Shown: positions 1 to 36,579 of the stretch, one piece after another | Layout of the letters: each line of letters begins with the position of its first letter | How positions within the stretch are numbered: the first letter of the stretch is position 1 | Origin: Planctomycetota bacterium | GTDB taxonomy: Bacteria; Planctomycetota; Phycisphaerae; UBA1845; UTPLA1 | Length of the DNA stretch: 36,579 bases | Direction of reading: 5' to 3' | Assembly: GCA_003576905.1 (NCBI GenBank) | Contig: QEVG01000040.1 | Location: forward strand, 1 to 36,579 | Translations under genes and position numbers: made by a program | The notes under the pieces: model-generated | Told to the model about the DNA's origin: nothing | What the model saw: the letters and a program-made list of their open reading frames with translations, nothing else | The model's database searches: none

Positions 1-92
1 ACATCAAGGCCCGAAGAGCCGACGGCTTCGAGGTGCGTCACCTCGCAGTCGCGGCTTAACTCAGACCGCCATGTTTACAGCATGTTTGGGAC

Positions 93-121
93 TTGACCGG
101 TGCGGAATTCAAACGAATAAA
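93..121 (+). promoter_or_regulatory. Possible sigma70-type promoter of the first gene
   Basis: TTGACC (93-98) is followed after 17 bp by AATAAA (116-121), which matches the -10 consensus at four of six positions. It lies about 100 bp upstream of the gene starting at 221, in an AT-richer stretch. Prediction by eye only; the -10 is mediocre. Confidence 0.35.
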
Positions 122-220
122 GATTTAGAGGTGATCTAACAAAAGAGACAATCGCAATCGATGTTCGACAAGAATCTTCAGGATCAATACTAACAGAGAC
201 GACCAAAGGAGGTTCCAGTG

Positions 221-988
221 ATGTCTCAGCTAAGTACGCTATTACTTTCCATCACGCTGTTGGCCAATTCTCAGGGTCAGACACCGATTGGGCAAGGTCA
301 ATTGACTGCTCAAGAAATCCAAAACAATATTCACATGATAAGCTACTTCGCCAATCTATCGGCCCGAGTTGGTGTGCCAATTGAGGCGCTTTCCGAACAT
401 ACTCTAAACGTGTGCAATATTCTTGAAGCTTTAGACAATCAAATCCTAGTGGAAGGCCAGTTAGCGTCATTCACTAATTATGGAGTAGTTAGAGGGGACG
501 CGCAAAGTGACAATATCCGCTTTTTCTCCGATGGCCAGGAAGTGCCATTAGTCAAATCAATTGATTCCAGTGGTCGTCCCACTTTTGTGCATGCATCGTT
601 TCAAGGCAGAGTTGACGTGGTAAATGGCTTTTTATATATCAATCTTCATGTAAATGGTAAATCAGTTTGGTGGATAGGCAATGTGACGGCAGGCGTTCTG
701 AATACCCAAAATGGGTACGCCGCAATTATTGAACCGACACCCTCGGAATGTATGTGCGTTGGTACGTCAGATCGCTGCGAAGAGGACGATTGCCGCAATC
801 AGCAAACTTGTGTTGCACCAAGCGGTACCATAAAGTCATGTAAATACGGCTATCCGCCTCCACCCGACCAGGGGTCGTGTGGGCCTACGGATGCCACACC
901 TTTACTATTCCTACCGGGCGGGCTCCTCACAACTGGCTTCATTCAACGACGGACCCGAAAGCGTTACTCTACGCGATTTCTTTCATAG
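221..988 (+). CDS. Unrecognised Cys-rich secreted or surface protein
   Basis: I do not recognise the family. The ATG at 221 has a strong ribosome site, AAAGGAGG (205-212), 8 nt upstream; a GTG at 218 would add one residue but sits closer. The product is 255 aa. It opens with a hydrophobic stretch (LSTLLLSITLLA) that resembles a signal peptide but has no basic residue before it. Residues about 25-180 are mixed and look globular. They are followed by a short Cys-dense segment (CMCVGTSDRCEEDDC and further Cys), a run of four prolines, and a C-terminus with a brief hydrophobic stretch (PLLFLPGGLLTTGF) followed by QRRTRKR. That last arrangement recalls C-terminal surface-sorting tags, but no known tag motif is identified. 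The gene is clearly richer in A+T than its downstream neighbours, which suggests transfer or rapid evolution. It is separate from the next gene, 74 bp away. Confidence 0.75.
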   Translation: MSQLSTLLLSITLLANSQGQTPIGQGQLTAQEIQNNIHMISYFANLSARVGVPIEALSEHTLNVCNILEALDNQILVEGQLASFTNYGVVRGDAQSDNIRFFSDGQEVPLVKSIDSSGRPTFVHASFQGRVDVVNGFLYINLHVNGKSVWWIGNVTAGVLNTQNGYAAIIEPTPSECMCVGTSDRCEEDDCRNQQTCVAPSGTIKSCKYGYPPPPDQGSCGPTDATPLLFLPGGLLTTGFIQRRTRKRYSTRFLS

Positions 989-1062
989 GACAATTCATAT
1001 CTGTTTTCAAGGAGCCTGCAAGACCCTTGGATGCGCCACCCACTTCAAAGGGAGCATTACCA

Positions 1063-2091
1063 TTGAGCGACAATGTCGCGACTCCAAATCGGTTTGTTAC
1101 GATTCAGGAACACATCATCAACGAGCAGCGCCAACACCCGGCGGCGACCGGTGGCTTCAGTTGGCTGCTCTCCGGCATCACACTGGCCGCGCGCATCATC
1201 TCCGCGAACGTCCGTCGCGCCGGCATCATCGACGTCCTCGGCGACGCCGGCGCCGCGAATGTCCACGGCGAACAGCAGCAGAAGCTGGACCTGCTGGCCA
1301 ACAAGACCATCGAGCTGTGCCTCGGCTATCGCGGCAACGTGGCCATGATCGCCTCCGAGGAACTCGACGAGGCAAAGGTCATCACCCGCGGCGAGACCGA
1401 GGAAGACCGCAAGTACATCGTCGTCTTCGATCCTCTCGACGGCTCCAGCAACATCGACGTCAATGTCTCCGTCGGCACGATCTTCTCGATCTTCCAGCGC
1501 GACCCCGCCCTGGCGAAAAAAAGCGACGACCAGGCCGCCGAGATCCTTCAGCCCGGCATCAAGCAACTCGCCGCCGGATACATCGTCTACGGCTCCAGCA
1601 CGGTCCTCGTCTACACGACCGGAGAAGGCGTGCACATGTTCACGCTCGACCCCTCCGTCGGCGCGTTCATCCTCCACAGCGAGGACATTCGCATGCCCGA
1701 AAAGGGCAAGAGCTACAGCGTCAACGAGGGCAACGCCAACTCCTTCCCCCGTGCCGTCCAGAAGTTCCTCGAATGGTGCAAGACCGAGGAGGCCGGCCCC
1801 TACTCGGCGCGCTACATCGGCTCCCTCGTGGCCGACTTTCACCGCACCTTGCTCAAGGGCGGCATATTCCTTTATCCTGCCACCGCGAAGTCTCCGAACG
1901 GCAAGCTGCGCCTGCTCTACGAGGCGAACCCCATCGCCTTCCTCGCGGAGCAGGCTGGCGGCGAGGCCACGGACGGCCAGACGCGGATACTCGAAAAGAC
2001 CCCGAAGTCCCTCCATGAACGCACGCCCCTTTTCGTCGGCAGCAAGCAGGAAATGGAGCGGCTTCGTCGCTTCATCCGTGACGAAGCCTGA
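1063..2091 (+). CDS. fbp: Fructose-1,6-bisphosphatase class I
   Basis: This enzyme hydrolyses fructose-1,6-bisphosphate to fructose-6-phosphate in gluconeogenesis or carbon fixation. The 342-aa product follows class I FBPase from end to end. It has GGFSWLLSGI near the N-terminus, NVHGEQQQKLDLLANK, an IASEE metal-ligand segment, the DPLDGSSNIDVNVSVGTIFS signature, the AAGYIVYGSSTVLVYTT core, then RYIGSLVADFHR and LRLLYEANP. The open frame runs further upstream, but that part overlaps the previous gene and resembles nothing in the family. I place the start at TTG 1063 because GGGAG (1050-1054) lies 8 nt upstream and the residue after it begins family-like sequence. It is on the same strand as prmC, 62 bp away, and may be co-transcribed with it. 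Confidence 0.95.
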   Translation: MSDNVATPNRFVTIQEHIINEQRQHPAATGGFSWLLSGITLAARIISANVRRAGIIDVLGDAGAANVHGEQQQKLDLLANKTIELCLGYRGNVAMIASEELDEAKVITRGETEEDRKYIVVFDPLDGSSNIDVNVSVGTIFSIFQRDPALAKKSDDQAAEILQPGIKQLAAGYIVYGSSTVLVYTTGEGVHMFTLDPSVGAFILHSEDIRMPEKGKSYSVNEGNANSFPRAVQKFLEWCKTEEAGPYSARYIGSLVADFHRTLLKGGIFLYPATAKSPNGKLRLLYEANPIAFLAEQAGGEATDGQTRILEKTPKSLHERTPLFVGSKQEMERLRRFIRDEA

Positions 2092-2153
2092 CCCCCGGCG
2101 CCCCCGCGCCGCGCCCGCGCGCTTCGCCTCGACTCGTTCGGGGGGAGGCCGTC

Positions 2154-3056
2154 ATGCCTGAGGCCCCGCCCCCCCGGATCCAGGAATGGACCATCGGCCG
2201 GCTGCTCGCCTGGACCCGCGGCTTCTTCGACTCCCACGGCGTCGATGACGCACGGCTCTCTGCCGAGATCCTCCTCGCCCACGCGCTCGGCTGCCCGCGC
2301 ATACAGCTTTATGCCCGATTCGAGGAGGTCCCTCCCGAGGACAAGCGTGCTGTTTTCCGCGAACTCGTCCGCGCCGCCGGCGACCACAAGCCCATCGCCT
2401 ACCTCGTCGGCCACAAGGAGTTCTACTCGCTCGATTTCCTTGTCACTCCGGACGTGCTGATTCCCCGACCCGAGACGGAGCTTCTTGTCGAGCGCACCAT
2501 CGACGCGTGCCGCGCGACCGACTCCGATCGCCACGACATCCTCGATGTCGGCGCCGGCTCCGGCTGCATCGCCATCGCCGTCGCCCGGCGCGTCAAGTCG
2601 GCCCACGTCGTCGCCTGCGACCTCTCCGATGCCGCCCTCGCCGTCGCGCAAAAAAACGTCGATAAGCACGGCGTCGCCGATCGCGTCCGCCTCGTCCACG
2701 CCGATCTGCTCGATCTGCCCGCCGGCGCTGCCCCCGATTCCGGCTTCGATATCGTCGTAAGCAACCCGCCCTACGTCGCCGAGGCTGACCGCGAATCCCT
2801 TCCCGAAAACGTGCGAAAGCACGAGCCTGCCGTCGCCCTCTTTGCCGGACAGGACGGGCTGTCCATGTACCGCCGCATTGCCCGCGATGTCCGCGCGCGA
2901 CTCAAGCCCGGCGGAATCCTGCTGCTGGAAGTGGGCCAAAATCAGGCCGACGCGGTAACGACGCTCTTCGAAACGGATGCCGGGCTTTCGCTTCGCGGTC
3001 GCTACAAGGACCTGGCCGGGATTGATCGGGCACTTGAGCTTACACTACCCGCATGA
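2154..3056 (+). CDS. prmC: Peptide chain release factor N5-glutamine methyltransferase
   Basis: PrmC methylates the GGQ glutamine of release factors RF1/RF2 using S-adenosylmethionine. The 300-aa product has the two-part family layout. The N-terminal helical domain covers residues about 10-90 and includes DDARLSAEILLAHALG and the PIAYLVGHKEF segment. The Rossmann methyltransferase domain has ILDVGAGSGCIAIA (motif I, near residue 132) and the catalytic SNPPY motif near residue 204. A GGAGG ribosome site precedes the ATG. The gene ends by overlapping the next start (ATGA at 3053-3056), which suggests translational coupling. A paralogous PrmB is less likely, since the motif order and N-terminal domain fit PrmC. 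Confidence 0.95.
   Translation: MPEAPPPRIQEWTIGRLLAWTRGFFDSHGVDDARLSAEILLAHALGCPRIQLYARFEEVPPEDKRAVFRELVRAAGDHKPIAYLVGHKEFYSLDFLVTPDVLIPRPETELLVERTIDACRATDSDRHDILDVGAGSGCIAIAVARRVKSAHVVACDLSDAALAVAQKNVDKHGVADRVRLVHADLLDLPAGAAPDSGFDIVVSNPPYVAEADRESLPENVRKHEPAVALFAGQDGLSMYRRIARDVRARLKPGGILLLEVGQNQADAVTTLFETDAGLSLRGRYKDLAGIDRALELTLPA
3041..3046 (+). promoter_or_regulatory. Candidate -10 hexamer for a leaderless transcript
   Basis: TACACT at 3041-3046 leaves exactly 6 nt before the ATG at 3053, so transcription starting 7 nt after the hexamer would begin on the A of the start codon. No Shine-Dalgarno sequence precedes this ATG. No good -35 is visible, and the hexamer lies inside the prmC coding region, so translational coupling to prmC is an equally good explanation. 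Confidence 0.35.
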
Positions 3057-4156
3057 GCCTCGCGGATCTCGCCCAGCGCGACTTTCAACGCATTCTCATC
3101 CTGAAGCCCAGTTCACCGGGCGACATCATCCACGCCCTGCCGGTGTTGCACGGCCTTCGCCGCCGGCTGCCGGATGCGCACATCGCATGGCTCGTCGCAA
3201 CGCCGTTCGCCAACCTGATCGAGGCCGACCCCGCCCTGAGCGAGGTCATTCCCTTCGACCGAAAGCGCTATGGCCGCCTCGGGCGCAGCGTCTCCATCAC
3301 CGGAGAGTTCCTCGGCTTTGTCAAATCGCTCCGCGCGCGGCACTTCGATCTTGTCATCGATCTTCAGGGCCTTTTCCGCAGCGGCTTCCTGGCTCTCGCC
3401 AGCGGCGCGCCGGTGCGCATCGGTTTCGCGGCCGCGCGGGAGATGGCGTGGATGTTCTATACACACAAGATCCCCCTCGGCCCCACGCGCGAAGAGCACG
3501 CCGCGGTCAAAAACTACCGCGCCGCCGCCCTGCTCGGTTTCGAGGACCGCCCCATGGATTTCTCAATCGCGCTGAAGCCGGAAGACCGCGCCGTGGCCCG
3601 CGCGGTGCTCGCCGAGGCGGGCATTGGCGAAGACGAATCCTACGCCGTGCTCGTGCCTGCCACGCGCTGGGAAACGAAATGCTGGCCGCCCGACCGCTAC
3701 GGCCGGGTCGCCGCCGCCCTGCGCGAGCAGATCGGCCTCCGGTCCATTCTTGTCGGCGGCGCATCCGACATTACCTTCGGCGCCATCGCCGCCGGGGCGT
3801 CAAACGACGCCGCACATAATCTCTGCGGGAGAACGACACTCCGCGAACTCGCCGCCCTCATCGAGTGCGCCGCCGTCGTCGTCACCGCCGACTCCACACC
3901 CATGCACATGGCGGCGGCGATGAATCGTCCGCTCGTCGCCCTGTTCGGCCCGACCAACCCGACGCGAACGGGCCCGTACAATCGGATGAATGACGTGCTC
4001 AGAATCGACCTGGACTGCTCGCCCTGCTACTTCAAGAAGCTGAGCCAATGCCCGCACCAGCACGCGTGCATGCAGCGGCTGGGCGTCGAAACTGTGACCC
4101 ATGCCGCCATGGGTAGGCTGGCCACTTCCTCGGCGGTATCCGAACGAATTGACTAA
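3053..4156 (+). CDS. Glycosyltransferase family 9 (lipopolysaccharide heptosyltransferase-like)
   Basis: GT9 enzymes transfer ADP-heptose to the lipopolysaccharide inner core at the cytoplasmic face of the inner membrane. The 367-aa product has the expected two Rossmann-like halves. The N-terminal half opens with RILILKPSSPGDIIHALPVL, which is typical of WaaC/WaaF. The C-terminal nucleotide-sugar-binding half contains VVTADSTPMHMAAAMNRPLV and ALFGPTNPTRTGPY, the usual GT9 sugar-nucleotide site. Length is normal for the family. It overlaps prmC by 4 bp (ATGA) and ends the local plus-strand cluster. Whether the acceptor is heptose-containing LPS or another glycan cannot be told from sequence, so no gene symbol is given. 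Confidence 0.9.
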   Translation: MSLADLAQRDFQRILILKPSSPGDIIHALPVLHGLRRRLPDAHIAWLVATPFANLIEADPALSEVIPFDRKRYGRLGRSVSITGEFLGFVKSLRARHFDLVIDLQGLFRSGFLALASGAPVRIGFAAAREMAWMFYTHKIPLGPTREEHAAVKNYRAAALLGFEDRPMDFSIALKPEDRAVARAVLAEAGIGEDESYAVLVPATRWETKCWPPDRYGRVAAALREQIGLRSILVGGASDITFGAIAAGASNDAAHNLCGRTTLRELAALIECAAVVVTADSTPMHMAAAMNRPLVALFGPTNPTRTGPYNRMNDVLRIDLDCSPCYFKKLSQCPHQHACMQRLGVETVTHAAMGRLATSSAVSERID

Positions 4157-4215
4157 GCGCAAGAAGAAAACACACGTGGCCCGCTGCGGTTCCCGCGCCT
4201 TCCCACAAAAGAGTT

Positions 4216-4264
4216 GCAGGGAGCATGATCGGGCGGGAGAGAATCCCGCCACGCTGCTCCCTGC
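4216..4264. other. Two-tier inverted repeat between the glycosyltransferase gene and selB
   Basis: Outer arms GCAGGGAGCA (4216-4225) and TGCTCCCTGC (4255-4264) are perfect 10-bp complements. Inside them a second perfect 7-bp stem, GGCGGGA (4232-4238) with TCCCGCC (4244-4250), closes a GAGAA loop. The whole can fold on either strand into a long interrupted hairpin. There is no T tract, so it is not a classic intrinsic terminator. It lies in the 286-bp gap 4157-4442, which otherwise shows no gene. Confidence 0.75.
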
Positions 4265-4430
4265 CAACGTCTTCCCCACCGGCGACCGCCGGGCGGCATC
4301 GCCGCACGGATCGGCCGCTAGTGACTTATGAAAACTCCGTCACCCGGATCATATCCGCCCGTCCCCGCGCCGTCCGCACCCGTTTCCCATGCCGCCGATT
4401 CGACCCTTCGGCTTCCTGCCCGCGTCGGAT

Positions 4431-4436
4431 TAAAAT
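4431..4436 (+). promoter_or_regulatory. Candidate -10 hexamer for a leaderless selB mRNA
   Basis: TAAAAT at 4431-4436 matches TATAAT at five of six positions and is followed by exactly six C residues before the selB ATG (4443). A start 7 nt after the hexamer would coincide with the A of ATG. No Shine-Dalgarno sequence is present. A weak TTCGGC lies 18 bp upstream (4407-4412). Confidence 0.55.
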
Positions 4437-4442
4437 CCCCCC

Positions 4443-6434
4443 ATGACCGCCGCAATCTCGCCACAGGCCACGGCCATTCCCCGCGTCCGCGCGTGCATCC
4501 TCGGCACCGCCGGCCACATCGACCACGGAAAGTCCTCACTGGTCAAGGCCCTTACCGGCACCGATCCCGACCGCCTCCCGGAAGAAAAGGCCCGCGGCAT
4601 GACGATCGAGCTCGGCTTCGCCCGGCTCCTCCTGCCGGACGAAGCCGGCCGCCCCGATGCCCTTCAGGTCGGCATCGTCGATGTTCCCGGCCATGAGAAA
4701 TTCGTGCGCACTATGGTCGCCGGGGCCACGGGCATCGACTTGGCCCTGCTGGTCGTCGCCGCCGACGATGGTGTCATGCCGCAGACACGAGAACACGTCG
4801 ATATTCTGAGCCTCCTCGGCGTCGCGAAGGGACTGATCACCCTCTCCAAGATTGATCTTGTCACGCCCGATCGCTCCGCCGTCGTTCGGTCCCAGCTCGC
4901 CGATCTCACGTCCGGCACGCCCCTTGCCGCCTGGCCCGTCGTCGAAGTTTCCGCGAGGACAGGCGCGGGCCTCGACGAACTCCGCCGCGAAATCACTCGG
5001 CAGATGTCCGCACTGCCCCAGCGCGAGACGGCCGGCGTCTTTCGCCTCGCGATCGACCGCGTCTTCGCCGTTCACGGGCGCGGAACCGTCGTCACCGGCT
5101 CCGTGCTCAGCGGCCGCGCCGCCGTCGGCGACGCCCTCGAACTCATGCCGCCCCGGCTCGCCTGCAAAGTGCGCGAAGTCCAGTCCCATGGCGCGTCGCT
5201 CCGCGACGTGGCCGCCGGGCAGCGCGCCGCCCTCAACCTGACCGGGCTCGAGCGCGAATCGATCGCGCGCGGGATGGAACTCGCGACACCCGGCTACCTG
5301 ACGCCGTCCCGTTATCTCGACGCCTCGGTCCGTCTCATCGGCCCAACGCGCACGACGGCGGGCCCCGCGCGCGATAAGCCCCTCGTCTCTCACCAGCGCG
5401 TCCGCGTCTGCATGGGCACGCGCGACGCGACCGCTGCCGCCGTTGTCATCGGCGGCAACGCAATCCAACCGGGTAAAGAAGGCCTCGTGCAGCTTCGGTT
5501 CATCGAAAACGTCGTAGCGTCGCACGGCCAGCGCTTCATCCTCCGAAACGAAAACTCCCAGAGCACGCTCGGCGGAGGGCGGATCATCCGCCCCGCCTCG
5601 CGCCGCATGCGCCCGCGCGACACCGGCGAACGCGACGCCCTCGCGCGGGCAATGTCCGCCGACTCCGCCGCGCGATGTGAAGAAGCCGTGCGCGGAGACG
5701 GTTTCGGCCCGCATCACGCCGCGTCCATCGCCTGCCGCGCCGGCATCGCGCCGGACGAGGTGCCCGGCCTCCTCGAAGAGCTCCGCGCCGCCGCGCGCCT
5801 CGTTGCCCTTGCCCCCGGGCGCGAAGTCCACGCCGACGTCCTCGCCGCCGTCGAAATCCGCGCATTAGCCTGGCTCAAGCGCCACCACGTTTCGAACCCG
5901 CTCGAACCCGGCATCCAGCGGGACAGGTTCATCGGCTGGCTCGACCGGCGAACCGACACGGGGCTGGGCCGCATAATCTGCTCCCGGCTCGAGTCCGCCC
6001 GCGCCATCACCGTCCGCGGCCCGTACGTCGCCCACGCCGAGTTTCGCCCGGCGCTGTCCGCCGAAGACGCCGCGCTTCTCGAAAAGCTCGTCACGGAGAT
6101 TTCTGCCGCGAAATTCGACCCCCCGGCATGGGCGGCGCTTGCGACCATCACGCCGCTTTCGCGGCAGCGAGCCAGGGTGTTGGAGGAAATCGCCCGGGCC
6201 GAGCCAAGGCTCGTGCAGTTCGCCCCGCAGCAGTTCATCTCCACCGCGGCGCTCGACGAGCTAAAGCGGGTCGTTCAACGGCTGGGCCGCGGCCGGGCCT
6301 TCAAGCTGGCCGAGGTCCGCGACGCCCTCAACGCATCGCGCCGCGTGGTGCAGCCCCTTCTCGAACACCTCGATCGCATACAATTCACCCGGCGCGTCGG
6401 CGATGAACGCGTCCTGACGGAGAAGGCGACATGA
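4443..6434 (+). CDS. selB: Selenocysteine-specific elongation factor SelB
   Basis: SelB delivers Sec-tRNA(Sec) to ribosomes paused at a UGA that carries a SECIS hairpin. The 663-aa product begins with a translation-factor GTPase domain: P-loop GHIDHGKSS near residue 25, the [10 protein letters not shown] switch, [10 protein letters not shown], and a KID guanine-specificity motif in TLSKIDLV. The EF-Tu-like domains follow (residues about 180-370), with [14 protein letters not shown] typical of SelB. The C-terminal third, residues about 390-663, corresponds to the winged-helix repeats that bind SECIS RNA. The [23 protein letters not shown] type of N-terminus distinguishes it from EF-Tu. It overlaps selA by 4 bp (ATGA at 6431-6434). 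The presence of this pair implies that selC, selD and selenoproteins exist elsewhere in the genome. Confidence 0.96.
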
Positions 6435-7843
6435 AGGGACCCGCAACGCCCGATTTCTCTCGACTTCCGTCGATGACCACGCTGCTGGAGGGCGCCGCCG
6501 CGGATGCCGAGCTTCGCTGCCTCCCCCGCGGCCCGCTCACCGACGCCCTCCGCGAGGCCGCCGACGAACTTCGCGACCGGCTGCGCCGCCAAGAGGGGTC
6601 CTTCGATTCCGCCGACGCCGTCGCACGGATACTCCAGTCTGCCAGGGAGAAGATCGCGTCGCGCCGTGCCACGCGACTGACCCGCGTCATCAATGCCACC
6701 GGCGTCATTCTCCACACCGGCCTTGGCCGAAGCGTTCTCGCCGAATCGGCCGTGCGCCGCCTCGCCGATGTGGCCGCCGGCTATTGCAGTCTCGAAATCG
6801 ACCTTTCCACCGGCCAGCGTGGCCGGCGCGGGCAGTACGCCGAGCAGCTCCTGTGTCAGCTCACCGGCGCCGAGGCTGCGATGATCGTCAACAACAACGC
6901 CGCCGCGACGATGCTGGCCCTGCGCGGCATGGCGGCGGGGCGCGAAGTGCTCGTCTCGCGCGGGCAGCTCATCGAAATCGGAGGCTCGTACCGCCTGCCC
7001 GACGTTATGGTCGCCGGGGGCGCGGTGCTGCGCGAGGTGGGCACGACGAATAAGACGCACCTGCGCGATTACGAGGCGGCGATCAACGACAACACCGCCA
7101 TGATCATGCACGTCCACACCAGCAACTACCGCGTGGTTGGGTTTGCCGAGTCGCCCGGCGTGGCGGAACTGACGAGGCTGGCCCATTCCCGCGGGCTGGT
7201 GATGTTTGACGACCTCGGCAGCGGGGCGTTGCTGGACGATGATATCTGGCGCGCGGCGAACGAGCCGACGGTGATCGAGAGCCTGCGGACCGGCGCCGAC
7301 TTTGTGGCCTTCTCCGGCGACAAGCTCCTCGGCGGGCCGCAGGCAGGTGTCCTCCTCGGCCGGCGGGAGACAATCGATCGACTTCGCAGGGATCCGATGG
7401 CCCGGGCCCTCCGCGTGGACAAGCTGATCATTGCGGCGCTGGAAGCAACTCTCGAACTTTATCAGGACCCGGCAAAGGCAAAGTCAGAGATACCCATCCT
7501 AGCCGCATTGTCGGAGCCGATCGACTCGCTCACGCATCGCGCGGAAGAACTAGCCGCCATGCTGCGCGAGGCGCTGCCTGCTGAGACTCTCACGGTCGCA
7601 CAGGACGAGAGCTTCGCCGGCGGTGGCTCGCTACCTGCGTGGCCGCTCCCGACGGCGGTAGTGCGATGGACGCCAATCGGCGGCACGTCAGTCGACGACA
7701 TCGCGCGAAAACTACGCATTGGCGACCCGGCAGTATTGGTGAGGATTAACCAAGGGGCAATTTGTCTGGATGTGAGGACGATTCCAATGAGCGATGCTCG
7801 GGGCCTGACCGAAGGCATTTCGCTGATGAAACAGCCTTGTTAA
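6431..7843 (+). CDS. selA: L-seryl-tRNA(Sec) selenium transferase
   Basis: SelA is a pyridoxal-phosphate enzyme that converts Ser-tRNA(Sec) to Sec-tRNA(Sec) with selenophosphate. The 470-aa product has normal family length. It shows RVINATGVILHTGLGRS and a YCSLEIDLSTGQRG segment in the N-terminal part, then VNNNAAATMLAL, the FDDLGSGAL aspartate segment, and the PLP-lysine motif FSGDKLLGGPQAG with Lys near residue 298. The start overlaps the selB stop, indicating an operon with coupled translation. The last ~400 bp are noticeably less GC-rich than the first part, grading into the next, AT-richer gene. Confidence 0.96.
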   Translation: MKGPATPDFSRLPSMTTLLEGAAADAELRCLPRGPLTDALREAADELRDRLRRQEGSFDSADAVARILQSAREKIASRRATRLTRVINATGVILHTGLGRSVLAESAVRRLADVAAGYCSLEIDLSTGQRGRRGQYAEQLLCQLTGAEAAMIVNNNAAATMLALRGMAAGREVLVSRGQLIEIGGSYRLPDVMVAGGAVLREVGTTNKTHLRDYEAAINDNTAMIMHVHTSNYRVVGFAESPGVAELTRLAHSRGLVMFDDLGSGALLDDDIWRAANEPTVIESLRTGADFVAFSGDKLLGGPQAGVLLGRRETIDRLRRDPMARALRVDKLIIAALEATLELYQDPAKAKSEIPILAALSEPIDSLTHRAEELAAMLREALPAETLTVAQDESFAGGGSLPAWPLPTAVVRWTPIGGTSVDDIARKLRIGDPAVLVRINQGAICLDVRTIPMSDARGLTEGISLMKQPC

Positions 7844-7866
7844 AAACACCGTCTGCGGATGGATTC

Positions 7867-8391
7867 ATGACACCAGGAATCGTCAGACGACGATTGAGAC
7901 GGCTGCGGACTTTGGGCACCGCATCCATATGTATCACGCTTGTGATCGTGTCGATCTGCACCTTTGCGATGGCGAGCGACCTAATTGTTGCAATAAGTAT
8001 ACTCTGCTATGTCCAGCTTCCTCAAGTGTTGCTGCTGATCTTCACTTTGCTGGACGTTGACTCGCCGACATCTCCATCGCGAACCATCGCCTTGGCCGTC
8101 AGTACACTCATCTGCATGACACTCATCACAGTGGTCTATCTTGGTATTGCATCGAATCCGAATCCCCAGAGTCCCATTGCGATATTCCTATTGCCCTGTT
8201 ACATGTTTGCCTTCGGACCCATTATCTACATCGTCGTGTATGTTGCTGCCAAGGTATTGTCACGTCGTTGGACGTTCGACACGACGGTACCGATCTGCAA
8301 CGAGTGCGGATACAACCTGACCGGCAACACGAGCGACCGATGCCCGGAATGCGGCATGCAGATTGACGCGATGGGAACAATTGCCAAGTGA
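7867..8391 (+). CDS. Four-helix membrane protein with C-terminal zinc ribbon
   Basis: The function is unknown. The start at ATG 7867 gives 174 aa, 23 bp after selA; the open frame extends upstream into selA, but that part is not hydrophobic and overlaps. Four hydrophobic segments are visible (about residues 17-40, 40-65, 75-100 and 110-140). They are followed by a cytosolic-looking tail with a treble-clef or zinc-ribbon pattern: CNEC, then GYNLTGN, then CPEC, with 11 residues between the Cys pairs. This C..CGY(N/D)L.GN...CPECG tail is common in Planctomycetota membrane proteins of unknown role, so it supports the taxonomic call. The gene is AT-richer than selBA. It may be transcribed with them by read-through, but no functional link to selenium is evident. 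Confidence 0.75.
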   Translation: MTPGIVRRRLRRLRTLGTASICITLVIVSICTFAMASDLIVAISILCYVQLPQVLLLIFTLLDVDSPTSPSRTIALAVSTLICMTLITVVYLGIASNPNPQSPIAIFLLPCYMFAFGPIIYIVVYVAAKVLSRRWTFDTTVPICNECGYNLTGNTSDRCPECGMQIDAMGTIAK

Positions 8392-8438
8392 GGCCGCAGA
8401 ATGGTTCGTTTGGCAATGAGGGCCGCATTCCGGTGTGG

Positions 8439-8479
8439 AACCGGCTAATAGCCGGTTCGTCACAGGCTATTAGCCTGTG
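8439..8479. repeat. Twin 19-bp palindromes sharing a GGCTA-N-TAGCC core
   Basis: AACCGGCTAATAGCCGGTT (8439-8457) and CACAGGCTATTAGCCTGTG (8461-8479) are each perfect inverted repeats with 9-bp arms around one central base. They are separated by three bases (CGT). The inner core GGCTA-N-TAGCC is identical apart from the central base, while the outer four base pairs differ. They lie in the 148-bp convergent gap between the zinc-ribbon membrane protein and kbl. They could be a REP-like interspersed repeat or act as a bidirectional transcription end; there is no T tract. Confidence 0.85.
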
Positions 8480-8539
8480 CCACACATGACAAGTACATCT
8501 GCGGCACTACTTAGCGACTCTTGAGCGTTCACACGAACA

Positions 8540-9727
8540 CTACAGCTTGCTGAACGCATCCAGCGCCCGATCGAGATGCTGCTTCTCATGTGCCGCCGAA
8601 ATCTGCACACGAAGACGCGCCGTACCCTCCGGCACGACGGGATAGCCGAAGCCGATGACGAACACGCCCAACTCCAGGAGCCGCTTGCTCGCGGCGATGG
8701 CCTTGGCGGTGGCCCCGAGGATGATCGGCGTGATGGCGCTGGGGCCTTCAACTGTTTCGAACCCGCGCGACTTCAGCCCCTCGCGCATGTAGCGCACATT
8801 CTCTCGCAGCTTCGTCACCCGCGATGTGTCGCGCAGGAGAATCTCAATCGCCTTCGACGCCGCCCCCGCCGATCCCGGCGCCAGCCCATTGGAAAAAATC
8901 TGCGGGCGGGACTTCTGCACCATGAGCTCGATCAGGTTGGCCCGCGATGCGACGTATCCCCCCGCCGCGCCGCCCAAAGCCTTGCCCAGCGTGCCGGTCA
9001 TGCAGTCGATCCGCCCGAAAAGCCCGTAGTGCTCGGCCACCCCCTTGCCGGTGGGCCCGCAGACGCCGACGCCGTGCGAATCATCGACGACCAGCATCGC
9101 GCCGTATTCGGTGCACAGCGCGTGAATGCGATCCAGCTTCGCGATGTCGCCCTCCATAGAAAACACGCCGTCGGTGACGACGATCCGGCACGAAGACCCG
9201 CTCGCCTCCTTCAGGACGCGCTCCAGCTCCTCCATGTTCGAGTGCTTGTACACGGCCGACTTCGAATTCTTGTTGATCTGCCGCCCCAGCCGGATCGCGT
9301 CGATGATCGACGCATGATTCAATTCGTCGCTGATGACGCAGACGCTGTCGCCGCCGATGGCCATGAGCGTCGCCAGCACCGCTTCGTTCGCGTTCCAGCA
9401 CGAGACATACGTCGTCGACGTCTCGGTGCCCGACAGTTCCGCGATCTGTCGCTCCAGCCGATGGTGATAGTCGAACGTCCCGCAGATGAACCGCACCGAC
9501 CCCGTGCCCGCCCCCCACTGCCTCGCCGCCTCGATCGCCGCGGCCGTCACCGCCGGATCGCTCGCCAGCCCGAGGTAATCGTTCGAACACAGCACGACGA
9601 CGCGTCCCACCCCCGCGATCTCCGACTCGGCCCCCATCGGCCGCGTCAGCGTCCTGAGCTGCTTGAACTGCCCCGCCGCCCGGAGCACCTCCAGGTCCCT
9701 GTCGACTAGCTGCCATACCGGTGTCAT
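8540..9727 (-). CDS. kbl: Glycine C-acetyltransferase (2-amino-3-ketobutyrate CoA ligase)
   Basis: KBL cleaves 2-amino-3-ketobutyrate with CoA to glycine and acetyl-CoA, the second step of threonine breakdown. The 395-aa product belongs to the alpha-oxoamine synthase family. It shows LCSNDYLGLASDP, the RFICGTFDYHHRLE segment, the DDSHGVGVCGPTGKGV aspartate region, and the PLP lysine in TGTLGKALGG near residue 248. Serine palmitoyltransferase or BioF are alternatives within the fold. The upstream neighbour, a threonine dehydrogenase whose stop is 12 bp from this start, makes KBL the firm choice. GAGGA sits at a usable distance before the ATG. Confidence 0.95.
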   Translation of the reverse strand: MTPVWQLVDRDLEVLRAAGQFKQLRTLTRPMGAESEIAGVGRVVVLCSNDYLGLASDPAVTAAAIEAARQWGAGTGSVRFICGTFDYHHRLERQIAELSGTETSTTYVSCWNANEAVLATLMAIGGDSVCVISDELNHASIIDAIRLGRQINKNSKSAVYKHSNMEELERVLKEASGSSCRIVVTDGVFSMEGDIAKLDRIHALCTEYGAMLVVDDSHGVGVCGPTGKGVAEHYGLFGRIDCMTGTLGKALGGAAGGYVASRANLIELMVQKSRPQIFSNGLAPGSAGAASKAIEILLRDTSRVTKLRENVRYMREGLKSRGFETVEGPSAITPIILGATAKAIAASKRLLELGVFVIGFGYPVVPEGTARLRVQISAAHEKQHLDRALDAFSKL

Positions 9728-9739
9728 CGCCGATCGTCC

Positions 9740-10777
9740 TCACTGGCCGCGGTAATGCCGAATGATGCCGGGTATCAGGTACTCCTGAAACGCCCGGTCC
9801 GCCTCGTAATCGGGCTTCCAGCCCCAGTCGCGCCGCGCCGGACCGTCGTCCACGTCGGCCGGCCACGTGTCCACGATCTTCGCCCGCGGCGCGTCCAGCT
9901 TGAAGTCGATCACCGCCCCCGGAAACGCCTTGAGCACGCGCTCGCGCAGGTCCGCCGCGCTGAGCGAAAACGCCGTCACGTTGTACACCCGCTGCGTAAG
10001 ATTCTTCGCCGGGGCGGCCGAAAGCATCATGAGCGAGCGGATCGCGTCGGGCATCGCCATGAACGGGATCCTCGCCTCCGGCGCAACGAAACAGTCATAG
10101 GGCTGACCCTTGGCCGCCGAGTGAATCATCTCGACCGCGTAGTCGCTCGTACCCCCCGTCGGCATGGTGACCGCGCTGATCAGGCCCGGAAAACGCAGGC
10201 ACCGGAAGTCCACGCCGCTGAGCGTCTTCTCCTTGGCGAGTTGGCGATAGTGATGCGTGTAATACCGGCCGAGGTGTTCGCAGTAGAGCTTGTTGCAGCC
10301 GTACATCGTCGTCGGAAAGTTCCAGTCCGACTCGCGCACCCGAGCCGCTTCTTTCTTCGTCGCGAGGTTCGGAAGCCCGTACACCGCGATCGAGCTGGGA
10401 AAAAGAAACTTGACCGGGTTGCCGTGCCACCGCGCCTGCTCATGAGCAAGTTGCAGCAGGTTCAGCGTCCCCTCGACATTGACCCGGTGGGCCGTGTCCG
10501 GCGTGTACTCCGCCCGCGTGGAGAGCAGCGCCGCGAGGTGAAAGATCGCGTGAATCTCATACTGGCTGACCAGCCGCTGGAGAAGGTTCTGATCGAGGAT
10601 GTCCCCCACCAGGCCCGCGGCGCACCGCCCCCGAAGCTCCGGCTCCAGTTCCTTGATGTCCAGCGCGATGATGTCGCGCTCGTCGCTCTGGCTCAGCTTC
10701 TCGATGAGGCCGTGACCGACTTCGCCGCCCGCGCCGGTGATCAGGACCGCCGGCTTTCGGATTCCGCTGCTGCTCAC
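9740..10777 (-). CDS. tdh: L-threonine 3-dehydrogenase, short-chain (epimerase-like) type
   Basis: The enzyme oxidises L-threonine to 2-amino-3-ketobutyrate with NAD+. It belongs to the extended short-chain dehydrogenase family, not the zinc-dependent medium-chain type of E. coli. The 345-aa product has the NAD-binding ITGAGGEVGHGL motif near its N-terminus, FHLAALLS, the active-site serine region FPSSIAVYG, and the YxxxK pair in MYGCNKLYCEHLG. FNVTAF-like and PARRDWGWKPDY segments near the C-terminus fit this group. I chose GTG 10777 because the Rossmann motif begins about ten residues later. The longer open frame upstream would run into the neighbouring gene and is low-complexity. It is followed directly by kbl, forming a two-step pathway. 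Confidence 0.92.
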   Translation of the reverse strand: MSSSGIRKPAVLITGAGGEVGHGLIEKLSQSDERDIIALDIKELEPELRGRCAAGLVGDILDQNLLQRLVSQYEIHAIFHLAALLSTRAEYTPDTAHRVNVEGTLNLLQLAHEQARWHGNPVKFLFPSSIAVYGLPNLATKKEAARVRESDWNFPTTMYGCNKLYCEHLGRYYTHHYRQLAKEKTLSGVDFRCLRFPGLISAVTMPTGGTSDYAVEMIHSAAKGQPYDCFVAPEARIPFMAMPDAIRSLMMLSAAPAKNLTQRVYNVTAFSLSAADLRERVLKAFPGAVIDFKLDAPRAKIVDTWPADVDDGPARRDWGWKPDYEADRAFQEYLIPGIIRHYRGQ

Positions 10778-10833
10778 TTCGTCACCGAGTCGACTGGTGT
10801 TGATCGACCGTCCGCCGACGCCCCGCTGCGATC

Positions 10834-11943
10834 CTACTTGCCCGCCTTCTCGTTCGCCGCCGCACGGTTGCGCTGCTCCAGCGACGCGATCGACTCCATG
10901 CGCTTCATCATTGTGTCGTACACTTTGTCGAGGGGCTCGTTCAGCGTCTTGAGCTTGGCGGCCTTCTCCGGCGAGTCCGGCAGCTTCTCCACTTCCGCGT
11001 ACGCCCCCGCGTTCGCCGCCCGATGCTTCTCCGCGATCGACAGCGACTGGTTGATCACGCTCTGTGCCGCCTCCATCTGCGCCGGGTTGTAGCCGTACTT
11101 CTGCGTCGCCACGTTCAGCATGTTCTTCCACTCGGAGACGCCCGGCGCCGGTGATACGACCGCGCTTGCCGTCTTTGCCGTCGGTGGTGCCGGCGGCGGC
11201 GGCGGTGTCGCATCCCGCGCGGTCGGCTGAATCGGAGCCGGGACCGGCTGTGCCGGCGGCGCGGCAGGCGGCGTCGGCGTGCTCGGAGGCGGGGTCGGCG
11301 GTGTGCTTGCCGGAGGCGCGGCCGGCGGCGGCGTCTTGTCCGGCGTCAGAACCAGCGGCTGCGCCGTCGGGCGTTCGGGCAGTTGAATCTCCGGTCGCGG
11401 TCCCGGCACGAGCGGTCCATAGGCGATGCCGTCGATGCGCTCGATGTCGAACGTCTCGCCGAGTTGCGTCGCCTGCGTCGCAAGCTTCTGGGCGATGGCC
11501 GCGCGGCCCTTCGTGGCAACGTCTGGTGTCAACGTCGCTTCGGCAAGTCGAACCACGTTTCGCAGGCTCAGCGGCGCTTTGGCGAGAATATTGTGATACT
11601 GTCGCTCGAACCGCTTCATCAATTCGGTGCGCTTCGCGGGGTCGCGGTTCGTGTCGTGATACACGATGGAATACGAGAGATTGAGCCGCGAAAGAGAAAG
11701 GGCGCTCTGCCGCTGGTACTGCGCCTGGGTCCCCTCGAGGTCCCGCATGGCTTCCAGGATCTTCGCCGCGTCCTCCGCAGAGGGCTGGTAGATGTCCTGC
11801 ACGAACTGCGTGCGATCCGCGATCAGCTTCTGCACGTCGCCCTCATCCGCCGGCAGGTACGGCCGGGCGGACTGGGCCGCGGCCGGCAATCCCGCCAAGG
11901 CGACCAACCCCAGTATCAGCACGTATTTACGACAACTCAGCAT
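10834..11943 (-). CDS. Exported protein with Pro-rich linker, unknown function
   Basis: Function not recognised. The start at ATG 11943 gives 369 aa and begins with a good signal peptide (MLSCRKYVLILGLVALAG, then cleavage probably after PAAAQS); AAAAGGG lies upstream at a suitable distance. Residues about 25-180 are predominantly helical and charged, with heptad-like stretches. Residues about 200-285 form a Pro/Thr/Ala-rich, probably disordered linker with many PPAPP and PPTP blocks. The last ~85 residues are again helical, with EWKNMLNVATQKYGYNPAQMEAAQSVINQ, which is split here by its sequence context into one amphipathic helix and its continuation. It lies 127 bp after the dGTPase gene and 56 bp before tdh on the same strand. 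The role is probably periplasmic; nothing suggests an enzyme. Confidence 0.8.
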   Translation of the reverse strand: MLSCRKYVLILGLVALAGLPAAAQSARPYLPADEGDVQKLIADRTQFVQDIYQPSAEDAAKILEAMRDLEGTQAQYQRQSALSLSRLNLSYSIVYHDTNRDPAKRTELMKRFERQYHNILAKAPLSLRNVVRLAEATLTPDVATKGRAAIAQKLATQATQLGETFDIERIDGIAYGPLVPGPRPEIQLPERPTAQPLVLTPDKTPPPAAPPASTPPTPPPSTPTPPAAPPAQPVPAPIQPTARDATPPPPPAPPTAKTASAVVSPAPGVSEWKNMLNVATQKYGYNPAQMEAAQSVINQSLSIAEKHRAANAGAYAEVEKLPDSPEKAAKLKTLNEPLDKVYDTMMKRMESIASLEQRNRAAANEKAGK

Positions 11944-12070
11944 GGTGCGCACCCTTTTGAATGACTCGGCGCCGAGGCGCTGCCCGGACGCAAGAAATCC
12001 GCTCACAACCCGCATTTTGGCCCCCCGGCATGGCCAAGTCAAACCCGCCCGCCCCGCGGGATCCACCGCC

Positions 12071-13225
12071 TCATCCGAAATGAAACGGCGCGAAAATCTG
12101 CCGGTGCTCCTCCTGGCAGAATCGGTCCGTCATCCCCGCGATGTAGTCGCAGATCACGCGGTGCAGCCCCTGCTCCTCCGCCCGGGCCGCATACCGCTCC
12201 GGCAGGAGGCGCGGCTCGGCGACGTAGGCCTCAAACAGTTCGCGAATCAGCCGCCGCGCCTTCGAGTCCATGCGGATCACGCGGTGATTCTGATACAAAC
12301 GCCGGTACAGGATGCGCCCCAGTTCCTCCATGTCCGCCTGCATCTCCGGCGAAAACGCGATAAGGTCGTCCCGGCATTCCCGCACGTCGTCGATTGTCTC
12401 GACGCCCGCCTCCGCGATGCGCCGCCGGCTCTCCGCCACGGCGTCGTCCATCACCCGCCGCGCCACCAGATCCAGAATCGGCCGCCGAATCGCGTGCAGG
12501 ATTGCCTTCGGGTGCTGCGCGCGAATCTCCTCCGCCGCCCGGCGCCACAGCCGGCTCTCCTCAAGCGACTCTTCCGTCAGCGCTCCCTCGCCGAGTCCGT
12601 CCTCGATGTCGTGCAGCGAATACGCGATCGCGTCCGCGAGATTCGCCACCTGCCCTTCCAGCGGCGCAGACGGTCCGCACGCGATCAGCGGGCGCGTCTG
12701 CGCGTCAAGCCGTTCGACGCCCTCGGGACGGTCATACCACGTTCGGTGCTTGATCAGCGACTCGCGCAGTTCAAAGCACAGGTTCAGTCCGCGAAACGCC
12801 GGGTAGGGGTGTTCGAGGTAATCCACCACGCGAAGCGACTGCACGTTGTGCTCGAAGCCGCCGTGCTCCTTCATCAGCTCCGCCAGCACCTTTTCGCCGG
12901 CATGCCCGAACGGCGCGTGCCCCAGGTCGTGTGCCAGGGCGATGCCCCCGGCCAGCCGGGCATTCAGCCCGAGACGCCGCGCCAGCCGCTGGGCCTGCGC
13001 CACGACCTCCAGCGTGTGCGTCAGCCGCGTGCGAAAATGATCTCCGCAGTCCGTGACGAACACCTGCGTCTTGTGCATCAGTCGGCGAAACGCCATGCAG
13101 TTCAGGATTCGCTGGCGATCCGCCTCGAACGGGCATGCATCGACGCCGTCCCCCTCGGCGTGCACCCGCCCGCGCGAGTTTCCCCGCGTTACCGCATACC
13201 GCGCAAGGCTGTCTCCATCCGCCAT
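12071..13225 (-). CDS. dGTP triphosphohydrolase-like HD-domain protein
   Basis: Members hydrolyse dNTPs to nucleosides and triphosphate, tuning the nucleotide pool. The 384-aa product has the HD superfamily metal ligands in order: His in RTRLTHTLEV, HD in ALAHDLGHAPFGH, a later GFEHNVQSLRV His segment, and the Asp in DAIAYSLHDIEDG. The opening RQRILNCMAFRRLMHKTQVF is characteristic of dGTPase-like proteins. Length matches the shorter, non-enterobacterial subgroup, in which activity on dGTP itself is often allosterically controlled, so I leave the symbol blank. The gene starts 30 bp after the stop of the HIT gene and has GGAGG about 10 nt before ATG. Confidence 0.92.
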   Translation of the reverse strand: MADGDSLARYAVTRGNSRGRVHAEGDGVDACPFEADRQRILNCMAFRRLMHKTQVFVTDCGDHFRTRLTHTLEVVAQAQRLARRLGLNARLAGGIALAHDLGHAPFGHAGEKVLAELMKEHGGFEHNVQSLRVVDYLEHPYPAFRGLNLCFELRESLIKHRTWYDRPEGVERLDAQTRPLIACGPSAPLEGQVANLADAIAYSLHDIEDGLGEGALTEESLEESRLWRRAAEEIRAQHPKAILHAIRRPILDLVARRVMDDAVAESRRRIAEAGVETIDDVRECRDDLIAFSPEMQADMEELGRILYRRLYQNHRVIRMDSKARRLIRELFEAYVAEPRLLPERYAARAEEQGLHRVICDYIAGMTDRFCQEEHRQIFAPFHFG

Positions 13226-13255
13226 GGTTCGAACGCCTCCGCCCCGCGGCCGCGG

Positions 13256-13825
13256 CTATTTCTTTCTGCGCGGACCTGCCGCTCCGCCGCTCCGATCCCT
13301 CGTCCGTTTCCCCTTGCGTCCGCGCGACGCTTTCAGTGCTGCCAGCAACCGCGCCCGGCACTGTTCGAGTCCGTCGGGAATCACCCGCACGTTCCCCAGC
13401 ACCGCCATGAAGTTCGTGTCGCCGTTCCATCGTGGCACGACGTGTACGTGCAGATGATCGGGCAGTCCCGCCCCCGCGCAGCGCCCGAAGTTGATGCCGA
13501 TATTGAACCCGTGCGCTCCCAGCGCCGCGGCCAGAAGGCGCTTGGCCCTGGCCGTCTGCCGCATGAGTTCGCCGAGCGCTTTCGCCGGGAAATCCGCCAG
13601 GTCTCCCTTGTGCGCCGTCGGAGCGACCAGCAGGTGTCCGTTCGTGTACGGAAACCGGTTCAGAAGCACCATGACGTCCCGCGTCCGCCACAGAACAAGG
13701 TTCGTCGCGTCCTTTGCCGGGTGCGCGGCATAATCGCAAAGAAAGCAGCCCCCACTTTCGCCGGCAAGGGCGTGGATGTACTCCATTCGCCATGGCGCCC
13801 AGATGTTGTGCGGGAAATCCGGCAT
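13256..13825 (-). CDS. HIT family nucleotide hydrolase or phosphorylase
   Basis: The histidine-triad catalytic motif HLHVHV is present in PDHLHVHVVPRW. HIT proteins of this type act on dinucleoside polyphosphates such as Ap4A or on adenylylated compounds. I start at ATG 13825 (189 aa) because NIWAPWRMEYI is the conserved N-terminal segment of the Ap4A-phosphorylase-like subgroup; upstream codons are not family-like. CFLCDY supplies a Cys pair that may bind zinc. RFPYTNGHLLVAP is the canonical HIT strand and NIGINFGRCAGAGLPDHLH the approach to the active site. The C-terminal ~25 residues are Lys/Arg-rich. It leads a minus-strand run with the dGTPase-like gene, so the two nucleotide-cleaning enzymes are likely co-expressed. 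Confidence 0.9.
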   Translation of the reverse strand: MPDFPHNIWAPWRMEYIHALAGESGGCFLCDYAAHPAKDATNLVLWRTRDVMVLLNRFPYTNGHLLVAPTAHKGDLADFPAKALGELMRQTARAKRLLAAALGAHGFNIGINFGRCAGAGLPDHLHVHVVPRWNGDTNFMAVLGNVRVIPDGLEQCRARLLAALKASRGRKGKRTRDRSGGAAGPRRKK

Positions 13826-13895
13826 GTTTCGAACCCTGCTCCGGCCGGCGCACGCGCCGGATCGGCCCAAATGCCCTCCGCCCCGCCGGGCCTGA

Positions 13896-13924
13896 AAGAT
13901 ACCGATCCGCCAAAGTCGGGTCAA
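13896..13924 (-). promoter_or_regulatory. Sigma70-type promoter of the HIT-dGTPase run
   Basis: On the minus strand TTGACC (complement of 13919-13924) and TATCTT (complement of 13896-13901) are separated by exactly 17 bp. Transcription would begin near 13889, leaving a leader of about 64 nt before the HIT ATG. That leader contains a small GC hairpin (CCGGCG-CACG-CGCCGG, 13845-13860). It is one of the best promoters by eye in the window. Confidence 0.65.
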
Positions 13925-14043
13925 AACACTCTGCCGGCGCTCCATTGCCGCCCGCCGCGGGGAAGTTGAATCGGCACACCCCGTACGCGCGCGTTGACGC
14001 TTTGCACCGCGCGCTCCCCCTTTTCACGGCCCTTTTTGCCCGA

Positions 14044-14049
14044 TACAGT
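14044..14049 (+). promoter_or_regulatory. Candidate -10 hexamer for a leaderless sigma-factor mRNA
   Basis: TACAGT (14044-14049) stands exactly 6 nt before the sigma-factor ATG (14056), as expected if transcription starts at the start codon. No Shine-Dalgarno sequence is present. The -35 region is poor (TTTTCA about 17 bp upstream). Confidence 0.5.
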
Positions 14050-14055
14050 GTCGCC

Positions 14056-14679
14056 ATGGACGATCTGTCGGGCACTCATTCCGGGTCCGACAAGTACGAC
14101 GACGAGGCGGCACTTCTGGCAGGGCTGCGCGCCGGAGACGACGCCGCCTATGCCGCCCTGGTCCGAACGCACACCGGCCCGATGCTGGCCGTCGCGCGGC
14201 GCATCCTGTCAACCGAGGAGGACGCCCGCGACGCCGTGCAGGAGGCGTTCCTTTCCGCCTTCAAATCGATCACCCATTTCGAAGGCGGAGCGAAAGTCTC
14301 CACGTGGCTGCACCGGATCGTCGTCAACGCCGCCTTGATGAAGCTCCGTTCCCGGCGGCGCAGCCAGGAAACCAGCATCGACGAGCTGCTCCCGACCTTC
14401 CGCGATGACGGACATCAGGCACACGGCAGCACGCCCTGGAAGGACGGCCTCGCCGCCGCGGAGGAGCGCGAGCTCTCCGCCCTCGTCCGCCGGTTCATCG
14501 ACCAGTTACCCGAGAATTACCGTATCGTCCTGATGCTCCGCGACATCGAAGAATTGAGCACCGAGGAGACCGCGCAGATGCTGGGCATCCAGCCCAACGC
14601 CGTCAAAACACGGCTTCATCGCGCCCGGCAGGCGCTGCGGACCCTGCTCGACCCGCACATGAGGAAAGGTGGCGAATGA
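14056..14679 (+). CDS. ECF-type RNA polymerase sigma factor (RpoE-like)
   Basis: Extracytoplasmic-function sigma factors redirect RNA polymerase to stress or surface-related promoters. The 207-aa product has region 2 (residues about 25-95; AEDARDAVQEAF-like text reads TEEDARDAVQEAFLSAFKSI, then STWLHRIVVNAALMKLRSR) and region 4 (residues about 140-200; LPENYRIVLMLRDIEELSTE followed by ETAQMLGIQPNAVKTRLHRA), separated by a linker. No region 3 is present, which defines the ECF class. A longer frame upstream is not sigma-like. The last codons overlap the next gene (ATGA), a small Cys/His protein that is a candidate anti-sigma factor. Confidence 0.95.
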   Translation: MDDLSGTHSGSDKYDDEAALLAGLRAGDDAAYAALVRTHTGPMLAVARRILSTEEDARDAVQEAFLSAFKSITHFEGGAKVSTWLHRIVVNAALMKLRSRRRSQETSIDELLPTFRDDGHQAHGSTPWKDGLAAAEERELSALVRRFIDQLPENYRIVLMLRDIEELSTEETAQMLGIQPNAVKTRLHRARQALRTLLDPHMRKGGE

Positions 14680-14921
14680 CGTGTCGGGAATTCATTGACT
14701 TTCTCGAAGCCTACCGGAGCCGCGAGCTACCCGCGCCGCAGGCCGTGGAATTCGAACGGCACATGGGCCTCTGTCCCTCGTGCGTGTCCTATCTCAGGAG
14801 CTACGAGGAGACCATTCGCCTCGGCCGCAAGGCCCTCTGCGACCCCGAAGGCCCCGTCCCTCAGGACGCCCCCGAGGAACTGATCCGCGCGATCCTCGCA
14901 GCGCGAAAAAAGGCGCAATGA
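14676..14921 (+). CDS. Small zinc-finger anti-sigma factor candidate
   Basis: The 81-aa product carries the HxxxCxxC signature (HMGLCPSC, near residues 30-37) of the zinc-binding anti-sigma domain (zf-HC2), preceded by an N-terminal MTCREFIDFLEAYRSREL helix that is typical of that domain. It overlaps the sigma gene by 4 bp, so the two are translationally coupled. Unlike many anti-sigma factors it has no transmembrane segment, so it is probably a soluble, cytoplasmic sensor or part of one. The target genes are not known from sequence. Confidence 0.85.
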   Translation: MTCREFIDFLEAYRSRELPAPQAVEFERHMGLCPSCVSYLRSYEETIRLGRKALCDPEGPVPQDAPEELIRAILAARKKAQ

Positions 14922-14969
14922 CCGCCTGCCCGGCCCCGCCCCCTGCCGCACGCGAGTGTCAATAGTGTG

Positions 14970-17900
14970 TTACTGACGCGTCACAAACGCCGCGCCGGAC
15001 TCGACCGTAAGGGTCAGCGTCTGGCTCGAGATGGCCGCGTTCGCGTTGGAGGCCTCGGTCGCCGTCGCCGTCACGCTCAGCGGAAACGTGCCGCTGCTGG
15101 AGCAGACGATCGCAAGTCCCGGCAGTTCTGTCGGCAGGAGAACCCACCGACCGCCGCCCTCGTCGATTCCCTCGGTCAGCACCGCATCGAGCGGCACGTT
15201 CTCGATCACGATGGAAAGCGTCTCCGAGCCGTCGGTGTCGACCAGAGCCGCCTGAATGTCGAGGGCGATTTGTTCGTCGGTGCCCCCCGCGGCATCCGTG
15301 ACGGCAAGCAACGGCGCATCGGCCACCGCCCTCACGTCGATCGTCGCCGACCCGCCGACCGTCGCGATCCCGTCCGACACGTCATAGGTAAACATCCCCG
15401 CCGCGCCGGAGGCATTCTCAACCGTGTCAAGCTGGAGCCCCGCCAGATCGCCCTCGGAGAGGACGTCATTCACGGCGACCGGCGTCCCCGTAGAAAGGGT
15501 CACAACGCCGATAGCCGGATCGGGCAGGCCCGTCACTTTTATCGTGAGCGCGTCGCCCGCATCCGGGTCCGTCGGCGCGGCGATGCCCAGCGAAAGGTCC
15601 TGCGCGTCCTCGTCCACTTCAAGCGACGACGGCTTGGCCGCGACCGGCGGGTCGTTCGAGCCGTTAATGGTCACGGTCACTGTCGCCGTGCTCGAAGCGC
15701 CCGATGCATCCTCGACCGTGTAGGTAAACGTGTCGGTCGAGCTTTCGCCGTCTCCCAGCCCCGCGAACAAATCCGCGAAGTCATACACCACGTCGGAGCC
15801 GACGATCGACACCGCCGCCCCGGCGTCGGAATTGGTCACCCCTACGACCGACAGCACGTCGCCGCCGTCCGGGTCCATGTCGTTTGAAAGCAGCTGCGCG
15901 ATGGACAGGATCAACGGCCCGGCATCCTTGAGCACGTCCGCCAGGTCGTCGCCCGCCAGCGGCGGATCGTTGAAGCCCGTGACAGTCACGGTCACGGTCG
16001 CGGTGGACATCGCGCCGGGGATGTCCTGAATCGTGTAAGTGAACGTGTCCGTGGTTGTCTCACCCTCGCCCAGTTCCTGAAACAGCTCGCCCGGATCGTA
16101 AACGATATCGCCCGCGACGATCTCCACGCCTGCGCCGGCGGCGGAGTCGGTCACGTTTGAAATCGTGAGCACGTCCCCGATATCCACATCCGAGTCGTTC
16201 GCCAGTATCTCCGCGGCCGGCAGCGTCACCGGCCCTCCGTCCTCCGTCGCGGCGCCATCGTCGTCGCCCGCCGTCGGCGGGTCATTTACTCCGCTCACCG
16301 TCATCGTCACCGTCGCCGTCGCCGTCGCGCCGGCAGTATCCTGCACGGTGTACGTGAATGTATCCGTCGCCTCGGCGCCCTGCGCGAGCTCCTGGAAGAG
16401 CCCCGTATGGTCGTACGTCACATCCGCCCCGGCGATCGACACGACCGCCCCGGCGGCAGAGTTGTTCACCTGCTGGAGCGACACCACGTCGCCCGCATCC
16501 GGATCGAAGTCGTTCGAGAGCAGATCGACAATCGGCAAGTTGACGACCGGCCCGTCCTCCACGGCCTGACCGCCGTCGTCGCGCGCGACGGGCGGCTGGT
16601 TCACGCCCGAGATCAACACGGTCACCGTCGCTGTCGCCGTCGCCCCGGCGAGGTCCTGCACGGTATATGTGAACATGTCGGTGGCGTTGGCCCCCTCGGG
16701 CAGGTCCTCAAACAGCCCGGTGTGATCGTACACAATGTCGCCACCCACGATATCAACGATCGCCCCGGCGTCGGAGTCGGTCGCGTTCACGATCGTCAGG
16801 ACGTCGCCGGCGTCGATGTCTGTGTCATTCGCGAGGAAAAGGCCCGCGGGGAATGTCACCGGGGCAACATCCTTCGAGACGCCCACCATGTCGTCCTCGG
16901 CGACCGGCGGATCGTTCACGCCGACGACCGTGACGGTGACGGTGGCCGTCGCCGTCGCTCCGGACGTGTCCGCCGCCGTGTACGTAAACGTGTCTGACGT
17001 GTTCGCGCCGTCGGCCAGTTCCTGGAACAGCCCGGCATGGTCGTAAATCACGTCCGTCCCGGCGATGGACACGACCGCTCCGCCGGCGGAATTCGTGACC
17101 GCGATGACGTTCAGGACATCGCCCGCGTCGGGGTCCGAGTCGTTCGCCAGCAGCGCGGAAATACCAAACGCCACCGCCGGGCCGTCCTCAATCGCCTCGC
17201 CCATGTCGTCGCCCGCCGTCGGCGGATCGTTCGCGCCCGAGACGGTCATCGTCACCGTCGCCGTCGCGGTCGCCCCGAGGATATCCGTCACCGTATAGGT
17301 GAAAGTGTCCGTGACGTTGCCGCCGCCGGGGATGTCCTGAAACAGCCCGGCCGCGTCGTAAATCACGTCGTCGCCCACCACCGTCACATTCGCTCCGGCC
17401 GCGGAATTCGAGACCCCCGCGAGGCTGAGCACATCGCCGACATCCACGTCGCTGTCGTTTGAGAGCAGCACGTGGATCGCCAATGCCACCGGCGGACCGT
17501 CTTCCTGTGCCGCCCCTTCGTCATCAACCGCCACCGGGGCGTCATTCACACCGGTGATGGTCATCGTGACCGTCGCGGTCGCCTCTTCGCCGGCCTGGTC
17601 GGATACGGTGTACGCAAAGGTATCCGTGGCGTTTCCGCCCTCCGGCAGTTCCTGGAACAGACCCGTGTGGTCGTACACAACGTTATCACCCACGAGCGTC
17701 ACGTCCGCGCCCGACGCCGATGTGCCTGCGCCCACGACGCTCAGAACATCGCCGGCGTCCGGGTCCGTATCGTTTTGCAGCAGCTCCGCAAACGCGATCT
17801 CGACGGGAGGACCGTCCTCGACCGCGCTGCCCGAATCGTCGTTCGCCGTCGGCGGGTCATTCTCCGGAAGCACGGTGATCGAGACCAGCGCCGAGGTGCA

Positions 17901-18881
17901 CTGCGATGGCACGCCGTTGTCGCAGACGCCGTAGCCGAACGAATCGCTCCCGTTGAAATCCGGGTCCGGCGTATACGTAACGATTCCGCTCGCCGTGTCC
18001 ACGACCGCGTTGCCGTTCGCCGGCGGCTGGAGGATTTCAAGCGTCCCCGGCACAAGCAGGCTGTCCGGAGCGCTGTCGTTCGCCAGGACCGCGATGGACA
18101 CCGCCGTATCTTCCGCGGTGGAGGCCGAGTCGTTCGCAGCGACCGGCGGACGCGGCGGAGTGGGCGAGGGGTCCGGGTCCCCGTCGTCGTCGCCGGCTGG
18201 AAGGGTCATGGCATTGACAATCGCCTCGACGATCACCGCGATTATCTGGAACAGAAGGTAGTAATAAATGCAGCCGGGGCAGAAATTGAACAGGAACGCC
18301 AGCAGGATGATCGTCGGATCCAGCTGCGCGGCGCCGTCCTTTGACCGGGCATCGAGCAGCGTGTCATTCATCAGGGCCGGGTCGGCCACGAATGCCGCCA
18401 GCTCCGGATTCGCCGCGGCGTAGGCTTCGGCCCCGCGCGCGCCGGGCGTGACCTCGCGGGCGGAGAGTATCTTGTCCGGCCGCCATTCGTCGCCGCGCGG
18501 TGACACAATGCGCGTCACCTGCTTCGTGGCAGGGTTGATGTCCATGGTGGACGTTCTTCCGCGGCGGACCGCCTGAAGCCCGGTCAGTTCAAGCCCGAAG
18601 GGACCGCCCGCAAAGCCGCCGGAAAGGCCGCGCGACGCGTCGTCATAAATCAGCCGAAAGCCGCCGGAGTCAGGATAGACTTCGAGAATCTTCGCGCCGG
18701 CGAACGAGGTGTCCGCGAGCAGTTGCGCAAGCGGATGGTCCGGGGTCAGGGCGACCTGTACGACCCGGCCCGATCCGAAACCGCCCGCGCCACAGCCGCT
18801 CCAGTAGTTCAGATTGAGAATCAGGGCCGCGCAGAACAGCGCCTTGAAGCGGTACGACCACCCGTGTCGAGTTTCGAGCAT
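14970..18881 (-). CDS. Giant exported protein with seven equal-length Ig/cadherin-like modules
   Basis: ATG 18881 is preceded by GGGGAGG and starts a 1303-aa product. The N-terminus is signal-like (FKALFCAALILNLNYWSGC) with Cys at about residue 30 in a near-lipobox context (WSGC). Residues about 35-185 form a domain I do not recognise. Residues about 188-226 are strongly hydrophobic (IILLAFLFNF, IYYYLLFQIIAVIVEAIV), enough for one or two membrane passes, and are followed by an Asp/Pro linker (DDDGDPDPSPTPPRPP). Residues about 246-340 are an Ig-like module. Residues 341-1075 are seven 105-residue modules, each with a PPxAxDD opening, a ND.D.D.GDVL core and a DTFTYTV..GA.ATATVT end, as in cadherin-like/VCBS adhesin repeats. 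Two further divergent modules end the protein. Likely surface adhesin or scaffold; ligand unknown. Confidence 0.9.
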   Translation of the reverse strand: MLETRHGWSYRFKALFCAALILNLNYWSGCGAGGFGSGRVVQVALTPDHPLAQLLADTSFAGAKILEVYPDSGGFRLIYDDASRGLSGGFAGGPFGLELTGLQAVRRGRTSTMDINPATKQVTRIVSPRGDEWRPDKILSAREVTPGARGAEAYAAANPELAAFVADPALMNDTLLDARSKDGAAQLDPTIILLAFLFNFCPGCIYYYLLFQIIAVIVEAIVNAMTLPAGDDDGDPDPSPTPPRPPVAANDSASTAEDTAVSIAVLANDSAPDSLLVPGTLEILQPPANGNAVVDTASGIVTYTPDPDFNGSDSFGYGVCDNGVPSQCTSALVSITVLPENDPPTANDDSGSAVEDGPPVEIAFAELLQNDTDPDAGDVLSVVGAGTSASGADVTLVGDNVVYDHTGLFQELPEGGNATDTFAYTVSDQAGEEATATVTMTITGVNDAPVAVDDEGAAQEDGPPVALAIHVLLSNDSDVDVGDVLSLAGVSNSAAGANVTVVGDDVIYDAAGLFQDIPGGGNVTDTFTYTVTDILGATATATVTMTVSGANDPPTAGDDMGEAIEDGPAVAFGISALLANDSDPDAGDVLNVIAVTNSAGGAVVSIAGTDVIYDHAGLFQELADGANTSDTFTYTAADTSGATATATVTVTVVGVNDPPVAEDDMVGVSKDVAPVTFPAGLFLANDTDIDAGDVLTIVNATDSDAGAIVDIVGGDIVYDHTGLFEDLPEGANATDMFTYTVQDLAGATATATVTVLISGVNQPPVARDDGGQAVEDGPVVNLPIVDLLSNDFDPDAGDVVSLQQVNNSAAGAVVSIAGADVTYDHTGLFQELAQGAEATDTFTYTVQDTAGATATATVTMTVSGVNDPPTAGDDDGAATEDGGPVTLPAAEILANDSDVDIGDVLTISNVTDSAAGAGVEIVAGDIVYDPGELFQELGEGETTTDTFTYTIQDIPGAMSTATVTVTVTGFNDPPLAGDDLADVLKDAGPLILSIAQLLSNDMDPDGGDVLSVVGVTNSDAGAAVSIVGSDVVYDFADLFAGLGDGESSTDTFTYTVEDASGASSTATVTVTINGSNDPPVAAKPSSLEVDEDAQDLSLGIAAPTDPDAGDALTIKVTGLPDPAIGVVTLSTGTPVAVNDVLSEGDLAGLQLDTVENASGAAGMFTYDVSDGIATVGGSATIDVRAVADAPLLAVTDAAGGTDEQIALDIQAALVDTDGSETLSIVIENVPLDAVLTEGIDEGGGRWVLLPTELPGLAIVCSSSGTFPLSVTATATEASNANAAISSQTLTLTVESGAAFVTRQ
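15657..17861 (-). repeat. Seven tandem 315-bp coding modules without indels
   Basis: The same landmark (GGCGG followed by an aligned TCATT/TCGTT-type segment on the plus strand) occurs at 15646, 15961, 16276, 16591, 16906, 17221, 17536 and 17851, a spacing of exactly 315 bp each time. The modules therefore run 17861-17547, 17546-17232, 17231-16917, 16916-16602, 16601-16287, 16286-15972 and 15971-15657 on the minus strand. DNA identity between modules is only moderate by eye, so the constant length points to structural constraint and not to very recent copying. Confidence 0.92.
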
Positions 18882-19008
18882 GATGCGATCCTCCCCGAAA
18901 GTCGCATGCGGTCGGAAAATGCGATGCGGCAGGTCCAAAGTACGTCGCGCGGCCCCTGGCATGATCAAAGCGGGGCGCTGCAGAATCCCTCCCGGCGCGA
19001 TGCGCGTC

Positions 19009-19038
19009 AGTGTAAGGGATTCACCGAGGGGGAGTCAA
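19009..19038 (-). promoter_or_regulatory. Sigma70-type promoter of the 1303-aa protein gene
   Basis: On the minus strand TTGACT (complement of 19033-19038) and TACACT (complement of 19009-19014) are 18 bp apart. Initiation near 19002 would leave a leader of about 120 nt. It lies in the 271-bp gap 18882-19152, which shows no other feature, and suggests the 1303-aa gene has its own promoter separate from the upstream giant gene. Confidence 0.5.
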
Positions 19039-19152
19039 GAAAATGCCGCGAATTTGGGATATTCGGCGGGAGAGAATCGCCAACCGGCGCCGCCTGCAAA
19101 TGCCGTCCGCGCGGCCGCCCGCGCGCTGGATAATGCCATACGTACGGCACCA

Positions 19153-22100
19153 TCAGCCGCCCGAAGCCCGGTTTCGAACTTCCGACCACTGGATGATCCG
19201 TACGCCCGGCTTCTCCTCCACCGTGATCATCTGCGGGATGACCCGGCCGCCGATCGCCGTCGAGACCGCGCCGGGCGTCACGCTCTTCTTTATCGTGCCG
19301 CCCGCGAAATACGTCCGGAGTTCGTACGTCGCCGCCGGATCGACGCCGCCGAAATGCAGCCAGAGTGGCTCGATGCCTCCGCCCCGTGCGCCGCCCACGT
19401 CCCGCCGGGCCAGGAGCTGCGTCCCGTCGGCGCTCCAAAGCTCCACGCGCGTCCCCACGGCTGCCTTGTTCGTCTTGCCCGCCCCGGCGCCCACGACGCG
19501 CACCTTCAGATAGTTCATATTGTCGGTTCGATTCTCCAGAAGCACCGTGGACTGGTTCAGCCGCGCAACGGCAATGTCCAGGTCCCCGTCGTTGTCGAAA
19601 TCTACAAACGTCGCGTCGAGGCAGTCGCCGGTTACCCCCGCCCCCTCATCCGCATGCGAAAACGATCCGTCCCCGTTGTTGCGATAGAGAATCGTCCGCC
19701 CGGTGCGCGTCGCAACCAGCAGATCCAGGTCGCCGTCGTTATCGTAATCTCCCCACGCGCAGCTCCGCCGACCCGAACGATCGGTGATTCCCGCCGCGAT
19801 CGCGGCATTTGTGAAGTTCCCTGACGCGGGCACGGAGGACCAGGTAACCTCGTTCTTCCAGAAATAGCCGCTCTGGAGCGCATCGTACCGGGCAACGTAG
19901 AGATCCAGGTCTCCGTCGTTGTCGTAATCCCCCAGCGCCGCGCCGCACTTGTTGGCCGCGTTTACCGAAATGGCGATGCCATGATTGTTGCGCGCGTAGG
20001 TCCCATCGCCGTTGGACAAGAAGAGCTTCCCGGCGCCATGGAGATAAAAGAAATCCACCAGCCCGTCGTTGTTCACATCGCCCGAGGCGCAGGTCAGCCC
20101 GTCGCCGGAATCGCCGGCGTCATTCAGCCCGTAGCTCGATGCATTTGTGGCCGTCAGCGACGCCGACGCGCTCCCGCCGTGATGCCCGATCCAGTTCCCG
20201 TTTTCAGAGAACATGACGATGTCCGCCCATCCGTCGCCGTTGACGTCTGTGGCCACCGAGTTTTCGTTTCCGCTCGATTCCGTGAAACCGGGGCCGCCGC
20301 CCTCCGAGAGGCCGCCGCCGTTGTTGAGGAACAGCTTCTCAAGCCACGACTGGTTATGCGCCGGGACCCAGAAATCCAGGTCGCCGTCGTGATCGAAGTC
20401 GAAGATCGCTCCCTGCCCGTACAGCTTGCCGCTGCCCGTCTTCGACCATGACAATTCCGCGCCGGCGTCCGTGTTGGAAACGACGCCTCCTTGCGTGGAG
20501 GCGCCGGTGGTCACGCAGTCGAGATCGCCGTCATTGTCCACGTCGGCCCAGTGCAGACCCGCGAGATATTCGTCCGAGGTCGCGCCCGTAAACGACAGCT
20601 TCTTCAATGCAGTCACCTCGTGGAACCGCGCGACATCCACCCGGACGTTGTCGATCCCCCACGATTCTTCCTCGATCTCTCCCGTAGGGTTTCCGTCAAA
20701 CGTGACATGGGTGACGGTGTTTGTCGCCCTGAAGCTCACGGAGACGCGCCGGTATGCTCCCTCTTCGTGCCCGGAGTCCCATCCGTAATGCCCCTGCTGA
20801 TCGGGCGGAAACGCATAGGACGACGTTTCGTCCGCCCGCTGCGTGAAGGTCTCGTGAAAATGGGCCACGTCGTCAACCAGGACCTCGAAAGAGTCCGGGC
20901 CGTCCTCGGTGCTTTCGCCGCTCCAGCCGTCAATGACGTACAGATCGAAGACAATCTCATAAGACTCGCCGGCCGTCGTGTGAAGGGCAAGCTTGATCCG
21001 GTCCGTCCCCGCGAACCGCCCGGCAAACTTCGTCAGGTCGCCGTTCGACGTGATTGTCGCCGACGACCACTCCGCGCCCACCGCCGATTCAAAATCCGTG
21101 GCGTATGGAATGTCCGCCGGAACGAGCGGCGCGGTGGCGGGCACACACACCATGAACGACTGCGTCTGCTGGCCGCCTTCAATCGTGCCGCTCAGCTCGG
21201 TGTGGCTGCTCAGCGCCGTCCCGCTCCACCGCCGCGCGTTCAGGTCGTTCCCGTCGTCGAAGTCGGCCTGAAAAATCTCGCCCGTGCTCGTGCCCGTCAC
21301 CAGGGCCACGACCGGGGCCTTGTTGCCGGCGTTGGACGCCGACGACTCCGACGACCACGATGACCCGTTCCACGTGCGGTAGCGCAGCGTGTTCGAGTCT
21401 TTTTGCCCGTACATGAGCAGGGCCGCGGTCCCCCCTGCTTCATAGGCGAGGTCCACCTGGCGCCGGTCGTTCCAATGCACGTTGACCGTAGGCTCCAGGT
21501 GCGAGCCCCACGCGCTTCCATTCCAGGCGGCGACGTTGACATCGGATTGATCATCGAGGCTGGCGCACAGGACCTCGTTCGACACCGGGTCGGACGCCAT
21601 GCGTACCCAACGGATCGTCGCCCCGGTGTCGAAGCCGGACGCCTCGCCCGACCATCCCGAGCCATCCCAGACCCGGTACCGGAGCCGCGTGTTTCCGTTC
21701 TCGCCGTAGGCGGCGATGAAGCGCCCGCTGATCGACTCGGCCGCCCCCGCAAAGCACTCGTAGCTGCTGGCGCTCACGCTGCTCTCCAGCGTGCTCACCG
21801 ATCCCCACGCCGTTCCGTTCCAGATGCACGCATACAGGTTGCCGCTGGAGTTCTGCGCGAGTAGCAGGATGTTGTTGTTGATGGGACTCGGGACCAGTCG
21901 CACCCACGAGGCCGTGTTGTTCGCGGGAAGCGTCAAAAGGCTCTCCGACGATACGCTCCCGCCTGAAAAAGTGCGATAGCCGATCTTGGTCGCCGCGGCG
22001 TTCCAGTAGCCGATCACGAGATCGCCCGAAATGGACTCATAGGCCGCGTCCATCGACCGCATCCACGACTCCGCCGTATCCGAACAGACTTCCGTCACCC

Positions 22101-22401
22101 CGCCCCACGTTGTGCCGTTGAAGATTGCGACATTGGCATCGTTGTTCTGATCGAGCGTGACGCAAGCCGTTTCGTTCCGCGTCGGGCAGTTCCGCGCCAC
22201 CACCCAGTTCGTGAATCCGCCCACCGATGGAAGGTTCGCCGGGCTGCCCCACGCCGTTCCGCTCCAGATGCGGTACGCCGGCGTGTTGCTGTCGTTCGGA
22301 GCGTATATGAGCATCGTGGGCGACGACGAGTCCGCTCCCACGCGCGCCGCCGCGGCAAGGAAAACGATCGCACACAGCAGTCTTTCGTTGAACGCACGCA
22401 T
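19153..22401 (-). CDS. Giant secreted FG-GAP/VCBS protein with ASPIC/UnbV C-terminus
   Basis: ATG 22401 starts a signal peptide (RLLCAIVFLAAAARVGA); the product is 1082 aa. The open frame extends to 22473 but the extra residues precede the signal. Residues about 25-420 hold repeated W(N/S/D)G(T/S)xW units (WSGTAWGSP, FNGTTWGG, WNGTAWGS, WDGSGWSGE, WNGSAWGS, WNGSSWSSE), probably a beta-propeller. Residues about 430-600 look like a beta-sandwich (DFESAVGAEWSS onward). Residues about 615-940 carry Ca-binding FG-GAP/VCBS loops (DVDNDGDLD, DFDHDGDLD, DVNGDGWAD, DVNNDGLVD, DYDNDGDLD twice, DFDNDGDLD). Residues about 960-1040 match the ASPIC/UnbV type (NYLKVRVVG ... GTRVELW ... LWLHFGG). It is expected outside the cell; the substrate or partner is unknown. 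It precedes the other giant gene on the same strand. Confidence 0.9.
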   Translation of the reverse strand: MRAFNERLLCAIVFLAAAARVGADSSSPTMLIYAPNDSNTPAYRIWSGTAWGSPANLPSVGGFTNWVVARNCPTRNETACVTLDQNNDANVAIFNGTTWGGVTEVCSDTAESWMRSMDAAYESISGDLVIGYWNAAATKIGYRTFSGGSVSSESLLTLPANNTASWVRLVPSPINNNILLLAQNSSGNLYACIWNGTAWGSVSTLESSVSASSYECFAGAAESISGRFIAAYGENGNTRLRYRVWDGSGWSGEASGFDTGATIRWVRMASDPVSNEVLCASLDDQSDVNVAAWNGSAWGSHLEPTVNVHWNDRRQVDLAYEAGGTAALLMYGQKDSNTLRYRTWNGSSWSSESSASNAGNKAPVVALVTGTSTGEIFQADFDDGNDLNARRWSGTALSSHTELSGTIEGGQQTQSFMVCVPATAPLVPADIPYATDFESAVGAEWSSATITSNGDLTKFAGRFAGTDRIKLALHTTAGESYEIVFDLYVIDGWSGESTEDGPDSFEVLVDDVAHFHETFTQRADETSSYAFPPDQQGHYGWDSGHEEGAYRRVSVSFRATNTVTHVTFDGNPTGEIEEESWGIDNVRVDVARFHEVTALKKLSFTGATSDEYLAGLHWADVDNDGDLDCVTTGASTQGGVVSNTDAGAELSWSKTGSGKLYGQGAIFDFDHDGDLDFWVPAHNQSWLEKLFLNNGGGLSEGGGPGFTESSGNENSVATDVNGDGWADIVMFSENGNWIGHHGGSASASLTATNASSYGLNDAGDSGDGLTCASGDVNNDGLVDFFYLHGAGKLFLSNGDGTYARNNHGIAISVNAANKCGAALGDYDNDGDLDLYVARYDALQSGYFWKNEVTWSSVPASGNFTNAAIAAGITDRSGRRSCAWGDYDNDGDLDLLVATRTGRTILYRNNGDGSFSHADEGAGVTGDCLDATFVDFDNDGDLDIAVARLNQSTVLLENRTDNMNYLKVRVVGAGAGKTNKAAVGTRVELWSADGTQLLARRDVGGARGGGIEPLWLHFGGVDPAATYELRTYFAGGTIKKSVTPGAVSTAIGGRVIPQMITVEEKPGVRIIQWSEVRNRASGG

Positions 22402-22652
22402 CAGAAAACCCCCATCCCCAGTCGACGCACGCCTGCCGCGTGCATGGTCCGTCCGCGCGGCCGCGCGGATCATCCCCTTTCTTCATCGACTCACGGGCAC
22501 GCCGGATGAGTTCTCCCAAGTCCATCCCCGCCGCGTACACCGTGACCTCTCACGCACACGGCGCGCGAGCGAACGACCGACGCGTACACGGCCCCTCAAG
22601 CCCGAAAAAACCCCCCTCCACTGGCCGAAAACCGCCCTGCGGCGAAATATGT

Positions 22653-22682
22653 TTGACAGGCCAGCCCCCCGTCCGATACCCT
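22653..22682 (+). promoter_or_regulatory. fusA: Sigma70-type promoter upstream of EF-G
   Basis: A perfect TTGACA (22653-22658) and TACCCT (22677-22682) are 18 bp apart. Initiation near 22690 would give a leader of about 235 nt to the EF-G start. It lies in the 524-bp non-coding stretch 22402-22925 between the FG-GAP gene (reading away) and EF-G. Confidence 0.6.
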
Positions 22683-22786
22683 GTGGGGCTCGGCGTGATT
22701 CCTCCGGGTCTCGTTGCCCGACCGTCTCCTTCCCCTGCCGAATAGTGTGGGAAGCCAGTCGCCGATCCGCCCCGCGCGGACCGGTG

Positions 22787-22866
22787 GGATGCAGTCCCTG
22801 CATCCGGGCGCGCAGCCGCTGTTGAGGAATCGCCCGGAAGATTACGGCATGTCACGGACGACATGC
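22787..22866 (+). other. Two hairpins in the EF-G leader
   Basis: GGATGCAG-TCC-CTGCATCC (22787-22805) is a perfect 8-bp stem with a 3-nt loop. GCATGTC-ACGGAC-GACATGC (22847-22866) is a perfect 7-bp stem with a 6-nt loop. Both would be transcribed from the promoter at 22653-22682. The second hides an upstream in-frame ATG (22863). They could be regulatory, but neither matches a riboswitch or ribosomal-protein leader that I recognise. Confidence 0.6.
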
Positions 22867-22925
22867 GGAGATGTGCACCCATGAGTATGATGACAAAAGT
22901 CAAAGCGAAGCTCGAAGGTGATCAG

Positions 22926-25016
22926 ATGAGCGCGTCGCCCCTGGCCCTGCTTAGAAACGTTGGAATCTCCGCCCATATCGACTCGGGCAAGACCACGCTG
23001 ACCGAGCGTATCCTCTACTACGCCGGTCGCATCCACAAGATTCAGGAGGTCAAGGGCAAGGACGGCGACGGCGCCACCATGGACTACATGGAGCTCGAAA
23101 AGGAGCGCGGCATCACCATCACCAGCGCCGCCACCCAGGTCCAGTGGGAAGACTCGCTTATCAACATCATCGACACCCCCGGCCACGTCGACTTCACCGT
23201 CGAGGTCGAGCGATCCCTGCGCGTGCTCGACGGGGCGATTCTCGTCCTCTGCGGCGTCGCCGGCGTTCAGTCGCAGTCGATCACCGTCGACCGCCAGATG
23301 AAACGCTACCGCGTCCCGCGCATCTGCTTCATCAACAAGCTCGACCGCCAAGGCGCCGATCCCGTCAACGTCATCAAGGGCCTTGAGGAAAAGCTCGGCC
23401 TGACGACCATCCAGATGCAGCTTCCCATCGGCCTCGGCAACGACCTTCAGGGCATCATCGACCTCGTCCGAATGCAGGCCGCGTTCTTCGACGGCGAAAA
23501 AGGCGAACGCGTCCGCTGGGAGAAAATCCCCGACAACCTCCTCGACGAGGCGAAAAACGCCCGCACCGGCATGCTCGACGCCCTCAGCCTCTACGACGAC
23601 GAACTCCTCGCCATCATGCTCGAGGAAAAGCCCGTCCCCGAAGACCTGATCCACGCGGTCGTCCGACGCGGAACAATCGCCGGCGATCTCGCCCCCGTCC
23701 TGATGGGCTCCGCATACAAGAACAAGGGCGTACAGCTCCTCCTCGACGCCATGGTCCGCTACCTGCCCAGCCCCCTCGACCGCGAGATCTTCGCCTACGA
23801 CGTCGATAACGGCGAAGCCGAAGTGCCGCTCGAGCCCAATCCGGATGCCCCCTTTGTCGGCCTCGCGTTCAAGCTCGTCGACGAGACCTTCGGCCAGCTC
23901 ACCTACATGCGAATCTACCAGGGCAAGATGGTCCGCGGCGAACGCTACGTGAACAGCCGCACGCGGAAGCCCGCCCGCTTCGGCCGCATCCTCCGCATGC
24001 ACGCCAACGACCGCGAAGACATCGAAACCGCCGGGGCCGGCGACATCGTCGCCGTCGTCGGTATCGACTGCGTCTCCGGCGACACTTTCTGCTCCGACGG
24101 CGCGAACTACACGCTCGAGTCCATGCACGTCATGGACCCGGTCATCTCGCTCGCCGTCTCACCGGCCAAGACCGCCGACCGCGACAAGTTCTCCAAGGCC
24201 CTTGGCCGATTCTCCAAGGAAGACCCGACCTTCCACGTATCGAGCGACCCCGAGACGGGCGAGACGATCATCTCCGGCATGGGCGAACTGCATCTCGACG
24301 TGTACTGCGAGCGCATCCGGCGCGAGTACAAGGTCGAGCTCAACGTCGGTCAGCCGCGCGTCAGCTACCGCGAATCGCCCTCCCAGACCGTCCCCTACAA
24401 CTACAAGCACAGAAAACAGACCGGCGGTTCGGGCCAGTACGCGCATGTCGTGGGAACCCTGGAACCGCTCCCCGAGGAGCACGAGACCGGCTACGAGTTT
24501 GAAAACAAGGTCTTCGGCGGACGCATCCCGACCGAGTACATCCCCTCGGTCGACAAGGGCTTTCAGTCCATGCTCGGCAAGGGACCGCTGGCCGGCTACC
24601 AGATCACCGGCGTCAAGATGATCCTCGAAGACGGTTCCAGCCACGCCGTGGACTCCTCCGACATGGCCTTCCAGATCTGCGCGCGAGACGCCTTCCGAGA
24701 GGCCTTCCTGGCCAGCAAGCCCGTCCTGCTCGAACCGATCATGAAGGTCCAGGTCGAAACGCCGTCCGAGTTTCAGGGCTCCATCATCGGAGACCTCTCC
24801 AGCCGCCGCGGCCTCGTCCTGGCCACGGAAAACCGCGGCCCGCTGACCGTCATCGACGCCGAGGTGCCGCTGGCCCGAATGTTCGGCTACGCCACCGACG
24901 TCCGTTCGATGTCGCAGGGCAAGGCCTCGTTCACGATGGAGTTCCTCAAGTACAAGCGCGTCCCGAATGCGATCCAGCAGGAGATCATCGAGGCGGCGAA
25001 GAAGAGCAAGAAGTAA
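22926..25016 (+). CDS. fusA: Elongation factor G, spdEFG1 / mitochondrial-EFG1-like type
   Basis: EF-G is the GTPase that drives tRNA-mRNA translocation. ATG 22926 gives 696 aa; AAGGTG lies 5 nt upstream and the residues after it align with EF-G N-termini. In-frame ATGs at 22863 and 22881 would add a non-family tail. The GTPase domain has [16 protein letters not shown], the [11 protein letters not shown] switch, DTPGHVDF and FINKLDR. Domains II-V follow: [48 protein letters not shown], and the C-terminal [18 protein letters not shown] in place of the common HIDAGKTT and [18 protein letters not shown] are features I associate with spdEFG1, the group closest to mitochondrial EFG1, which is specialised for translocation in organisms with a second EF-G. 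That subgroup call is from motif memory and needs a tree. Confidence 0.95.
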
Positions 25017-25123
25017 GACAGGCGTACCGCGTCGAAATGGTTTGCCCCGCGCCCTCCCGGGCCGCGCGACCCCGACGCGAATGCGATTCATCAATCCAAA
25101 TACGACCCTCCGGAGGTCTCATC

Positions 25124-25840
25124 ATGCACGAAAGATTCAGCGACCGCGCCCGACGCGCTCTGGCACTTGCAAACCTCGAAGCCATTCGGCTCCACCATGA
25201 AAATCTGGCCCCGGTCCACGTCATGCTGGGCATTCTCAGCATCGGCGACTGCGTCGGCGTGCTTTCCCTGCGAAACATGGACGTGGACGTGGACTCGATC
25301 CGCGAGGAACTCAACAAGCGCGTCGAGCCCGGCCACAAGGAACTTCATCAGACCAAGATGGCCCAGAGCGCCGAGACGCGCCAGATCATCGCCTTCGCCA
25401 TCGAAGAGGCCCGGAAGCTCGGTCACAAGTACGTCGGCACCGAGCACCTCCTCCTCGGCACCCTCCGCGAAGGGAAGAACGTCGCCGCCCTGGCCCTCAC
25501 CGCCCGAAACGTCAAGATTGAAGCCCTGCGCGAGGAAATCCTCACCCTCCTCCGATCCAGCACCGACGAAAACCACACGCCCACCGCCGCCGGCCATGAC
25601 AGCCACGAGTGGATTCACCAGCAGGAACTCGCCAAGGCCTTCCGCTCGCCCAAGTTCTGGCATCGGCTCATCCTCGCGGTCGACTCGGCCAACCGGCTCG
25701 GCCACGGCGAGATCAAGGACGAACACCTTCTCCTCGCCCTGCTACGCGAACCGGACGGTTTCGTCACGCAGATGCTCGCAGAGAAGGGCGTCACGCTCGA
25801 CTGGGTCCGCGACCGGATCACGCGCGCCTCGGCGATCTGA
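25124..25840 (+). CDS. Clp_N-repeat protein without ATPase domain
   Basis: ATG 25124 has a clean CGGAGG ribosome site 7 nt upstream; the product is 238 aa. Residues 1-70 (MHERFSDRARRALALANLEA) and 76-150 (TRQIIAFAIEEARKLGHKYV, then GTEHLLLGTLREG) form the double Clp_N repeat found at the N-terminus of ClpC/ClpA. A third, shorter copy follows at about 170-238 (LAVDSANRLGHGEIKDEHLL and LALLREPDGF). No Walker motifs follow, so this is not a truncated unfoldase with a broken remainder but a complete stand-alone protein. Such proteins may work as adaptors or substrate-binding factors for ClpC. It lies 107 bp after EF-G on the same strand and may be read through from it. Confidence 0.88.
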   Translation: MHERFSDRARRALALANLEAIRLHHENLAPVHVMLGILSIGDCVGVLSLRNMDVDVDSIREELNKRVEPGHKELHQTKMAQSAETRQIIAFAIEEARKLGHKYVGTEHLLLGTLREGKNVAALALTARNVKIEALREEILTLLRSSTDENHTPTAAGHDSHEWIHQQELAKAFRSPKFWHRLILAVDSANRLGHGEIKDEHLLLALLREPDGFVTQMLAEKGVTLDWVRDRITRASAI

Positions 25841-25936
25841 CGCGCGATCCTCCCCACCGACCGTTACACAGCCCACGGATGACCGCCCCGCACCGCCCAA
25901 AGTGCCGCGGCTCACCCGGCCGCCGCGCGCAGAGAT

Positions 25937-28681
25937 TTACCCCGTGCTCTGCATGGCGGCCGCGATGCCGTTGATGCTTCTCTGAATCAGCAGCCCCAGG
26001 TGCCCTCGCCGGTCGCCCTCCGCCTCGCGGAACCGCCGGAGCAACTCCACCTGAAGCAGATTCAGCACGTCCGTCGCCGGATTGCGCGCCGCGATCAACG
26101 CCTGAATCACACGATTGTTATCGAGGATGCGCGATTGCCCCGTAATCGCCAGAATCGCCCGCTCGGTCCGAGTGAACTCGTCGCGAATCCTCCGGTGAAC
26201 CGCCGCCAGCGCCGGATCGGCCCCGACGTACAGTCCCGCCGCCGCCATCCGCGCGCGGGCCAGCTCCTGCTGGCCGTTGTCCACCACCGTTCGGAAAAAC
26301 TCCCACTCCACGTACAGCCTCGAAAGCTGCCCCGCCATGTCCGGCCGCTCACGGCCGAGCGATTCCACCGCTGACCCGACACCGTACCAGCCGGGCACCG
26401 TGTACCGCATCTGCGTCCACGCGAAGACCCACGGGATCGCCCTCAGATTCTCAAACGTCAGGCTCCCGGCGCTGCGCGACACCGGCCGCGAAGCGATCGG
26501 CAGCCCCGCGATGTGCTCGATCGGCGACACGGCGCAGAACCAGTCCCAGAAAGCCGGGTCCCCGATCAATTCCCGGTAGGCCGCCATGGAGCGCCGGGAC
26601 AGCTCGTCCATGATCTCAACGCGCGCCTCGCGCGTGACCTGCGCCGGCCCGGCCGGTCCCGCCGCGCCAGGCTCCGCAGGTTGCGAGCCGGCCCGCGCGG
26701 TTCCGATCAGCATGGCATTGATGATCTGTTCGAGATGCCGATGCGTGATCTGCGGCAGACCGTACCGGAACGAAACCACCTCACCCTGTTCCGTGAAGCG
26801 GATGCGCCCGTTGCGGCACTCCGGCGGCGATGAGAGGATCGCACGGTTGGCGCGGCCCCCGCCGCGGCCGATCGTCCCGCCCCGGCCATGAAACAGCCGC
26901 AGCGAAATGCCCGCCCCGTTGCACATGCGCGCAATGTCCGACTGCGCCTTCTGCAAGGCCCAGTTCGACATCCAGTACCCGCCGTCCTTGTTGCTGTCGG
27001 AATACCCGAGCATCACCTCCTGAAAGTCCCGGCGGCCACGCAGGTGTGCCCGGTAGGCCCGGGATGCGAGCATCCCGCGCAGAAGCTCGGGCGCCCGCTC
27101 CAAGTCCTGAACCGTTTCCACGAGCGGCGCAACGTCGAGCACTCCCGCGGGCGCGCCGCCGACCATTGTCCACAGCCCCGCCTCCTTCATCAGCAGCAGG
27201 ACTTCGAGGACGTCGCTCACTTCGTGAGTCATGCTGACGACGTACCCCCCGACCGATTCCCGATCGAGGGCGATGGCCGACCCGAGCACGTCGAAGACTT
27301 CGAGAATCCGCCGCGTCTCGTCCGAGAGTGCCGTCGAGGGGCCGTGCAGTGGCCGCGGCGTCGAGAGCTCGCGCTCGAGAACTTCCAGCCGCCGGGCCTC
27401 GTCCAGCCCCGCATAGTCCGGGCAGATCGCCGCGAGCCGCAGCAGTTCCGCGACCGCGGCCGCGTGGCTGTCGCTGTGCCGACGCACGTCCATCGCCGCG
27501 AGACTGAATCGAAACGTCCGAGCCCGGCGCTCCAGCCGTGCAAGCCGGCCCTTGCGGGCGAGCGTCGCAAGTCCGGCCTCCGCGAGCAGGCCGTGAAACT
27601 TCTCGATGTCGTCGATGAATTGCGGCGCGGTGTAGGCCGAATCGTCGCCAAGAGCGAGGCGAAGCAGGCCGATCATCTGGGCGACGCGGTGCCGAAACGG
27701 TTCATAGGCCAGGTACCGCAGCATGTCCGGCGGAATCGTCACGCGCGGCGCGTCGCGGGCGATCAGCGCGGCGATGCCCGGGGGCGCCGAGGCATGGCGA
27801 TCGGAGATGCTCAGTTCGTTGAAGATCTCCTCGAGCGCCTGAATGTGAAGCTGAATCGCCGTGCGGCGGTGAAGCCGCAGGGCTTCGCGTGTGACATCCG
27901 GAGTGACATTCGGGTTTCCATCCGCGTCTCCGCCGATCCATGTCCGGTAGCGCAGAAATGTCGGCAGAGTCCCGCGCCAGTCGTAATGGCTTTCGAGCGC
28001 CGCCTCAAGGTCCTCGTACAACAGCGGGACCGTCTCCCAGATGGACGACGCCAGAAAGTGCAGCCCGCTGCGCACTTCGTCGACAATCGTCGGGCGCTCG
28101 GTGCGAATGTCCTCCGTCACGTGCAGTATCAGCACCAGCGCGCCGAGGTCCGACAGACACCGCCGCCGCTCGCCGCGCGACAGCGCCGGGTCATCCAGCG
28201 AGAGCAGATTGTCCGCGATGGCCTTCTGTTTCCGCAGGATCGTCCGCCGACGGGCCTCGGTCGGGTGCGCTGTGAGCGTCGGCTGCACGTCCAGCCTTGC
28301 AATAACCTCCAGAACATCCTCAATCGTCAGGCCCTGCGCCCGGAGTTGCCCCACGGCATGGGAGATGGACTCGGCCCGCGGCGCGGCGTCCGTCGCCTCC
28401 CGCTCGCGCTGGCGGTTCACCCGGATGATCTCGCATTTCTCTGCCTGATTGAGCAAATGAAACTGGAGGGTGACCGAGTTGAGCAGGCGGTCGATTTCCG
28501 CGTCGGACAGGACGCGCGTTCGTGCCGCCAGCGAGGCGGCGGCCGCCGGTTCTTCCAGCCCGCCCGAAGCGCACGCGCTGCGAAGCCCGGACAGCGTCTC
28601 CATGTGCCCCGCCCCCTCGCGCTCGGTGATGATCGCGTCGAGCAGGCTGCCGAGCAATTGGATGTCCCTGTCCATCGCCAT
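25937..28681 (-). CDS. ppc: Phosphoenolpyruvate carboxylase
   Basis: The enzyme carboxylates phosphoenolpyruvate with bicarbonate to oxaloacetate, replenishing the TCA cycle. The 914-aa product is full length. It shows the catalytic-His motif LTAHPTEARRRTILRKQ (His near residue 139), RTWIGGDADGNPNVT, the signature MLGYSDSNKDGGYWMSNW, the Gly-rich loop LFHGRGGTIGRGGG, and VFAWTQMRYTVPGWYGVGSA. The C-terminus ends in a STG, similar to the NTG end that lies in the active or regulatory site of other PEP carboxylases. AAAGGGAG lies about 10 nt before ATG. It is monocistronic here: a convergent gene follows at 96 bp and the esterase gene is divergent across an 85-bp gap that must hold both promoters. 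Confidence 0.97.
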   Translation of the reverse strand: MAMDRDIQLLGSLLDAIITEREGAGHMETLSGLRSACASGGLEEPAAAASLAARTRVLSDAEIDRLLNSVTLQFHLLNQAEKCEIIRVNRQREREATDAAPRAESISHAVGQLRAQGLTIEDVLEVIARLDVQPTLTAHPTEARRRTILRKQKAIADNLLSLDDPALSRGERRRCLSDLGALVLILHVTEDIRTERPTIVDEVRSGLHFLASSIWETVPLLYEDLEAALESHYDWRGTLPTFLRYRTWIGGDADGNPNVTPDVTREALRLHRRTAIQLHIQALEEIFNELSISDRHASAPPGIAALIARDAPRVTIPPDMLRYLAYEPFRHRVAQMIGLLRLALGDDSAYTAPQFIDDIEKFHGLLAEAGLATLARKGRLARLERRARTFRFSLAAMDVRRHSDSHAAAVAELLRLAAICPDYAGLDEARRLEVLERELSTPRPLHGPSTALSDETRRILEVFDVLGSAIALDRESVGGYVVSMTHEVSDVLEVLLLMKEAGLWTMVGGAPAGVLDVAPLVETVQDLERAPELLRGMLASRAYRAHLRGRRDFQEVMLGYSDSNKDGGYWMSNWALQKAQSDIARMCNGAGISLRLFHGRGGTIGRGGGRANRAILSSPPECRNGRIRFTEQGEVVSFRYGLPQITHRHLEQIINAMLIGTARAGSQPAEPGAAGPAGPAQVTREARVEIMDELSRRSMAAYRELIGDPAFWDWFCAVSPIEHIAGLPIASRPVSRSAGSLTFENLRAIPWVFAWTQMRYTVPGWYGVGSAVESLGRERPDMAGQLSRLYVEWEFFRTVVDNGQQELARARMAAAGLYVGADPALAAVHRRIRDEFTRTERAILAITGQSRILDNNRVIQALIAARNPATDVLNLLQVELLRRFREAEGDRRGHLGLLIQRSINGIAAAMQSTG

Positions 28682-28766
28682 CGCGCGGCGTCTCCCTTTT
28701 CGCCTTGTTGTCGCACCCGCGACAGTTTAACGTCTCCCCCGATTTTCACACCCGGAGGTTCGCGGC

Positions 28767-30332
28767 ATGAAGCGCTTCTCTGGTTCACGAAGTTTCCTCG
28801 GCACGGCGGCCGCGCTGTACCTCGCCCTTGCGCCGATGCCGCTATGCGCGCGCGCCGGCGACGACGGCGCGACCGCTGCATTCGAGGTCCGTTTCGCGGT
28901 GCGCCTCCGCGCCGAACCCTTCACCGGCCGGGTGCTTCTCTTTCTGAACTCCGATACCCAGGGCGAACCTCGACTCAAGTCCGGCTGGACCAGCCGCCAG
29001 CCGCTCTTCAGTCAGGATGTCCGCGACTGGAAGCCCGACACCCCGCTTCGCCTCGACCGCCTTCGCGGATTTCCCGTTTCGCTCCGCGACGTTCCGCCCG
29101 GCAGGTACGCCGTCCAGGCCGTGATGCACGTCAACCCCGACCTGCCTCACTCCGGAGACGCGCCGGGCAATCTCTACTCCGCGCCGCTCCTCCTCGAATT
29201 CGATCCCAAACGTGGCGGGCCGCATCGTATCGATATCGAGCACCGCGTCACGACGTCCCCCGCCGAGACCGACACCGAACTGGAGCGGACGGTCTCCATC
29301 CGCAGCGCCTGCCTCTCCCGGTTTCATGGCCGAGACGTACTTCTGCGCTGCCGCGTCCAACTTCCCGACGACTACCCCAGCGAACCGAGCCGCCGCTTTC
29401 CGGCAATCTACTCGATTCCAGGCTTCGGCGGCGACGAGCGCGAGGCCCTTCGCTATCTCCGATTCCTCGGAGCGCCGACCACACCCGTCGTCCGTGTCGG
29501 GCTCGCCGGAATGTGTGCCCTCGGCCATCATGCCTGGGCCGACTCGGCCAACAACGGCCCCTGGGGACAGGCGCTCGTCGAAGAACTGATTCCCCATCTC
29601 GAAAAGGAGCTCCGCCTCATCCCCGAACCGTGGGCGCGCCTGTTGACCGGGCACTCCTCTGGGGGCTGGAGCAGCCTGTGGGTGCAGATCAGCCACCCGG
29701 ACTATTTCGGCGGGGTCTGGGCCACCTCGCCCGACTCAGTGGACTTTCACGACTTTTCCGGGATCAACCTGTACGATCCTGCTTCCAATTTCTACAGGAG
29801 TGCAGACAGCCGGCCGCGCCCCATCATGCGCCGAGGAAACGACATCGTCCTGAAACTCGAGGACTTCGCCCGCATGGAGGACGTAATCGGGCCCGGCGGC
29901 CAGCTCGGCTCCTTCGAGGCGGTCTTCGGCCCGCGCGGACCCGACGGACGTCCCCGGCGTCTCTGGGACCGCGACTCCGGGGCGATCGATCCCGAAACCG
30001 TCGCGCATTGGCGTCGCTATGACATCGTCGACAGGCTCCGGCGGGATTGGGCGCTCCTGGGTCCGAAGCTGGCGGGCAAGATCACCGTCATCATGGGCGA
30101 GGAGGACAACTTTTTTCTCGAAGGGGCCACCCGGCGGCTGAAGTCCGCCCTTCAGGAACTCGGCAGCGATGCCCGCATCATCCTCGTTCCCGGCTGCGAC
30201 CACGGCTCGATCCTGGTTTCCGAACCCGCCCGGCGCATGATCGAGGAGATGTGCGCAAAGGCCCGATCGGCGACGCTGTCGAATCGCCCCCGCTCCGGCA
30301 GCGACGGCCGCCCCGCGCCCGGCGGACCATAG
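28767..30332 (+). CDS. Secreted alpha/beta-hydrolase of the esterase D (Fes-like) family
   Basis: The 521-aa product starts with a signal peptide (FLGTAAALYLALAPMPLCARA) behind a CGGAGG ribosome site 8 nt from ATG. Residues about 30-175 form a beta-rich N-terminal domain seen before the catalytic domain in some esterases. Residues about 190-490 are an esterase-D/enterobactin-esterase-like alpha/beta hydrolase: YSIPGFGG oxyanion region, nucleophile in TGHSSGGWSS (Ser near residue 297), likely Asp in GEEDNFFLEG and His in PGCDHGSIL. It probably cleaves esters in the periplasm; the substrate is unknown. It is divergent from ppc. A Ser/Arg/Pro-rich tail of about 20 residues ends the protein. Confidence 0.88.
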   Translation: MKRFSGSRSFLGTAAALYLALAPMPLCARAGDDGATAAFEVRFAVRLRAEPFTGRVLLFLNSDTQGEPRLKSGWTSRQPLFSQDVRDWKPDTPLRLDRLRGFPVSLRDVPPGRYAVQAVMHVNPDLPHSGDAPGNLYSAPLLLEFDPKRGGPHRIDIEHRVTTSPAETDTELERTVSIRSACLSRFHGRDVLLRCRVQLPDDYPSEPSRRFPAIYSIPGFGGDEREALRYLRFLGAPTTPVVRVGLAGMCALGHHAWADSANNGPWGQALVEELIPHLEKELRLIPEPWARLLTGHSSGGWSSLWVQISHPDYFGGVWATSPDSVDFHDFSGINLYDPASNFYRSADSRPRPIMRRGNDIVLKLEDFARMEDVIGPGGQLGSFEAVFGPRGPDGRPRRLWDRDSGAIDPETVAHWRRYDIVDRLRRDWALLGPKLAGKITVIMGEEDNFFLEGATRRLKSALQELGSDARIILVPGCDHGSILVSEPARRMIEEMCAKARSATLSNRPRSGSDGRPAPGGP

Positions 30333-30429
30333 ACGACTGCCCCGTCGTCAGTGCGGAGCCGGTGGGCAATTGGCGCGTATGTACAGGTCCCGGCCCCGTC
30401 GCGCGACCGAGCCTACGTCGTCGCGCGGC

Positions 30430-30457
30430 TTGAGAAGGCCCCCCGCATCCCTACAAT
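30430..30457 (+). promoter_or_regulatory. Sigma70-type promoter of the methyltransferase gene
   Basis: TTGAGA (30430-30435) and TACAAT (30452-30457) are 16 bp apart. Initiation near 30464 gives a leader of about 40 nt to ATG 30504. It lies in the 171-bp gap after the esterase gene and supports the short start over ATG 30351, which lies upstream of it. Confidence 0.55.
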
Positions 30458-30503
30458 ACCCCGCTCTGATCGTTTGACGAACCGGTTAGCGAGCCAGAAC
30501 CTG

Positions 30504-31307
30504 ATGTCGCAGCAGAACCTCGATGTCTTCTACGAGCCGAATCTCAGGCTGACCCGCGCCTACGGGCTCCTGGGCTATAACGCTGGCTACGCCGAAGTCG
30601 TCGGCCGCGATTCGTTTGACCAGCATCAGAAAGACTTGGTTTGGCGGCTCCTGGGGGACGTCCGCATCGGCCCTGAAAGCACGGTGATCGACGTGGGGTG
30701 CGGGATCGGCGGTCCGAGCGGCTGGATCTTCGATCGCTACGGGCCGGCGCGGCTGATCGGCGTGGAGTATTGCCCGACCAGCGTGCGTGCCGCCGAGCAG
30801 CGCTGGGCCGGCCAGGTACGTCGGCCCTACTTTCTTCAGGGGGATGCCCATCGCCTGCCCCTTGCCGACGAATCGGTCGATGTCATCTTCAACCTCGAGT
30901 CGGCCCTCCACTACGCCGACAAGCGGAAGTTCATCTCTGAATGCAAGCGGGTCCTCAAGCCCGGCGGGACGCTGTGCTTGGGCGATATCTGCACTGAACA
31001 CAGGCGATTCTTCGCCTTGATTGGGCTTCTGAACCGAATCCGCACGCAATTCAGCACGCACGCCTCCCTCTGGTCCGCCGCGAGGTACATCGACACCTTC
31101 GGCTCGCTGGGCCTGAGCCTCCTTCGCCACGAGGATGTCTCGCGGCAGTCCGCCGACTCCCTACACGACGGCCTGACCGACATCGGCCGGCGCGGATGGG
31201 GCGCCGCCCGCGGCTTCCGGGGGAGATTCTTCTACCTCTGTTTTGTCGAAAAGCTTTTGCGCCGCCGCTGGCTGACCTACGATCTGTTTGCCGTCGTCAA
31301 GAAATGA
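30504..31307 (+). CDS. Class I SAM-dependent methyltransferase
   Basis: The 267-aa product, from ATG 30504, has the methyltransferase_11 fold. Motif I is VIDVGCGIGGPSG, a VEYCPTSV acidic segment follows, then QGDAHRLPLADESVDVIFNL and the RVLKPGGTLCLGD post-III motif. The N-terminal FYEPNLRLTRAYGLLGYNAGYAEVVGR (split here only for reading) and a lysine/arginine-rich end resemble small-molecule methyltransferases of the sterol/tocopherol-like kind, but the substrate is not predictable. No Shine-Dalgarno is visible. A longer reading frame upstream is Arg-rich and lies before the promoter, so it is not used. A strong terminator follows 37 bp later. Confidence 0.87.
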   Translation: MSQQNLDVFYEPNLRLTRAYGLLGYNAGYAEVVGRDSFDQHQKDLVWRLLGDVRIGPESTVIDVGCGIGGPSGWIFDRYGPARLIGVEYCPTSVRAAEQRWAGQVRRPYFLQGDAHRLPLADESVDVIFNLESALHYADKRKFISECKRVLKPGGTLCLGDICTEHRRFFALIGLLNRIRTQFSTHASLWSAARYIDTFGSLGLSLLRHEDVSRQSADSLHDGLTDIGRRGWGAARGFRGRFFYLCFVEKLLRRRWLTYDLFAVVKK

Positions 31308-31344
31308 GGGCCCGGAAGGGCCGAGTCGGGTCGGCGAAAAAAAC

Positions 31345-31380
31345 AAAGTCCGCCAGGCCGTCTTTTGCCGGGCGGACTTT
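31345..31380. terminator. Bidirectional intrinsic terminator
   Basis: AAAGTCCGCC (31345-31354) and GGCGGACTTT (31371-31380) are perfect 10-bp arms around a 16-nt loop. T residues follow on the plus strand, and an A-rich run (from 31337) lies before the left arm, giving a T-rich tail on the minus strand. It can end both the plus-strand methyltransferase transcript and the minus-strand transcript of the small gene at 31429-31530. Confidence 0.88.
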
Positions 31381-31428
31381 TTACGCTCTTGGAGAGCGGA
31401 GTAACACTCGCAGTCGAGCGAAAGCCGA

Positions 31429-31530
31429 TTACAGGGCGATGAACCCCAAGGCCGCGAGCTCTGCGAGCCAAATCACCGCTCCAATGGGCCACACAAGGAT
31501 GATTCCAAGCAACCAAAGCCACTCGCTCAT
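31429..31530 (-). CDS. 33-residue hydrophobic membrane peptide, unknown function
   Basis: ATG 31530 has a strong ribosome site, AGAGGTG (complement of 31535-31541), and ends at TAA 31429. The product MSEWLWLLGIILVWPIGAVI-WLAELAALGFIAL (split here at residue 20) is one long hydrophobic stretch with two Trp pairs or near pairs, enough for one membrane helix with a Pro in the middle. A longer reading (from 31620) is possible but that upstream part is not preceded by a good ribosome site. It is isolated: a terminator of the preceding minus-strand operon (31644-31666) lies upstream and the bidirectional terminator (31345-31380) downstream. No family recognised. It could be a regulatory peptide, a membrane-stress protein or a type I toxin-like peptide; these are guesses. 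Confidence 0.75.
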   Translation of the reverse strand: MSEWLWLLGIILVWPIGAVIWLAELAALGFIAL

Positions 31531-31603
31531 GTTACACCTCTCAAAAAAGTACATTCCGGCAGCCACATGGCTACCCGTACATGTGCGCGAAATCCTAACA
31601 AGG

Positions 31604-31609
31604 AGTATA
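31604..31609 (-). promoter_or_regulatory. Possible -10 hexamer for the 33-aa gene
   Basis: TATACT on the minus strand (complement of 31604-31609) would start a transcript near 31597 with a leader of about 67 nt. The leader contains a 6-bp hairpin CACATG...CATGTG (31564-31585). The -35 region is weak (GGTTAA at 17 bp). Confidence 0.4.
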
Positions 31610-31643
31610 TCGGTCCGCAAGCCTCATTAACCCCAGTTCCAGT

Positions 31644-31666
31644 AAAAAAAGGCGATGATTATCGCC
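31644..31666 (-). terminator. Intrinsic terminator of the dehydrogenase operon
   Basis: On the minus strand GGCGAT-AATC-ATCGCC (complement of 31651-31666) is followed by seven T (complement of 31644-31650). It stands 24 bp after the E2 stop codon, in the right place and orientation to end the E1alpha-E1beta-E2 transcript. Confidence 0.85.
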
Positions 31667-31689
31667 CCGCCCCTGCCCGGACGGCACCG

Positions 31690-33087
31690 TTACGACACCA
31701 GCAGCAGATTAAGGGGGCTCTCCAGGTAGCTCATCACGGTACGGATAAACCGCGCGCCGTCGGCGCCGTCGATGATCCGGTGATCGAACGAAAGGAACAG
31801 GGGCAGCATCTTCCGTGGAACGATTTGACCGTCCCGCACGACCGCCTTCCATTCCAGCTTGCCCATGCCGAGGATGGCCGCCTCCGGCCAGTTGATGATC
31901 GGGGTCGCCATCGTGCCGCCCAGTGCCCCGACGTTCGTCACCGTAAAGGTGCCGCCCCGCATGTCATTGATGTCCAGTTTGAAGTCCCGAGCCCGGTCGG
32001 CCAGTTCCTTCAGTTCACGGGAAATCGTCATCAGCCCCTTCCGGTCCGCGTCGCGCAGCACCGGCACCATAAGCCCCTTCGGCGAATCCACGGCGATACC
32101 GATATGCACGTATTCCTTGAAGATCATCGTGCCCGCCGCCTCGTCAAAGGAGGCGTTGAACTGCGGAAACTGCCGAAGTGCCCCCGCCACCGCCTTCACC
32201 ACGAAGGCCGTCAGGGTCAGCTTGGCCCCCTTCTCTTCGAAGATGGCCGACTGCTCCTTCCGGAACGTCTCCAGGTCCGTCACGTCCACCTCGTCGGCAT
32301 GCGTCACGTGCGGGATCGTCGTCACCGATCGGACCATCGCCCGCGCGATCGTCTTGCGAATCTGCGGCACCGCCTCAACCCGCACCGGCCCCCACTGCGA
32401 AAAGTCGGGCAGCGCCTCGCTAGAGACCTGCGCCGAAACCGGCGAGACCCGTGCCGCCGTCGGAGCCGGGGCTGCCGCCGGTCGGGGGGCCGCGCTCGGC
32501 GCCGGCGCCGCGACCGGGCCCGCGCCCTGGCCGCTCGGCCCGGCGATCATGTACCGCTCGAGGTCCTCTCGGACGATTCGCCCGCCCGGTCCGGTGCCAT
32601 GCACCTGGTTGAGGTCCACCCCCATCTCGCGGGCCTGCCGCCGAATCGCCGGTGCGGCCGGGATCGGCCCTTCGGCCGGGCGCGGCGCTTCCGCCACCGC
32701 CGCCGCCGCGCGGGACACCGATCCGTCACCGCCGACCGCCGCCGTCTGCGGCCGAACGGCCGGAGCCCCGACCGACGCCGCGGGCGCGCTGGCCGACTTC
32801 GTCGCGGCCGGCGCCGCGGCCGGCGCGGCCTTCGCCGCCGAGGCCGCTCCGCTCCCGCCGATCTCCAGCAGGACCGTGCCCACCTTGACGGTGTCACCGA
32901 CCTTGACATTCAGCTTCGAGACGACGCCCTCGAACGGAACCGGCAGCTCGACCGCCGCCTTGTCCGTTTCGACCTCCATGACCATCTGGTCGGCCTTGAC
33001 GGAGTCGCCTTCCTTGATCATCACGTTTACGATCTGGGCCTCGTGAATGCCTTCGCCCAGGTCCGGCAGTTTGAATTCTTTACCCAT
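31690..33087 (-). CDS. Dihydrolipoyl acyltransferase (E2) of a 2-oxoacid dehydrogenase complex
   Basis: E2 forms the complex core and passes the acyl group from lipoyl-lysine to CoA. The 465-aa product has one lipoyl domain (residues about 5-80, lipoyl Lys in VETDKAAVELP), an Ala/Pro linker, an E1/E3-binding domain (about 140-185, RRQAREMGVDLNQVHGTGPG), a second Ala/Pro-rich linker, and a catalytic domain ending with the DHRIIDGADGARFI active-site motif (His near 435). The order and single lipoyl domain fit PDH or branched-chain complexes; the substrate is not settled. It is the third gene after E1alpha and E1beta, but 188 bp separate it from E1beta, and that gap shows no clear promoter or ribosome site beyond GGAAAA. 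Confidence 0.93.
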   Translation of the reverse strand: MGKEFKLPDLGEGIHEAQIVNVMIKEGDSVKADQMVMEVETDKAAVELPVPFEGVVSKLNVKVGDTVKVGTVLLEIGGSGAASAAKAAPAAAPAATKSASAPAASVGAPAVRPQTAAVGGDGSVSRAAAAVAEAPRPAEGPIPAAPAIRRQAREMGVDLNQVHGTGPGGRIVREDLERYMIAGPSGQGAGPVAAPAPSAAPRPAAAPAPTAARVSPVSAQVSSEALPDFSQWGPVRVEAVPQIRKTIARAMVRSVTTIPHVTHADEVDVTDLETFRKEQSAIFEEKGAKLTLTAFVVKAVAGALRQFPQFNASFDEAAGTMIFKEYVHIGIAVDSPKGLMVPVLRDADRKGLMTISRELKELADRARDFKLDINDMRGGTFTVTNVGALGGTMATPIINWPEAAILGMGKLEWKAVVRDGQIVPRKMLPLFLSFDHRIIDGADGARFIRTVMSYLESPLNLLLVS

Positions 33088-33275
33088 AAGAGAGTTTTCC
33101 CGATGACACCACGTTGCAGAAACCGTAAAAAAATCGAAAGTTCAAAAGTACGGCAAAATCCGCTCGTTCACTCCGCCCCCATGGCTCCAAAGCCCAAGAG
33201 TTTCTAGCCCGGTCATTCCCATTGGCACCCGTCAAGTCACTTCAACGTTGCCGCATTTCACCGTCTCGCCGTTTC

Positions 33276-34256
33276 CTAGAAATTCACCACTTCCTTCACC
33301 GCCGTGATGACCTTCGTGCTGTCCGGCAGGTACGCGCGCTCCAGGTTGAAAAACGGCATCACCAGGTCGTATCCCGTCACGCGCTGAACCGGCGCCTCCA
33401 GGTACATCAGGGCGTTTTCCACAATCCGCGCGATGATCTCCGCCGCCGGTCCGCAATTCCGCGGCGCCTCGTGAACCACCACGCACCGGCCCGTCTTCTT
33501 TACCGATGCCGTGATCGCCTCGGTATCCAGCGGCACCAGCGACAACAGGTCAATCAGCTCGGCGTCGATCTGGTACTCCTCCATCAGCTCGTCCGCCGCC
33601 TCCAGCACCGGACGCATCGACGCGCCGTAGCTGATGATCGTCACATCGCTTCCCGCCCGCACCACCTGCGCCTTCCCGATTTCCATCGTCTCCGGCTGCT
33701 CCGGCACCTCTTCCTTGAACGCACGGTAACACGCCTTCGGCTCGTAAAACATCACCGGGTCCGGATCGAAGATCGACGCCCGCAGGAGCGCCCGCGCGTT
33801 CCGAGGCCCCGAAGGGATCACCACCTTCAAACCCGGCAGGTGCGCCCAGATCGCCTCGCGGCTCTCGCTGTGATGCTCGATCGCCCGAATCCCCGCCCCG
33901 TACGGCATGCGTACCACCATCGGGCAGGTAAACCGCCCGCGCGTGCGATTCCGAAACCGGCTGGCGTGGTTCTCAATCTGGTGAAACGCGTGGTAGCCGA
34001 AGCCGGAAAACTGCATCTCCGCGATCGGCTTGAACCCCGCCATGCACAGCCCCACGGACACCCCGGCAATCGCGGACTCCGCCACCGGAAAATCCACGAC
34101 GCGGTCCGGGCCGAATTCCTTCAGCAGCCCCTCGGTAATTCGAAACACGCCCTCGTCCTGACCCACGTCCTGCCCGAGGATCAGCACCGTCGGATCTTCC
34201 GCCATCGCTTCCCGCATGGCGAGATTCAGGGCCTTTGCCATTGTCAGTTGTGCCAT
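33276..34256 (-). CDS. 2-oxoacid dehydrogenase E1 component, beta subunit
   Basis: With E1alpha this subunit forms the thiamine-diphosphate-dependent heterotetramer that decarboxylates pyruvate or a branched-chain 2-oxoacid. The 326-aa product begins with LTMAKALNLAMREAMAEDP, then LGQDVGQDEGVFRITEGLL, the DFPVAESAIAGVSVG segment, MQFSGFGYHAF, RMPYGAGIRAIEHHSES and the C-terminal transketolase domain (GSDVTIISYGASM; VVVHEAPRNCG). Length and features are those of Gram-positive-type PdhB or BkdB. AGGA precedes the ATG by 7 nt. It starts 66 bp after the E1alpha stop. Confidence 0.94.
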   Translation of the reverse strand: MAQLTMAKALNLAMREAMAEDPTVLILGQDVGQDEGVFRITEGLLKEFGPDRVVDFPVAESAIAGVSVGLCMAGFKPIAEMQFSGFGYHAFHQIENHASRFRNRTRGRFTCPMVVRMPYGAGIRAIEHHSESREAIWAHLPGLKVVIPSGPRNARALLRASIFDPDPVMFYEPKACYRAFKEEVPEQPETMEIGKAQVVRAGSDVTIISYGASMRPVLEAADELMEEYQIDAELIDLLSLVPLDTEAITASVKKTGRCVVVHEAPRNCGPAAEIIARIVENALMYLEAPVQRVTGYDLVMPFFNLERAYLPDSTKVITAVKEVVNF

Positions 34257-34322
34257 CGCATTGTCCTGTTCATGGTTCGTCGGGCGCCGCCCGCTCGTGT
34301 CGCTGCCGATTCCGGTTGATCC

Positions 34323-35459
34323 TCAATGCACCTGCCGATACAGCGCCGGGTTGTCCTGCCCGGACGCGCCCCCTTCGCCGCCCGAGGCCGCATCGAGATA
34401 TGCCCGAAACTCCCCAAGCTGCGCCTCGAGGTAGTTCGGCATCGTCTCAAAGCAATGATGAAACGGCTCGAGAATGTCCGGCTCGTACTTCTCGGCATTC
34501 TCCACCGCCGCCGTGATCTCCGCGCCGATCTCCTCCTCCATCACGTCGCGCGCCTTGTCATCCAGCACCCCGCGCTTCTTCAGATACTTGTAGAACCGCG
34601 ACAGCGGATCGCGGCACTTCCACTGCTCCACTTCCTCCTCCGTGCGGTACTTCTTCGGATCATCCGCCGTTGTATGCACGCCCAGCCGATACGTCACCGC
34701 CTCGATGATCGTCGGCCCCCCGCCCCGCCGCGCCCGATCCACCGCCTCCCCCGCCGCCGTGATCATGGCGAGGATGTCGTTCCCGTCGACCTGCATCCCG
34801 TTGAACCCGTAGCTGATCGCCTTCTGAGCCAGCGTCGTCGCCGCAGACTGCTTCTTCCGAGGCAGCGAGATCGCCCATTGGTTGTTCTGGATGATGCACA
34901 CCAGCGGCAGGTTGAACGCCCCCGCAACGTTCATCGCCTCGTGGAAATCCCCCTCGCTCGTGCCCCCGTCACCCACGAAGCACACCGCCACCGTCCCGTC
35001 ATGCCGAAGCTTGCAGCCCCATGCGATCCCCGCCCCGTAGAGACACTGGCTCGCCACCGGCACGCAGATCGGCGTGTCGCGCACCCCGTCCGGCGTCCGC
35101 GCCCCGATTTCGTTGCCCCCCCACCACAGGATCAGCCGCTCCATCGGCCAGCCCCGATACAGCATCGCCGCCGGCTCTCGAAACGACGGCACAAGCCAGT
35201 CATTTTTGCTCAGCACGTAGGCCGGGCCGAGCGATGCCGCCTCCTGCCCCAGCGCCGGGCCATACGTCCCGATCCGCCCCTGACGCTGAAGCTTGAGCAT
35301 CCGCTCGTCATACCGCCGCGCCAGCAGCATCGCCCGCAGGATCTTTCGCAGCTCCTGCGGCTCAAGCTTCGGCTCCAGCGACGAATCCACGTTGCCCTCC
35401 GCGTCAAGGATCGACAACGATTCCACGTAGTTCTCAAGTTCGATCTTTCCTCGAGGCAC
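34323..35459 (-). CDS. 2-oxoacid dehydrogenase E1 component, alpha subunit
   Basis: The alpha subunit binds thiamine diphosphate. The 378-aa product starts at GTG 35459 with a strong GGGAGGAG ribosome site just upstream; no ATG is suitably placed. It has GRIGTYGPALGQEAASLG, then WLVPSFREPAAML, GNEIGARTPDG, and the thiamine-binding GDGGTSEGDFHEAMN (from about residue 163) closing with IIQNNQWAIS. YRLGVHTTADDPKKYR carries the phosphorylation-loop equivalent. A Gly/Ser-rich, probably flexible C-terminal tail (ASGGEGGASG) is unusual for the family. Pyruvate is the more likely substrate, since no branched-chain genes are nearby, but that is not proven. E3 is not in the window. Confidence 0.94.
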   Translation of the reverse strand: MPRGKIELENYVESLSILDAEGNVDSSLEPKLEPQELRKILRAMLLARRYDERMLKLQRQGRIGTYGPALGQEAASLGPAYVLSKNDWLVPSFREPAAMLYRGWPMERLILWWGGNEIGARTPDGVRDTPICVPVASQCLYGAGIAWGCKLRHDGTVAVCFVGDGGTSEGDFHEAMNVAGAFNLPLVCIIQNNQWAISLPRKKQSAATTLAQKAISYGFNGMQVDGNDILAMITAAGEAVDRARRGGGPTIIEAVTYRLGVHTTADDPKKYRTEEEVEQWKCRDPLSRFYKYLKKRGVLDDKARDVMEEEIGAEITAAVENAEKYEPDILEPFHHCFETMPNYLEAQLGEFRAYLDAASGGEGGASGQDNPALYRQVH

Positions 35460-35544
35460 AGCTCCTCCCTTCGGAGTCGTTCGCCATGTCGCTGGGGACG
35501 AGACCCTATGGCTCTTCTGGTTTCCTGCTCCGGACTCACACCCG

Positions 35545-35560
35545 CCGGCCGGCCGGCCGG
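35545..35560. repeat. Self-complementary (CCGG)4 run in the E1alpha leader
   Basis: Four CCGG units in a row form a 16-bp palindrome 86 bp before the E1alpha start. If the predicted transcript starts near 35591, it lies in the leader RNA. Confidence 0.7.
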
Positions 35561-35597
35561 GCCGCCCCGATGCCGGGCATGCTTCAATCGGGGGACC

Positions 35598-35603
35598 ATT
35601 CTA
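35598..35603 (-). promoter_or_regulatory. Possible -10 of the dehydrogenase operon
   Basis: TAGAAT on the minus strand (complement of 35598-35603) would start a transcript near 35591, giving a leader of about 130 nt. The -35 region (TTTCGC at 17 bp) is poor. The gap 35460-35758 contains no gene. Confidence 0.35.
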
Positions 35604-35758
35604 GCCAGCCGGCCCCATTTGCGAAACCCGCTCCGACCTGCCGAACAGACCTGTGATTTGGCCCCGCCGCCTCCCGATTGAATCACCTGCCAACCATCAT
35701 ACGCCCGCCAGGCCAAGGACAAATGGTCACGCCTCCGCCCGGCACCGCCTCGCGAAGT

Positions 35759-36430
35759 TCACTCGACACACCCCGCGCCGCCCGCGTCCTCCGCCCGCAC
35801 GATCCCCTTGAAACCCGGCGGGGGCGTCGGCTGTTCGGGCGTCGGATGAAACACCTCCTGGCCGGTGTCCAGGTCCACGCCGTAGATATCCGCGACCGCC
35901 TCGTGCAGCGTCTTCAGGAATTCCGCGTGCGTGTACGGAGTGCCATCCTCTTTGCGCCCATACCGCGCGACCGGCGTCCGCCGCTTGCGCTCTTCAATTG
36001 CCGCTTTCTCTGCTTCCGCCTCCGCCAGCCGCTTCCGCCGCACCGCGTCCAGCGCGATCCGGTAACAACCCAGCAGCCTCTGAAGGTCGATCGGCCGGTC
36101 CGAATCCGCGTACGCAAGCTGCTCCGCGATGCGCTGCGCCACCAGGCCGGGCAGCCGCTCCGTGAAATCCGCCTGCGGCTCGCCCGTCATCTCCCGCAGG
36201 TGCGCCGCCGCGGCCCGCTGCCGCAGCCCACGCGCATACATGTAAAAAGCCGTGAAGCTGACACCATATCCCTCCAGCCCCCAGTGCCGGTACCACTTCT
36301 TGTACCCTCCCGAAGGGCTTTCGAGGATCGACTCATCGACCATTCGCCGAATGGACTCCGGCACCCGCTCCACCACCGACGAACGCGAATCACCTTCCAC
36401 CGCCTGCTGCGCCTTTTCGTCGCCTTCCAT
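35759..36430 (-). CDS. Hypothetical protein, possibly phage Mu gp27-like (DUF3486-like)
   Basis: ATG 36430 has an excellent GGAGG ribosome site 7 nt upstream; the product is 223 aa. A longer frame to 36517 is low-complexity and lacks such a site. Residues about 20-85 (VPESIRRMVDESILESPSGG, then YKKWYRHWGLEGYGVSFTAF and YMYARGLRQRAAA) have the pattern of a helix-turn-helix domain like that of Mu-type gp27/DUF3486 proteins, but this is weak recall and unproven. Residues about 130-165 form a charged, possibly coiled-coil helix (RRKRLAEAEAEKAAIEERKR). The C-terminus contains EDGTPYTHAEFLKTLHEAVA and a Pro-rich end. No other phage gene is in the window, so a domesticated or chromosomal DNA-binding protein is as likely as a prophage remnant. 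Confidence 0.7.
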   Translation of the reverse strand: MEGDEKAQQAVEGDSRSSVVERVPESIRRMVDESILESPSGGYKKWYRHWGLEGYGVSFTAFYMYARGLRQRAAAAHLREMTGEPQADFTERLPGLVAQRIAEQLAYADSDRPIDLQRLLGCYRIALDAVRRKRLAEAEAEKAAIEERKRRTPVARYGRKEDGTPYTHAEFLKTLHEAVADIYGVDLDTGQEVFHPTPEQPTPPPGFKGIVRAEDAGGAGCVE

Positions 36431-36579
36431 GTCTCTTCCTCCAACTGTCCCCGCGTCCATGCACCGACGCGAAGCCCAACCCCCCGCCCAGGAGACAGCC
36501 CCCACGGCCCGCCCCACGCGGATTAATGGAATCCCTTGCTCCCCGTCCGCGCATGCACTCCACGTCGCGCGACGGCGTC

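Follow-up and report, generated by a model that had tools for sequence, protein, structure and literature searches.

A 33-codon gene for a predicted single-helix membrane peptide in one planctomycete family

Does a 33-codon hydrophobic open reading frame, lying between a pyruvate dehydrogenase (PDH)-type operon and a methyltransferase gene, encode a protein, and what might that protein do? The question is raised by positions 31345 to 31666 of a 36,579-nucleotide stretch of planctomycete DNA (contig QEVG01000040.1, here called the window), in which the original prediction saw a self-contained transcription unit for a small membrane peptide, insulated by two terminators. Below, G000 denotes the window's own genome and other G numbers its relatives; the carriers of the peptide gene are G000, G002, and G010.

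The peptide gene and its signals in the window

The features of the locus are as follows.

30504..31307, plus strand: neighboring convergent SAM methyltransferase gene (Pfam Methyltransf_11, 5.5e-22)
31337..31380, strand not assigned: terminator hairpin after the peptide gene, 14-nt arms, 93% complementary
31429..31530, minus strand: CDS of the 33-aa predicted membrane peptide, MSEWLWLLGIILVWPIGAVIWLAELAALGFIAL (stop included), identified by homologues in G010 and G002, dN/dS below 1, and helix prediction
31535..31542, minus strand: predicted ribosome-binding site, GAGAGGTG, ending 4 nt before the ATG
31549..31580, minus strand: leader hairpin followed by TTTTTT (31548-31543); -15.7 kcal/mol, z -2.08, 6 of 200 shuffles as good
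31604..31609, minus strand: -10-like box TATACT, 73 nt before the ATG, with no clear -35
31642..31668, minus strand: intrinsic terminator of the upstream PDH-type operon, hairpin 31668-31649 with a T-rich tail
31690..33087, minus strand: E2 (dihydrolipoyl acyltransferase) of the PDH-type operon, the upstream neighbor (match below the NCBIfam cut-off)

The peptide ORF (31530-31429) has 33 codons, and its product contains no Lys or Arg and two Glu. The strong ribosome site read ahead of it is present 4 nt upstream of the ATG, and the homologues have similar ones: GAGGTG at the same distance in G002, and AAGGAG 7 nt before the ATG in G010. Among the 213 ATG starts of ORFs of 25-50 aa in the window, counted with nested starts separate and with segment and ribosome-site thresholds that we set ourselves, a transmembrane-like segment occurs together with a ribosome site in the peptide ORF alone.

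The box TATACT, which had been proposed as a possible -10 element, does stand at 31609-31604, but no -35 box is recognizable and a promoter scan of 30500-32500 scored no promoter-like site on either strand. When the last TATA[CG]T within 200 nt was chosen as the -10-like box, the window had TATACT 73 nt before the ATG, G010 had TATACT at 71 nt, and G002 had TATAGT at 66 nt. The promoter match at the G010 box (TTCGCA-17-TATACT, 9/12 bases) is within what shuffles give, with 1 found against a mean of 0.5 (sd 0.7), and at the G002 box the match is TTGACA-16-TATAGT (11/12 bases; 2 found against 0.7 in shuffles). The -10 region in G002 (L003, 1637-1684) is common to two opposed sites, TTGACA-16-TATAGT and TTGGCG-16-TATAAT, possibly a bidirectional promoter.

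The leader hairpin that had been predicted was also found, and it may be an mRNA-stabilizing stem or an attenuator; the latter look comes from the TTTTTT just before the ribosome site, a U-run that is present in the window only and not in the two homologues. The leaders of the window, G010, and G002 each fold into a hairpin, although their sequences are unrelated. Against 500 shuffles, the three hairpins had z values of -1.55, -3.04, and -1.63, with 43, 3, and 32 shuffles as good, so they are suggestive only. A search of 31200-31800 gave no Rfam family match. What the three copies have in common is a layout: a -10-like box 66-73 nt before the ATG, then a leader hairpin, then a ribosome site.

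Both framing hairpins are present as well. The upstream one (31668-31649) folds at -10 kcal/mol (z -2.65, 3 of 200 shuffles as good), and the downstream one (31380-31345) at -23.6 kcal/mol (z -4.2, 0 of 200), followed on the minus strand by G and seven T. The downstream hairpin, however, lies between convergent genes. The terminator scan missed it on the minus strand and picked up only a segment, 31358-31375, on the plus strand, at the end of the convergent methyltransferase gene; the two genes may therefore share the hairpin, although the T-run on the plus strand is short. The same scan found 5 terminator-like sites in 2001 bp of the window versus 1.6 in shuffles. The 800 bp surrounding the G010 gene gave none, and the single site in the 1000 bp surrounding the G002 gene falls inside the peptide ORF itself, so the two-terminator insulation is particular to the window genome. 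With no terminator beside the G010 gene, an intra-ORF site in G002, and a downstream hairpin set between convergent genes, insulation does not serve as the argument for a real gene that it had been taken to be.

Homologues and selection on the protein

Searched against 61 genomes, its own among them, the peptide matched eight with E no higher than 1, of which one was its own, two were convincing, and five were weak. The G010 homologue is 30 aa long and 59% identical over residues 1-27 (E 4.6e-6), and the G002 homologue is 38 aa long and 67% identical over residues 1-30 (E 5.6e-6), both in the single-sequence search. A three-sequence profile recovered the same three carriers and three weak rows from 114 genomes of the order, the three carriers and two weak rows from 397 genomes of the class, and the window's own genome only from 392 genomes of the phylum; these sets overlap, and G002 and G010 are evidently absent from the phylum draw. 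The profile E-values for the other two copies were 7.9e-16 and 5.5e-14, which lean high because both are profile members. Each carrier has one copy by the profile search. Scoring the small ORFs at 25 relatives' loci with a three-sequence profile gave 98 for the G010 and G002 copies and 18 for the next best, the G010 copy being counted twice in overlapping loci. With three mismatches allowed at most, a corrected degenerate pattern of 66 bases found exactly the three carriers among the 114 order genomes, versus 0 for the reversed control. A shorter pattern run against genome contigs matched a single one, CAADGE010000036.1 (uncultured planctomycete isolate PLA6), with the same gene as that on contig C36 of G002.

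The weak rows, L004-L008 (E 0.32-0.64), L042-L044 (0.008-0.08), and L045 and L046 (0.012-0.016), contain no isolated small ORF and were rejected. For L004, L005, L007, L008, L043, and L044 the match falls inside a 256-876-codon open frame; for L006 and L042 it lies in frames of 74 and 89 codons, opposite frames of 667 and 938 codons; and L045 and L046 have opposite ORFs of 469 and 243 aa. A pattern match on a viral contig, L047, was also rejected, as it lies within a 151-aa frame opposite a 622-aa ORF.

The three peptides had no match in NCBIfam or among solved structures, and none over cut-off in Pfam. PADLOC gave no match to the window peptide, and plasmid and phage records gave none to the single peptide query with the low-complexity filter on. 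Two faint matches were treated as chance: PLDc_N (Pfam, E 0.079, 13.4 bits against a cut-off of 23.3) and phrog_29902 (PHROGs, E 0.032, one of three members). Among the titles listed in literature searches on small membrane proteins or planctomycete small proteins, none concerns such a peptide, and small-ORF catalogues such as PMC11364881 could hold one. Within the family, the profile search did not find the peptide in 14 of the 17 genomes, including G001, which belongs to the same genus and is 97% complete; the peptide would therefore be dispensable.

The three sequences align without gaps as far as residue 24, and half of these positions (12/24) are invariant: M1, E3, W4, L5, L8, P15, I16, A18, W21, L22, A23, and E24 (M.EWL..L......PI.A..WLAE). 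Over the 24 codons, dN/dS was 0.30/0.68 (about 0.44) for G000-G010, 0.21/1.71 (about 0.12) for G000-G002, and 0.37/1.59 (about 0.23) for G010-G002, values that are rough because there are only three sequences and 24 alignable codons. Third codon positions hold 11 of 21, 12 of 21, and 13 of 27 substitutions in the three pairs. Under random placement of the changes, the expected amino acid identity was 10.8 of 24 for G000-G010, against 16 observed (P 0.0008); 10.8 for G000-G002, against 17 (0 of 5000); and 8.2 for G010-G002, against 13 (P 0.0032).

By these comparisons the peptide gene is protein-coding and under purifying selection. The conserved protein, the dN/dS values below 1, and the common layout of -10-like box, hairpin, and ribosome site together argue for a self-standing protein gene. 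The original prediction had named a frame lost in relatives, or a dN/dS near 1, as evidence against itself; the frame is kept in G010 and G002 with its protein sequence conserved, and the 33-aa hydrophobic ORF is borne out as a small membrane peptide gene. As a candidate small protein (<50 aa), its product shows coding constraint and a conserved start with a ribosome site, and its translation is predicted. A 33-codon planctomycete gene first proposed from the sequence alone thus gains comparative support, and its three members make up a small family whose signature can be tested.

Two neighborhoods and a change of place

Upstream of the peptide gene lies an operon of the order E1a-E1b-E2, in which E1 alpha matches TIGR03181 above cut-off and the NCBIfam matches of E2 and E1 beta fall below theirs. 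The gene order E2, peptide, convergent methyltransferase, convergent esterase is common to the window and G010, whereas in G001, G003, and G014 the esterase directly follows E2 with neither methyltransferase nor peptide. In G002, the methyltransferase is elsewhere and the peptide gene occupies the rlmN-tilS interval, which measures 643 nt in that genome. The suggestion that the same peptide would be found between the same flanks in relatives therefore held for G010 but not for G002. In these two unrelated settings, every copy comes with a -10-like box, a leader hairpin, and a ribosome site of its own.

In G000 and G001, of the same genus as G002, rlmN and tilS are separated by 60 and about 15-18 nt, respectively. 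Among other relatives the gap is 27 nt in G008, 41 in G003 and G014, 129 in G006, 204 in G015, 207 in G007, and more than 1 kb in G011 and G013; the comparison leaves out G016, and the loci of G004, G005, and G012 are partial. G010 and G009 have no TilS match within about 1.46 kb of rlmN, and the gaps of G006 and G015, read by eye, hold no peptide-like ORF. The loci compared include L048 (1642-2286, contig C36 of G002), L080, L084, L083, and L085. Judged by these distances, the G002 insert is clear within the genus and the gap varies across the family; with a range from about 15 nt to more than 1 kb, the junction may often take up extra DNA. By gene order, at least two clusters have gained or lost the peptide gene.

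Neither neighbor is an obligate partner. A link to PDH was rejected on the position of the G002 gene, and a link to the methyltransferase because that gene has a match (E 1e-40 or better) in 14 of the 17 family genomes, against 3 for the peptide. The methyltransferase has two matches each in G000, G002, G005, G008, G010, G011, G012, and G016, and the copy beside the peptide most resembles its counterparts in G008, G010, G002, and G012 (71-74%). Downstream of the esterase, G010 (L052, 8210-13619, minus strand) has adjacent, related-looking ORFs of 930 and 898 aa, which by eye are perhaps O-antigen-ligase-type polytopic proteins arisen by tandem duplication.

The 639-bp G002 spacer has no second copy in the 17 family genomes, so that a mobile element is not demonstrated; short pieces (about 17-47 bp, E 0.12-0.88) occur in 13 of the 17. 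A perfect 10-nt inverted repeat near the edges of the spacer (L048, 1623-1632 and 2193-2202) is within chance, about 0.3 being expected by our estimate. A bolder reading, which we regard as doubtful, is that a mobile micro-gene cassette of about 200 bp moved between the PDH and rlmN-tilS clusters and encodes a new class of acidic, proline-kinked peptide. If true, the cassette would consist of a promoter, a 5' hairpin, a ribosome site, and one membrane helix; it would have moved within one planctomycete family without a recognizable mobile element, and the new class would be capped by E-W and W-L-A-E at the two membrane faces.

Proposed role and comparison with known systems

The three peptides (33, 30, and 38 aa) have a best 19-residue hydropathy of 2.29-2.5, and each has two Glu and no Lys or Arg. 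From a three-sequence input, AlphaFold2 predicts one helix over residues 2-32 (mean pLDDT 90.3), and the hydrophobic helix is of membrane length by prediction; a single helix is the expected AlphaFold2 output for most such peptides. The conserved pairs E3-W4 and W21-L22-A23-E24 bracket the span, with the conserved P15 between them. The distance from E3-W4 to W21..E24 would be about one membrane thickness, which suggests a membrane-spanning helix with acidic, Trp-lined ends.

By analogy, the product may be a single-helix membrane micro-protein that docks on and tunes a larger membrane protein, a reading to which we give a probability of about 0.5. Well-studied membrane micro-proteins regulate transporters or respiratory enzymes. 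Under this proposal, the mRNA would start about 7 nt after the -10 box, and its 5' hairpin would stabilize it or tune translation. The peptide would insert into the inner membrane, where its proline-kinked helix and two interfacial glutamates could dock against a transmembrane helix of the larger protein, a step suggested by AcrZ- and CydX-type peptides. That partner would be encoded elsewhere, with the peptide as its regulator or accessory subunit; because the G002 copy is independent of the PDH genes, we argue that the partner is not the product of a neighboring gene.

The original prediction also allowed a type I toxin, that is, a membrane-depolarizing peptide silenced by an antisense RNA. 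Its size, hydrophobicity, helix proline, and structured leader fit, as do the patchy distribution and the change of genomic place. Passages of PMC8309996 describe the helix proline as needed for Lpt and Fst toxicity, and IbsC, ShoB, and DinQ as having no positively charged residues in their C-terminal parts; by the latter, missing charge would be compatible with a toxin. The suggestion gained nothing further, however. All three peptides combine a lack of Lys and Arg with two Glu; the PXXXG motif of the Fst/Ldr family is missing, with P15-I-G/A-A-V/I in its place; each carrier has a single copy; and PADLOC (window peptide), NCBIfam (three peptides), and Pfam over cut-off gave no match. The empty promoter scan on both strands of 30500-32500 weighs little, as it also misses the peptide gene's own promoter, and the sole opposite-strand promoter-like site in G002 points away from the gene. 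On balance we consider a toxin unlikely. A small accessory subunit of a respiratory or transport complex, of the CydX, KdpF, or CcoS kind, would agree with the single predicted helix, with Trp near both ends of the span, and with the sigma70-like promoter in G002. Yet the peptides have no Pfam match to such a family, at neither place is there an operon with a complex, and most close relatives gave no match to the peptide. Against CydX in particular, a search for cytochrome bd subunit I (PF01654) that succeeded in 5 of the 17 family genomes and 10 of 14 controls did not find it in G000, G002, or G010 (96-97% complete), which makes this candidate unlikely. Such a subunit is, in our judgment, distinctly improbable.

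The two remaining readings deny the protein its own function. The locus could be a regulatory RNA whose short ORF is incidental or a mere sensor, as in an attenuator or leader peptide; the leader hairpin and U6 of the window genome invite this, and in G002 the co-directional tilS about 320 nt downstream makes a leader peptide possible by layout alone. In the window and G010, however, the next gene is convergent, which excludes a leader peptide there, and the protein-level constraint with freer third positions, the differing leader sequences, and the empty Rfam search all make this reading very hard to sustain. A chance ORF might be suspected from its shortness and its occurrence in three genomes only, but the single-sequence E-values, the profile E-values (which lean high), and the recovery of the same three of 114 genomes by the corrected pattern, with none for its reversed control, leave that scarcely credible. 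A membrane micro-protein that tunes a larger partner is the reading we prefer.

Compared with known systems, the peptide resembles Fst, Ldr, TisB, and IbsC in length, hydrophobic helix, and helix proline, but it has no PXXXG, no positive charge, and a single copy, and no antitoxin promoter was scored in what is a weak test. CydX, the small subunit of cytochrome bd, has a short single helix, an N-terminal Trp, and an LG pair, all of which the peptide has too. The peptide differs from CydX in that it has no Pfam match, is not in a cyd operon, and occurs in carriers without a detected cytochrome bd subunit I. The CydX profile, which we take to be PF08173, gave no match to the three peptides in a Pfam scan at E up to 5, where HMMER filters may drop weak matches.

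AcrZ, KdpF, and MgtS are small bacterial membrane proteins of one helix, each of which binds a larger protein of the membrane. AcrZ is among the proteins treated in PMC7267776. Unlike these three, the peptide has no family-library similarity and no basic residue and was found in one planctomycete family only; as one more orphan membrane micro-protein, it opens no new mechanism yet. It shares with them a length below 50 aa, one hydrophobic helix, and the ease with which annotation overlooks it. On sequence grounds, and with no significant family-library match, the peptide is a narrowly distributed, previously unannotated addition to the small single-helix membrane proteins.
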